64,000 nt of DNA. Origin: Mytilus galloprovincialis. Its lineage: Eukaryota; Mollusca; Bivalvia; Mytilida; Mytilidae. Below are positions 1 through 64,000 of this stretch, in pieces. Every line of letters begins with the position of its first letter. Within the stretch, counting starts at the first letter, position 1. A program made the translations under genes and the position numbers. Below the pieces are notes generated by a model, which had not been told where the DNA came from, searched no databases, and saw nothing but the letters and a program-made list of their open reading frames with translations. Location of the stretch: NCBI RefSeq assembly GCF_965363235.1, contig NC_134846.1:5957001-6021000 (forward strand). The letters are read 5' to 3'.

Positions 1-35
1 AGGAAATTCATAAAAATGACCACGTTATTATAAGA

Positions 36-1070
36 GATATTTGAAACAAAATCCTTAAAATTGGTAACAATCTTATCATGTTAAGAACGTCAGGTACACA
101 ATACTTATTCAAGCGAGTTTGGGTCACCTGATTCGTCCTTAATTTTATAATACAGGAACAAAGCTAAATGTTTATATACTAACATTCAATTGTTGTATTA
201 CTAGAAAACAACTTTATATGGGTTAAATGAAATGTATTTGTAATGAGTCATCATAATATAGTAGGCGTGTTTGAATTTAAAAATAACCTTGTGCTAAATT
301 GTTAAGAGTCTTAATGGTCAATGCATTCGATAACATTTGACATTTGACCAACTATTAAAATAAAATTAAGTCATACTAATTATCTTATTCATGAAAATGT
401 ACTTTCTATAGAAGCCGGATGTTCGTCCCTTCTTCCCTTTTTATGCCAAAAAACTTGACGAGTCTTTACGTTTGGATCTTTAAAAACAAATAACGTTTTG
501 ATGTGTTCAGTTACGTTTAGCCCTCAACTTTTGAACTTTTCTTGTCCACCCTTTCACGGAATATTTTCATAAAGTTTTTAAGAATAGTAGATTTTTATTG
601 AAATTTCAAAAATTCGCCGTGACAAACAATAATACTTTGGGGCCTCGGTTGTCAAAGTTGTCGCTACTTTGACCTGGAGATCAATCTTCTGATATCTCTC
701 CGGTTTGTTTGTTTCCGCCGAGTGTCCTGGTGGTTCTCTCTGAGTACTTCGGCTTCCTCCACCACAACAACAGACTTCCCGGTGTCCTAGCACTCGCTTG
801 TGTTGGGTGGGGTTTGATTGTTTTTGTAAAAAATTGTTGTAGTTATACGTTAGTGACACATCCCCATTAATCCCGATAGGGAGTGTACATGGATACCACT
901 GTACCCTCGCAGCTTTCGAGGGGTTCTTCGGATAACGGAGGCATTTACCAGTGCATACATACAATACAATAACTTTACGTATTACAAGGACATACACATA
1001 TATTAAATGAAAAAAAAAACGTTTGCCTTTCCGAAAACAACTTTCACGTACGGATCATAATGAAACAATG
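36..1070 (-). repeat. Left arm of an inverted segmental duplication
   Basis: Read on the minus strand, this block matches about 5200-5935 on the plus strand over several hundred bases at roughly 80% by eye. Landmarks shared in order include GTTCGTCCCTTCTTCCC with flanking GAAGCCGG, the CAATGCATTC block, ACAAAATCCTTAAAATTG and TTTCACGTACGGATC. The arm is interrupted at about 530-1020 by a SINE-like insertion. It lies beside the direct duplication that carries the secreted-gene first exons, so the locus has had both inverted and direct rearrangement. Confidence 0.7.
618..965 (-). mobile_element. tRNA-type SINE remnant (probable)
   Basis: On the minus strand the block carries GGAGGAAGCCGAAGTACTC, then GAGAGAACCACC and a terminal CCGAGGCCCC. 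This is the layout of a SINE family I have seen in bivalve genomes, but the tRNA-derived head with its B box is not clear here. It is more GC-rich than its surroundings. A 139-codon open frame on the minus strand (578-997) simply runs through it and is not supported as a gene. The family name is left open. Confidence 0.45.
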
Positions 1071-1278
1071 CGAATACAATTAACGAAAACGTGTCATCTC
1101 TAAGTTCATCCTTAAGTATTAATTTTATCACATATTGAGGAAAGATAGAAACAATGCGTAGTGATATGACTAGATGTTCATTGTCGTCAAAGAGACTATT
1201 TTGAAAAAAAATGCTGACAATATAATATCATTTGTGATGAAATATCAGCATTTAGAAAAAGAAAAATATTTGACTTAC

Positions 1279-1318
1279 CCAAAGCAAGGCCTATTTGAAG
1301 GATTACCAAAACCAACAT
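1279..1318 (-). CDS. First exon (signal peptide) of a secreted-protein gene running off the left edge
   Basis: ATG at 1316-1318 opens 13 codons, MLVLVILQIGLAL, plus one base, then a consensus donor GTAAGT. Length (40 nt) and phase (1) are identical to the first exons at 33911-33950 and 50012-50051, and the 5' flank with its TATA box is shared with them. The product starts as a hydrophobic signal peptide. No second exon could be recognised between 1 and 1278, so the rest lies beyond the window or has been lost. The initiator, frame and donor are intact. Confidence 0.65.
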
Positions 1319-1381
1319 AGTCTTACTTGTTGAAACGAGTTTGATCTGAATATTTCATGCTGAATATGAAAATGCCATTTA

Positions 1382-1389
1382 TTTATATA
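1382..1389 (-). promoter_or_regulatory. TATA box of the leftmost secreted gene
   Basis: TATATAAA on the minus strand, about 65 bp upstream of the ATG at 1318. The following AATAAATG, TTTTCATATTCAGCA segment is conserved upstream of the first exon at 33950 and, less well, at 7197. Confidence 0.6.
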
Positions 1390-1889
1390 AGCACGACAAA
1401 GTTTAAAAGTTATGAAGATAATTGACAAATGTTGATGTGTTAATTATATGATATTATTATCAAGTACAATATCTATGGAGGTGATTGCCAAATTTTGATG
1501 TGTTAGTTTGTGTTATGGTATATATTAAACACGCTGTGATTATCATAAATACCAGCACGTTTTATCCATTTAGTCTCATTTGTTTAAATACCAAAGTGTT
1601 TTTTTAATAAATGTAAACTTACTTGAGTATACTAATTACAAGGCATTTGATAAACAAGTATGTTAATTTGTTTTGTCACGATTATCCTAAAATTATCAAA
1701 AATATTTATTATTTCTAAATGGGATTTTTCATGGCTTGAAAAGTTCACTGCCAAAAAAAAAAACTCTTTATGCTTTGTATTGCTTGACATTTGTGGTTAG
1801 CAAGAATTTGATAGTCTTTCAACTTTTATGAATTGTAAATTGGTTAATTTAGGTCGATGTAAAAAAGTTGGATGAAGTATTATGATTAC

Positions 1890-2098
1890 ACGAAAATCGT
1901 ATGCAAAAAAGCAATTTTATTTTTTCCATTTTTTTCTTCGTCTCTTATGATGTAAACGTTTATCAAAAACCAATCAACAGAACAGTTTAGGTTAAACAAT
2001 AAACATACACCCAGGCAAAGCATAGCAAAAGCTAATATTGCAATATGATGTTTGCCAATTCGACCGTATACAATTGTTCCTGCTCTATTTAGAAAAAT
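1890..2098 (-). other. Possible coding exon with a membrane segment
   Basis: After a possible acceptor (TTTTTCTAAATAG) the minus strand reads AGTIVYGRIGKHHIAILAFA, then MLCLGVCLLFNLN, a hydrophobic stretch. The paralogous copy near 9168 keeps the pattern AKTTVYGQIGKH with the same hydrophobic run and no indel over about 105 bp. Similarity between the copies starts at the putative acceptor. Against coding: similarity continues at the same level past a stop present in the second copy. It lies about 600 bp upstream of the signal-peptide exon and could equally be flanking DNA duplicated with it. Confidence 0.25.
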
Positions 2099-2499
2099 TT
2101 TATTTTGATTCGGCCTTCCAAAGTTTCGGTCACGAACTTATCCGATTAAATTTATTCCTGAAACACGCGTTGGCTGCCATTAATACTTTGAACAGAAAAT
2201 TAAAGAATGAAATTAGATATTTAACATGTTTGAATAAGAAATATTATGGATAGGTTTAATTGCTACCAGAATTTTACATAATACTTCTATGGTCTTCATT
2301 TAATTCAAGTCATTTGGATACGGGGTGAACAGAAAATCTAAATTTCGGCTGATTTAAAAATTACGTATTTCTAAAAAAAAACTGTATAAGGCTGGTTGAT
2401 TGAAGTTAGGGAGATTGTGTATTGTGTTTAGATATCATTGGATAATTGTAATTTTCGACAATAAAGACAACAATAGTTTACCGATATTAAAACTTCATC

Positions 2500-2730
2500 G
2501 ATTGGTTTATGTATATAAAAAGTAAAATCACAAAAATACTAAACTTCAAAATCAATTCGGAAAGTCCATAATCACATGGCAAAAACAAATAAGAAAACGC
2601 ATCAAAAACGAATGGACAAGAACTGTCATGTTACTGAGTTGGTAAAGGCATTTTCAAATGTAGAAAAGATATGAGGGGAATACAAAATAACGAAAATAAT
2701 TACGTCATGGCATACGACAACAACTGATGC
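2500..2730 (-). repeat. ACCAAGTCAGG-family repeat
   Basis: Contains AGTAAAATCACAAAAATAC, then GGAAAGTCC, ATCACATGGC and GGACAAGAACTGTCAT, the reverse orientation of the mussel repeat whose plus-strand form reads GCCTGTACCAAGTCAGGA. Related copies lie at 6858-7115, 39470-39560, 54180-54360 and, in the other orientation, at 26890-27060, 38930-39060, 45290-45480, 46860-47000, 54580-54680, 56690-56780, 58700-58850 and 60655-60800. Confidence 0.6.
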
Positions 2731-3339
2731 GGAACCTGACTTTGGATAGACTCATGAAAATGTGGTCTTATTTTACAAGGTTTTTGAAGATCCCAACTCT
2801 TACCTTTTATATATTGATCAGGAGATAAACAAAACGTACACATACAATTTAAAAACTCATTTAGATAAAACAAAATATCGTCTTAAACGTTGTACATTTA
2901 TATGTTACATTTCAAATTTGGTTCCAGTACGATCCAGAACATGCAGAATACGTCTATTTCATTAGTACCGCAATGAAACGCAAGGTTAATAACCAGCAAG
3001 ATATTCTAACGATATAAATACCCTTTTAAATAAACCATTTGATTATTGAAGGAAAAAGTTTGATAAGGCTACTTTTTTGAACCCGTTATTTGAAAATGAA
3101 AAAGTATTATGAATGGTCAGAATCTATTAAATAACACCTTTTAAATGTTCATAAGTCATACGAAATTAGTTTAGATATAAATGTTGAATTTTGCCTTAAA
3201 TATTTGTATTTGGTCTTCAAACTTTAAACTTCTTGCATACATATACTTGTTTTTTTTTCATGCAAAAACACGAAAAACTGCAAACTGGTCTCATATAAAA
3301 GCGGAAATTTATAAAAAATATTTTTTTTATTAATAACAT

Positions 3340-3535
3340 GCACATAGCTCAGGTCCTTGGTTTCCTTAATTGATTTTTTTTACCCTTATTATGTCAAGGA
3401 TAATTATAGCTTACTAGATGCAGTATGGGTTTTGCTCATGTTTGAATCTGTGAGGTGACCATAGTTGCTAACATACCTGTCAATAGATGGATAGTTGTCT
3501 CATTGGCAATCAGACTACTGACATCTTCTTATTCT
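3340..3535 (+). repeat. GATTGCCAATGAGAC-family repeat
   Basis: Ends in TGGATAGTTGTCTCATTGG followed by CAATCAGACTACTGACATCTTC, and contains GCAGTATGGGTTTTGCTCATG. This is the plus orientation of a very common mussel repeat. A shorter relative sits at 4215-4325. Other copies: 9455-9595, 21890-22055, 24600-24765, 28430-28545, 33625-33755, 53745-53900 (plus); 21450-21500, 22728-22930, 38840-38885, 40325-40380, 55370-55495, 57310-57365 (minus). Confidence 0.6.
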
Positions 3536-3931
3536 ATATACATCTGTTAACAAATGTGAGTTAGTTTGAGAAGGAAACCAAAATTGCCTTCTACTATAAA
3601 GTGACTTTCACTGCGATTTTTTCAAAGTCATAGTATCAACCGTACAATTAAATCTAAATAGGTCTATTTATAGCTTCAAGATCTGGACGCACTGTTGCGT
3701 TAAAAGAGTATGGTGATGACAACAACAACATTGGTGACCTTGTCATTAGGGTCGACAGAAATCTCTTTGAGAACACAAATGATAATTAAATAAACAGAAA
3801 TATCAGAAAAGATAAAAATATTTTAGAAAATCACAAACAGAGTAAGTTACGTTACAGTATAGAACAGAATAATATCTATATTAATAAGATTTGAAAATGA
3901 TTATAGTTGATTTTTTTAAATGAGAATAATT

Positions 3932-4100
3932 AAGAAATAGTTCATGGGGGCTTGAATTTGTGTTGATTTTTACCACGGGTTGACCCTTTAAGCTAAATAT
4001 TTTACAACGATCGACAGTGAGGGGGTAAAATATCGGCATAAAGGGCATACCCGTGGTAAAGGCCGTATAAATTCAAATCCCTATGAATTATTTCTATTCT
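3932..4100. mobile_element. Foldback (MITE-like) element, arms about 55-60 bp
   Basis: The left end AGAAATAGTTCATGGGGGCTT is mirrored by the right end, whose complement begins AGAAATAATTCATAGGGATT. Further in, TTTACCACGGGTATGCCC in the right arm pairs with TTTTACCACGGGTTGACCC on the left. Only about 45 bp of unpaired centre remains, so the unit is a long imperfect hairpin of about 170 bp with no coding capacity. Confidence 0.65.
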
Positions 4101-5086
4101 AATAAGGCAAATACGGCAATTCTCTTGGATCGAAGCGCTCTAGGTGAAGGCAAATATACAAAAAACTGCCAAACTAGTTTCATTGTGGGCGAAATGCAAA
4201 AAAAAAAAAAAAAATAAACATAAGTTTATTGGTTTTCTTGCTTGAATTGTTTTACATTTTTTCATGTCTAGGATAATCATAGCTTACTATATGTAGTATG
4301 GGTTTTGCTAATGTTTGAATTATAGTTTAGACAATACTTAGTCATGTTTTTTGCAGATTTAAGCCCAAGGCGAAGTATTGTCTGACCAATTTAGAACATA
4401 TTCACACTTTCGAGTGACCTTACAAAACTATCCTTTCCCATTGTAATATTCAAACCTAAATAAGAGTTCAACTTTTATAATGAACTAAATATAAAACATA
4501 GGTAATGATCATTTCAATGGATTAAATGAAATAGCACTGACATAGTTTGCGAAGGATAAATTGTTTTTCTTCTGCTTCAGGTAAAAGTTAATACTTATAT
4601 ATCTTGAGATTTTTTTTTATTTTAAAAGGCAACACAATGTTATATAAATCCCCTTTTTGAAATTTGACTTTTTATAAATATAAAACTCTCTGAATGAATA
4701 TTTGAATTCAGACCCTTCAACATTAAATGCTTACTTTTTATTGATAGATTTTAATGTATTGTGTTTCTCTTAAAACAATCCTTTGCTTTATATATCAGCA
4801 GTCTGGCATTGTGTATTTTTGAAAGAAAAAAAAATATAATTCCCTCAAATGTAAGGTATATAGATTTAATAAATATCATTTTATTTATCCTTGCAAATTT
4901 GTTTTTTGTATATTCTATATATGTGTACCATTAGAAAATGCATGAAATTTTGCAAAATTCAAAATGTTTTTATTTTAATTTTCGCTCTTTCATCTTTAAT
5001 CATTAGGCTATTTTCCCAAGGAAAATTCCTTAGGGGATTGTACACTTTGTAAATGAAGCTATTAAGAGTTCACTGTAATCAACTGA

Positions 5087-5176
5087 CAATGAAAAGTCAA
5101 TCATGTATAGAATTTCATAGTGCATGGAAAACCATGTACTATGAACATTAGAGGGGGAAAAACTGACTTTTCATTG
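5087..5176. repeat. Nested hairpin
   Basis: The outer arms CAATGAAAAGTCA (5087-5099) and TGACTTTTCATTG (5164-5176) are perfect 13-bp complements. Between them CATAGTGCATGG (5116-5127) and CCATGTACTATG (5132-5143) pair at 11 of 12 positions around an AAAA loop. It lies at the edge of the right arm of the inverted duplication. Confidence 0.7.
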
Positions 5177-5199
5177 GACGAGAAGGGGTGAGTATGTTC

Positions 5200-5935
5200 T
5201 AATCATTACGATCCGTATGTGAAAGTTGTATTTGGAAAGGTTAATAATTTTTGTTGTTGTTAATTAAATTATGTCCTTGTAATACTTAAATAGTTATCAA
5301 AGGTACCAGGCTTATATTTAATACGCCAGACGCGCGTTTCGTCTACATAAGACTCATTAGAGTTATTGTTTAATTGTATGTCACTGCGAACTTTGAAAAA
5401 ATCAATAATTCTTAAAAATCTTATGAAAATATTCCATGAAAGGATCGACAAAAAAGTTCAGAAGTTATGGGATTAACGTTAATAAATACATCACAATGAT
5501 TTTTGTTTTTAAACATCAAAAAGTAAAGACTTGTCAAGTTTTCCGCATAAAAAGGGAAGAAGGGACGAACTTCCGGCTTCAAATAGAACGAACAAATCAT
5601 GAATAGGATTCTTAGTATGACTTGATTCTATCTAATAGTTGGTCAAATGAATGCATTGACTAATAAAACGTTTACCAGTTTAGCACAAAGTTATCTTTAG
5701 ATTCAAACTATGTTATCATGACTCTTTACAAAAAAAATCATTTGACCAATATCAATTGTTACTAATAATACAACAATTCAATATAAGTATGCAAAACATT
5801 TAGCGTTAAGTTTTCTTTTTAAAATAATGGATTTTGAAGAAAGATGATATACTCTTGTACCTGTATAATAAATAAATGATGTACCTAACGTTCTTACCAT
5901 GTCAATTTTAAGGATTTTGTTTAGAACACTGTTTC
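5200..5935 (+). repeat. Right arm of the inverted segmental duplication
   Basis: Partner of 36-1070 in opposite orientation. It contains AAGGGAAGAAGGGACGAAC followed by TTCCGGCTTC. An ACGCGCGT-family repeat fragment (about 5285-5380, minus) sits inside it and is absent from the left arm at the matching place. The arms are separated by about 4.1 kb of repeats and sequence I do not recognise. Confidence 0.65.
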
Positions 5936-6551
5936 TGGGATAGAGATGCAAGTAAACACTTTTAACAGAACAATTTCTTACATTCTGAATAAAACTTATT
6001 TCAACGTAATTTTATATATGCATCTTTCAGAGAAAAAAATTAAATATCCTACCATAATAGATAGTTTTTTCTTAAATTAAAACGATTTTAGTATTTTATC
6101 TGAATTTCGTCAAAGTACAATAACTCTGTAGGAATAAGTAAGCACAGCAAAACACTAACATGTTGAATAATAAAAATAAATATGTACCGTAGCGAATTGC
6201 ACGATATCAAATGCCCTACGCCTGCATACCTACATGAATTATGAGTTGCAAAAGAGAATAATTAAAATCCTGAAGTCCCATTATGTTCTGTTTTATGTCA
6301 TTTTTCTGTACTTCAATGCTCTGCATACAAATAACACATAAGTAGAAACCAAGTACATTTTTTTTATTTGATCAATAAATTTATATTTATTGAGACATCG
6401 ATTCAGAATAAAAAAGACAGATTATCTTAAGTCAGAATAAAAGATACTCATTTTAACTATATCGCATGTATATCATGTATATGGATACCTCGATACGTAT
6501 ATGTATCCAAATACTTCAGTTCTGTAACATCTGTAATAAGGGGTACATTAC

Positions 6552-6736
6552 TTGAATTAAGGATATACTTAGGTTAGGTTTAAGAATTTGTGTCAGATAT
6601 CCACATTGGACTTTACCACCAAATGGAGCTCTATAAACTATCAATATTTTTAGCATATTTTGTGCCTCTTTCGACATTTGGAATAGATCAATTTAAATTC
6701 CAGATTGTTTTAATTTTTCTAAAGTATATCCTGAAG
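6552..6736. mobile_element. Short MITE of the TTAAGGATRTACTTAGG family
   Basis: Begins TTAAGGATATACTTAGGTTAGG and ends TCTAAAGTATATCCTGAA, imperfect terminal inverted repeats. The left terminus matches that of the 404-bp element at 48047-48452, so this is an internally deleted relative of about 180 bp. It is non-coding. The right TTAA is eroded to TGAA. Confidence 0.55.
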
Positions 6737-6857
6737 TATTAACTTTATCATATATTAACGAAAGATAGAAACAATGTTAATTGATATGCCTAGATGTTCA
6801 TTGTCGTCAAAGAGACTATTTGGTAAAAATGCTGACAATCTAATATTGTTTGTGATA

Positions 6858-7115
6858 AAAAGTAAAATCACAAAAAACATCGGAAAGTCCCTAATTACAT
6901 GGGAAAATCAAATGACAAAACACATCAAACGAATGGAGGACAACTGTCATATTCCTGACTTGGTACAGGCCTTTTTGAATGTAGAAAATAGTGGATTGAA
7001 CCTAGTTTTAAAGCGCTTAACCTCTCACTTGTACGACAGTCATATCAAATTCCATTATATTGACAATGATGCGTGAATAAAATGTCACAAATGGTACAAT
7101 AACAACATGCAGCCA
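6858..7115 (-). mobile_element. ACCAAGTCAGG-family insertion in the duplicated first-exon flank
   Basis: Absent from copies 1 (near 1233) and 3 (near 33875), where TTTGTGATNAAATATYAG is continuous. Here the block is split after TTTGTGATAAAA and resumes at AAATATTAGTATT. The insertion runs from AGTAAAATCACAAAAAACAT to about ACATGCAGCC and ends near an A-rich stretch. A 100-codon plus-strand open frame through it is a chance frame. Confidence 0.6.
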
Positions 7116-7149
7116 AAATATTAGTATTAAAAAAGAAAAAAAAAGATAT

Positions 7150-7197
7150 GGCTTATTAAAGGCAAAGACTATTCTAAGGATTGCCAAAAACCGACAT
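7150..7197 (-). pseudogene. Decayed first exon of a secreted-gene copy
   Basis: Aligns with the intact first exon at 1279-1318: ATGTCGGTTTTTGGCAATCC here against ATGTTGGTTTTGGTAATCC there. An extra base shifts the frame into a TAG, and the donor has become TTAATAAGCC instead of GGGTAAGTC. The TATA-like TATATATGAATAAATGG and TCATCTTCAGCA upstream are still visible near 7240-7275. No downstream exons were found, so this is an isolated dead copy. Confidence 0.65.
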
Positions 7198-7407
7198 AGT
7201 CTTACTTTTTGAAACTAGTTTGATCTGAATGTTGTATGCTGAAGATGAAAATGCCATTTATTCATATATAACACGAAAAAGTATAACATTCATTAAGATA
7301 ATTAAAAAAAATGTGATGAGTAAATTACATATCATTATAAACAAGTGTTATGGTATTTATTAAAAATGCTGTGATTATCATAAATGCCAGCACTTTTTAT
7401 CCTTTTT

Positions 7408-8692
7408 TAGCTCACCTGGCCGAAAGGCCAAGTGAGCTTTTCTCATCACTTGGTGTCCGGCGTCCGTCGTCGTCCTGCGTTAACTTTTACAAAAATCTTC
7501 TCCTCTGAAACTACTGGGCCCAATTTAACCAAACTTGGCCACAATCATCATTGGGGTATCTAGTTTAAAAAATGTGTCCGGTGACCCGACCAACCAATAA
7601 AGATGGCCGCCATGGCTAAAAAGAGAACAAAGTGGTAAAATGCAGTTTTTGGCTGATAACTCAAAAACCAAAGCATTTAGAGCAAATCTGACATGGGGGT
7701 AAAATTGTTCATCAGGTCAAGATCTATCTGCCCTGAAATTTTGAGATGAATCGGACATTCTGTTGTTGGGTTGCTGCCCCTGAAATGGTAATTTGAAGGA
7801 CATTTTGCTGTTTTTGGTTATTATCTTGAATACTATTATAGATAGAGATAAACTGTAAACAGCAATAATGTTCAGCAAAATAAGATCTACAAATAAGTCA
7901 ACATGACCAAAATGGTCAGTTGACCACTTTAGGAGTTATTGCCCTTTATAGTCAATTTTTAACCATTTTTCGTAAATCTTAGTAATCTTTTAGAAAAATC
8001 TTCTCCTCTGAAACTACTGGGCCAAATTTAACCAAACTTAGCCATTATCATCATTGGGGTATCTAGTTTAAAAAATGTGTCCGGTAACTCGGCCAACAAA
8101 CCAAAATGGCCGCCATGGCTAAAAATAGAACATGGGGGTTAAATGCAGTTTTTGGCTTATAACTCAAAAACCAAAGCATTAAGAGCAAATCTGACAGGAA
8201 GTAAAATTGTTGATCAGGTCACGATCTATCTGCCCTGGAATTTTCAGATGAATCGGATAATCGGTTGTTAGGTTGCTGCCTCTAAATTGGTAATTTTAAG
8301 GAAATTTTGCTGTTTTTTTGTTATTATCTTGAATATTATTATAGATAGAGATAAACTGTAAACAGCAATAATGTACAGCAAAGAAAGAACTAAAAATAAG
8401 TCAGTATGACCAAAATAGTCAATTGACCCCCTAAGGAGTTATTGCCCTTCATAGTCAATTTTTAACAATTTTCTTAAAATTTGAAGATTTTCAATAACAT
8501 TTTCCACAGAAAGTACTGTTATAGATAGAGATAATTGTAAGCAGCAAGAATGTTTAGTAAAGTAAGATCTACAAACAAATCACCATCACCAAAACACAAT
8601 TATGTCATGAATCCATCTGTGTCCATTGTTTAATATTCACATAGACCAAGGTGAGCGACACAGGCTCTTTAGAGCCTCTAGTTTTTGGTCTC
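7408..8692 (+). mobile_element. Bivalve non-autonomous element with hairpin ends and an internal duplicated core
   Basis: The left end is a perfect-stem hairpin, AGCTCACCTGGCC and GGCCAAGTGAGCT around GAAA. The right end carries AGGCTCTTTAGAGCCTCTAG, also a hairpin. The core is about 510-530 bp repeated twice: CTTCTCCTCTGAAACTACTGG at about 7477 and again at about 7998, each followed by TTGGGGTATCTAGTTTAAA and ATGGCCGCCATGGC. It has no open frame. The same family is common in bivalves. It interrupts the duplicated block that is continuous at about 1560-1580, with flanking TTTTTAG and TTTTTGG as a possible 7-bp target duplication. Hairpin plus CTAG resembles Helitron ends, but a target duplication would argue against that; class unresolved. 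Confidence 0.75.
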
Positions 8693-8999
8693 ATTTAATT
8701 AAATGCCAAAGTATTTGATAAAGATGTTAACTTGCTTCAGTATTTCAATTACAAGGCATTTGATAAACAAGTATGTTAAAATGATTATCCTAAAACTATC
8801 TAAATTATCTGTTATTTCTAAATGGAGTTTTCCATAACCTTTAAAGGTCATTTCACGATTGATTGCTTGATTTTTTTGGTAAGCAAGAATTTGATAGTCT
8901 TGAAATTGTTATGGATTGTAAATAGGTTTATTTAGGTCGATACAAAGAAAGTTTGATGATGTATTATGATAACAAGAAATTGGAATGCAAAACGTTTTA

Positions 9000-9180
9000 T
9001 TTTTTTCCGTTTTTTTCTTCGTCTCTTATGATGTGAAAAACGTTTATAAAGACCAATCCACAAACCAGTTAAGGCTAAACAACATACATACACCCAGTCC
9101 AAACATAGCAAAAGCTATGATGACAAGACGATGTTTTCCAATTTGACCGTATACAGTTGTTTTTGCTCTGTTTTATGAAG
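9000..9180 (-). repeat. Segmental duplication copy 2, far end
   Basis: Second copy of the block at about 1890-2110, with the same TTCTTCGTCTCTTATGATG and CATAGCAAAAGCTA landmarks and the possible membrane-segment frame described there. In this copy that frame stops soon after VDWSL. Confidence 0.6.
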
Positions 9181-9189
9181 AAACAGCAT

Positions 9190-12150
9190 TGAGAATCCCA
9201 AATTCGAAAAAGTGGTTCTCACGTAGTAGTGAAAAAAAGTGAAAAGTTTACGGACGCCAAACGCAGTGCATTCGATATGAAATCTTTCTGTCAGATGCCT
9301 CAACAGAGGAAAAGAATAACAGCATGATATGTTTTTATATTGACGATACAAAAAAATCAACAAACATAATGAACACTGTTTGGAAAAGTGAACATTTGTA
9401 AAGAAACTTTTTAAATGATGCTGTAAACTTTTCAAAATGTTATCCTATATATTTTTTTAGTCAGGCGTTTTCTCATGTATAAATCTGTAAGATGACCTAT
9501 AGTTGCTAATATCTCTACCAATTGACGGATAGTTCTCTCACTGGCAACCATGCCACTGACATCTGCCCATTCTATATACATCTGTAAACAAATGTGAGTT
9601 AGTTTAAGTACAAAATTAGAATTGCCTTCTACTATAATGTGACTTTATATTTTTCAAAGACATTATCACCCGTACATTCTAATATGACGTCCGTATTATG
9701 CGTTGTAAACAAGGCCGTGTTTTAATGAGCTCACAATATGTTTGACACATGCGCACACACTTACTGTTTTCATTCTCTTTATTTTCATTTATTACCCCAT
9801 GAAGTATACATTTTAGCTACTTATTTAAACTTTCATTTTATATTGTTTATCAAACAACATATAATATTTACCCTGCTATTAGTTTTTAAGCTAAAAAAAT
9901 ATAAAAATCAAATTAACATTCTACACGGAGAGGAAACGGCAACAGCCGAACAAGTCTAGGGTATTTTCGTAGGCTTCGACCTATAGAAATACTAAGATAT
10001 TCCAGAAAGTCTTTTAAAGAGTAGTAAATGACGCTACAGACTAAAACATGATAATGTCTGTATTAAATGGGTATCTATGAGAAAACCATGCAGATGGTGC
10101 TCCATGTAAGGTTGTTTGATTTTGATGAAACTTTGCTTAAATGATCAGGTTGACTTCATATGCAAGTCCAACAATTTTGATGGCCTTACATCAATGGTAA
10201 CCATGGTAACGGTAAGAATTTGTTATTTTCTCTTGTTCATATATAGATGCTCCTAATGAAATACAGATACTTCATAGATTTCTCAAATAATAATAAAGAC
10301 TATAATACTTCTGAGTGTTTAAATACTTTTATAGCATAGATAGCATGTGTATGAAGTATAAATCACATAATTTTATTAAACATAACAATAAATATAGAAA
10401 TTAAGGGGGTTGCCCAACACATAAAATGATTGAAAATCTGACTTTTTCATCTAGTTGCACTAAAACAGACACTTCAGCCCAAAAGACGCTTTAATTAGTA
10501 CTAATTTTTTTAAGAGCATTACATTGTATTTTGTTCAAAATATCTTAAAGGGAATTCGGTTGCAAATTAATTTTAAAGATAAATTTGGTCGTTCAGAGAG
10601 CCCCCCTTTTTTTTGTAATTTTACAATAAGATAATAGACAACCTCATATTTCCATGAAAAAAAAGCATTATAAAATAAGGAGATGAATTATATGGATTAT
10701 TACATGCCATTTAGGTAACTTGAGTTGGAAATTTCAAGTTGAAAAGATTTTTAGGTCACAAAAAATAATGATCATTAGGCTAAAAAAAAAGGAGGAGCAG
10801 CAAAAGACGATTTTTGAAGGTAAATTTTTTTCACTTAAAATTCCTATAGTAAACTAGTCCTTTTCACCTTTGAGAGTAAAATCAATTACTTTCTTCCTAG
10901 AGATCATTGCAACATGCAAAAAACTCTCAAAACTTCCAAAATCTCAGTCCATTTAAAATTTAAACAGATTTGATCAGTGACAGAGTTTATAATGCATTTT
11001 ATAATATATCATAAGTTTGCTCTTGTTTCAGTTATATAATTCTTGCAAAATGTCTCAATTTACAGTCTCTTAATTCTTAAGAGAATTAATTAATTTTTAA
11101 ATATTAATTTGTACAAATGTAAATTTTACTTCTTGATTAAAGCATTTCTATATTAATCAAGTACAAAGTATGTAAACTAACTACCACAATAGAGGCCATA
11201 AATAATAATTTTCATGGTACAAAGGTAGATAATCCAATAAAATATGAATTTTAAAAAAAATGAGTTTTTTTTCTTCAATTGAAGTGTTCTGTTCTAGATC
11301 TGGACCCTTTAAAAAGAATGCAAGATGGCAAGTTCTGAAACAATACAAAAAAAACACCAATGTAAGCTGATGAATAACATTGTAATCTAAATTCAAAATG
11401 AATCTATTAGAATTTAGAATGATGATTGTTAATGAGACAACTTTACAACAGAGTCAAAATAACATGGATTGAAGCAATTAAATGTCATTGTACAACCTTA
11501 AACAGTGTACAAAATCCACACCATTTAGTAAGAATGAATGCATAACAATGACAAAATATGGTTTAACCATTCTGTCCAAAATCATACATAAGAAACATCA
11601 ACATCATACAACAACTTCTACATAACTGGCTCCTGTCTAGATTATAACTATAGACATTAATCTTTTAAATAAATTTAAGCATTCAGAATATAGGTTCCAG
11701 TGACTAGCTTTTGGCTTGCTGCTGATGTACAAAAATACTTATATGTACTTACTGTATGCAAGATACATGCATATATACAATTTTGCATGCAGTTTTAAAT
11801 GATCTTGAATATAAAACTGAAGTCAGTTAGGTGTGAAATGTAGGTCAAACTTTGATTTTTTTTTTAAAGAAATGGACTTTCCAAACATGTGTATTTGGTT
11901 GTTCCTGACCCTTTATGATTTTTACTTTGATGTTATCTTTTAATATCAAATCTTTGTAAATCAACCAAATTAAATTGCAATAATTAGATTAAAATATTAC
12001 CAAGTTTACATCTATATTGAGTTAATTAATCATGACTTAGCAGCTAACAAGACACCAATTGTTGAATTAGTTAAGGAATTTATAGAACATGTAGTAATGA
12101 ATTGTTTCTTTACTGTCTAATATATATCATAACTAAGAATAAGATCAATA
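9190..12150. other. Non-genic stretch with repeat fragments
   Basis: A GATTGCCAATGAGAC-family copy occupies 9455-9595. At about 10170-10215 the sequence carries GGTAACCATGGTAACGG, a near-palindrome, within sequence that looks repetitive (10040-10260). From 10260 to 12150 I see only AT-rich sequence, without a splice-supported exon. Part of 11200-12150 is probably the 3' untranslated region and downstream flank of the minus-strand gene ending at 12154; no polyadenylation site was fixed. Confidence 0.4.
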
Positions 12151-12153
12151 AAA

Positions 12154-12849
12154 CTAATTGGTCAATCCAGTAACAATTTCTGATAAAACATTATTGTGTT
12201 CATTTGCAATTAAATGGCTCAGTACATTTTGAAGATCTTCATCATCTTCTTGATCATATTCTATTTTGACGACCTCTACAGATGGATTTTTGGACTTCTC
12301 TACTTTCTGTTTTTTGATGCACAAGTTTCCAAAGAAACTTCTTATTTGTTGATGGGACAACCACTCTGGTGGTGAGAAAAGTCTGTTTCCTTGTGAATCA
12401 ATCTCATTTCGCATTTGATTGGAAACTGTGTATGGACTTGTTTTTTTACCAGACAGTTCGCCAGCATTAAATAAAACTGCCAAATAGTCCTTCACTTTTG
12501 GAGAGAATCTCACAGCCTTTTTTCTTTTCTTCAAAGCATAACCATGCTGTTCTTTGATATTTGTTTTTGTTTGATCTTGCGATTCTTCAAAACCAACAGA
12601 AGAAAGCAAAGGTTGATTAAATCTAATATCTTGGCATTTGGCCGACCAAAGCCTTTTGGAAGTATCTATGATACTATCTTGCTTTTCATCATCAACAACA
12701 TGTTTACCGACAGACAGGTGTTTCAATAAATGGTCTTCTTTCTTGAACTCCAGTATGCAATTTGGATCAAAACATGGAAAACTTGCATTGTACCTCAATG
12801 TTTTGATGGAAGCTGGTTTAGTTTCTGGTATTTTGGAATCACCAAATGT
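12154..12849 (-). CDS. Exon 4 of the zinc-finger/RNase-H-like gene: C2H2 finger and basic tail
   Basis: After acceptor TTTTTTACAG the frame reads TFGDSKIPETKPASIKTLRY, then a zinc finger CFDPNC with KHLSVGKH. A basic stretch KKRKKAVRFSPKVKDYL is followed by LFNAGELSGKKTSPYTVSNQ, the motif SPPEWLSHQQIRSFFGNL, an acidic run EYDQEDDEDLQ and a stop at 12154. It is fully open, 231 residues. The RFSPKVKDYL and EWL-QIRSFF segments are the conserved C-terminal signature of the family as I remember it. Confidence 0.75.
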   Translation of the reverse strand, partial: TFGDSKIPETKPASIKTLRYNASFPCFDPNCILEFKKEDHLLKHLSVGKHVVDDEKQDSIIDTSKRLWSAKCQDIRFNQPLLSSVGFEESQDQTKTNIKEQHGYALKKRKKAVRFSPKVKDYLAVLFNAGELSGKKTSPYTVSNQMRNEIDSQGNRLFSPPEWLSHQQIRSFFGNLCIKKQKVEKSKNPSVEVVKIEYDQEDDEDLQNVLSHLIANEHNNVLSEIVTGLTN

Positions 12850-13555
12850 CTGTAAAAAATAATTATAAAAAGGTTATTTTCCTGAGACTTATCAAGTGGA
12901 GTTGAAAAAAAATCCTGAAAAGAAATAAATTATCAGCTGAGTACAAGATATGGTTCCTTTTAAATTCAACATTAGATTCTTAAAGAATAACTATTCTAAG
13001 AGTTCAAATCTAGAAAAAATTTCAACAAGTGACCAAACAAGACATTAATTTACGAATTTGCATACTGCATTAGTTGTTCTGCCAGTAGTCAGTAAACATA
13101 GTGCTGATCAACATCCGCTGACACCGTAGTTTTATAGATTCTCATAATCATATTATTTGACCTCATTAGGCGTTTTTATTGTTTATGTTTACTTCAGCGT
13201 CACTGATGATTATTTTTGAAACGAAATGCACTAGTGGGTTTACAATTTTAATCCTGGTATCTATGATGATTTATTTTGGTTGTTATCTCATTGACTCATA
13301 TATCCAATATCTGCCCTACATCATGTATGTCTTTAAACAGAAATGCTTTTAAAATAAAATTTTAAAAAGGCTTAAGCTTAGTTAAGTTTTAGGCTATCTA
13401 TAATGTGTTAGGAGAACATTCTACTTGACGATTGTTTGTGAATTCTATGAAACAGCCCTATTGTTTTAGTCTTTGGAGGTTTTGCTTCTAGATCTGTTAA
13501 TTGGTACCAGTTTTTTTTTTATCTACAGACATGACAGAAATAAATAAATTCTTAC

Positions 13556-15545
13556 CAAATTAGAATAAAATAAAGTTAACTTGTTGGAAATCCTGGTCAT
13601 GTCCGTTGCTTTGACAAGTTCCCCTCCAATGACATATGCCTTGTAAACTCTCATGCCTTCATCATCAAACTTGAAATTGTTGAACTGCGTAATTTGGAAA
13701 TTCTTTATCGTGCCACATAATAAAGGTTGTGTTTCACATGATACATTTACCACTGAAATATAAGTGTTTTTTATACCGCCATGGCTTTCAAGTGCTTCCT
13801 TCATCTGTTTACCATTGGTTATGTCATTTCCTTCATTTATATAGTTCAACATGTGAAGTCTACAAGTGCCTGTTCTTGAGTCACAGAGATCTTTGCCGGA
13901 TTGTGCTTCACTGAAATCATACTGTTTTACATCTAATGACAATTCATTACGAAACTTCCAAAGATATCCCATCAGTGGCAAGGCATGATAACAACCGGCA
14001 TTATCAGATCTTATATAAGCATGGTTTAGGTGTGGGTTAATTGATTTCAGTATTTTAAATGCACTGCTGAAAATTTGTGACACAATATGCAATCCTTGCT
14101 TCTGCTCCTCAACAATGTGTACCATTGAGTATATATCAAAGTTCTTATCATCATCATTTTCATCTCCCTCAGTTTGTGGCCTACAAACAAGAACACAAAT
14201 CATGTGCCAGCTGTTGCCCTGCTTCCCGAACCATTCACTCTGAGTTTCACGGAAAGTTTGTGGTAATTACTTCATGGCCCAATTAGCAATAATCAATACT
14301 TCATGAGACTGCAAGTTTTGTAGAATATCTTTTTTGCATGAATCTTGATTTACAGTTCTAATAGAATGATCCCTCCAAGCCCAATTTTTTTCTGTAGAAA
14401 CTAAGATGTCATGTTCAAGTTCTTCTTTCTCTTGAATTTCGATGTTTGAAAAATTTGATGTCATAACATTTTGGATTTCATCTCTGATTTGGTACATTCT
14501 ATCGCAAGGTTGACATATATTGCTGTGGGTATGCTCACAGCCTTTTTCCGATAATGCAAAGTGCATGCAATGTTGACTGCAATCACTTTCTGTAGACAAG
14601 TGACTTCTAAATTCATTCTTGAGATGTAATTTCAATGTGTAAAAGCTTTGAATAAGATCGGATACTTTACTTGTTTGCAAGCCTTTTGTACCAAGATTTG
14701 AAACAACTTTCTTTAAAGTATCAATACTTTCCATGCCATCACTTATGTAGTTGTCAAGGCCATGCAGGGATTTGAGTTGAGAGGCTGCGCAAGCTTTTAT
14801 GATCTTATACTGAGTTGCTCTACATGAAGGCAGTATGGTGTTATCCTTGCAATAGTTGTTGTATGCTGTTATAAGGAGAGATGCAATCATTGTTCTTATT
14901 ACCTTTGGTATCTTTACAGTCAAACCTGATCATAATTTAAGGTGTCTTGATCCAAATCCGATTACTTGGAGATAACATGGAGCAGAAATAAATTCAATGA
15001 AATAATGAATTTTCTGTTTTGAAAGGCGAAGGCGTGTGATCTTTGGTGGAGTAACATACTGTCCTGGTCCATGAGTTGAAGCAAATTTTGACTTGCATCA
15101 ATTTTGTAAATAGTCAACCCTTCTATAAAACTTAAAAGTTCAGATTTAGAATATTTCTCCACTATCAAAGACAAAATCTGGACTTTAGTTGTGTAATCTT
15201 CAGCCTTCTTGTAAGCATATATGATTGTGTCTGTAACTGCATCTTTTTGTTTGGTTTCAGCAGTCTTCAATTTCATGCTTTGGTACACTTGAGTCAGCAA
15301 TTCTATACCTTGAGATGGAGCAATGCTTTCACATACAATTTCACATGCTAACCTTGCTTGACGTATATAATACATTTTTGTAGAGTACTGTAGGTCTTCT
15401 AGGTTTAATGATGCTTGGGATTTGAGAGGTAAGTATTGCCCATGAGACATCATTTCCATTGCCCAGTTAAATGTATCTTTCTGTAACCTTTCGTCTTTGG
15501 ACCAATAAGAATAAACTGTTGTTTGTGATGAAAACATATCAGGGT
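13556..15545 (-). pseudogene. Exon 3 of the zinc-finger/RNase-H-like gene (1,990 nt, broken)
   Basis: Bounded by TATTTTCAG at 15546 and TTTG/GTAAGA at 13555. It covers the helical region (FNWAMEMMSHG, TTKVQILSLIVEKYSKSEL), then IPKVIRTMIASLL, the knuckle with CSQHCMHF, CEHTHSNICQPC, and the catalytic-like core. Length modulo 3 is off by one, matching the single frameshift near 15084-15090, where the frame carrying FASTHGPGQYVTPPK takes over. TGA at 14930-14932 and TAA at 14267-14269 interrupt that frame. The TAA follows WAMK, where relatives I recall continue FLP or YLP. Confidence 0.75.
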
Positions 15546-15959
15546 CTGAAAATAGCAAAAATAAAATACATGACTATTTTGAAGGAAAACAGAATCAGAG
15601 AGCTTACACAACTACTGCTGAGGTACTTAAATAGAGGTGGTAATTTTTATCACATGTGGACCTATTCAGAAAATGGGTAAAAAAAAAATGCTCCGCAGGG
15701 CACAACTTTATACAACGGCAGAGGGAGAACCCTGAACAGTTGGGGCATGACAGTATGGACACAACATTCAAGCTTGATACAGCTCTGAATTTGGATTGTG
15801 ATTAAATAATTGACATAGCATAGGTTTCTGATACAGAATGTAATTGGTCTAAGAACTTAACTGGATGTGCCAAAGCGACACGAATGGCCCTGTCTCAAAA
15901 AGTTGAAAAATTGGCAATTTCAATAACACATGTGGACACAAATATGATGGTAATCACAT

Positions 15960-16515
15960 AAAAAAATCAGCACAAAATCTGGAGGCGTATAGAAAAATGT
16001 TCATATAACTGTGATTTTCAACAATTTTCAAAGTTGTAAACCCTTAAATTTGTCAAAAGTTTGCAGAGCAGAACCAAACTCAAACTTGATCTGTTACTCA
16101 TCATGAGTAACTCACATACCAAGAATCTGGCCAATATTTGAAAGCATTAAGAAAATAGGTCTGTATGACTGTGACTCTCAAAAATTTATCAAGGTCAGAA
16201 GCCTGAAATTACCCTAAAATCAGCCAAGCGGAACGAAACTTAAACTTTACTTGATCTGTAACTCATCATGAGTAACTCACATACAAAAAATCAGCCCAAT
16301 ATCTGAAAGCGTTTAGAAAAAAAGTCTGTTTAACTGTGATTTTCAACAATTTATCAAAGTCAATAGCCCATAATTTCGGCAAAAGTTAGCAAAGCGGATC
16401 AAAACTTAAACTTGATCTGTAACTCATCTTGGTTAACTCACATGCCAAAAAGTATCCCAATATCTGAAAGCATTTAGAAAAAAATCTGTATAACTGTGAT
16501 TTTCAACAATTTATT
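15960..16515. repeat. Tandem array, about 163-bp unit, 3.3 copies
   Basis: The segment CTGTAACTCATCATGAGTAA recurs at about 16090, 16255 and 16418, and TGTGATTTTCAACAATTT at about 16008, 16172 (degenerate), 16335 and 16497. Each unit holds the palindrome ACTCATCATGAGT. It lies in intron 2 of the zinc-finger/RNase-H-like gene. Similar arrays are familiar from other bivalves. Confidence 0.75.
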
Positions 16516-17130
16516 TTTGTTGAAATCAAACAAGGTTTAATTTTAAACCCTGGTTTGGACCAACTTGAAAATTAGGCCCATAATCAGAAATCTAAATAAG
16601 CGCTCAGGTTTGGCATATCAAAAAACCCAAATAAATCAAGTTTTGATGAAATCAAACAAAGTTTAATTTTCGATCCTTTGGACCTCACTGCGGACCAATT
16701 TAAGAACGGAACCCAAAATCCAAAAATTTATAACATGTTTAGATTCAGATTATTCATGTTAGTTAAGAACTCCAGAAAATAAACCATTTATGTAAGGTAT
16801 AAGAAGTCTTGTTTTGGCCAAAATGCTTATTAGGACCCCCTTTTAGGCCCTTAATTCCTAAACTGATGGGCCCATAATCCCAAAAATCAATTGCAACCTT
16901 ACTTTTGGTAGTTTCAAACGTTGTGTTTAAATTTAAGAGATCAATTCACTACAACTAAAGTTCATGTCCAGAAATTAAGTGTCTTCGGACAAGGACAAAG
17001 TTATACCAATAAACAACATTTTTGCAGTCGTCTAAAAAATACTCAATTAGATTTACCATAATAAAGAACCCCAAAAGTATTCCCTATTAAATTTGTAATA
17101 AGAATGTTGGCACCTGTACCATTACAGGTA
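16516..17130. repeat. Bivalve dispersed repeat with an internal about 130-bp duplication
   Basis: GAAATCAAACAAGGTTTAAT at about 16520 recurs as GAAATCAAACAAAGTTTAAT at about 16650, each followed by a TTTGGACC segment and a CCCAAATAA or CCAAAAATT stretch. It directly follows the 163-bp array, and the two are probably parts of one larger element. No coding. Confidence 0.55.
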
Positions 17131-17334
17131 GAAAAAAATAACAGGTGCATTCTTTTAGATATAATCAATTGAAAATTTGTCAGGAAATGACTTTCTCTAA
17201 AGTTTTCATGCATTTAACATCCACACAGGTTTTTCTTTACAAAAGGTTTGCAAAAATTACAAGAGTTTTGTGAGAATTTCAAATATGCGTTTAACTATAC
17301 ATATGTATATGCAGGTGAGATAACAATTGTTTAC

Positions 17335-17394
17335 CTGAATCCACAGACATTGCTAATTCTAGGCATTCTTCATATATGCTTTCAGACACCAGTT
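17335..17394 (-). CDS. Exon 2 (60 nt) of the zinc-finger/RNase-H-like gene
   Basis: Acceptor TTTTTTTACAG and donor GTAAAC bound exactly 60 nt that keep phase 1 on both sides and read ELVSESIYEECLELAMSVDS. Joined to exon 3 the next residues are DPDMFSSQTTVYSYW. Such a short in-phase exon between two strong splice sites is good support for the gene model. Confidence 0.65.
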
Positions 17395-17399
17395 CTGTA

Positions 17400-19470
17400 A
17401 AAAAACAAGTTGCTTTCTTTAAAAAAAGAAAAGCAATACATGAACCTAAGAGGTCACCAAAAGATTGTTGCTGAATTTGTGTTCGCTTTTGAATTGAAAT
17501 AATTGACTGTGAATATAAGAAGCCAGTTGAAAGTTTATATTTACAGCTTCTATTTGAATAGTTATTTTAAAGCTCGACTATTTTATTTATTACTTGGGAA
17601 TGTACATAATTTTTCCGATTATAACCCTTTGGCAAATCCTAATTTCTACTAACCGGATGACTTATGCAAATTGCACAAACCTACTCAGTTTGCTTTATAA
17701 TGTGGAATTCTGGATGCATTTATCTATCATATCTTTAAATTTTGTTTCCTACATGAATGCCTTTATATACTCAACTCGTATTTGAAGCTGTCTTTACTCA
17801 TGGTAGATGTTGTATGCGGTGAAACCTGTGGCATACAATTGATTGGGACCTCTTATGAAGCGACTGATTTTGGTCTCATAAAACATCTCAAATGTTTTAA
17901 ACGGATTTCCTGATTTTACTTAAATCAATTCAAACAGTGAAACTTAGTTTTGCCGAAGAATTTCTTAATTCAGAAGTTTATGAATACCTGTACACACTTT
18001 CAAAATAACCAATTTATATAAAAAGGTATATAGATATAAAAAGATACCAGAAATAAAATGATGTACGCCAGACACGAGTTCAGTAGACACAAAAAAGCAC
18101 CATGCCAGTGACGCTCGAATGAAAAAAGTTAAAAGGCTTAATACATTACAAAGTTATGGAATCTATTCCTTGTGTAGACAATCCTTAGCTTTTCGAAAAG
18201 GTCAAAGTTTATAATAGGACAGTGACTCAAAAAAGAAACAACTCGAGGTCAGAATACCGTTAGAAATGATGACCGTGCTTGAAAGTCATATGTGAAGCTC
18301 TTTCTTCCGTGTCCTGAATTTAGATAACAAAAACGAAAATAAGCTTTCACGAATGAATTTAATAGTATTGCATGCAAGTAGTATCTTAGCGCACGAAATA
18401 GTAAATAGAAAGCATCTCACTGATACCAAGGAAAAGAATACGCATTTGCATCATCACATATCTTAATCTAATAGTTGAATTCGAATGTCAAACGGACTAC
18501 ATTAAATGTTTTGACTCCGGATTTATTGACATTTTATCCGGAATTTTTGAGAACGCAAACCGATAGTGTGCTTTTGAAATGTGATCTATAATGTGAATGC
18601 ATCAAGAGGTGTAGGATAGTTGGTCAACACGTGGAATACAATTTTCAAAACCGTACCATATAGTACAAATATGTAGATGCTATACGGTTAAACTATTTAA
18701 ACAAACAAACAAAAATTGAATTAAAACTTTATAAAAAACTAACGTTCCTGTTATTATTTTATTTTCAAATTCTTTTGAATATACATTGTATATAATATCA
18801 ATAAACACGAACGTCAAGTATTTACGGATGGACATTTATTTATCGAATGAATCTACTTTTAAATTCTAACATTCCACTATGTGAATATCATATTACTATA
18901 CAAAATATAAGCAAAGACTTTTAAATCCATACTAAAACGGTATGAAATAATCAACATTATGGTTGTACATTTTTTTAATTAAATTTTGTTGTGATTATTG
19001 TAAATTATTTTTACGCTTGTTGTGAGTTGCACGGATTTAAAATCATGCTTTATGAATTGAAAACACACAAGTATTTTTATTCACGGCCGATTAAAATTTA
19101 AATATTTACTAAATTTATCGTATTTTCCGTTTTATGGATATATTACAATACAAAAAATAAATAATAATTACTCATAAAACCTAAATACTAAAATGGTATG
19201 AAATAATTAACGTAGAAATATAATGATTATTGTTTATAAACATTTTTTTTGTAGGATGCAAGAATTTATTTACATTTAATTTTTATGTTTTCTTTACAAA
19301 AGAATATTTAAAAATACCACAGCAGAGTATCTTGTAATATAAAATACTTATTTCTTAATTGCAACTCTGAAAATATTCAGATTTCAATCATTGTTAGTTT
19401 CTTCAGAAACATAAATACAGTATATATTTTGTATATATTTCTTTGATTCCGATTGAATACTTTTGATAAG
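17400..19470. other. Intron 1 sequence, mostly unrecognised
   Basis: Holds an ACGCGCGT-family fragment at about 18030-18240 (GATGTACGCCAGACACGAG, CAGTGACGCTCGAATG). Otherwise it is AT-rich intron without recognisable exons on either strand. Confidence 0.4.
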
Positions 19471-19475
19471 AATAT

Positions 19476-20073
19476 TGTTATGATATTATAATTATTGTAT
19501 TTATTTATGTTGGCCTGATTTGTGTTGTGTGGCCTGATAGTTGTTTACAGAATAATCTTAGAACTGTGCAGTTTAGAAATCACTGGAACAATTACAGAAT
19601 GATTGGAACTTTCCAGAATGATCCTAATAAAAGATGCATTATATAAACTTCTACATTTTACTAGAAACTTCTGTTGTAACTTTCTAGGATGTTCCATTAT
19701 AGACTGTTCTAGAATCTTCCATGACAAATATATATATATACAGACACTAAAGTTACACGCTCACTCTTGCACTTGGACTTAGACGTCGATAGACATTAAT
19801 ATTCATAGCATTTGGATTGACATTTTTATTCTACAAACAACATCATACTGGATTGTGACCTTAGTAGTGAACGTGATATTCAGATTGGATTCCTAGAAGA
19901 TTTCCGGATACAGATAAAGATAAAAGATTGGACTCATATTTTGATAGTTAAGTTGACAGTAATATTTGTGTAATACTTCTTGTAAACTTTTGTATAATAA
20001 ATATTGTTGAATTTTACTATTGATTTGTGTCTTTTGTTGGCTACAATTTAAAAGGCGATTTCTGGCCGTAACA
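19476..20073 (+). mobile_element. Solo LTR of a probable Gypsy-type retrotransposon
   Basis: About 598 bp, from TGTTATG to CGTAACA, with TG...CA ends, inverted TGTTA/TAACA termini and ATAT on both sides as a 4-bp target duplication. TATATAAAC near 19640 and AATAAA near 20000 sit where the promoter and polyadenylation signal of an LTR belong. No internal region or second LTR is present, so it is a fossil solo LTR that looks whole. It carries several heat-shock-element-like GAA/TTC arrays. Family assignment is inference; clear target duplication and ends suggest a fairly recent insertion. Confidence 0.55.
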
Positions 20074-20631
20074 ATATTATCTTTCTTTTTTCCGATCTAA
20101 TACTAATATGTTAACCAGAATCTTCTCTCCCATAAGTCTATGATGAAATACACACTCAGTATCCCGTGGTTAAATCTTCAAACATAATTAGTTCACATGT
20201 TATCGAGACAACATACAATACCACGTTATAATTGACCCAGATACACACAGTGTACTGTGGTCGTTTTAAAACAAATATAATTGTGTCGTCAAGGGCCATC
20301 AAGGGACCGTATCAAAGACGTAGATAACAACCTGTTAAAACCTGTATAAATGACCGAAAACTTTCGAGACGTTCCGAGAATTTTATTCTGACTTCCGGCC
20401 GAGAGATATCGAGTGACCCATAGACACATCCAAAACTCGCCAATATATAAGCATGAACCCCTCAGGGGGTTCATGCAATAAATAATAGTAAATTATAATG
20501 CAATATTAGCAAATCATGCTCGAACTGTAAAGGAAGACATGATCACAATATAATATTTTGTCTCTTGACACTCACACTACATCTTTATATTTATATGAAA
20601 CAGAAACAGCCATAAAATCTTCAGATAAAAC

Positions 20632-20941
20632 AAAACACTGATTTCTTGTATAAACATTATATTTTTTTATAAAATAAAAACAAACTTTTATATTGTTGCT
20701 GGTACATGTAGTATTTATTTCCCACTCAAATATATTTCTTGTATCAAGTGCATCACACTAATCAGACTTTTTTATGTTGATATGAAAAAATATTAGAAAA
20801 CTGACAACATTGTTAATGTTGTGAGGTGCCCTTATTGCACATTATGAAGTAACATATGTATACATGTATTATTTACAAATATAATACAAACAAAACACTG
20901 ATTTCTTGTATAAACATTATATTTTTTATAAAATAAAAACA
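20632..20941. repeat. 55-bp direct repeat, two copies 255 bp apart
   Basis: ACAAAACACTGATTTCTTGT followed by ATAAACATTATATTT and an A/T-rich tail occurs at 20632-20686 and again, almost identical, at 20885-20941, differing mainly in T-run length. The near identity implies a recent local duplication. Confidence 0.75.
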
Positions 20942-21196
20942 AACCTCTTCTAGGAAATCGTTTTATCTTGAGAAAATAACTTTTTTGTTCTTAAAGGATT
21001 TATCTTAGTTTCCATATTAAAATAGAAAGCTTTGGATAATTCTTTGACATAAAGAAGCATAGTGAAATAATTACAAAAAAAGCTTGAGGAAAGCACAAGT
21101 CTAGTATTTGAATAAAAAACGTTTCTTGTTTATACAAGTCCTCATTAAATTTAAGGTTCCAATATGAATAATTGTTTTCATTAAACTGTTTTTTAG

Positions 21197-21391
21197 CTGA
21201 TTAAAATGTAATTTCGAATTTGATTGCGGATCAAAAGATTTGACTAAGACTGCAGCAACAACACCATCTCAGCCTAGTCAACTCAACACACCCTGTTACC
21301 AGTGTCCAGATTGTGATAAGACGTACAAGTAAATTGCTGGGTTCAGATCTAGAGGTCATGTACGACAAAAGCATGGCATTACAAGTATAAA
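21197..21391 (+). pseudogene. C2H2 zinc-finger exon fragment with an in-frame stop
   Basis: After TTTTTTAG the plus strand reads, from about 21217, CGSKDLTKTAATTPSQPSQL, then CYQCPDCDKTYK, a TAA stop at about 21330, IAGFRSRGHVRQKHG, and a possible donor AAAAG/GTATTT. The C-x2-C and H-x4-H ligands are present, but the spacing between them is two residues longer than usual. It lies inside intron 1 of the minus-strand zinc-finger/RNase-H-like gene. It may be a fragment of a second member of that family or of another C2H2 protein. Confidence 0.45.
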
Positions 21392-21889
21392 AGGTATTTG
21401 GTTTTTTCACATCTATATATACATATATTAATGCGTGTTCTTTACTGAGTGCTTTTAAAACCTAATGAGACAAGATGTGGTATGATTGCCCATGAGCTTA
21501 CTTTTATTGTTTGACAAGTTTGTGCAAGCTTTTCACTTTTCCTAAGGAATGTGTTGAACAATTTGTTTGGGTATCTCAGCTCCTTAATATATACATAAAT
21601 TTCCAAAAAAGCCGTAGGTTTTGTTGTGCTTGAAAGGCAGATTTGCAATGCGAATGCTTATCAATTATGAATGTTTTTTTTTTGTCCCTTGAATATTTTA
21701 CTATGGAAAATCTTAAACCTCAATCATGACAAGTTCTTTGGTATATATTTTAAGTCTTCATATCCAAGTTTAATAGATTCAATGACTAACAAGCAGGAGA
21801 CTGTAATTCATTGGTTGCCGTTTGTTTATGTATTACATATTTGTTTTTCATTCACTCATTCTTTGTACATAAAAAAAGACCATTTGTTT

Positions 21890-22055
21890 TTTGTTTGAAT
21901 TTTGACCTTTTATAGCTGACTATGCGGTATTCACTTTGCTCCTTGTTGAAGCCCATACAATCCTATAGTTGATAATTTCTTTGTCATTTGGTCTCTTGTG
22001 GATAGTTGTCTCGTGTGCAATCATACCACATCTCCTTTTATATTGCTAGCTTTTA
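21890..22055 (+). repeat. GATTGCCAATGAGAC-family repeat
   Basis: GCTGACTATGCGGTATTCAC through GTCATTTGGTCTCTTGTGGA to CAATCATACCACATCTCC, a typical copy in plus orientation, inside intron 1. Confidence 0.6.
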
Positions 22056-22352
22056 TGAATGTGATAAATTGCAGCATAATGAGATAAATTTGCTTCATTT
22101 AGTTGCAAATATAAATATTGGTTCTTTGATCTCTGGTGAAAATAAGTCTCATTGGCAATCATAATGTGTTTCAGGTTTTTATTTTATGCATAGTTTTGAC
22201 TGCTATACAATTCTTGCAGTGATGGATAAGCGTTTTCCATTTGTGATGATACCAATTAGACTATTTATTGAATATGATATAAATAACAAACAAACTGGTA
22301 TATTGCTATGCTCTCTTTAATACAGAAAGCAGTTATTAATACTGCAGTGTGT

Positions 22353-22432
22353 ATATATAAAACATACCAATATAAAATAATATCATACATTATATAAAAC
22401 ATACCAATATAAAATAATATCATACATTACAG
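22353..22432. repeat. Perfect 40-bp tandem duplication
   Basis: TATAAAACATACCAATATAA continuing to ATCATACATTA occurs twice back to back without a difference that I can see. Confidence 0.8.
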
Positions 22433-22727
22433 AAGTATTTATATACAAAAGAATAAAGCTTAAGCATGGAAAACTTTTAATGAAATATTTTTTCTAAACA
22501 TTCATTAATGAATATAATGCATACTGTAAAATTATATAAATAAACACAGCAGTTCTATATTTAATATTAGGCCTAAAGGATCAAAAAGGCTAAATGTACA
22601 GATTGACCAGAGAGAGTAAATTTGTCATCATTTTATGAACTATTAATATTCCATATTTGGTTAGATATACTGTTCCCAGATTTATAATAATTGAATTGAA
22701 TTCATCCATAATGTGACGGCGTTAATA

Positions 22728-22930
22728 TTATGTGGTATGATTGCCAATGAGACAACTCTCCACAAGAGACCAAAATGACACAGAAATTAACAATTATAGA
22801 TAACGGTACGGTCTTCAACAATGAGCAAAGCCCATACTGCAGTCAACTATAAAGGCCCAGAAATGACAATGTGAAACAATTCAAACGAGAAAACTCAGGG
22901 CCTTATTTATATTAAAAAAATGATAGTGGG
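22728..22930 (-). repeat. GATTGCCAATGAGAC-family repeat, long copy
   Basis: TGTGGTATGATTGCCAATGA, then GACCAAAATGACACAGAAAT, AATGAGCAAAGCCCATACTG and AATTCAAACGAGAAAACTC, the most complete copy in the window. It is opposite in orientation to the copies at 21890 and 24600. Confidence 0.7.
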
Positions 22931-23272
22931 ATCCACACCATCCCCCTAACCTGGCACAGTGGTAGGGTACTTGTACATTCCAACAACAAAAGGACACTTG
23001 ATACAATATAAGCATGATACATATCTGCATAAGTTTGTTCATATTTTTTTTTTAATAAAAGTAGCAATTGGAATCATAGGGAAAAGACCCATTGCAAATA
23101 TGAAGTAAGGCAAACAACTAATACCCCAAAATATTCCCCCCTTTTTTTTGAAGATATATGGACAGTGTTTTTATCTTTTTATATATCATATATATATGAA
23201 TTTCTAGCTGATGAGAGTATTTTTTGTGGTGTCATTTTGCTTTTCTCTTCATTAATTTCGAAATAATCTTAC

Positions 23273-23675
23273 CAGAACCAACTGAAACACTCAAGTTAAA
23301 CTTGACCCAGATCTCTCTGCTTTGGATAAAGTTCACTCCCTTTGCTACTTTTGAAGATTTTGAAAGGTCATGCAGTGAATGGCAACATGTTCTTTTTCTT
23401 CTTGTCCACTGCAAACCAAACTCTTGTCTATGTTTAAGGCAAATATGTTTTGAAAAGTTTGAGAGTCTCAGGCCCAGTCCGACACAGTTGAGGATTAGCA
23501 ATGATTCTGGTATTGTAATGTCTGTGCCACATTTAAAGAATCTAAAATGATTGGTGGTATCTTTTCTGCATTTTCTTAAAATATATAGGTTGTCTGATTC
23601 ACAGTTGTCATCGAAAATACAACTTTCTCCTTTCTCAGCCATTATCCATCCTTGAAAGTATGTCCTTCTGCTCAT
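23273..23675 (-). CDS. Exon 1 of the zinc-finger/RNase-H-like gene
   Basis: This exon codes 134 residues plus one base and ends at a TCTG/GTAAGA donor. Two ATGs compete: MSRRTYFQGW at 23675, or MAEKGESCIFDD eleven codons later, which looks more like the family start. Cysteines and histidines are arranged as CIFDDNC, KCR, FFKCG, LNCVGLG, then HICLKHRQEFGLQW and RTCCHSLHD, a probable zinc-binding treble. The end KFNLSVSVGSG joins in phase 1 to exon 2. The frame is open throughout. The plus-strand open frame over the same bases is a shadow. Confidence 0.7.
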
Positions 23676-24599
23676 TTGTTTATTTCCCTCCTTCTAATCT
23701 AAACAGTAAATCTACCTTGTGTTTGGAGAGTTTTACAAAGGGAAGTAATCGAAGGTATATTTTTTTCAGATTTTTAATTTTTATTCCAAAAAATTAAAAT
23801 TAATTTGCAACAGAATTCCAGTTCAGGAATTTTATTTCATTTTGAGTGACTTTTGAGGATTTATGGACATTTGAAGTGCAGGCTACAATCAAATTTGTGA
23901 AAAAAAACTTTTGTTCAATAGAAAATACTAACAAAAATAAAAGGCGAAATAAGATTCAGCTTGCACAAAATTTTTTAGTTTAAAATCTAAATTTTAAGGC
24001 AAAACAAAAAGATTTGACATGTAATACTAGGAACAATTCAATAAAAAAAAATTTAAAAATGTCCATTTTCATTAAGATTTCAAGCAAATTTGGTACCAAA
24101 ATAGAATTACCCTGTATTTACTGTATTCGCCCTATATTGTCATTTTTCAACCATGGATCTATTAGATGTACTTAATACTTTGTCAGGAACCCAAAATCAG
24201 TTGGAATCTCCACCACCCCTTTCATGATTTTTTTTGGATTTTGCATGGTTTTCTGCCGGTAGACACCCATTTAAGGAGATTTATAATTTTTCAGAATGAT
24301 TCAGAATGATTCTAGCATATTTTTGTATAGAAGAACAATTCCAAATTTAAACTTATTATTTTTTCTTAATTATCAAATGATTCTATTTCCTAAATTATTA
24401 AATTGATTAAAAGATACATAATTTCCTTTTGCAAATTGAAAAAAGTACATTGTATATATGAATAAACTAAATATCAAAAAGTGTATTAAACGGGAAAAAG
24501 CATTTTGCAATGCTTTAGTGTGAAAGTTATATTGAGCGTAAAAAAAACCCCACATTCTGTATGTATGTGCCTGTCCCAAGTCAGGAGCCCGTTATTTGT

Positions 24600-26040
24600 G
24601 AATATTTTGTACATAAATTAGGCCGTTAAGTTTTTTGTTTGGACTGTTTTCCATTGTCATATCGGGTCCTGACTATGCGGTATGAGCTTTGCTAATTGCT
24701 GAAGGCTGGAAGTGACCTGTACCTGTTAATTTCTGTGTCATTTGGTCTCTTGTGGTGAGTAAATCTTATAGAACTGGAAGCATCAACAATTATTCAATTT
24801 TAGATCAGGTTACAAAGGCAACACAGATCTGAAAGTCTGTAGAGTTTTTTTTAAGATATATTTCTGTAATTTAAAAAAAATCAGAATAAAACCAATTCAG
24901 CAAACTCTAAATATAATTATCAAGTGTTAAAATGAAAGATCAAACATTATACATTTCATCATACTTAACATTGTTATTGATCAGCATTATTAAGTTAAAC
25001 AAGTTTTAACAAGTAGTAACTATTTTATTTAAAAGTACAATAGCCTTTCAAGTGTTTCAAAGTTAGATCAAATCAGTTTAACATAACTATGTAAAGGATA
25101 ATTACATAAACAAATATTTAGAAAAAATACCGCTTGTTTGAATTTTACATATTCTTGATGCTGTTTGGTTGAATAATTGATTTGACATTTGAGGTATATT
25201 GCGTAATTGGACCATTTTTTTTTGCTGGTAACGGTTTGAAAGCATAATTGAACTGACTAGGTGGAATACAATTAGAAAACACATTTCTCGATTTGGTGTC
25301 CTTAAACTGTTGATTTATAAAAAACCTTAGAAATTTGTTTTAAACCGGATATAATAAATCATGTGTGGAAAGTCTATAGCTAGTGTAAATTTCCCTACAA
25401 TAAACACTTAATGTAAAATGTACATTTGTGTTTGAAAAGAATGTATTTCTAGCTCGCATGGTCAAAAATATATTGAGAGCCTTTGCTATCTCTTGTCGTC
25501 TGTCACTCATCTTTCATTGACTTAAAGTGCAATCAAAATGCAATATTTTTCACTGTTTGAGATGTTTAGATTGCAGCAAAATATAAAGTGATCATAGTCA
25601 ATGTTTTTCATCTGCTTCACCTCAAAAGCCAACAGCTGAACTTCATCTTGTTCAGAATCTCAATAAACTTAGGAAATTGAACAACTCCAATTCACGTTAT
25701 CACAACTTATACCATGGTTAATCTGGGACTTTAGTGGGCACAATCTTTTAAATATACCAATATATTTACAAAACAATCTAAAACCGAGGAAAAACTTAAA
25801 TATCATCGAAAGTGCATTTTCCTCATTCCACGAATATTTCATAAATTTCCCACTTGGTGAGTACAGGGACTTGTTGCATTTGTTTTCTGCCATTTCGAGT
25901 TTAATAGTGAAAAGATGAAATTATATTGTTATAATTTCAGTTCTCACCATAATTTGATTATGTCTGTTAGTGCTCAATTGAAAAAATACTATACAAAATC
26001 CTGATGCATTTTAGGATTCCTTAATTTTGAAAATGATTAA
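24600..26040. other. Upstream flank of the zinc-finger gene; repeats, no gene seen
   Basis: A GATTGCCAATGAGAC-family copy (24600-24765, plus) follows a remnant of the ACCAAGTCAGG family near 24570. The remainder to about 26040 is AT-rich and shows no splice-supported coding exon. Some of 23680-24560 must contain the promoter of the gene starting at 23675; no clear TATA box could be assigned. Confidence 0.35.
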
Positions 26041-26059
26041 TGCATCACACACAGAAACA

Positions 26060-26600
26060 AACTATACGATAGCAACTGCTATTTTCTTGACCCGGTACAA
26101 ATGATGGGTTGAACCGGATTTTGTGTCTAGCCAAACCTCGCGCTTTTATGCGGAAAGGCGTGCCCAATTTGAATGTGTCATACCTTGTTCGCATAAAACT
26201 TATGTTACAAAGTTTCCTTCCGTTTTTTACATTGTCCTTGACCTCATTTTCATGATTAAGAGACAGCTTGAACACTTACCCAGTGACTATTATCGCACCG
26301 CGGGTAAATTATCACGTTATGATTGGTTTAACGCCGTCACGTGGTGACCCCGTATGAGACCGGGTTTGTTAATTTCATAGGGGGTTAATGACGCGTTATT
26401 GGTCACGTCGTCAATAAATTTTGTTGTGTTTCATTGTTTATTTTTCAACAAAACGCAGCAGAAAAAGTCCAGCGTGCGATAAATTCATTTTACAGTTAAA
26501 TACTGACCCCCTACGGATCCATAAAGGGTGAATAAAATCCATAGGGGATTCGGCCTCCGGCCTCAACCCCTATGGACTTACTAAGGGGGGAATCGCAAAC
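26060..26600. repeat. GC-richer mussel repeat with a long hairpin
   Basis: The left part (26090-26240) carries CGGTACAAATGATGGGTTGA and CTAGCCAAACCTCGCGC, a variant of the ACCAAGTCAGG family. The right part ends in CCATAGGGG (26539-26547) and CCCCTATGG (26567-26575), a perfect 9-bp stem enclosing CGGCCTCCGGCC. Two overlapping open frames here on opposite strands are not genes. Confidence 0.6.
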
Positions 26601-26889
26601 CATATAACTTATAATAGGATACCTCTATTGGATGTTTTGGTTTCTTGAAACATCTAAATGTGTGTCATCGAGGGTTTACCAGACCGCCTCCTCATTTCAT
26701 TAATATGAGATCAAAGTTAAAATAAGGTCAAGTCCTTATCTCAGATAATATAAGCAGCTATACTTGGTGTAAGGAATGATTGCAAGGAGTGCATGTTTGT
26801 AAGGTGTACATATAGATCAACTATATTTGGTGAAATGAATGATTGTAAGGTGTACATATCCGACTGGTAGGTATCATCTAAGCTTGAAC

Positions 26890-27130
26890 TCATTTTCGCC
26901 ATTTTCAACACAAGAAAATGCCTGTACCAAGTCAGGAATATGACAGTTGCTAAACATACGTATAATGTGTGTACGATTTCTGTTTTGTTATTTGATTAGT
27001 GACTTATCGTTTTGAATTTTCCACTGTCTGTTATTTTACTTGGTTCATTTGACGATTTTCATATTTTAAGTTTGGACTATTTCCCGGATACTACATGTAC
27101 CAGTAATATGTCAATCATATACAATTTAAA
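26890..27130 (+). repeat. ACCAAGTCAGG-family repeat
   Basis: AAATGCCTGTACCAAGTCAG then GAATATGACAGTTG and GACTATTTCCCGGATAC, plus orientation, directly downstream of the secreted gene's 3' end. Confidence 0.6.
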
Positions 27131-27414
27131 GGTGTACATGCCTGTCTATCTGGCATGTTCATCTGACCGACGAGTCACACCATAAGAATAAAATACAATT
27201 GTATTTCAAAGTGTATAACGGTAGCAAAGGCAGATTATATTTGCACTAGTATTTAAGATTTGATTATGAGAAGGGAATCAACATAAGCAAACGTCATATA
27301 TCAACTAAGATAGTTTACTAATTAATTCGTTTACAAAGATCTCGGTGTTACAAAATGTTTTTTTTTTATTTATGGTAGATAAATAATCATCTTAGTTTTA
27401 CGAGTGAGCTGAAA

Positions 27415-30400
27415 TCAAGCTCCAACATTAAATTTGTGAAGTTTGCAAAGTGTTTTCCCATATTTTCCGAGCATGGTTTCAACAAGAGATGCGTGTTGTC
27501 TTGGTCTACAGTGCTGTAACATGGAGGCACATTTTTTCAGTTGGTCCACAAATCTGTAATTCAAAATTAAGAATTTCCAGTATCATATAATGAATCATGG
27601 TCTTATGGGTTTGTCTTGCAGTCACAAATAATAGAAAATTGTAAATATCAAATTTCTAGATTACTTTTGATTTCGATTTCGTTTGATTTTCGTATAAGTT
27701 GAAATAATTTTAATCTCAGTAGAAGAGACACGAACTCCACAATGAATATAGTACTGTTTCAGATTGTGAAAGATTCCTCTTTGGTTTTGACATATAACCA
27801 TCCTTACCATTGATAACCTCATCAAGTATATTTACGCTAGTGAACGTAAATCTTAAACAAACTAACTTTATAACAAAGATAGACCAGTGTTATTATAAAA
27901 AAAAATTACGGATCCTAAAGCATTTATAAAATTGAAAGAAAAATTATCGACCACAAAATATGTCATTAAAAAATAGATGACCAATGGCAAATAATTCTAT
28001 AAAAAGAATTGTTAAAATACAAATTTGATCAAATAATGTTGATAGAAATCACTAATAACCTGCCTGAAGTAAAACTTACCCACAAGTAGATGGATTACTG
28101 AATATAAAAGAATCTTGGACACATTCCACGAATTTAGATCTGAACTCTGGTTCATTGTAGCATGTTGTTAAACTTTGAATGACTGAAATGTTCAAATTAT
28201 AATTTGTGTAGAATTAACTAATTGCTAGATGCTTTATAATATCTTGTTGAATATATATAAGTCGAAGGGAGGATAAAACATAATACCGAGGCCTATCCTT
28301 GTGAGTTTAACTTCAATCTTTATAATTCCTACATGTGCAACGTAATGCAACAGTCAAACATCAGGCAACTGTTCGACGTTTCACTGAACGAGAGAAATCG
28401 ACAAAAAAGATATGTTAAAATTCAGGACTTTATATAGATATCTATAAGATACGAGCTTTTCTCTTTGTTGAAGGCCGTGCGGTGACCTGTAGTAGTAAGT
28501 TCTGTCATTTGGTCACTTATAGCAAACATATCACATCTTTATTTTATATAATGAAATAGAATTTCATAAAAGACTTAACATAGAATTTTCTCTCAAACTT
28601 ATTTTAAACAGGTTGCTTAGTACTCATAACTTTTCATTCTTAGCGGATTTACACTTCTCCAATTGGATGTTTATTATATTGGAGCATAAATAAATGTAAA
28701 ACCTTCAAAACCAATAATATTCTCTGGAATTTACAACGTTCACCTGGTTTCCCTTAACACGAACTCATTTGAACAGTGTGTTAAAACAACACCTGTGATC
28801 ATCGATACAGATCTGATAGTTTTATTGTGTAACTACAATTTAATCGGAGAAAATTCTCTTTGCTACTGTTTTGTTCTATTATTCAGTTATTTATATTTTG
28901 ATATTAACGGCACATCAGCGAAATTAAATACATGCGAATTCATCGGCAATACCAATTGCGCGAAAATAAGTACACGCGACAAAAAGTACATGTACAGTAG
29001 TATATATATATATATAACGTCAATGCATATGACACACTAAATATTAAAGTTGAAAAAAAGATACATTTATAATTTCGATTAAAACTCAACTGGCAAAAGT
29101 TGTATGTAAAATTGTACTATCTTTGACGGCACGTGTACTGTACATCGACCATAACACGATAATATAAATGTCAATGATTGAATACAAAGATTCGTTGTTA
29201 TTACAAAACAAAACTGAAATCGAAAAAAAGACATGTTAAAATAAAATGTATAAATAAATAGATAATTTAGAGAACGTAAGAGGAACGTAAATCATGGACA
29301 TTGTGGCATACTATAAATGAAAGTTTAGATCAATACAGATATATACGTGTGAAAGTGGTTTTTGGTGTTGTTATTTTTCATTAAATGCTTATTGTTCAGA
29401 TTATGATACTTTTCAATACAATAGCTCGTCACAATTAACACCTAATAGCTGTGTTGTCAAAAGGTGCGACATAATGAGTAGCCATTTTAATTATTATGTA
29501 AAAAGAGATTTTAGTTAAGTAAGCGCATTCATTAAATCTGCTTAACAACATACAAGATTCCATATTAGCTGTATAATGTACAAAAACTTTAATGTTTTGA
29601 TTTACAATGTATCTTGGATTATACAGGTAAATTTAAGCGGAGTCAAATTTTGGCGTTTATTTAGCCAGCGAGAAAAAAGCGAAAATTAAAAACACGAGAA
29701 CCAAACCCCGATATTCAATTATCTTATGCAAATGATATACAAACATTTTTTATACTGAACACAAACAACTGTTTCTATTTCAACCATTATATCAGTAACA
29801 AAACGCATCTCTTTACACTTCTCTGCCTCCTTACAAATCGAGTTTGTCTTCATATGTCTGCAATGCAACATACAATATTAGAGTATAAATCTATAGAATA
29901 TGACAGCGCAATGATTCTGTAAATCAACTTATGGATATTTCATTTCTGGTTATCCATTTCTATCAATATTTACGGATATATAGTTTTTCGCGATTTTTCT
30001 TAAAAGTTTGACACATTTGCCTTATTGTGATACTCACGAACAAAATTCGATCTTGAAAATTAGTGGTCACACAGTAATTATTATCTTTACTTCCATATCT
30101 GTCTGCTTTTGAAAACTATAATACTATGTTAACCTAGTGCTCAATTCCTATTCTTGTTTGATTATTTGTTCATTTATGTATGCCACACATATTCTTATTG
30201 CTTCAAACTAATACTGTCTTATCTGAAGTTAAGTTACGATTTTGCACTCATGTTTATATTACAATTTCAACATTCTCAAGTGTTATACACAGAAAGAAAA
30301 TTTATTATTGACACAAAAACATATTTTAATTGCTTTTTTTTAACTATCAATGGAATGCTTTATTTAAAGTTTAAACACACTGGTTAACATTTACTCAACC

Positions 30401-33400
30401 TTGAAAAAAAAAACACAAAAACACAACAACGTTTTAGTCTCCATGGCGTGGCTATGTATTAAATGAACTGTAGGCCCTAATCGACGGAGGGTCTGGGGGC
30501 TGCTTAAGGCCCCCAGTAGGTCATGGGCAGAGCCTTGGTAGTGAATTCAGGGGGTCGAAGCCCACCAACGGAAACCGCTTTTCAGCACTTTAGTTGCATA
30601 ATTTTGTGTACAAAAATATCAAATTTACTTTTTTTTATCATGATAATATTCATGAAGTAAAGTTCGAAGAAATATGATAAATTTTATATTAACATCTGAC
30701 TGGTGAATAACCACAGTACAATAAAAAATATTTTAAAAAGTATGCCAAGTGTAGATCAGAGTAGCCCTTTTATTAAGTACAAAATGTAGTACACCTTATT
30801 GGGTATTTTACTTATCCCTTACTTTCTGATTGAGGATAGTCGATATATACGATGATTAATAGAACATTTTCATTAAAAAAATAAACACGGAGATTACTAT
30901 AATTATGATAATTTTATCCTTTTGACTAGACATCAACCAATGATCTTTTGGTTCTTAAACCTTCACCCAGCCTACACAAACACAAACACACAGTCGATGC
31001 CTATAATGTAGAAGTTCTGTTCTGTTCAAACTATACACAAACACATACACACGCACACAGTCGATGCCTATAATGAAGAAGTTCTGTTCATACTATACTA
31101 ATAATGGTGGAGAAATTCATATTTTCTTACAGCCTCTTCTGTAGATAGGAATTTGAATAAATGTGGCCATTACATGCAGATCTGAGATTACTGAAATAGT
31201 TATCAAAAGTACCAGGATTATAATTTTATACGCCAGACGCGCGTTTCGTCTACATAAGACTCATCAGTGACGCTCAGATCAAAATAGTTAAAAAGCCAAA
31301 CAAATACAAAGTTGAAGAGCATTGAGGACCCAAAATTCCAAAAAGTTGTGCCAAATACGGCTAAGGTAATCTACTAAGCTAGATGATTGATTAATTACCG
31401 AATTCCAGTGGTAAATGGTTATGAATGATCAGGACGAAAAGAAATTTACAATTGATTTGTACTAGTAAATACAACAGTTAGCCTCAATGTCCTGTAATAG
31501 AGGTCGTCAATGATGAAGGTCTGAATATTTAAAAATGCTATCGGAAAACGATTTTCAACTTTTTTGAACTAATCTTTTAACTCATTGGGCAAAAATTTGT
31601 TAAACAAATCTAAAATTTCTGACATTTTATGATCTTTTGTGAATGACTGTCAGTAAAAGCTTCATACACAAGCCTGCATGTCAATGAAACACTTTTCAAA
31701 GTCAAGTCGATCGTTTTTCTGCCAATAAAATCAGTAATACTCTCATCAACAACCACATAGAGGTGTCGGTGGATACGAAGAACAGATTAATTAGAAAGTC
31801 GCTCGTTCCCCATTGTCCGTGATCTCGGGTAGGACTTGACACGTCGCACCGCGCTGAAGAATCTTTCACTATAGACTATAGTTGCGGACGACACGGGTAT
31901 TGTAAATAAAATCCTAATCATCATAGGCACTGAAGGGTACAGATCGACGGGCCATGTATTAATAATGGTTAGAATTTTTTCTTTTTATTCCAAAGTGGTA
32001 TTTATGTATAGGCACGTGCCTAGTCGAGTCTTAGGTAGCTACGCCCCTAGCTGGTCTCAATCACCAAAGTTACATTAGTTTCTTTACATACCAATGGTTA
32101 GCAATTTGTGACAAGATCTTGCAATATTTATATAATTGTTGTGCAAAGTTGTATTCTTCCTTCGCTGGGATTAAAACTCATTCTATTGGGATATCGAGAC
32201 TGTATTTTTAACTATCTAATGACAGAAATGTACACATACTGACATAGCTCGTCAACTGTTTCTTCGCTGACATCTTTTAAAGTATTGCCATCATAGAAGA
32301 AGTTTCTAATATCTAGAAATCTGTTAGAACAAGTAAGCAATGGATAGCATTCTCTCGAAACATACCATGATGTACCTGAAACTATAATAATATTTTGAAA
32401 ATTCACTAGACTATAACCATTGAGGTTATGAGGTGGAATTCCGCAAGGAGCAGTTGTGCTCGCCACATTCAACTTAATTGACTTGCATTGGTAGGTTTTC
32501 TCCCAGGTTTCGCCTGTTTCCTCTATCAATATAACCTGACCGCCACGAAATAGCAAGATATAGTACTGACATCGGCTTTAAACACTGATCAATCATATTA
32601 GAAAATTCGATAACTTTTTAATAATGGATTTTTTAAGATGATAAATGTTTATACATTATCTGACATGCTCACAATGTAAAAACTCATCAAGCATACCAGG
32701 CTTATGATTTGTTACATGAGACTCGTATAGTCAATAGCAAACTCTTCAGTGACTCTCGAATTAAAATACTAGGGAGGCTTTATCGTAAAAGATGTAATAG
32801 GGCATTTAACCCCACAAATTAAAAAGTTATGCCAAATGTGACCAATAACTTGTGGTAGAAAAACCCTGTTATTACGAGACATTGGACATTCTATCCAACA
32901 GTTTATAGAAAAAGAGCATATAAATGATATGTTTTACTTGTTACTGGACTGATTTTGTTACGTCTTTATTAAACTTTTCCTTTGATTTATCATATTTTGA
33001 AATATTAACAGATCTTCAATCCGAAATCACAATCGGCACTTGATGTGCAAGAAAAAAAAGCATAATTTATCTGCATTTGACTCAAATAACGCTTTTTACC
33101 ACTGTTATTTTACATGAAATTCAGATTGTTATAAGCATATTACTCCGTTTAGTCCAGCATTCTACGTTAGTTCACAGGCTAGCCAGTCATTTAAAAATTA
33201 TAATACAAGCCATTTTTTATATAGACTAGACCGTTGGATTTTCCGTTTGAATGGTTTTACATAAAGGCAACAGTAGTATACCGCTGTTCATAACTCATAA
33301 ATCTATGGACAAAAACAAAATCGGGATAACAAACTAAAACTGAGGGAAACGCATTTAATATTAGAGGAGAACAACGACACAACATTAAAATGTAACACAC

Positions 33401-33950
33401 ACAGTAACGGACTAAGCATTAGACAAAATCCGATGAGAATAACCAATATAACATCAAAACCAAATACATGAATTTGGGATAGAAAAGTACCGTGACTCGT
33501 CTTACAGTAATGTGAATATACTCAATATTGACGAATTATGATGTGTTAATTACATAATATAACGTACAATACTTATTGAGATAATTCCGACTAAATGTTT
33601 ACACTAGTAATTTTATATCTTGTGCGGTGTGAGCCAAGACTCTGTGTTGAAGACCGTATATTGACCTATAATGGTTTACTCTTAAAAATTGTTATTTAAT
33701 GGAGAGTTGTCTCATTTGCACTGATACCACATCTTCCTATATCTATTAAGGGATGAACGGTACAGAACTAACTAAGGTTGAGTATATTCTGTAAAAACTA
33801 ACACAAATACGTAGTGATATGATATTGTTACCATAAAAGCTATTAACAATGTAGAAAATACATTATTGTTTGTGATCAAATATTAGTACTTAGAAAAAGA
33901 TTTAACTTACCCGAGGCAAAACCGACGAGAACGAGTACTAAGGCAATCAT
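27415..33950 (-). CDS. Secreted protein with two six-cysteine domains (176 aa), five exons
   Basis: Exons 33950-33911, 32375-32240, 29857-29745, 28182-28080 and 27553-27415 (40, 136, 113, 103, 139 nt) join to 531 nt without a stop. Phases run 1, 2, 1, 2. Donors are GTAAGT, GTATGT, GTTTGT (weak) and GTAAGT; acceptors all end CAG. The signal peptide is MIALVLVLVGFASG. Domain 1 (about 15-96) has Cys 23, 29, 58, 67, 73, 91 and domain 2 (about 97-176) has Cys 104, 117, 130, 139, 146, 167. In both, the third and fourth Cys are eight residues apart and an exon boundary falls just after the third. No transmembrane segment follows the signal peptide, so it is probably secreted. I do not recognise the family; helical, disulfide-rich, function unknown. 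Introns hold a hAT remnant and repeats. Confidence 0.75.
28430..28545 (+). repeat. GATTGCCAATGAGAC-family fragment
   Basis: ACGAGCTTTTCTCTTTGTTG with GGCCGTGCGGTGACCTGTAG and CATTTGGTCACTTATAGCAA in intron 3 of the secreted gene. Confidence 0.5.
30425..30600. repeat. GC-rich island with a perfect hairpin
   Basis: CTGGGGGC (30493-30500) and GCCCCCAG (30509-30516) form a perfect 8-bp G+C stem around TGCTTAAG. The surrounding GGAGGGTCT and GGTCATGGGCAGAGCC are unusual in this AT-rich region. It lies in intron 2 of the secreted gene. It may be the end of a larger element; no coding is seen. Confidence 0.6.
30972..31100. repeat. Tandem duplication, 67-bp unit
   Basis: CACACAGTCGATGCCTATAA followed by TGTAGAAGTTCTGTTC recurs 67 bp on as ACACAGTCGATGCCTATAAT and GAAGAAGTTCTGTTC, with CA-rich stretches before each. 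Confidence 0.7.
31195..31390 (-). repeat. ACGCGCGT-family repeat
   Basis: GTTATCAAAAGTACCAGGAT, then ACGCCAGACGCGCGTTTCGT, AAGACTCATCAGTGACGC and GTTGTGCCAAATACGGC. One of the best copies in the window. Others: 5285-5380, 18030-18240, 32680-32870, 35518-35650, 35840-35995 (minus) and 41120-41310, 56400-56580, 61040-61215 (plus). Confidence 0.65.
31640..31960 (-). pseudogene. hAT transposase C-terminal remnant
   Basis: The minus strand reads WPVDLYPSVPMMIRILFTIP, VSSATIVYSERFFSAVRRVK and SYPRSRTMGNERLS, then a stop, then SVLRIHRHLYVVVDESITDF. This is the hAT dimerisation region, in which family members carry a SERFFSALRRVKTYLRSTM-like motif followed by an RL-LA-L-IHRD-like stretch. Only the C-terminus survives, with at least one stop, so it is an old dead fragment. 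No terminal inverted repeats were recognised. It sits in intron 2 of the secreted gene, in the same orientation. Confidence 0.75.
32680..32870 (-). repeat. ACGCGCGT-family repeat, diverged
   Basis: CTCATCAAGCATACCAGGCT, CATGAGACTCGTATAG, CTTCAGTGACTCTCGAATTA and GTTATGCCAAATGTGACC keep the family order with many changes. In intron 1 of the secreted gene. Confidence 0.5.
33255..33510 (-). repeat. AACAGCGGTATACTACTG-family repeat
   Basis: AGGCAACAGTAGTATACCGC, CATAAATCTATGGACAAAAA, AACTGAGGGAAACGCAT and ATCCGATGAGAATAACC. A nearly identical copy is at 39562-39780; plus-orientation relatives are at 45700-45900, 54400-54850, 56080-57130 and 60880-60970. Confidence 0.65.
33625..33755 (+). repeat. 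GATTGCCAATGAGAC-family repeat
   Basis: GTGCGGTGTGAGCCAAGACT, ATATTGACCTATAATGG and GGAGAGTTGTCTCATTTGCA. In intron 1, close to the first exon. Confidence 0.5.
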
Positions 33951-34005
33951 AGTTGTACTAGTCAAATTTGACGTAAATGTGTTGTGCTGAATATGAAATT
34001 TCATT

Positions 34006-34016
34006 TATTTATATAT
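34006..34016 (-). promoter_or_regulatory. TATA box of the intact secreted gene
   Basis: ATATATAAATA on the minus strand, about 60 bp upstream of the ATG at 33950. It is followed by AATGAAATTTCATATTCAGCA, conserved with the flank of the first exon at 1318. A transcription start near 33975-33980 would leave a short 5' leader. Confidence 0.6.
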
Positions 34017-35517
34017 GTGAGCACATAATAAGCACGATATTAATAGAAATAATTGACGAATTATGATGTGTTAATTACATAATATAAAGTACAATACTTA
34101 TTGCGATAATTCCGACTAAATGTTTATGTGTTCGCTTGTTTAATATTGTATAGTAAACACGGTGTTATTATTATAAATACCAAGGTTTTCCAATAAAGCT
34201 TATCTTGCTTGAATTTACAGACAACAATGTTTTAATTTGATATTATGTTCATTAATTTGTCTAAAAAATGTAAAAAAAGTATTTTTCTCAATTGTTTTTT
34301 TTCCAGGGCTTGACAAGTTCATAGCCAAATATATTATCTATGCCTGATATAGCCTTAACATTTATGAATTACTGCGTTTAGTTAAGAATTTAGTATTTAG
34401 CAAGATTTCGATAAATAGTTTTGAAGGTCGTACTTACATATTTGTCTGTGTGTTTTTTTGTCCAACTAAATAACGGTTGTTTAACTGCTTCTAATATTTT
34501 GCAGATTTGTGCCTTACAAATTGATTGATATTACAAAAAAAAATCTCGTTTAAGATCCCTAAACAGGAGATTTAAATAGAAGAAGACAATATGTATGAAT
34601 TCTTATGATTTCACCAAAATCGTATGTATAAGAGCAAACTCCATTTTATCAATTTTTGTCTTATAGAAAAAATGTATTAAACAAAAGCAACAAATCGAAA
34701 GGAGTTTGGTTAAGGTAGCACAACAGTCTAACAGTGAGTTTTTAAAGATATTTTTTTATCACATAATTTTGAAGTAAGTTTTATTCTGCAAAGTTTGTAA
34801 AAATTCAAAAATCATTATCATATCACAACAGGGAGTAAATTGATACTGCACTTATGTAAATAAAAGCATATGGTAATTAATCTAAATATATAGGCATTTA
34901 GGAGGGTCTAATATGTCAATCATCTGTTGATGCCAGTGACCAGCTGTTGATCACTGACCACATGATAAATTGTGTGGTCTTATCTCATTGTATCATGTGT
35001 ATTGCAACAAAAGTAATTTATATAACTTTGAAGTTAATAGAGAAAAGGGAAAAGTTATTAAAAAGGAGAAAATCTAAAGAGAAAAAAAAATAACAAAAAA
35101 TGAACAAAACTATATATATAAGGATAAGATGGTGAAAATATCTTTGAAAGCCTCTGACAAACTTTAAACAGTTAAGGTTCTTACTACAAACAATAAGAAT
35201 ATGGCTCTGAATATGTCTTATGTTAGGGGTTTAAAGCACTTTAAACAATTTTAAGTTTATGTGAATATGTGGGACAGTCTATTTTCAGTAAGGGGATGGT
35301 CTTGATCTTTTTTGAACATGTCTTTTATTGCATAATTGTAATATTCTAGCTAATTTCATAGTTTTTTCTTTAAAAAATACAAATGAAACTCATTATTTAT
35401 ATTGATAATAGTGATGTTAAGTATTGATTTTATGAAGCTTGTCATTCCTGTTATTTTCTTATCTTTTTTGGATAATTTGTTTCTGAATGAATTTATACAT
35501 GTTATAGGTGTCCATAT

Positions 35518-35995
35518 AAGATTCATCAGTGACGCTCATATCAATATATTTATAAAGCCAAACAAGTATAAAGTTAAAGAGCATTGATGATTCAAAATTC
35601 CAAACAATTGTGCCAAATACAGCTAAGGTATGCCTGGAATAAGAAAATCCTTAGTTTTTTGAAAAAAATAAAACTTTTGTAAACAGGAAATCTATAAAAA
35701 TGACCACATTATTGATATTCATGTCAACACCGAAGTGTTGACTATTGGGCTGGTAACACCCTCGGGGACGAAACGTCCACTAACAGTGGCATCTACCCAG
35801 TGGTGTAAATAGTTACCACAGCTAACCAGAATTATAATCTAGTACACCAGACGCGCGTTTTGTCTACATAAGACTCATCAGTGACGCTCATATCAAGATA
35901 TTGTTGAAAATCATTGAGGATCCAAAATTCCAAAAAGTTGTGCCAAATACGGCTAAGGTAATCTATGCCTGGGATAAGAAAATCCTTAGTTGATA
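35518..35995 (-). repeat. Two ACGCGCGT-family copies flanking a hairpin repeat
   Basis: Copies at 35518-35650 and 35840-35995 both contain GACGCTCATATCAA and TTGTGCCAAATAC. Between them 35725-35835 holds TCAACACCGAAGTGTTGA, a 7-bp stem around CCGA, and CTCGGGGACGAAACGTCCAC. The complementary relative of that last block is at about 40925-40980. Confidence 0.6.
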
Positions 35996-36009
35996 TTCAG
36001 TGTAGGTGA

Positions 36010-36106
36010 ATTAAGGAATGACTGTAAAAAAAATCTGTCTATGAAGTGTGCACCTCATTTGTTATATATGGTTTATTGGATCGATAGATAAAAATATTAC
36101 AGTCGT
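36010..36106. repeat. Small foldback, about 95 bp
   Basis: TTAAGGAATGACTGTAA at the left and TTACAGTCGTTCCTTATAA at the right are inverted copies with one mismatch over 15 bp. Too small to code. Confidence 0.6.
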
Positions 36107-36879
36107 TCCTTATAACCTTATGCTCGGAGTAAATCTTGAAAATACGCAGATGAGGTCACTGTCTCATGACAAAATTATGTCAATGTGAGCTGAAAGAAAA
36201 AAATATATTGTTGGCCTTGATTATTATAGAGAAGAACAAGTACAGAAATTACAATTTGTTTTATCATGCAACTCAGATTGACCACAAAACAGAATTAGGA
36301 AATAAGAAGAGATTGGAAATCTAACTATGGGTTTAGATAATATAATACCGACTGTAGCTTGATTTACCTTTCGGAAAGATCATCAAGCGTTAAAAGTTCA
36401 TACAAGTTAAAACGAAATTAATTCCGTATTTAGGAGAGGAAATTCAGATATCACGTTTCATTCAAGTTTTTATAAACAAAGTTGATTCAATTAGTAAAAA
36501 AAATGAAATGTTTACAAAAAAAATTTGACAGAAAAACCCTCGGGAAAGCAAAGTTTATAAAACGCGTAAGAGTAATTGGATCCAATACTATGTGAAATAT
36601 AGAACCTATGTTGGACGAGTTACTTTTGAAACTGAATGTATGAACGCTTTGTTATTGAAAAATTGGGAATAATTTTGTGATGTATTTCATTTGATAATAA
36701 GTTTGGTATGACATGTTAAATTTATACATGTTACAAAATTGTAGAAAAATAAGCCTAGATGTAATTCAAAATGTGCTTCTAAAAGAAAGATTTCTTCACA
36801 AAGCCAATCGAAAAGAAAAGAAAAAAATATAAGTATTTTAAATTCTGTAAAAACCCCCCAAAAACAAGAATTTGTCCAC

Positions 36880-37165
36880 AGTACATGAATGAACCACTCA
36901 CATTTTCATTTTCTATGTTCATTGGACCGTGAAATTTGGATAAAAACTCTTAATTTAGCATTAGATAAGACAGATCATATCATAGGGAACATGTGTACTA
37001 AGTTTCAAATTGATTGAACTTCAACTTCACCAAAAAACTACCATGACGAAAAACTTTAATCTAAAGTGGGACAGACGGACAAACAGACGGACGGATGGAT
37101 GAACGAACGGACGCACATACCAGAAGACATAATACCCATCTACTATCGTAGGTTGGGCATAAAAA
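36880..37165. repeat. ACTATCGTAGG-family repeat, uninterrupted copy
   Basis: CATTTTCTATGTTCATTGGA, GGGAACATGTGTACTAAGTT, CTTCAACTTCACC, then a degenerate (GGACAAAC/GGACGGA)n stretch and CATCTACTATCGTAGG. It is the empty-site counterpart of 43165-43680. Confidence 0.65.
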
Positions 37166-37883
37166 GGAGAAGGCCTGTACATAGTGAAAACGATAGATGA
37201 ACAAGAATTTTTAAGATGATCAAATGCATACTGCTAGAAATGCACATAAGCCCATAACAATTATATTAAACTGATCCTAGAAGTCATATGAAAATTCGAA
37301 TTTGACTAAAAAGTTGAACATGTTACAACTATATACACTTGAATGCGTAACTTTCACTCTAAAAGAATTGAATGTTAACTATTTTTTTAAAAAGAAAATC
37401 CTTTATTTTAAGGATTTTATTTAATATTTATAACAGTTAATGTAAATGGCCTTTAGTTTTGTGAGTCTTTGTTTACTCCTCTGTTTTGCTTGTTATTGTC
37501 TTGTATTATCAAAATCTTCATAAATGTACCTACATTTATTTTTTGACTTCGAAGACACTAATTTGAAGATGTTTTCTCTGTTTGCAGTGACCTTAACTAC
37601 GAGACCTATCGTCATTGCTTCGGCCACCGAATAGAGCAATTGTGCATGTAAAACCGCAATTTAAGAATGTAAATACACGACAGTCGTGCTTTTGAAAGAA
37701 AATAGAAATAACAGATTCTTTAAAAACAAATTCAACAACTATAAATGTATAGTTTTATTACAAAATATGAACACATAGTAAATTAAAAAAAACAAACAAA
37801 CACGCCTTTTAACGTTTCTTTATACATATGACGTGGGTCTCGACTTATAAATCCCGTCATTGCGTTATTGTTGTTTGGTCAAA

Positions 37884-38767
37884 GAGTGACGAAAGATACC
37901 AAAGGGACAGTCAAACTCACAAATCGAAATTAAACTGACAACGCCATGGCTGAAAATGAAAAAGACAAACAGACAAACAATAGTACACATGACACAACAT
38001 AGAAAACTAAAGAATAAACAACACGAACCCCACCAAAAACTTGGGGTGATCTCAGGTGCTTCGGAAGGGTAAGCAGATCCTGCTCCACATGTGGCACCCG
38101 TCGTGTTGCTTATGCAATAACAAATCCGGTAAATAGTCTATTCGGTAGGTCACATTCATGAAAGGGAAGGGGATTGTAGTTACGACGTAAGGAACATATC
38201 CGATATCATTTGTGAAACGGTTATTTCATAACGGTCAACCATCTCGTGATGGCGTCCGTAAAATTTACAAAGGGATGATTTCAACTTCACCATTTGGAAC
38301 TCTTGGTGTAATAGCTTCCTTGTGAGCAGCAACCCTCTATCAAGAAAATCATGATAGGAAATGCAAGCACGTGAATATCGTATCAATTGGGAGATATATA
38401 CACCGTATGCAGGTGCTGCTGGAATGTTGCTACTTAGAAATGGAAAGTTCACAATTGGAAAGCTGAAATCATCTCTTTTGTCGTAAAGTTTTGTTTTCAA
38501 CCGACCGTCAGTGTCAATTTCTAGATGTAAGTCAAGATATGAGGCTGCCGTAACTGTATCTGTAGTATCCTTTTTCTCTATAGCTAGTGCGATGGGATAG
38601 ATACGTTCCACATAGTCACCAAATTTTGAATTATTTAGTGAAAGAACATCATCTATATAGCGGAAAGTAAAGTAAAAGGATATTGCTAACTTCTTGTCTT
38701 TCTTCCTAAGAAGTTCCTGCATGAAGTCAGCCTCATAATAATAAAGAAATAAGTCGGCAAATTATGG
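37884..38767 (-). mobile_element. 5'-truncated non-LTR-type retroelement with reverse transcriptase
   Basis: The minus strand carries the C-terminal half of a reverse transcriptase, from FADLFLYYYEADFMQELL through FTFRYIDDVLSLNN (the YIDD catalytic box), then ASYLDLHLEIDTDGRLKTKL, NIPAAPAYGVYISQLIRY and KFYGRHHEMVDRYEI, ending at 38180. An open frame of 180 codons remains. A 3' untranslated region of about 300 bp follows, down to a fixed end GGTATCTTTCGTC at about 37884. The class may be Penelope-like; I cannot settle it. Truncation near 38767 and four other copies sharing only the 3' end fit target-primed insertion. Confidence 0.8.
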
Positions 38768-38839
38768 TATTATTGTCTTTAATTTTTGATAATGTACTTT
38801 GTCTAAATGTTGACATTTGTACCTTTTATATATACCAAA

Positions 38840-39060
38840 AAGAAGATTTAGTATGATTGCCAATGAGACAATTCTCCACAAATTGTCTTTGTTTTATTCA
38901 CACATTGTTGTCAATATAATGAAGTTGTACGCGATTGTCATACAATTAAGGGGTGTAGCTAGCTATAAAACAAGGTTAAATCCACAATTTTCTACATAAG
39001 AAAATGTATGTACCAAGTCAGGAGTCTGACATTTGTTATCCATTCGTTGATGGGTTTTTA
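38840..39060. repeat. Adjacent repeat fragments
   Basis: GATTGCCAATGAGACAATTC (38855-38885, minus family orientation), then AAAATGTATGTACCAAGTCA with GGAGTCTGACATTTGTTATC (38930-39060, plus). Confidence 0.5.
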
Positions 39061-39469
39061 CAAATCTATTTTTTTTACACCCAAGAGCCCATATTTCCCT
39101 CGCATTTGCGTTTGCGTGGTGGCCGAAGATGTAACGACAGTTCTCCTAGATAAGATCACTGTATAATGTAAAAAAATCGTCGAATTAGTGCCTGGAAAGT
39201 CATTAACTCAATAACAGTACATTTATAAAGATTTTGATAATAAATAGTTAGTCCCATATCCTTCATGATCATCTTACTAAAAAGATTTTAACCGGACATG
39301 ATTTTTTCCGTAAGAGAAAAAGATGTCCAGATGACCAGTTTCCTACAAAAAAATCTCTGTTTAGAAATATTGGACATGTTTCTATTTCATGCACCTAGAG
39401 TGCTTCGATACAAAATAATTGCCGTATTTGTCCTATTAGAATCGAAATAATTCATGGGGACAACAACTG

Positions 39470-39910
39470 TCATATTCCTGTCTTGGTACATGTACTTTCT
39501 TATGTAGCTAGACAATGGTGTATTAGACCTGTTTTTATAGTTAGCTAAACCTCTCACTTTTATAAATAAAGGCAACAGTAGTATACCGATGTTTAAAACT
39601 CATAAATCTATGGACAAAAATCAAAATCGGGTTAACAAACTAAAACTGAGGGAAACGCATTAAATATTAGAGGAGAACAACGACACAACATTAAAATGTA
39701 ACACACACAGCAACGGACTAAGCATTAGACAAAATCCGATGAGAATAACCAATATAACATCAAAACTAAATACATGAATGTATGACAGTTGCATATAATT
39801 TTAGTATTCCGGTGTTCAAAAATCACAAATCGATTGAGAAAAAAAAAACAAAAACAAATCCGGGTTACAAACCAAAATTGAGGGAAACACATCAACTATA
39901 GTTATTCTCA
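39470..39910 (-). repeat. ACCAAGTCAGG fragment, then the AACAGCGGTATACTACTG family
   Basis: 39470-39560 reads CTGTCATATTCCTGTCTTGG and TTAGCTAAACCTCTCAC. 39562-39780 is nearly identical to 33255-33510. A partial second copy of that family follows at 39800-39910 (AATTGAGGGAAACACATC). Confidence 0.6.
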
Positions 39911-40679
39911 AAGATAGAATAAGCCTAGTAGTAAGCACTTTTTATATTGAACCGTCTACAATTTTTGAAATGATGATTAAACAGGTAAGCAAACACAACC
40001 ATATTACCCTTATCTTATAAGATCTTATAAAGATTTTAAATGGCGATTGGTGATCCTAAAGCAAAAAAATATAACTAACAAAAACTCAGTTATATCTATG
40101 ATTGATAAACATTTATTTAACATCTCACTATCTCACATAGGAACTCCGATATTAAACTTGTGATGATTGCATATTGTTTCTCTATATTCTTCAACCATAG
40201 TTTCTACGGCAGATGCTTGCTGTTCTTTTTTACACTGATGGAACATGGCTACACAGTTTTTCAGACGGTCTACAAACCTGTAATTGAAAACAAACAATTT
40301 CAAAGACTGGCTATTGAAATAGAAATAAGGGAATGTGGTATGATTGCCAATGAGGTAACTATCCATCAAAGTTCAAATAAAGTATAAGTCTTGATATTCA
40401 ATGGTTAATAATCAGGCGGAAATCACTTAAACAAGTCAAATAAGATAAAGCCTATAAATTGAACGAAAATTTATGCATACTTGGGGTATTTTCAATGTAA
40501 ACATGGTTAAAGGATTTGTTAACGATAATTTTTACATATCGGCAGGTCAAATGATATATGTTAGTTTTAACAGGATGAATGCCTAATTGCATCGTACATA
40601 AATGCATTTTTATAAAATGACTGTCAGGTGTGTATACCGTTATAAATATGTAAACTGGAAAATGGTTATGGGTTATATG

Positions 40680-41010
40680 TCAAAAAGACAACAACCCAAC
40701 AAAAGCGCAGACAACAGCTGAATGCCACATATGGGTCTTCAACGTAGTTAGAAAATATCGCACCTGGAGGTAGTCCTCAGCTGGCCCCTGAATAAAATTT
40801 TGGTCTAGTTCACTGAAAATGGACGTCAACCTAAACCCAAAGACATATCAATAAACTGAAATAAAAAAAAACAAAAAAAAACATAAAAGACTAACAATAG
40901 ACACTTATTTTAAGGTTTAAGTTTACAGCCACTGCTGGTGGACGTTTCGTCCCCGTGGATATATTCAGACCAGTAATCAGCACTTGCCTATCAATGGATG
41001 GTATTTTTTA
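40680..41010. repeat. Dispersed repeats in intron 4 of the paralogue
   Basis: GGGTTATATGTCAAAAAGAC, AACAACCCAACAAAAGCGC, GTAGTCCTCAGCTGGCCCC and GGACGTCAACCTAAACCC mark a repeat at 40680-40860. 40925-40980 carries GGTGGACGTTTCGTCCCCG, the complement of the block at 35760. Confidence 0.45.
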
Positions 41011-41012
41011 AA

Positions 41013-41071
41013 TAAAAGATGGACGAAAGATACCAAAGGGACAGTCAAACTCATAAATCTAAAATAAACTG
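41013..41071 (-). mobile_element. 3' tip of the reverse-transcriptase element
   Basis: GGACGAAAGATACCAAAGGG then ACAGTCAAACTCATAAATC, the terminal 55-60 bp of the element at 37884; a severely 5'-truncated copy. Confidence 0.7.
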
Positions 41072-41119
41072 TTTGCCAAAGTATGAATTATTCGATATAC
41101 AAAGGACATTCTTATTCCA

Positions 41120-41310
41120 GGCATGGATTAGCCGTGGTTGTTACAACTTTTTTTTTCAATTTTGAGTCCCCAATGCTCTTCTCCTGTTTAATTGCTTGGC
41201 TTTCGAACGTTTTTGACCTAAGCGTGACTGATGAGTCTTATGTAGACGAAACGCGCGTCTGCAGTTTCAAATTATAAGCCTTTTACCTTTGATAACTATT
41301 GATAACTTTT
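41120..41310 (+). repeat. ACGCGCGT-family repeat
   Basis: CAATGCTCTTCTCCTGTTTA, GTGACTGATGAGTCTTATG and AGACGAAACGCGCGTCTG, plus orientation, in intron 4 of the paralogue. Confidence 0.6.
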
Positions 41311-41743
41311 TAACTCCATCAATTTCGGTATCCACCAACATGTTTAATTGAGGTTAAAGAATCAACCAAATTAAAACCTCCAGAAGTTTTCGTAATTTTT
41401 ATTGCCAATAAATCGAGAAATTTTACATCCGCAAAAATAACCCGCTATACAGTACTATGATATGATGTTTACAAGGTTTTTGATGCAAGATTCGATAATT
41501 TTATTGTCACATTTACCATTTATGTCTATTTTGGTTGCTAAGCAAAGCATTCACTTAGTTTAGTTAGACCTCCCTTTTTTAATTTATCTTGAAGTTCTGT
41601 ACTTTTGTTATGTTCTATTTACTCTTTGCCTTAGATTTAGGGAATGACCAGTTGAAAGCTTATAATGAATAAAAGTTGGAGGATTTGTTCTGCACAAAAA
41701 CAAGTGCCTAAAGTATACAACTCTTTTTATTTGAAATTTTAGC

Positions 41744-42027
41744 CGGTTAAGGTGGAACCTTACACTACAGAGAGATAACTCTGTAAAATCATCTAATCGT
41801 TTTAATGACGTTGCATTGTTAATGTAATATTAAGCTTCTCAATGATCAAAATTAGTTTTTGTCAAACTGCTATATAGCCAGTGTAATTTTTCTGACACAA
41901 CGGTTGGTTCAATCTTTTTATTTTTTTTATATTTTTTTCAAAGGGTCAAAGTAAATACTTCTTAAAAATTTTATGAAAATTAAACAAGCCAAATTAATTT
42001 TAGTGAAAGTCTTGGGTACGTCACCTT
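41744..42027. mobile_element. MITE with TTAA flanks and GGTG termini
   Basis: TTAAGGTGGAACCTTACACT at the left and TACGTCACCTTAA at the right. An internal block GAGATAACTCTGTA with CTCAATGATCAAAAT and AAACAAGCCAAAT is shared with 49721-49986. About 280 bp, non-coding, in intron 4 of the paralogue. Confidence 0.65.
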
Positions 42028-42339
42028 AAGTAAATATTAAAAAGAAGTGTTGAATTACTATTTATATTGATAGTGTTTATAAATCGCATTCATTGAATAA
42101 AGTAAAACATGTAAAACGTACACACAAGTATTTGGGTCATACCCTACATAGAAATTCTCCACACATCTTAGGATAGCTGACCGGAATTCTGGATCGTTGT
42201 AGCATGGTAGTAAATCTAGGAAGTCTGGAATGTTAATACAAGAATATGTATTGAATTGATTGATGCATGCTTAATATCAAGCAAATATTTCACAGATTTT
42301 GAAGATTACAAAACTATATATACATGGTTCATCCGGACT

Positions 42340-42445
42340 ATATGAAAATTGGGACCATACGCATATGGTCATGACTTTATGCGTATATTATATGGTCCAA
42401 CCTTACGCGTATTGTCAGACCATATGCTAGTATGGATATTAAGGA
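42340..42445. repeat. Cluster of near-palindromes
   Basis: GACCATACGCATATGGTC is a near-perfect palindrome, followed by ATATGGTCC, TTACGCGTATTG and GACCATATGCTAGTATGG, all variants of one half-site. In intron 3 of the paralogue. Confidence 0.45.
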
Positions 42446-43164
42446 GCAGACAATATTAGAACAATATATGGTGGAAACTAAATAACCCGCGTAGACGGTG
42501 TAAATCATGGAAAACGTTGGTGACGTCACGGTCACATAACAAAATTATATCTATGAACTGATAATCAAAACACTGTCAGCCAACCAGAAGACGTGTTACA
42601 TTCAAAATTAAATGATGATTAATTATTAACTTAAATCAAATTAAAACATAAAAATATAGGTAAAAGAAGACGAAGGTGCAATTTGCCAATTCAAGTGCCT
42701 GCAATTTAAACATCTGACTTCTTGTTAAACGATACATAACTAATTTCTTGAAGTAACATACCGAAGTCAAAACCGGCACAAATTATTTCCGTGAGAACAA
42801 ATAAGAAATGACCATGTAAGAATGTTTAATTCCAGTAAAATGAACTTTATTTCATTAATAATGTAGCATGTCTAACAATGGTTGCAATTTTAGTAAGAAG
42901 TCACAGTTAAAAACTTTTAATTAATGACTCCTGGAATGTTTTTACTTAAGACAATGTTCATCATAATAAACATCCGGATGGTCCAAATACTCAATGGTCC
43001 AGAACAAATATACATTTGTTCCAAATTGACACAAGAAGTCTAAGGTTTATGTAAAAGTCCGACAAAAGATATATCACCCTTCCTTTTTCTATCCTTAAGA
43101 AAACCAGCGATTCTTTCATTCTTCTACTCCTTAATGTTTCTTTTTTAAACAATTAGAAACAGGA

Positions 43165-43680
43165 ATGAGTCCTTTGTACACGGATGCCCCACTCGCACTT
43201 TTCTATGTTCAGTGGACCTGAAAAAAAATCTAATTTGACATTTAGATAAGCAAGATCATATAATAGGAAACATGTGTACTAAGTTTGAAGTTGATTGGAC
43301 TCCAACTTCATCAAAAACTACATTGACCAAAAGCTTTAAAAGAGGGACGAAAGATACCAAAGGGACAGTCAAACTCATAAATCTAAAACAAACTGACAAC
43401 GCCATGGCTAAAAATGAAAAAGACAAACAAAAAACAGCACACGTGACACAACATGGTGCTCCGGAAGGGTAAGCAGATCCTGCTCCACATGTGGCACCCG
43501 TCGTGTTGCTTATGTGATAACAAATCCGGTAAAAAGTCTAATTCGGTAGGTCACATTAATATATTTAACCTGAGGCGGACCAGACGTATGGACAAAAACG
43601 GAAGGACAAACGAACGAACGAACGGATATACAGACCAGAAAACTTTTTTGCCCCTCTACTATCGTAGGTAAGGCATAAAA
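43165..43680. repeat. ACTATCGTAGG-family repeat interrupted by a retroelement tip
   Basis: Same order as 36880-37165 (TTCTATGTTCAGTGGACC, AGGAAACATGTGTACTAAG, CTCCAACTTCATC), broken after AAGCTTTAA at about 43340 and resumed at about 43557 with TTTAACCTGAGGCGG, the (GAACGAAC)n stretch and CTCTACTATCGTAGG. Short TTTAA sequences on both sides may be the target duplication. Confidence 0.65.
43341..43556 (-). mobile_element. Retroelement 3' fragment nested in the previous repeat
   Basis: AGAGGGACGAAAGATACCAA to CGGTAGGTCACATTAAT, about 215 bp of the 3' region of the element at 37884, with a small internal gap relative to it. Same orientation as all other copies. Small open frames across it are not genes. 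Confidence 0.75.
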
Positions 43681-43901
43681 TAATCAGTAGTAGATTTCAA
43701 TCAAAACGAATTTGTTACAAGTAGACCGGTCATAAATTCGATTAGTAGCTCAGCGTCTTGTTTCGTTATTTTCAATTTTATCCGATCAAATTCCATTCCG
43801 ACATCAAATATCATTTCCGATTAAGATTCGCTACTAGTATAAATTGATTACTAGAATTAGATCTATATCTATATACATTACGTCAAATGAAAAGAAAATT
43901 A

Positions 43902-44483
43902 CATTAAGGTGGTATGGGTGTCTTTCGCCATCTTGGATTGTAAAAAGCAGAGAACCTCAGGTCCATATTTTCTATCAAGTAAGCAAAATTTGATACAGGA
44001 ATGCTGATATTTAATGTGAATTACATTTAAAAGAGTCAATTTATAAGAATATAACTTATAAATATTAATACAAGTGTAGATTATTAGGATTTTTTGTAAT
44101 GGTTTTAAATTGGCATTTTAGGAGAGATAACTATAAAACAGTGCATTTTCTGAAAGAATTTTCCTATCTTTTTTTTTAGACAGAAAAAAACGAACGGTGA
44201 CCCTATCTTTTCATTTGATATTCTCAAAGCATTGTCTGAGAGCTATCTTTCCCTAATTTATTTTACAATTCTATCATTTTGTGTAGTTTCTAATGACAAA
44301 ATTGTGTTTTTTCCTGTATAAGTCATACAAAATGTGTCATTTGGTCACAACCAGTAGCTTGAGAAAATGCGCAATGACCTATCATTTTTATTATATTTTT
44401 GAACATCTATCAATAAATACTACGTTTTGGGTAATTATTAACAAATTCTATCATTTTTATTTTAGAATCCCATACCACCTTAA
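43902..44483. mobile_element. MITE with TTAA flanks, about 580 bp
   Basis: Left end TTAAGGTGGTATGGGTGTC, right end CCCATACCACCTTAA: at least 11 bp of perfect inverted repeat inside TTAA on each side. TTAA duplications are used by piggyBac and Kolobok transposons; the GG-starting terminus fits Kolobok better. Non-coding; a 107-codon plus-strand frame over its right half is not supported. Confidence 0.7.
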
Positions 44484-44639
44484 AATAAAAATTTTAATTG
44501 AGCATAGATTGCTCATGTCCTTGCTTTTATACGAGTCGATGAAAAGGGTGTTAACTGTACAAATATTTAATTTACGTCATTCAGTTACATCCTTTTATAT
44601 ATTTGTTTTTGTCTAAATACTTGTTTACCCTCATATAGT

Positions 44640-46290
44640 GCATCCCTTCATATATTTATGTATAAATATAAAGAAGATAAATCTATCCGCCATTCCAACA
44701 AACAAACAAACAATAAAAAATATCTATGTTCTATTCTTATGTAGAAATTAAGAATATAAACGGCAATGTTTATTCAGAGTAAACAGAAAAAAAAAAGAAT
44801 CATTTAAATTGTTGCTGTAAGATTCTTCAAAAACGAAAAGACCCCTTTCGGATGAAAGGGTTAACTGTTTGACAAAAGGAAAAAAAGCATCAGTAAAATT
44901 TTGAAAGGAATGAATGGTTATCTTACGATGTAGATTACATGATTCTATGTTTTTAATTATCTAGCTGATCACGTTTACTGTTTTTAATTTGCCTCTTCCT
45001 GTCATATGTTTTATGATATTGTTAATGGCCAAAAAAGCCCAGAATTGGTACAAAATGTTATTTAAGGGCAACGCTAACTATAAGGTTGCATCTGACATTT
45101 TTATTTTATTATTATGACTATATGCAAATTGATAATTAAGGTATTTAGACTGCCCTTCTATCTAAATTAGTTTTCAATTCGACAACAAACAGCCGTAAAA
45201 GGATAAGAACTACTTTAGGTAGTCGGTTTACGAATGGTTTATTTCTAGAATTTGTCTTGTTGGTTTGTTGTGATGAGCCTGTCATCAAAGTGAAAGGGTT
45301 AGCGCTATAAAACCAGGTTTAATCCACCATTTTCTACATTTGAAAAATGCCTGTACAAAGTCAGGAATATGACCATTCGTTTTTGATGCGTTTTGTTATT
45401 TCATTTTGCCATGTGAATATGGACTTTCCGAATTGATTTTCCTCTGGGTTAAGTATTTTTGTGATTGTACTTTTTGTTATGATGTTCACTGTTTCTTTTG
45501 ATTATCTGAACATACAAGAGGATTGAAATTTTCGAAAATGGTATAAACTCCAATCAGGAGGCAACTGACGATTTCGGGCATTTAACTTACTTGTAAGTTT
45601 TCTATAGATGTCTCTTTTGTTTTTTAAAGTTTGTTGGTTTCTATTATAATATCCAAATTAATAGTCAAAACCGCAGCAAGCGAATAAACATTGTCATTTA
45701 ACTTTAACAACTCGAGTAGGAAATTGTCTTATGATTTTTCTTTTAAGACATATTTTTGTTGCCGTTCAGTTCTTCTGTTGTTCTCTTGATTACTCTGTGT
45801 TCCCCTCTATTTTGGATTGTGACCCAGATTTGTTTTCGCTTCATCAAGTGATGACTATTGAACAGCGGTATACTACTGTTGTCATTATTTATTAAACTAA
45901 GTTTCCTTAGAAGTTTTCAATTTAAGTTTTTCTATGTATTATAGCTTTCAATATAATAGCTAAAACCAAAACAATTAGCAAAACGTTATTTAAGAGAATA
46001 TATCCCTGAGGAAAAATCATCAAATTTTGTTGTAAAATTGTTGTGGTATTTTGGGAATATTTGCACCGTCAGATATCTTTTTGAGTATTAACATAGAGAC
46101 CATTGAGACTTAAAGTAAGTTCTATAAGGATTAATCTTGAAAATGTTCGAGAAAATATAAACAAAAAACAAACTCAAATTAAATGTCAAAAAGGAAAGTC
46201 CTTTATCGACTGAAAAACATGTTTGAGTCGACTATCTAGTAGAAATACAAAACTTTTTCAATCAGGAGTCATTGAATAGTTTTTTGGCAG
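44640..46290. other. Intron 3 of the paralogue: repeats, no coding seen
   Basis: A short hairpin CCCTTTCGGATGAAAGGG lies at about 44844-44861. An ACCAAGTCAGG-family copy spans 45290-45480 and an AACAGCGGTATAC-family relative about 45700-45900 (TTGAACAGCGGTATACTACT). The rest is AT-rich. Confidence 0.45.
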
Positions 46291-46859
46291 ACAAAACGTG
46301 CGTCAGGCATTAACAATAGAAAGCCTGGTTTCTAAGATGAAAATAATAATACCTACCGTTTTTGTACTTTACACAAACAGCTATTGTCATGTCAATCATC
46401 AACTAAGTTGCAAAAGTCATCTCATTACATGTTGTTGCCTCTTCACAAAGTGCATTAACAAGAAAGTGACTACAATACACAGGAAAATATCAACGTTTCA
46501 ATTTGAAAAAAAAATCAAACAAGAATATGTCTTTATAGCACAAAATACACAGCCAGCATTATCATGTTCATTGTATTCATATGAATAGCGAACTGTAATA
46601 CCTGGTTAAAAATAATATTTTCACATATATTAAGAAACAGTCAACATTTTAGTGAAGAATTGTTCTGGCAAAATAGTTGAATTAATCAGGTTACTCAGGT
46701 AAATTACCGTAAACAAAATTTTGATCATGATACTATACATGTGGACACACTGACCCGTTAAAATTATCGGCTACTTCTAAATGCACTTGTACTATCAAAG
46801 GCGGATCATAACACGTACAATATACTATCATACATAACATGCATAAGTTAAGGAGATTT

Positions 46860-47080
46860 GTTCACTTAAGTTATACAAGTGAGAGGTTTAGCTAGCTATA
46901 AAACTAGGTTCAATCCACCATTTTCTACAGAGGAAAATGCCTGTACCATGTGTGCCAAGTCAGGCAAATGACAGTTATTACCCATTCGTTTGACATATTT
47001 GATTTTTTTATTTACTTTTATTTGGATGGAGAGTTGTCTCATTGGCACTCACACCACATCTTCCTATATATAAATACAAA
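46860..47080 (+). repeat. ACCAAGTCAGG-family repeat with a GATTGCCAATGAGAC tail
   Basis: GAGAGGTTTAGCTAGCTATA, AAATGCCTGTACCATGTGTG (a small internal duplication), GCCAAGTCAGG, then GGAGAGTTGTCTCATTGGCA and CACCACATCTTCC. In intron 2 of the paralogue. Confidence 0.6.
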
Positions 47081-48046
47081 TTTCGAATGAGAAAATGTTA
47101 AAACAATCTAGTGGAAAATGTTTCTTTATAGAATGTAAATATAAGATGTTGATTATAAGATATCGAATATAATTTATTTTATGGATAAGTATTATCCACG
47201 ACATTAAAACCCCAAAGAAAAGTTAACTGTAGATTTACTAAATCTGATTACAAAATGCGCAAATATTTACATTATTCAATCGGACAAAATCATATTGACA
47301 TTACATAAATGATTAACATAAGCGCATACAATGAAAATGATAGGTTAATTTATTTTTACTTTATTTTGGATACCATACCAAGAAAGTTTAACCCTAGAAT
47401 ATTAATGTTTATACAGAATATAAAACATTGTTTTTTGTTTCAATTTTAAATAAAATTTTTGATCGAAAGACCCATTAATGCAAGGCTTTGGGACGAGCAA
47501 GGCTAATACATATATAGAAAGAAAAATATACATACTCACAAATGTGATTGACAGTGTTTGCACTTATATCCTTAAAGGCATCACTATCATAGAAAAAGTT
47601 CTGCACATCTTAAAAAACTTGATGAACAACCAAACACTGGTCTGCATTCTATTGGAACATCATAACTTGTCCCTGAAACTAAATGATAACATTTCACCAG
47701 ATACTATTTCTGTTGCATAATTTTGTAAGATATCCTTTTTTTCTAGTTTCTGATAGGCATTATATCTATCTCCTGTTCTTTAAAACGTTAAAATTAAAAA
47801 GTCGAATATGAATATGCATTCTGTATTTATTGTTTACGCGGCACAATATTAAAATTTGGTAATTAATTGGCAAAAGATGTAAACATTCATTTTTATATTG
47901 AATGTCATTGTTATCCGGCTCATTACACAGAGTTCCGTATTTACTAAACAATACATTGATTGAGGGGTGTTTGCTTTACACCATTTTTTTTTTGCGCTAA
48001 AAGGATATATTGCGGCAATCTCTTACAATAGAATTTATCTATATCT

Positions 48047-48452
48047 TTAAGGATGTACTTAGGTGAGGTTAGATGAAAATTAATAAATTAAGAATTTAAA
48101 ATTGATACTTTAAGTTGGTAGAGCATTCTTTAAGGATGAAACTAAGCTAAAAATATTGATAGCTAATGGACCTCCTTTTCGAGATATTAAAGATTTAAAA
48201 TATGGCGGGAAAAGTCTGACTCGGACTTTTACCTTACATTTGCATTTGTTTTCTTTGGGTCTCAAAATAAAAGAAAAACAATCAAGAATCTTCTTACATT
48301 TTGGAAAATGACCATTCATGAGCTATAAAGTCTTATGAAAACATAAATGGGTGTTATGGGGCTAAATATTTTACCTTGTATTGTATGGAAAAACACCAAG
48401 GAGTCCGAACATTTGACACAAATTCCTAAACCTTACCTTAGTACATCCTTAA
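48047..48452. mobile_element. MITE with TTAA flanks, TTAAGGATGTACTTAGG family
   Basis: Left TTAAGGATGTACTTAGGTG, right complement TTAAGGATGTACTAAGGTAA: inverted repeats extend about 30 bp with mismatches. About 404 bp, non-coding, in intron 1 of the paralogue. A deleted relative is at 6552-6736. Confidence 0.75.
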
Positions 48453-48829
48453 GTAATATCCTGATACAATTTTCGAAAAATTATGCAGAATTTACCTTTG
48501 TTTTAAATAAAGAAATACTAGCTATGCGTAAAGTTTAATGTTGTGCAGTACTAAAGACAAAATTTGACATGACATTTTATTGCTTATAAGAAAATAACCA
48601 TTACTTGAAGTTAAACAATTAAATTGTCATCCCTTTTTTAGCGGTGTAACCATGTTACCTCGAGTATCTAAAATATTCTATAAAAACACAAAACAAAAAA
48701 ATGCTGTTTTGGAACATCCAAGATATAGTTTTATGACCCAGATATGTTTTTACTGCAATGAAATGTAGAAATAATGAACTACAACTGTCAAAATCAAGAG
48801 AATATTTTGTTTCGACCCTTTTTCTGAAC

Positions 48830-49440
48830 ACAAATGGATGTGACGTACAATGATTTGGTGGTATTTCACCTGTATGATAAATGATCAATGAGGTCGAGAT
48901 ATCATTGCATAATAAATGGTCAATGAGATCGAATAATTGTTGTATGATATATGATAAATGAACTGGAGGTATCATTGAATTATATTAATCAAACAATGCG
49001 AGGTATAATTTTTATCAAAGATAAATGTGCTCGAAATATCATTGTGTGCTGACTGACAACGTACCTCCAGGTATCATTGTGTGCTTACTGGTGACTGACC
49101 TTGAGGTAATATTGTGAGCTTACTGGCTACTGAACCCGAGGTATCATTGTGTACTAACTGTTGACTGACGTTGAGGTATAATGGCATTGTAGATGATGAA
49201 TGGGTTCGAGATATTTAGTCTCATGATGAATGGCCAATACACTTGATCATCATTATATAATATATGTGTATAGAGCTCGATCTCTCATTATATGGTGAAT
49301 GATCTATGAACTTGATGTATGATAAATAATGAAGGCGCTCAAAGTTTTATTGCATGAATAATCATAAATGAGCTCAATGAATATGTATCATAGTATTATA
49401 AATGAACTATGAACTCGACATATCTTTGGCAAATAATTCT
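48830..49440. repeat. Degenerate minisatellite, about 40-50-bp unit
   Basis: The phrases GAGGTATCATTGTGTGCT, GAGGTCGAGATATCATTG, TGATAAATGAACTGGAGG and ATGATAAATGATCAATGAG recur about a dozen times in variable order and spacing. A unit close to ATCATTGTRTGATAAATGA plus GAGCTCGA seems ancestral. In intron 1 of the paralogue. Confidence 0.6.
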
Positions 49441-49720
49441 TTTCATTAATGCACAATGTTATTATTGTTGAAAGTCGCAAACCTGATACAAGCATTGAAG
49501 AGAAGTTATAACTTTAAATATCCCAAAGTATAGTTAAGCCTGTTGCAGTACTAGAGTTAAGTTAAATCACTGAGAAATCAAGGTTAACACTTGTACTATG
49601 AATGCAAATACTAGTTTAGCTACTTAAACAAAGAATATGATTAGATATGTGTTGCTAAAAATACTACTCAACAAAGTATTCGGTAATGAAGATATTTAAA
49701 AAAAAAAAAAATGAAAAGAC

Positions 49721-49986
49721 TTTAAGGTGGTACATAACACTACAGGGAATTAACTCTGTAGAAATTAGCTGAACGTTTAAATCACGTTATATTGTTGCGG
49801 AAATGTTAAGATTCTCAATGATCAAAATAAGTGATTGTCAATCTGCTATATATATATATCGTATGAAATTTCCAGATAAAGTATGTGGTCTAACTTTTTT
49901 GATTGTCAAAGAAAATATTTTGTCATAATTCTATGCAAATAAAACAAGCCAAACAAATTTTACTTAAGGTATTTGGTACTTACCTA
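49721..49986. mobile_element. MITE of the GGTGGTAC family
   Basis: Left TTTAAGGTGGTACATAACAC, right GGTACTTACCTAAA; internal GGGAATTAACTCTGTAG, CTCAATGATCAAAAT and AAACAAGCCAAAC match 41744-42027. It lies about 25 bp downstream (3') of the paralogue's first exon donor. Confidence 0.6.
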
Positions 49987-50119
49987 AAACAGAAATAGAA
50001 GATTTACTTACCATAAACAAAGCTGACAATAAAAATTTCCAACGCAAACATAATTTTCAAAAGTGTATGTTCTCACGACACCAGATCAATGCTGTATACA
50101 ACAATGCTCTTTAAGGCTG

Positions 50120-50130
50120 TTATATATAAG
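50120..50130 (-). promoter_or_regulatory. TATA box of the paralogue
   Basis: TTATATATAAC on the minus strand, about 70 bp upstream of the ATG at 50051, in the position seen for the other two genes. Confidence 0.55.
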
Positions 50131-50199
50131 CTCGAGAACGCAATATTTGAATAATATTTTACATGGGTAATTGGCATATTGAATGTTAATCTTAAATAC

Positions 50200-52330
50200 T
50201 TTTATAATCTTCACGAAGCCACATCCTATATTTTGTTCATTTTGCATATTGAATTCTCAATTATTTTCAAATATATTTTAAATGTCAAAACTATTACATA
50301 AAATTTATCATAAAGAGAGATACTTAGAACATTGTTGTTCATTTTTAAATATGTAAATAATGTCATATTATAATTAATTGATATTAATGTAAACATCTGA
50401 TTCACACAGCCCCTTATCCAATTTAAATTAAAAAATTTCAGCAAAATACTATTCGTAAAAGGAATAACTGTATACCTTTTAGCTTATGATTTTTTTCTTT
50501 GATTTTGCTATTTAATTCAAATGAGATAAATTTCAATGTTACCATTGAGTGTACATGTCTATTGTTTCCGAGTTATTGGATCCTTGTACGCTCTTCATTG
50601 TTCTTTTGGTTCACAATTCTCCTATTAATCGAGATTTCAAACCATGTATTGAAACAGTTTGAACGAATATCGATCTTATCATTTTCGTTGATTCTATGAG
50701 AAAAGTAAAAATAACAAAAATATAGAACGCGAGAATGCTTCAAATCTGATAGTCTATTATCAAATGAAAAAAAAACAAAAAAAAAAACGCTCGAACACAT
50801 CAATTGAATGGAAAAGAATTGTCATATTTCTGACTTATTGTAGGCCATATCTTCAGCTATATGGTTTTATTTACACATTGTCACTTAAATGGAGAATGGT
50901 CCTATTGGCATCCATCACACATCTTTTTAGTTCACTTCTATCTCGGAAATGATGGAAACAGCATGCTATATTGAGGTTTGTTTTCAAAGGGAAGCAAACA
51001 CATAATGCTATATCAAAACAAGTTGTAACACGATGATATTTAATATAGATATTATCAAGAAAACTGATATATTTGGTAAAATGTATCAATCTCCACTGAA
51101 ATGCTAGAATATCTTGGTAACATCGCGAGCTCGGTATTAACATGTCTTTCATACTAACATGTTATCAAAAACCCAGATTCAATTGATTTAACTATTTTTT
51201 TAATTTTTAGATGCCATTATTGTGGGTTTTTTTTTTATCTGAACTCCTCTTTTGAACTACTTCATGATACCATATTTAAAAAAAGATAAGATAAGACGTA
51301 CTTGCTGTTTTGATAAATATTTCAGCAACAACTATCGTAAAGGATTTGGATCACGTTAAATTTCATCAGGCACCAGATATCAGACTTGTTATTTAGAATA
51401 GCACGTCAGAGCCTTTTTTGTCTGTATTTAAGTGCTATGGGATTTCATTTCTGGATTCTATCTACATAATCGACATTTTACAATTTTTCAGTTACAGTAA
51501 ACTCGGATAAATTGATCATGATACTGGTGTTGTTAAATGCGAACATGAAAAAATTGAATTCAAAGTAGGAATAAATGGTAAAGTTGTTTTATAACAAATA
51601 TTAGATATTCTTGTTTATATATATCAACTTATCTGTTTAAAATCATAAAAGCTTTTTTTTCAAATTTCGAATTGTTGTACGTCGGTGCTACAGTGATTAA
51701 TATACAAAAACATAAATTACAACCTTAGTTCTGCCAATTTAAATTGTAATGACTATGATTTCAATGAACGTAGTATATATGTAAATTAGCACCCCAATTT
51801 ATGCATATATGACATATGTGTAAATTAAAGCGACCATGTAAAGTTTTAACTTGAGTATTTATTTCCCACTCATATTACTTATTGTGTCCTAGATATAATT
51901 ATTGCTGGTTTCGTTTTTAATGTAGACATTACTCTCATGCATCACGTTTATTCCTTGTAAGGATTTGGCTAAACAGTTTGGTCGTTTTTTGTTATAGCAG
52001 CTCGCTTAAGCTTTTTTCATACCTGAAGAAACGTTGATTAACGAAATGCACGTTAGTCATAGTGAAATTTGTATCGTAAGTTATAACAAAGGGATTAACA
52101 ACCGTTTACTAAAGGTCGTACGTGATGGACAGAGTGATATAGATCTCCATGGTTAAAAGCAATCGTGATAAACTGAGTATAAGATGTTATAACGTCTATT
52201 TGTGTTAATGGAACCTTTTATGTGTGATTTGTGTATATTAATAATAGCTAATTTGTGCAAAGCTTACAATTTTATCGGAAAAAAGCACAGACAGAAACTA
52301 CAACATTCCTGTCAAACCCCTATTGAAATA
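50200..52330. other. Region upstream of the paralogue, no intact gene
   Basis: AT-rich sequence with the two first-exon remnants nearby. No second to fifth exons of those copies were recognised between 50130 and 52740. The longer chance frames (50573-50803, 50871-51152) lack splice or family support. Confidence 0.35.
51302..51335 (-). pseudogene. Remnant first exon of another secreted-gene copy
   Basis: Reads IVVAEIFIKTA plus one base and a GTACGT donor, resembling MFALEIFIVSFVYG of the exon at 50051; the start codon position is ATA. The upstream sequence ATATCTGGTGCC resembles TGATCTGGTGTC of that gene. Short, so moderate support. Confidence 0.4.
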
Positions 52331-52331
52331 A

Positions 52332-52498
52332 TAGAAGAGAGTGACGAAAGATACCAGAGGGATAGTCAAACTCATAAATCAAATATAAACTGACAAGGCA
52401 ATGGCTAAAAATGAAAAAGACAAACAGACACATGACACAACATATTAAACAAAAGAATAAGCAGCACGAACCCCACCAAAAACCGGGGGCGATCTCAT
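52332..52498 (-). mobile_element. Retroelement 3' fragment
   Basis: AGAGAGTGACGAAAGATACC to AACCGGGGGCGATCTCATG, about 165 bp of the 3' untranslated region of the element at 37884. Confidence 0.7.
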
Positions 52499-52749
52499 GT
52501 ATACAAACTAGTGAGATATGATGCCTTTTATCCAAACAAGAAACCCACTGAAAGTCAGAAAACTATTTGACGTAATATATATTTACACTAAGTTGTGTAA
52601 CAGTACAACATATAAACAAACTATGAATAGGGCTTCACAATTAGATCGCTAACCAGAACAAGAAATTATAAAAAACAGAACGGACAAAGCAGGGTATTTA
52701 AACATCTATTTCATAAAAAAGACACAGAAATGATCATAAGAGTACTCAC

Positions 52750-52796
52750 AGTTACTGACAGCTATTTCAAGGACAATAGTAACAATAAAAAGTCAT
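52750..52796 (-). pseudogene. Second remnant first exon
   Basis: ATG at 52796, then in a shifted frame IVTIVLEIAVSN and a consensus donor GTGAGT; one base too many between the ATG and the hydrophobic run. The phase at the donor is 1 in the hydrophobic frame, as in the other copies. Confidence 0.35.
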
Positions 52797-53744
52797 GTAT
52801 CGTAAGTACGTGAGACAATACTATTCATTTGTCTTCCTATTGTCTTAGGTCGGTTTCTAATTCCTCAAATACATTTTAGATAATTGGAAACGTTATGAAG
52901 ATAAATGTTTTATATTGTAGACATCCAGTTAAAAGAAATAAGATAAATTTAAAAATGTTTTATATGATATCATCAAAAATAGCCAGTTCACTATGGAATT
53001 TAACGTTAAACAATTACCGTTTCTAGATATTTTGATAATAAAAAGATGATACTAAAATTGTAACTGATATTTACTTTAATCATTCTAGTCTCTGTATGTC
53101 GATTGTGTTTACTGTTAGCTGTTAATATCTTCCTTAATGTACTTCCTGTTGGCCAATAAAATATGTTTGGCACCAATTACATGGAATTTTACCGATCAGA
53201 TCAATTATATGTCGTATAGGATCTCACAAATTAATGTAGGATACAGTCACAGAACTAAATATATTTTAAGCACGTCTGAACCATCTATCGGATATATAAA
53301 TACTATAGTTACTTTCCCGTGAGCATTGAATTCGCTAGCCTGCCATTTACTTTTTTCTCGGTGTTTCTTGGCGAATTACTGGTTTCTTCAAGAATTCACA
53401 CTACTCATACAACTAAGTTGATCCAAAAGTCCAATGTCCAATAAATGGTTTGTAGTGTTCACACAAATAATCCAGAAAAAGCGTTGTGTAAAACATGTAA
53501 AAGACGCTTTAAAAGTGTTATTTTCATTTCAAAACTTTTTTATTATAAATTCTTTATGTTGACAGAATTGGAAAAGAATAAATACACGAAGAAATAGCTT
53601 ACAGAAAGGTGACCTCTAAAGTTAAAACAAAATGCAAGAGCACCACTTCATAAAAGTAAAATCACACACCATAAAAAGAAGAATTCAAAGAACTAATCAA
53701 ATGTCAAAATCAACAGCTTAAACACATCAAACGAATACATATTT

Positions 53745-54010
53745 GTTCTTGGTCGTTAGTTTTCTCGTTTGAATTGTTTTACATTGTAATTTCGGGGCCT
53801 TTTATAGCTGACTGTGCGGTATGGGCTTTGCTCATTGTTGAGGGCCGTACAGTGACCTTTAGTTGTTAATATCTGTGTCTATCTGTATCTGTATCTATTA
53901 TGTCCTACTTAAATCATGTATTCATAGATTATCGTTGATCATCTCAACGAGATTGATTTTCTCACTTGAGTCGGCAGCAATCGAGTTGAGATGACCAATG
54001 ATAATCTGTT
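53745..54010. repeat. GATTGCCAATGAGAC fragment followed by a long hairpin
   Basis: 53745-53900 reads GTTTTCTCGTTTGAATTGTT, GCTGACTGTGCGGTATGGGC and CAGTGACCTTTAGTTG. Then AGATTATCGTTGATCATCTC (53926-) pairs with GAGATGACCAATGATAATCT (ends 54007); the arms are 29 bp with four mismatches and a 24-bp loop. Confidence 0.65.
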
Positions 54011-54179
54011 TATCTATATTTTACCTTGACGACGTTGTCAATTTCATGTCAATTTTATTAGCAACACCACGTGCCCTCTTAGTTTCAAGCGATAACGTCT
54101 CATATCACTCGACTCCACTGAGAAGGGAAATTATCAGTCAGCAGGCAAATATCGTAAAACAGCGATAAATAGTAAAATC

Positions 54180-54880
54180 ACAAGAATACTGAACTCCGAG
54201 GAAAATTCAAAAAGGAAAGTCCAAAATCAAATTGCAAAATCCAGAGCTCAGATTTATCAAACGAATGAATAACAATACAATTGTCGCATTCCTGAATTGG
54301 TACATGCATTTTTTTCTGTAGAAAATGGTGGATTGAACCTGGTTTTATAATGTTTTACTTTAATAAATTGCGACTTTGATGGAGAGTAAGTTTTGTGTTA
54401 ACGTAGCGCTCGTCTGGCGTTTAAAAATATTTTGTAACCTGTGACTTTTTGATGGCTATTATTTGTTTGTTTCTTTGTCCTATATTTTCTCCCATTTATC
54501 TGTTTATTTATTGTAACCCTGTCGTGTCATGTTGTCATTTTAATGTTATAATTAACACTGACAATAAAGCGGGAGGTTTGTCATGCCACAAAACCAGATT
54601 GATTCAACCCACCATTTTGTCATAAAATGCCCTGTAACAAGTCAGGAAAATGGCCATTGTAACATTATAATTCGTTTCTCTGTGTGCTACGTTTCGGTGT
54701 TGTGTCTTTGTTGTGTCGTAGTTCTCTTATACATGTTATATTTGCTACGTTTCCCTCAGTTTTAAGTTGTAACCTGGATTTGTTTTTTCTCTATCGACTT
54801 ATGAATTTTGAATAGCGGTATACTACTATTGCCTTTATTTAGTCTCATTGGCACTGATACCACATCTTCATATATTTTTT
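54180..54880. repeat. Repeat mosaic
   Basis: 54180-54360 is the ACCAAGTCAGG family on the minus strand (GTAGAAAATGGTGGATTGAA). 54395-54880 is mostly the AACAGCGGTATACTACTG family on the plus strand with an embedded ACCAAGTCAGG piece (54580-54680) and a GTCTCATTGGCACTGATACC end. Confidence 0.55.
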
Positions 54881-55369
54881 ATAGCTAGCTGAAACCTCAC
54901 TTGTACATGTTTTATGACAGTCACATCAAGTTCCATGACCATGGTTTTGTTTAATAATTTTGTGTTTTGTTTGATATTGTTCCTGGGAAAAATTGCATAA
55001 TTACCTTAAATTTTGTTTATTTGTTTATTTGTTTATTTTTTTTTTATGTAATGAATTTTCTTTATTTTAACAAATAGACTAGCACAACATGTTTGAACAA
55101 AGGTATACAAAATTGTATATTTACAAAAAGGAAGTACTAAATAATAAAACAACAATTCAATAAATGATGGTGCAACAATAGGTTGAAAATAAATAATTAT
55201 CTTATAACATTGGAATCTTATTTGTTCTGGTAATATCTATTAGTAGTGTTTCAATCAAAATTCGACATTTATTATCTATTCTTTAATAGGGACCCCAGTA
55301 TTTGTTATATTCCTCTACAGAGAGTTTTTTTTTAAATGAAATGTATTTTTCTAAATTCAAGTAGATATA

Positions 55370-55495
55370 CGAAGATGTGGTGTGAGTGCCAATGAGACAA
55401 CTCTCCATCCAAAATAACAATTTATAAAGGTAAAGCATTATAGGTCAATGTACGGCCTTCAACACGGAGCCTTGGCTCACACCGAACAAAAAGCA
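55370..55495 (-). repeat. GATTGCCAATGAGAC-family insertion in the LINE
   Basis: GAAGATGTGGTGTGAGTGCC, AATGAGACAACTCTCCATCC and TACGGCCTTCAACACGGAGC interrupt the LINE 3' end. Confidence 0.65.
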
Positions 55496-56079
55496 AGTTC
55501 CTTTTAATAGTTTTAAATTTGGAAAAAAGTCTTGTTACTATGTTTGATAAATATAATATTGTTTAAGTAGAATAATCCGATTTTTAACAAAATTCAATTT
55601 AACATGTTCGTAGATACGAAATAGAAGAAACATAATATTCAAAGGCAGTTCAATATTAGCCATTTCAAAAATCCAGATGTTTAGTACATGTCAGAGACTA
55701 TCGGACAAAGTAAATGTTCTATGGTCTTTGGTCCTTCTTGACAAAATGTACATATGTTGCTTCTATTTATTTTCATCTTGTAAAGTAGTGAATTAGTTCC
55801 TAAAATTCTATGGATAATTATATATTGGAACTAGCAAAGTTAAGTGCTTCTAGTATATTTTGTACACGATTGTGTATTTCCCCCAGTTAATACCAGTCAT
55901 ATCAAGATGGTTCTCCCATTTTTCTTTTGCAGTAAAAGTAATATATTTCTCATTCAAAACCGGACATAGCTATATAAAATAGTTAATTGCTACCTTAGTT
56001 GGCTATTAATAAGTTTTGAAATGTGCATTGTTATTAAATGTAATATCAGTATTTAGTTCAAACATAATCTTAAATCAAT

Positions 56080-57180
56080 CCTAATTCTATCTTATTCATT
56101 CAAATGTGACGTCATTGTTCATTTTTTGATGATCTGTTTTACAAATTCAAATGTGACGTCATTTTTTTGTCATTTTTAACAATTTCAAATATGACGTGAC
56201 TTGGCGTTGAGGTTTTGATTTATTCGGATGTGTCTATTTTTTGTGTTGCATTTTGTCGGGTTATGTAATGTATTTCGGTTGTTTCTTGTAATTAGTTAAT
56301 ACTTCAGTTTTATCATGTATATCTTTTGTATAGTTATTTTATAAAATTTACTGTTTGCAAAAGTTTAAATTATCCTAAATAATAGGGATGTTCTGGTACC
56401 TAACAGAAAACCCTGGCCGTTTTTGGCACAATTTTTTTGAACTTTTGGTCCTCGATGCTGTTCAACTTTGTACTTGTTTCGGCTTTCAAACTTTTGTATC
56501 TTGGCGTCACTACTAAGTCTTGTGTGGACAAGATACACTCCTGGCGTATTAAAATTTTAAACTTGTTGCCTTTTGTTAGTTATTATTCGTGTGTTTCTTT
56601 GTCAATTGTGTTCTCCTATTTATTTATATTGTAGTCCTGTAATGTTGTATTGACATTTTAATGTTATATTTCACATGGCCATAAAACAGATTTAGCATGC
56701 CACAAAACCAGGTTCAACCCACCATTTTTTCCTTTAAAAATGTCCTTAATCAAGTCAGGAATATGGCCATTGTTATAATATAGTTCGTTTCTGTGTGTGT
56801 TACATTTTAACGATGTGTTTCCATTGTATCGTTTGTTTTCTCTTATTTTTGAGTGTGAATTCACATTACTATAAGACGTGTCACAGTACTTATCTATCCC
56901 AAATTCATGTTTTTGGTTTTGATGTTGTATTTGTTATTCTCATAGGATTTTGTCTAATGCTTAGTCCGTTTCTGTGTGTGTTACATTTTAATGTTGTGTC
57001 GTTGTTCTACTCTTATATTTAATACGTTTCCCTCAGTTTCAGTTTGTTACCCCGATTTTGTTTTTGTCCATGGATTTATGAGTTTTGAACAGCGGTATAC
57101 TACTGTTGCCTTTATTTGTACATGCCCTTTTAACCTTTTTTTATTCAAAGAAGATACTCATGTTAAAAGGTAGTATTGCT
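56080..57180 (+). repeat. AACAGCGGTATACTACTG-family copies and other repeats inserted in the LINE
   Basis: Starts with the TGACGTCA-bearing block (56107-56199), continues TTGATTTATTCGGATGTGTC and GTATTTCGGTTGTTTC. An ACGCGCGT-family piece (56400-56580) and an ACCAAGTCAGG piece (56690-56780) follow, ending GAACAGCGGTATACTACTGT at about 57100. Confidence 0.55.
56107..56199. promoter_or_regulatory. Three CRE-like octamers inside a repeat
   Basis: TGACGTCA at 56107-56114 and 56154-56161 and TGACGTGA at 56192-56199, each preceded by CAAATRT. They match the cAMP response element consensus. Whether any factor binds is unknown. Confidence 0.5.
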
Positions 57181-58699
57181 TAAATTTTTTCTCCTTTACT
57201 TCAATATTGATCGTGTTTAACTCTCATTAAGCGAGTGTGCTATTCCATGATAATGTAAAATATTTGGCCTAAATTGATATAATTGGTGGAAATTTTAAAA
57301 TGAAATAATAGATATAGGAAGATGTGGTGTGAGTGCCAGTGAGACTACTCTCCATCTTTGCATTGATAATCTATCAAGTCATGCACTGTCCAGAGTTTTT
57401 TTTTTCAGTTTTCACAGTAGACCTTCTAACCACTAGTTTCAATGTTTTCTACCTCCCATTAGGAATACGATAGAATTTCATCAATTCATCTTAGTTTTCT
57501 AATTTGATTAAGGGATTTTCAAGCCTCAAAATCCTCTTGCCAAAATTTATTTGATGACCTTTTAATAGGCCCAATATAACTTAGTTCAATAAAAGTTATT
57601 TGCTTCACAATACAGACAAACTCACCCACTTTGAATTCGAATCATACATCCGTCTTACCCATGTGAGTTTTAGTCCCTGTATGAATGCTTTTTAATTTAG
57701 CCCTTTAAACCACCAATATAATAATCTTGACATAAAAGATCTCGCTTGAACTTATCTGGTTTATTATCCCAGATAAAAACATACATTTTATTTGTTAAAT
57801 TACGTAACATATTCTCATCTTGACTATAGAAAAATAGAATCAGATGATTTAATTTAGATTTGACCAAAATATTTTATCTTTCCAAAGGGGATGAGATACT
57901 GTTTTGACCATTTTTTCAAAGTGTTGTCTATTTTATCTAAAGCTGGCCTATAATTTTAATTAATCATTTTTATTAGGTCGACTGAAAAATTAATTCCAAG
58001 AGCTTAAATGTACTGGAGCTCCATTTAATCCCCACTTTACACAAATTTGATCCTGGCTATAATTTTTGCTACCTATTCAAATAACACTTGTGTTGTTTAT
58101 ATTAATCTTAAGTCCCAATATTTCATCATACAATTGGAGAACACGAAGAGATGCATCGAGCGATTCTGTTGAGCCATCTAATATCAATGATGTATGTATC
58201 ATCTGCTTATTGAGAAAATACAAATTCTGTATCATCTATAGTAATACCCTTTATCTTCTTACTATTTCTTACCAAAATGCCTAATATTTCTGCACATAGC
58301 AAGAACATATAAGGGTATAAAGGATCTCCCTGTTACAGCCTCTCCCTATAGTAAAGACTTCTGACAGAAAACAGTGTTTTGTCACTGCAGCTGTTATAAT
58401 GTTATAGAAGGGTTTAACCCAGGATATAACAGATTCACCAAAATAAAAATATCTTAACGAATCATAAAGAAATACATGGAATCGAATGCCGTGTAAAATT
58501 CAATCAGCAAGATAATTCCTGGAATATATTATTCTTCAGGAAAATGTAGAATATCATATATTAATCGTAAATTTTGTTTAATGGAAAAACTGGAATAAAT
58601 ACAAGTTTGTCTTTTTGTTAATTTTGACTGAGTGGAATATCATTCTATATGATATATCTTTTAATGTGTTTGACGATTTTTTTTATTGTGTTGGGATCT

Positions 58700-59740
58700 G
58701 ACTCACTGCAAGAACAGTATTACAATGCGTGTACCAAGTCAAACAATATGACAGGTGCTACCCATTAGTTTGATGTATTCATGCTTTTGGTTGTGCTTTT
58801 CATTTAAATAGGGACTTTCAATTTCAAAGTATCCTTGGAGTTTGATATATTGTGGTATTTTACTTTATACAAATAAATAAAAGTTTTCCCGAGGTTGTGA
58901 TAAAATATAACTCTATCACTCTCCATTGTAAACGCATCGTTCAAACTTGAACAGATAACCTCTAACGTCTAAATATAAAGTTCTAACTGAAGCAAAACAA
59001 ATAAAAATCAACTGCCAACAGCTTAAAAATATATATATAAAAAAATAAATAATGTTTTTTAATTGATATTTACTTCCTTATTACTATTGTTTCAAATACA
59101 AGAAATAACTAATCATCGCAATTTAAGTTCAATACCCCAAGAAGTTGATGTTTTACATTTAATTAAACATTGGCATAATATCTATCGGAGAATGACTCCG
59201 TTAAGAGACATTTAATTAGAAATAATCCGCTTTGAAAAAATATCTGTCTGCTAATCCTATCACTACACAGAACCCGATTACTGTTATTGAGAGGTTGCAT
59301 AATTATTGTTAACCGTTTTAGCAAGGTTGATGCACAAAAAGAAGATTAAAAAATATTATTTTTTCCATTTATAGTTGACACCCAAATGTTTTGCTTAAGA
59401 TAATCATTGCTTGATGTGTTAGGAAGTAATAATTACTCTAAACCAAAACTGACATGTAAGGAAAAAAGACGGAAAACAAAACTTTTTGCAACGTTTCTAC
59501 AGAAGTAAACAAAATTGAACCAACTTATTTCCGTCTACTTTATAATAGTCTCTAATTTTCATGAATATCTGATCACATCTACTTAGTACTATATAAGTCT
59601 TAATTGTTACAGAGTTAACAAACCGATGAAAATTGTTATCGTAAATCATTGTAGGTTTATTGAAAGTTCATAGCTATGGTTCCTTATTTAGATTTAATTC
59701 TGAATATAATTCGACCGCTGGGTAAAAGTATGTTTGTATT
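58700..59740. other. Repeat fragment then unrecognised AT-rich sequence
   Basis: 58700-58850 is an ACCAAGTCAGG-family copy (GTGTACCAAGTC, CCATTAGTTTGATG). From 58860 to 59740 I see no exon or repeat that I can name. Confidence 0.35.
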
Positions 59741-60450
59741 GATGATCATTACAATATGTCTCATGACATCACAGTACATGTGTAACCAATAAGTCAAACG
59801 GAGCGTTCCAGTTGTTTCCAATAACAATGTGTATGATTATCGTCACTGAGTTCAAAGCGCATGTGTATCATATTTATGTAACGAAAACTTTATCTTGTTT
59901 CCAAATACAATGGGCATGTTGGTGTTCCCTGAGCTCGCGGGACATGTTTATCATATAAACCCGATAACAAGTGCTTCTTATATTATCCAATACAGAATGT
60001 CTGCTATGCTCAAGGTAGATGTGTATATTTTTAATCTAAACATCCGTTTTTATTTTTACAAATAATGTGTCTAGTAGGCTTCTTCTCTGAGATGACAGTT
60101 ATCATATATCTAATACGGCCATAGACGCGTTTCTATTTAACCTAGCTAACAAAGGTGTTTTGAAGTCTTTCTAGAGTTCCTGGAACATGTGTATCATATT
60201 AATGATGACTCATAAACCTAAGGAGTTCCGAGTATTTTCATTAAAATGTATCTGATGGGCTTCACTGAGCTTGCAATAATTCTAAATAACGCATTATTAA
60301 TGTCACTAGATACAATATAATATTCCTGGAAGGCTTATCTGAACTCGTGGTTTATGTGTCTTATGTGTATAACATAAGGGATATAAAGACGTGTTCACTT
60401 GTTTCCCAATAAAATGTGTCTGGCGGGCACATCTGAGCTCAGACGCGTTC
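59740..60450. repeat. Degenerate tandem array, about 85-110-bp unit
   Basis: Recurring phrases: GACATCACAGTACATGTGTA, AAGCGCATGTGTATCATATT, GAGCTCGCGGGACATGTTTA, TTCCTGGAACATGTGTATCA, AATGTGTCTGGCGGGC. About six to seven units, each with an ATGTGTATCATAT core, a CTGAGCTC segment and a CCAATA-AAATGTGTCTG segment. Confidence 0.55.
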
Positions 60451-60654
60451 GAAGCTCGATCATTTAATTTCACACTAGGATATATTGATGATATTCATTC
60501 CATTAAATATTCAAATGTTTTTAAATAATTTCCTCTAAATTATGCTCAAGAACTAGAAATTAAAAAAACAGCAGACACGACTTCCTCTGCCTAATTTTAG
60601 ACTTTAAACCATGTGTTTTGTTCATACATTTATCTTAATATAATAATTTTGTTT

Positions 60655-61215
60655 GCAACTTTCAAATAAGAGGGAGGTTTATCTTACCATAAAACCTGGT
60701 TTAATCCATCCGTTTTTAAATAAAGAAAAGTTTGCACCAAGTCAGAAATGTAACAGTTTTTTTCATTCGTTTCATATGTTTGAGCTATTGGATTTGTCAT
60801 TTGATATGTGTCTATGTATTTTCGAGTTGGTTTCGTTGCACCTTAGTATTCCTCTTGTGCCATTTCTTTAATAGTTGGTGAATTTCCATCGGTTTTTGTT
60901 TGTTGCCTGGAATTGTTTTCTCTCAATCGATTTACGACTTTTGAACAGCGGTATACCAGCGTTGCCACTACAGTTTAAGGTACGTTACATTTTGAATTTT
61001 CTTGGAGGTCATTATTATTATTATATTACTAACACATGTAACATTTGCTTAGCTGTATTTGGCAAAATTTGTAAGAATTTTTGGTCCTCAATCATTTGTC
61101 AATGCTCTTGAACCTCGTACCTTATTTTGCTTTTTTTTCTCGAGCTGATGAGTCTTTTGTAGAAGAAACGCCTGTCTTGTGCAATAAAAAAATTTCAAAC
61201 CTGGTATCTGTTTTG
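60655..61215 (+). repeat. Repeat mosaic
   Basis: GAGGGAGGTTTATCTTACCA and GCACCAAGTCAG (60655-60800), GACTTTTGAACAGCGGTATA (60930-60970), then TTGGCAAAATTTGTAAGAAT, GAGCTGATGAGTCTTTTG (61040-61215, ACGCGCGT family). Confidence 0.55.
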
Positions 61216-61540
61216 CGATTATTTAAAATTTACTATAACAACGTCAAAGTACTTAACTTTATTAAATTGCCCGATATAATAATGATGAAACCTGTACTCA
61301 TAATGAATGATGGGGATTAAGAACAGTACATAATGTTAATTGTTTTACCATGTGTACCCCTATTTTTTGACATTTTTCCTATTATACTATGTTCATTTGG
61401 TTTGTTTCAATTTGAAAACATTGTTATTTTAGATGGTAAGTAAATTTAACTTTACCTGACGTAGCACGACACGACCTTGAGTATTGTAACAATAATACAT
61501 CATAGACTTCTAAAAGAGTATTCATTACAGGAAAGAAACG

Positions 61541-61544
<4 letters not shown>

Positions 61545-61600
<56 letters not shown>
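61545..61600. repeat. (AT)n microsatellite, about 27 repeats
   Basis: An uninterrupted AT run ending in ACATATATTATATG. A minus-strand open frame through it codes an alternating Tyr-Ile run and is not a gene. Confidence 0.9.
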
Positions 61601-61605
<5 letters not shown>

Positions 61606-61689
61606 TTATATGTATTACGAGGTCATATTTCTTTTTTGTAGAACACAGTCTGTTATTAACACGATGAAACAAGAGCGAAATAACCATTG

Positions 61690-62720
61690 ATTGGTTTTAT
61701 TTGTATAGCAACAGTTGGCAACAGTTTTTTTTTCAACAAATAAGAAAACGCCAGTAATAAGAGGGTATCTTAGGTGTATAAATTACAGTGGTGTTTCGCC
61801 GGATTGATGAACTTACATTGTAAGTATCAATCTGTGATTCATATCTCTACAGTAAGAGGGACAAAGCGTAAAGTAACTGAAAACACAACAGCGAAAAACT
61901 AATCTATAAAGTTTACAAATTAACAAAAAAAAAAACTATAAAAAGCCTATATATAAAAGTAAGGTGATTGTACCGTGTATTTTTTACGGAAATTGCATAT
62001 CCGTCAATTAGCTTCATTATTTATAATTCCCATCTAACAAGGTCGTTTTGCTCCAAAAATTAATTTGATAGTTTCGATATTGTTTTGTACACAATTTTTC
62101 ATAAGTTGATTATTTTTGAGTTTTTTGTAGTGTGATTTGATTTTGAATTGTATTTTTTTGGCTGTATTTCCTGAAAATGAATAGTTTTGTTGATTAAATT
62201 TTGACTTTTTATAAAATTTACTCGAATCCTTTAGATCAATTTTCCTGTATAATGGCTAGTTATAGTAATAAAGTTTACTCCTACTAGGCACACAAGGAGA
62301 AAGAATGGAAAAAATGCATGGTGTGTCAATGTTCTACATCAGAGTAATTAATATGTATGCGAGCGGTCAATGTATGTGAAGAAATGGTGACTTTGCTTTC
62401 TCTCGGAGGTCTACTTCCTATACACAAGGTGATAGGATGTTCCACAAGAATATTTCATGTTTTTAGGCTTGAAAATATTTAGGTCGGGAAGACTATCAGC
62501 AATATATGAGTAGATCAATAAAGTTCCCATAACTTGTTCGTCTGTAATCCTTCTTAGAGTTCCCCCCCCCCCAACCCAGTCCCGAGGCATCTACATATAA
62601 TTCAATGCGAGAATTCATGCGTTGTTGCTGTTTTTATTAGATACGATCTCAAACATTTAATAAAATCTGCCGAAAGAGACCAACGAAATAGAGTAAATTC
62701 GAGCCAAAAGGTATTTCAGG
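61690..62720. other. Unrecognised sequence
   Basis: AT-rich, with a C10 run at about 62563-62572. No gene, named repeat or structured RNA was recognised. Confidence 0.35.
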
Positions 62721-62725
62721 TAATA

Positions 62726-63415
62726 GAAGAGGGACGAAAGATACCAAAGGGACAGTCAAACTCATAAATCTAAAACAAACTGACAACGCCATGACTAAAA
62801 ATGAAAAAGACAAACAAACAACAGCACACATGACACAACATAGAAAACTAAAGAATAAACAACACGAACCCACCAAAAAACTAGGGGTGATCTCAGGTGC
62901 TCCGGAAGGGTAAGCAGATCCTGCTCTACATGTTGCACCCGTCATGTTGCTTATGTGATAACAAATCCGGTAAATAGTCTAATTCGGTAGGTCACATTTA
63001 TGAAAGGGAAGGGGATTGTAGTTACGACGTAAGGAACATATTCGATATCATTTGTGAAACGGTTATTCCATAACGGTCAACCAACTCGTGATTGCGTCCG
63101 TAAAATTTACGAAGGGATGATTTCAACTTCACCATTTGAAACTCTTGGTTTTATAGCTTCCTTGTGAGCAGCAACCCTCTAGCAAGAAAATCTTGATAGG
63201 AAATGCAAGCACGGGACTATCGTATCAATTGGGAGATATATACCCCGTCTGCAGGTGCTGCTGGAATGTTGCTACTTAGAAATGGAAAGTACGTTCACAA
63301 TTGGAAAGCTGAAATCATCTCTTTTGTCGTAAAGTTTGTCAATTACTAGGTGTAAGTCAAGATATAATGCCGACTTAACTTTATTTGTAGTATCCTTTAT
63401 CTCTAGCTCGAATAG
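62726..63415 (-). mobile_element. Second large copy of the reverse-transcriptase element
   Basis: It runs from GAAGAGGGACGAAAGATACC (3' end) through GGGAAGGGGATTGTAGTTAC to the region matching NIPAAPAYGVYISQ-like sequence, parallel to 37884-38500. It is shorter at the 5' side and more decayed than the first copy, so no open frame of use remains. Confidence 0.75.
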
Positions 63416-63589
63416 ATGGTCGTTCCATACCAGACTATAGAACCTGATCGCAAATAAACAAGCGTTACTTAAATATCTAGGTGATTTTACTCATTGTCAT
63501 CATGCTCAGTACCCGGTGTTGACGTCAGAACAGGATAAACTGTATTTTTGTTGACCCAATTGTCGTGACGATGTTACATGTGTTATCTT

Positions 63590-63940
63590 CCACAGGGTTA
63601 ACTGACTGCCAGAAAGAGGCAGACAGGCGAAAAATCCTGCATGCAATGTGTAATGTTGAAGAGTTTGGAAGGCAAAACAAGAAGGGTCGAATTATTACAA
63701 AGTCGCCAGATACAGATGTCCTTATTCGTTGTGCGTATTTTTTTTTTCATCAATGAAAAACACCCATAACTATGGTTTCAAAGACGAATAACTAGCAATA
63801 AAGATGGACGTAGATTCCATCCTGTACATGAATTGTGCAGTGTGTTGAACCATTTTATGTGTAAAGTTTTGTCTGCTGTGCATGCTTTGACAGGTTGTGT
63901 TCGGAATCGGGGGGAAACAAGTTTAAAAGGACAATCTTGG
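63590..63940 (+). pseudogene. SPDTDV / HAxTGC family gene fragment, broken
   Basis: After a good acceptor (ATCTTCCACAG) the frame reads LTDCQKEADRRKILHAMCNV, then GRIITKSPDTDVLIRCAYFF and a stop. In another frame come DGRRFHPVHELCSVL and CKVLSAVHALTGC, and in a third VFGIGGKQV. Members of this uncharacterised metazoan family carry EEADT, SPDTDV and HAFTGCD blocks; the acidic residues suggest a PIN/FEN-like nuclease fold, which is my inference. Here EEADT is KEADR and the block after TGC is deleted. At least two frameshifts and stops; a dead copy, perhaps continuing past the edge. Confidence 0.6.
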
Positions 63941-64000
63941 AGACTTGATTTAGACCATTTGTCAGCGGTGACATTGCTATGTTGATGTCAGCCGGACATT

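What the first reader, a model, noticed from the sequence alone, without database searches (positions are those of the whole stretch)
12154..23675. Intron-bearing member of an uncharacterised zinc-finger/RNase-H-like family
The core has the blocks NWAMK, SDNAGCYH and FSEAQSGKDLCD that look like a DDE/RNase-H fold, between an N-terminal Cys/His domain and a C-terminal C2H2 finger with a RFSPKVKDYL tail. Four phased exons across 11.5 kb are unusual for a mobile transposase and suggest either a domesticated family or a transposon that carries introns.
Basis: partly seen in the sequence, partly recalled or inferred. Interest (0 to 1): 0.75.

Follow-up and report, generated by a model that had tools for sequence, protein, structure and literature searches.

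The report
Dead intron-bearing TTAA DNA transposon copy
A broken copy of a large jumping gene that cuts and pastes itself into TTAA sites sits here; intact, recently mobile relatives are scattered through the same animal genome.

Summary
The exons lie inside a 14,212-bp element (window 10063-24274, minus strand) with TTAA at both ends and short terminal inverted repeats. A 94%-identical empty copy of the insertion site on another contig holds a single TTAA and no scar. The family is multicopy, with 99-100% identical dispersed copies, open frames without stops, and hundreds of matches to its terminal repeats. The core D(WAMK), SD(NA.C) and K..CD is conserved in the members aligned, with a zinc-like cluster before it. 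The window copy is dead: a frameshift, two stops and N for the first catalytic D. Three exons are visible, not four; one reported junction is damage. Introns in such transposases are not unusual (Dada, Ginger1). No Pfam, NCBIfam, PHROG or PDB sequence family matches convincingly. The superfamily is unsettled: Pfam's piggyBac model and the Kolobok C/DxxH signature are not met. Sola leads by elimination; a new superfamily is not excluded.

The parts
10063..24274 (-). whole transposon copy, 14,212 bp including both TTAA
   Evidence: Shared ends with L042 (both ends) and L043 (5' end), TIRs, TTAA at both ends; empty site elsewhere
24271..24274 (.). TTAA target-site duplication, 5' side of the gene
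10063..10066 (.). TTAA target-site duplication, 3' side of the gene
24242..24274 (-). 5' terminal inverted repeat (with TTAA), ending in AAACCATGCA
   Evidence: alignment score of the two termini without TTAA not reached in 5000 shuffles
10063..10092 (+). 3' terminal inverted repeat (with TTAA), ending in AAACCATGCA
23273..23642 (-). exon 1: N-terminal Cys/His domain (CxxH-x14/15-C-x4-H); start codon inferred
   Evidence: relatives aligned; GT donor at 23272; near-constant distance from a TIR in other copies
15546..23272 (-). intron 1 (GT-AG)
13556..15545 (-). exon 2: N-terminal part, HC..CxHxH..CxxC cluster and DDE/D core; broken in this copy
15084..15092 (-). region of the frameshift relative to the C5 relative (about 15088)
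14930..14932 (-). in-frame stop TGA inside exon 2
14282..14284 (-). first catalytic position reads N instead of D
14267..14269 (-). in-frame stop TAA directly after NWAMK
12850..13555 (-). intron 2 (GT-AG)
12154..12849 (-). exon 3: C2H2 finger and RFSPKVKDYL region, to the stop codon
16004..16514 (.). 165-bp tandem array (3.2 copies) inside intron 1

Best explanation
The finding is a dead copy of a cut-and-paste DNA transposon. SHOWN: a 14.2-kb element with TTAA at each end and inverted termini of about 30 bp; precise insertion at one TTAA; many relatives with the same kind of ends; an acidic core that is conserved in relatives and broken here. INFERRED: the exons, which have GT-AG borders in phase, are spliced into one transposase of about 1,000 aa. 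Its zinc-binding parts recognise the termini, whose inner AAAACCATGCA-like block recurs in several subfamilies. An RNase H fold holding D431, D516 and D557 (or E/D548) of the L038 protein cuts the element out and joins its ends across a 4-bp stagger at TTAA; repair leaves TTAA on both sides. Relatives that seem to lack a transposase (about 406 bp, and elements of about 6 kb) would be moved in trans. This copy has a frameshift, two stops and N for the first catalytic D, so it makes no working enzyme but keeps both ends.
For: Ends, TSD and TIR. Single-TTAA empty sites for 2 of 3 insertions tested: window site 94% over 301 of 304 bases and a group A site 99% over 304 of 304. The third matched only its own two flanks. 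Of 27 boundaries read as element ends, 24 carry TTAA; two of these are one duplicated site. TIR patterns of three subfamilies (window, A, D) occur 126, 347 and 58 times, with no match to the reversed patterns. Among the places listed (100 of 126, 100 of 347, 58 of 58), 33, 31 and 11 convergent pairs lie within 20 kb, with no divergent and no same-strand pair. Protein family: 149 matches among 150 scored of 282 candidates. Dispersed copies 99-100% identical, some with 503-residue frames free of stops. D431 in 9 of 10 rows with data, the exception being the window copy; D516 and D557 in 11 of 11. dN/dS of window versus its nearest relative 0.06-0.16 over three stretches. Exon 1 lies 601-662 bp (20 cases) or about 1109 bp (2 cases) inside a TIR in 22 of 49 matches.
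Against: No fold was predicted, so the RNase H core rests on motif order and a crude propensity plot. No transcript shows that exon 1 is spliced to exon 2; 27 of 49 exon-1 matches had no listed TIR nearby, although only three subfamilies' TIRs were compared and two of the lists were cut. A fourth TIR pattern (group E) gave 14 places, 2 matches to its reversed control and no pair within 20 kb; the 5' ends of groups E and B were not reached, and that of group C was not found in 1.5 kb. Group B 3' ends carry TTAA in 1 of 3 copies and one group D 5' end lacks it. Other similarity breaks (left ends of L013/L015, L016/L017, L018, L024) carry no TTAA; I read them as truncations or internal repeats and left them out of the 27. 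The closest relative, on C5, shows only exon-2 homology in the 21.5 kb read and no window-type terminus.
Confidence: 0.93

Rival explanations
1. A domesticated host gene derived from a transposase, kept at this locus for a cellular role.
For: Purifying signature in the coding sequence; several exons.
Against: The copy has two stops, a frameshift and a lost catalytic D; it still has both TIRs and TTAA and an empty paralogous site. The purifying signal is expected of any transposase lineage before a copy dies.
Confidence: 0.03
2. A member of the Sola superfamily (DDD transposase, 4-bp TSD), possibly Sola3.
For: Of the Repbase superfamilies listed in PMC9587614, I know of piggyBac, Kolobok, Ginger and Sola as makers of 4-bp duplications (selection partly recalled); the first two fail tests here, and Ginger would be expected to hit a Pfam integrase model (recalled). 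Sola is described with DDD transposase, 4-bp TSDs, TIRs of 11-1124 bp and some elements over 15 kb (passage of PMC10741241). Recalled, from no call: Sola3 prefers TTAA.
Against: No reference Sola sequence could be compared. Sola2 elements of amoebae have AWWT duplications (passage of PMC3627910). A mollusc survey found few Sola3 ORFs, 64 in all (passage of PMC10294476), whereas this family is numerous here.
Confidence: 0.6
3. A divergent Kolobok element.
For: TTAA duplication; termini of groups A, B and E begin 5'-RR (GA); elements of 6.8-13.9 kb with TTAA ends are known in Xenopus (passages of PMC6004289). A CxxH stands a few residues after D557 in 5 of 11 members.
Against: The C/DxxH signature between the second D and D557 is absent in 11 of 11 members. 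No THAP domain in Pfam scans. The cysteine cluster lies before the first D, not between the second and third. Terminal bases AT (window), GT (D) and CA (C) are not RR.
Confidence: 0.1
4. A piggyBac element.
For: TTAA specificity and scar-free empty sites look the same.
Against: No Pfam piggyBac match in 9 of 9 members, while PF13843 finds 119 matches in the same genome, none listed in the window element. There are 40-42 residues between D2 and D3 here; piggyBac has D346 and D447 (passages of PMC7351741). The termini seen lack CCYT.
Confidence: 0.03

Closest known systems
Sola superfamily of DNA transposons
   Same: 4-bp target duplication, three acidic catalytic positions, variable TIRs, elements that can exceed 15 kb
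   Different: no sequence comparison was possible; TTAA preference for any Sola group rests on recall; zinc-like clusters and introns could not be compared
piggyBac
   Same: TTAA target, single TTAA at empty sites, DDD-type triad
   Different: no Pfam match, 40-42 residues between D2 and D3 instead of about 100, termini not CCYT, intron-bearing gene in a 14-19 kb element
Kolobok
   Same: TTAA target, several-kb elements with short TIRs, zinc-binding motifs, MITE relatives
   Different: no C/DxxH signature between D2 and D3, no THAP domain found, zinc-like cluster before the first D, mixed terminal bases
Dada and Ginger1
   Same: DNA transposons whose transposase genes contain introns (passages)
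   Different: other target sites (recalled); cited only to show that introns in transposases are known

Membership tests
cut-and-paste TIR DNA transposon (DDE/D type) | terminal inverted repeats | tested here: met
cut-and-paste TIR DNA transposon (DDE/D type) | target-site duplication of fixed length and precise empty site | tested here: met
   TTAA at 24 of 27 boundaries read as ends; empty sites for 2 of 3 insertions tested
cut-and-paste TIR DNA transposon (DDE/D type) | three conserved acidic residues | tested here: met
   D431 in 9 of 10 with data, D516 and D557 in 11 of 11
cut-and-paste TIR DNA transposon (DDE/D type) | RNase H fold | not tested
Sola | 4-bp target-site duplication | tested here: met
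Sola | transposase homologous to reference Sola1-3 | not testable with these tools
   no Sola reference sequence or model found among the tools; founding paper not held
Sola | DDD triad | tested here: inconclusive
   third residue may be D557 or E/D548
Kolobok | TTAA target | tested here: met
Kolobok | C/DxxH between second D and last acidic residue | tested here: not met
   none between D516 and D557 in 11 of 11 members; a CxxH just after D557 in 5 of 11. Assumes D557 or E/D548 is the last catalytic residue
Kolobok | 5'-RR termini | tested here: not met
   window AT, group D GT, group C CA; groups A, B and E do begin GA
Kolobok | THAP domain in the transposase | tested here: not met
   Pfam, no THAP at E up to 1
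piggyBac | PF13843 transposase domain | tested here: not met
   0 of 9 members; positive control 119 matches in the same genome
piggyBac | TTAA target | tested here: met
piggyBac | 5'-CCYT termini | tested here: not met
   termini listed; the CC[C/T]T rule is from a passage of PMC2872659
domesticated transposase gene | intact reading frame and loss of TIRs | tested here: not met
   stops, frameshift, both TIRs present

The most novel reading that the evidence does not exclude
The family is an undescribed superfamily of eukaryotic TTAA-specific transposons. Its marks would be a compact D-D-D core without the piggyBac insertion domain or the Kolobok signature, three zinc-like modules, and an intron-rich gene in elements of 14-19 kb, recently mobile in this genome.
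Probability: 0.2. Interest if true: 0.65.

Novelty: new member of a known kind. Interest (0 to 1): 0.36.

Why it matters
It turns an uncharacterised protein family of this genome into a transposon family with defined ends, target site and likely catalytic residues. Annotators can then stop counting these ORFs as host genes, and hundreds of terminal-repeat matches, including about 406-bp MITEs, can be assigned to a source. Members with 99-100% identical dispersed copies and no stops suggest recent movement. A TTAA-specific system unlike piggyBac in sequence would let one ask whether scar-free TTAA transposition arose more than once.

Tried and rejected
Pfam, NCBIfam and PHROGs on parts of the gene and on one to nine relatives, and PDB sequences by phmmer and profile: only weak matches, best E 0.014 for one member. 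Viral contigs and prokaryote genomes: no relative confirmed; no exact TIR core in viral contigs. These collections are the wrong kind for an animal element, so the negatives say little. Papers: no hit for six core peptide strings; the listings and passages I saw gave no reference Sola motifs (searches; passages 27, 28, 48-50, 74, 128). The hairpin idea for the termini had no support. A bacterial promoter scan of the 5' end gave chance-level hits. The 5' end of group C was not found, and the group E terminus had no partner. The 100%-identical pair L022/L023 shares flanks, so I count it as one duplicated site, not two insertions.
Full report
WHERE. The window is C9:5957001-6021000 of an unnamed 1.385-Gb genome in 331 contigs. 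Repeat units in the window and the fact that nearly all hits fall on contigs C1-C14 suggest a mussel such as Mytilus; this is recall, not a result.

CHECK OF THE OBSERVATION. Comparison with the closest relative (L002 on C5, 81% identical in protein over 444 aligned residues and 75% over another 154) shows that what looks like two exons at 15.5-14.3 kb is one exon broken by a frameshift near 15088 and a TGA at 14932-14930. A TAA follows NWAMK, and N replaces the D seen in the 9 other members with data. Three exons remain: 23642-23273, 15545-13556 and 12849-12154, with GT-AG borders and compatible phases. The start codon of exon 1 is inferred.

FROM GENE TO ELEMENT. A search of the genome with the core gave 149 matches among 150 scored of 282 candidates, many with open frames of 500-889 residues. 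These are matches, not elements: some elements give several. Twenty stretches were fetched. They fall into dispersed groups that are 92-100% identical over pieces of 2-10 kb and then stop sharply. Group A has complete elements of 18,897 and 16,198 bp with TTAA on both sides and the inverted terminus GAGGCTGTCCA. The exon-1 relatives on C13 (both ends) and C11 (5' end) gave the ends of the window element: TTAA at 24271-24274 and 10063-10066 and the terminus ATGGGTRTCTA...AGAAAACCATGCA. L042 on C13 is an internally deleted relative of 2,960 bp with the same ends. Without TTAA, the two window termini (36 bases each) align with score 35; the best of 5000 letter shuffles reached 26. The C5 relative shows only exon-2 homology to the window element in the 21.5 kb read and no window-type terminus.

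PRECISE INSERTION. Joined flanks of three insertions were searched in the genome. The window site has an uninterrupted paralogue on C10 (94%, bases 4-304 of 304) and one group A site has one on C8 (99%, 304 of 304); both hold one TTAA and no extra bases. The third matched only itself. An empty paralogue fits either 'never inserted' or 'precisely excised'.

TERMINI GENOME-WIDE. TIR patterns of the window, A and D subfamilies match 126, 347 and 58 places; the reversed patterns match none. Of the places listed (100, 100 and 58), convergent pairs within 20 kb number 33, 31 and 11; divergent and same-strand pairs number zero. Window-type pairs span 2.8-10.1 kb, 21 of 33 of them 5.9-6.6 kb. Group A pairs fall into 13 of 8.3-19.5 kb and 18 of 155-411 bp, 17 of these 401-411 bp. 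The window's own 5' end has three extra bases and is not among the listed matches. Against this, a pattern for the group E terminus gave 14 places, two matches to its reversed control and no pair within 20 kb, so group E has no known 5' end. In eight ends of five subfamilies that I chose because they carry TTAA, an AAAACCATGCA-like block follows in seven, not in E. Boundaries read as element ends carry TTAA in 24 of 27 cases: group E 8 of 8 (one pair is a duplicated site), C 2 of 2, A 5 of 5, D 3 of 4, window 2 of 2, L042 2 of 2, L043 1 of 1, B 1 of 3. Four other breaks of similarity (left ends of L013/L015, L016/L017, L018 and L024) carry no TTAA. I read them as truncations or internal repeats and did not count them.

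THE PROTEIN. In 11 aligned members, D516 and D557 (L038 numbering) are invariant and D431 is present in 9 of 10 with data, the window copy being the exception. Position 548 is E or D in 11 of 11. An HC..CxHxH..CxxC cluster before D431 is kept in 9 of 9 with data. D1-D2 has 82-93 residues between in the ten rows that reach D1, D2-D3 40-42 in all 11. A propensity plot puts strand-like stretches before D431 and ahead of residue 548, and only a short one before D516; that is weak evidence. Exon 1 encodes CxxH-x14/15-C-x4-H in 7 of 7. In 22 of 49 exon-1 matches a TIR lies 601-662 or about 1109 bp outside it in the same orientation; for the window subfamily I compared only eight TIR places picked and the window's own 5' end. 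Window and L002 differ with dN/dS 0.16, 0.13 and 0.06 in three stretches. This is selection on the lineage before the copy died.

INTRONS. Breaks in tblastn alignments, which I read as introns, vary inside the family: L038 has the whole protein after exon 1 in one frame; the window copy, C and D have a break before the C2H2 part; A has a further one near residue 310; B and E have others near 320, 380-400 and, in E, 438, and none before the C2H2 part. Introns in transposases are known from Dada and Ginger1 (passages only).

WHAT KIND. Known TTAA makers were tested. Pfam's piggyBac model finds 119 matches in this genome but none of nine members. The Kolobok C/DxxH signature is absent between D516 and D557 in 11 of 11, although a CxxH stands just after D557 in 5 of 11, and no THAP was found (definitions from part 1 and passages of PMC9587614 and passages of PMC6004289). 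Sola fits the general description (passage of PMC10741241) but could not be compared by sequence. Hence: a TTAA-specific DDE/D transposon family, most likely Sola-like, possibly a new superfamily. Absence from print was searched only in the held open-access library.

LIMITS. No fold, no transcript and no second animal genome.

Noticed in passing
window 38180-38761, minus strand: 193-aa ORF with YIDD and LDLHL that looks by eye like a reverse-transcriptase fragment, perhaps Penelope-like; no Pfam or PDB sequence match at E up to 1.
   Followed up: partly
window 7479-8472: Two copies, 90% alike in the two pieces reported, of a roughly 500-bp unit in direct tandem (spacing 503).
   Followed up: no
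window 49037-49179: 35-bp tandem array of about 4 copies, beside another 35-bp array at 48877-48984.
   Followed up: no
window 37969-38439 and 62810-63281: Two stretches, 92% alike over 172 bp and 95% over 300 bp, in direct orientation: probably two copies of one dispersed repeat, with weaker copies elsewhere in the window.
   Followed up: no
L002:85-1012: Two overlapping ORFs that look by eye like a PIF/Harbinger-type nuclease lie next to the C5 relative, perhaps a nested transposon.
   Followed up: no
G000, group A termini, e.g. C1:14752972-14753377: About 406-bp convergent TIR pairs with group A termini: a MITE family probably moved by this transposase.
   Followed up: partly
G000, e.g. C2:111082212-111088694: Elements of about 6 kb with window-type termini; exon-1 relics with stops lie inside a few window-type termini; their contents could not be read.
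   Followed up: partly
L022 and L023 (C1, about 75 kb apart): Two copies identical over 9.8 kb including flanks: segmental duplication or assembly duplicate.
   Followed up: no
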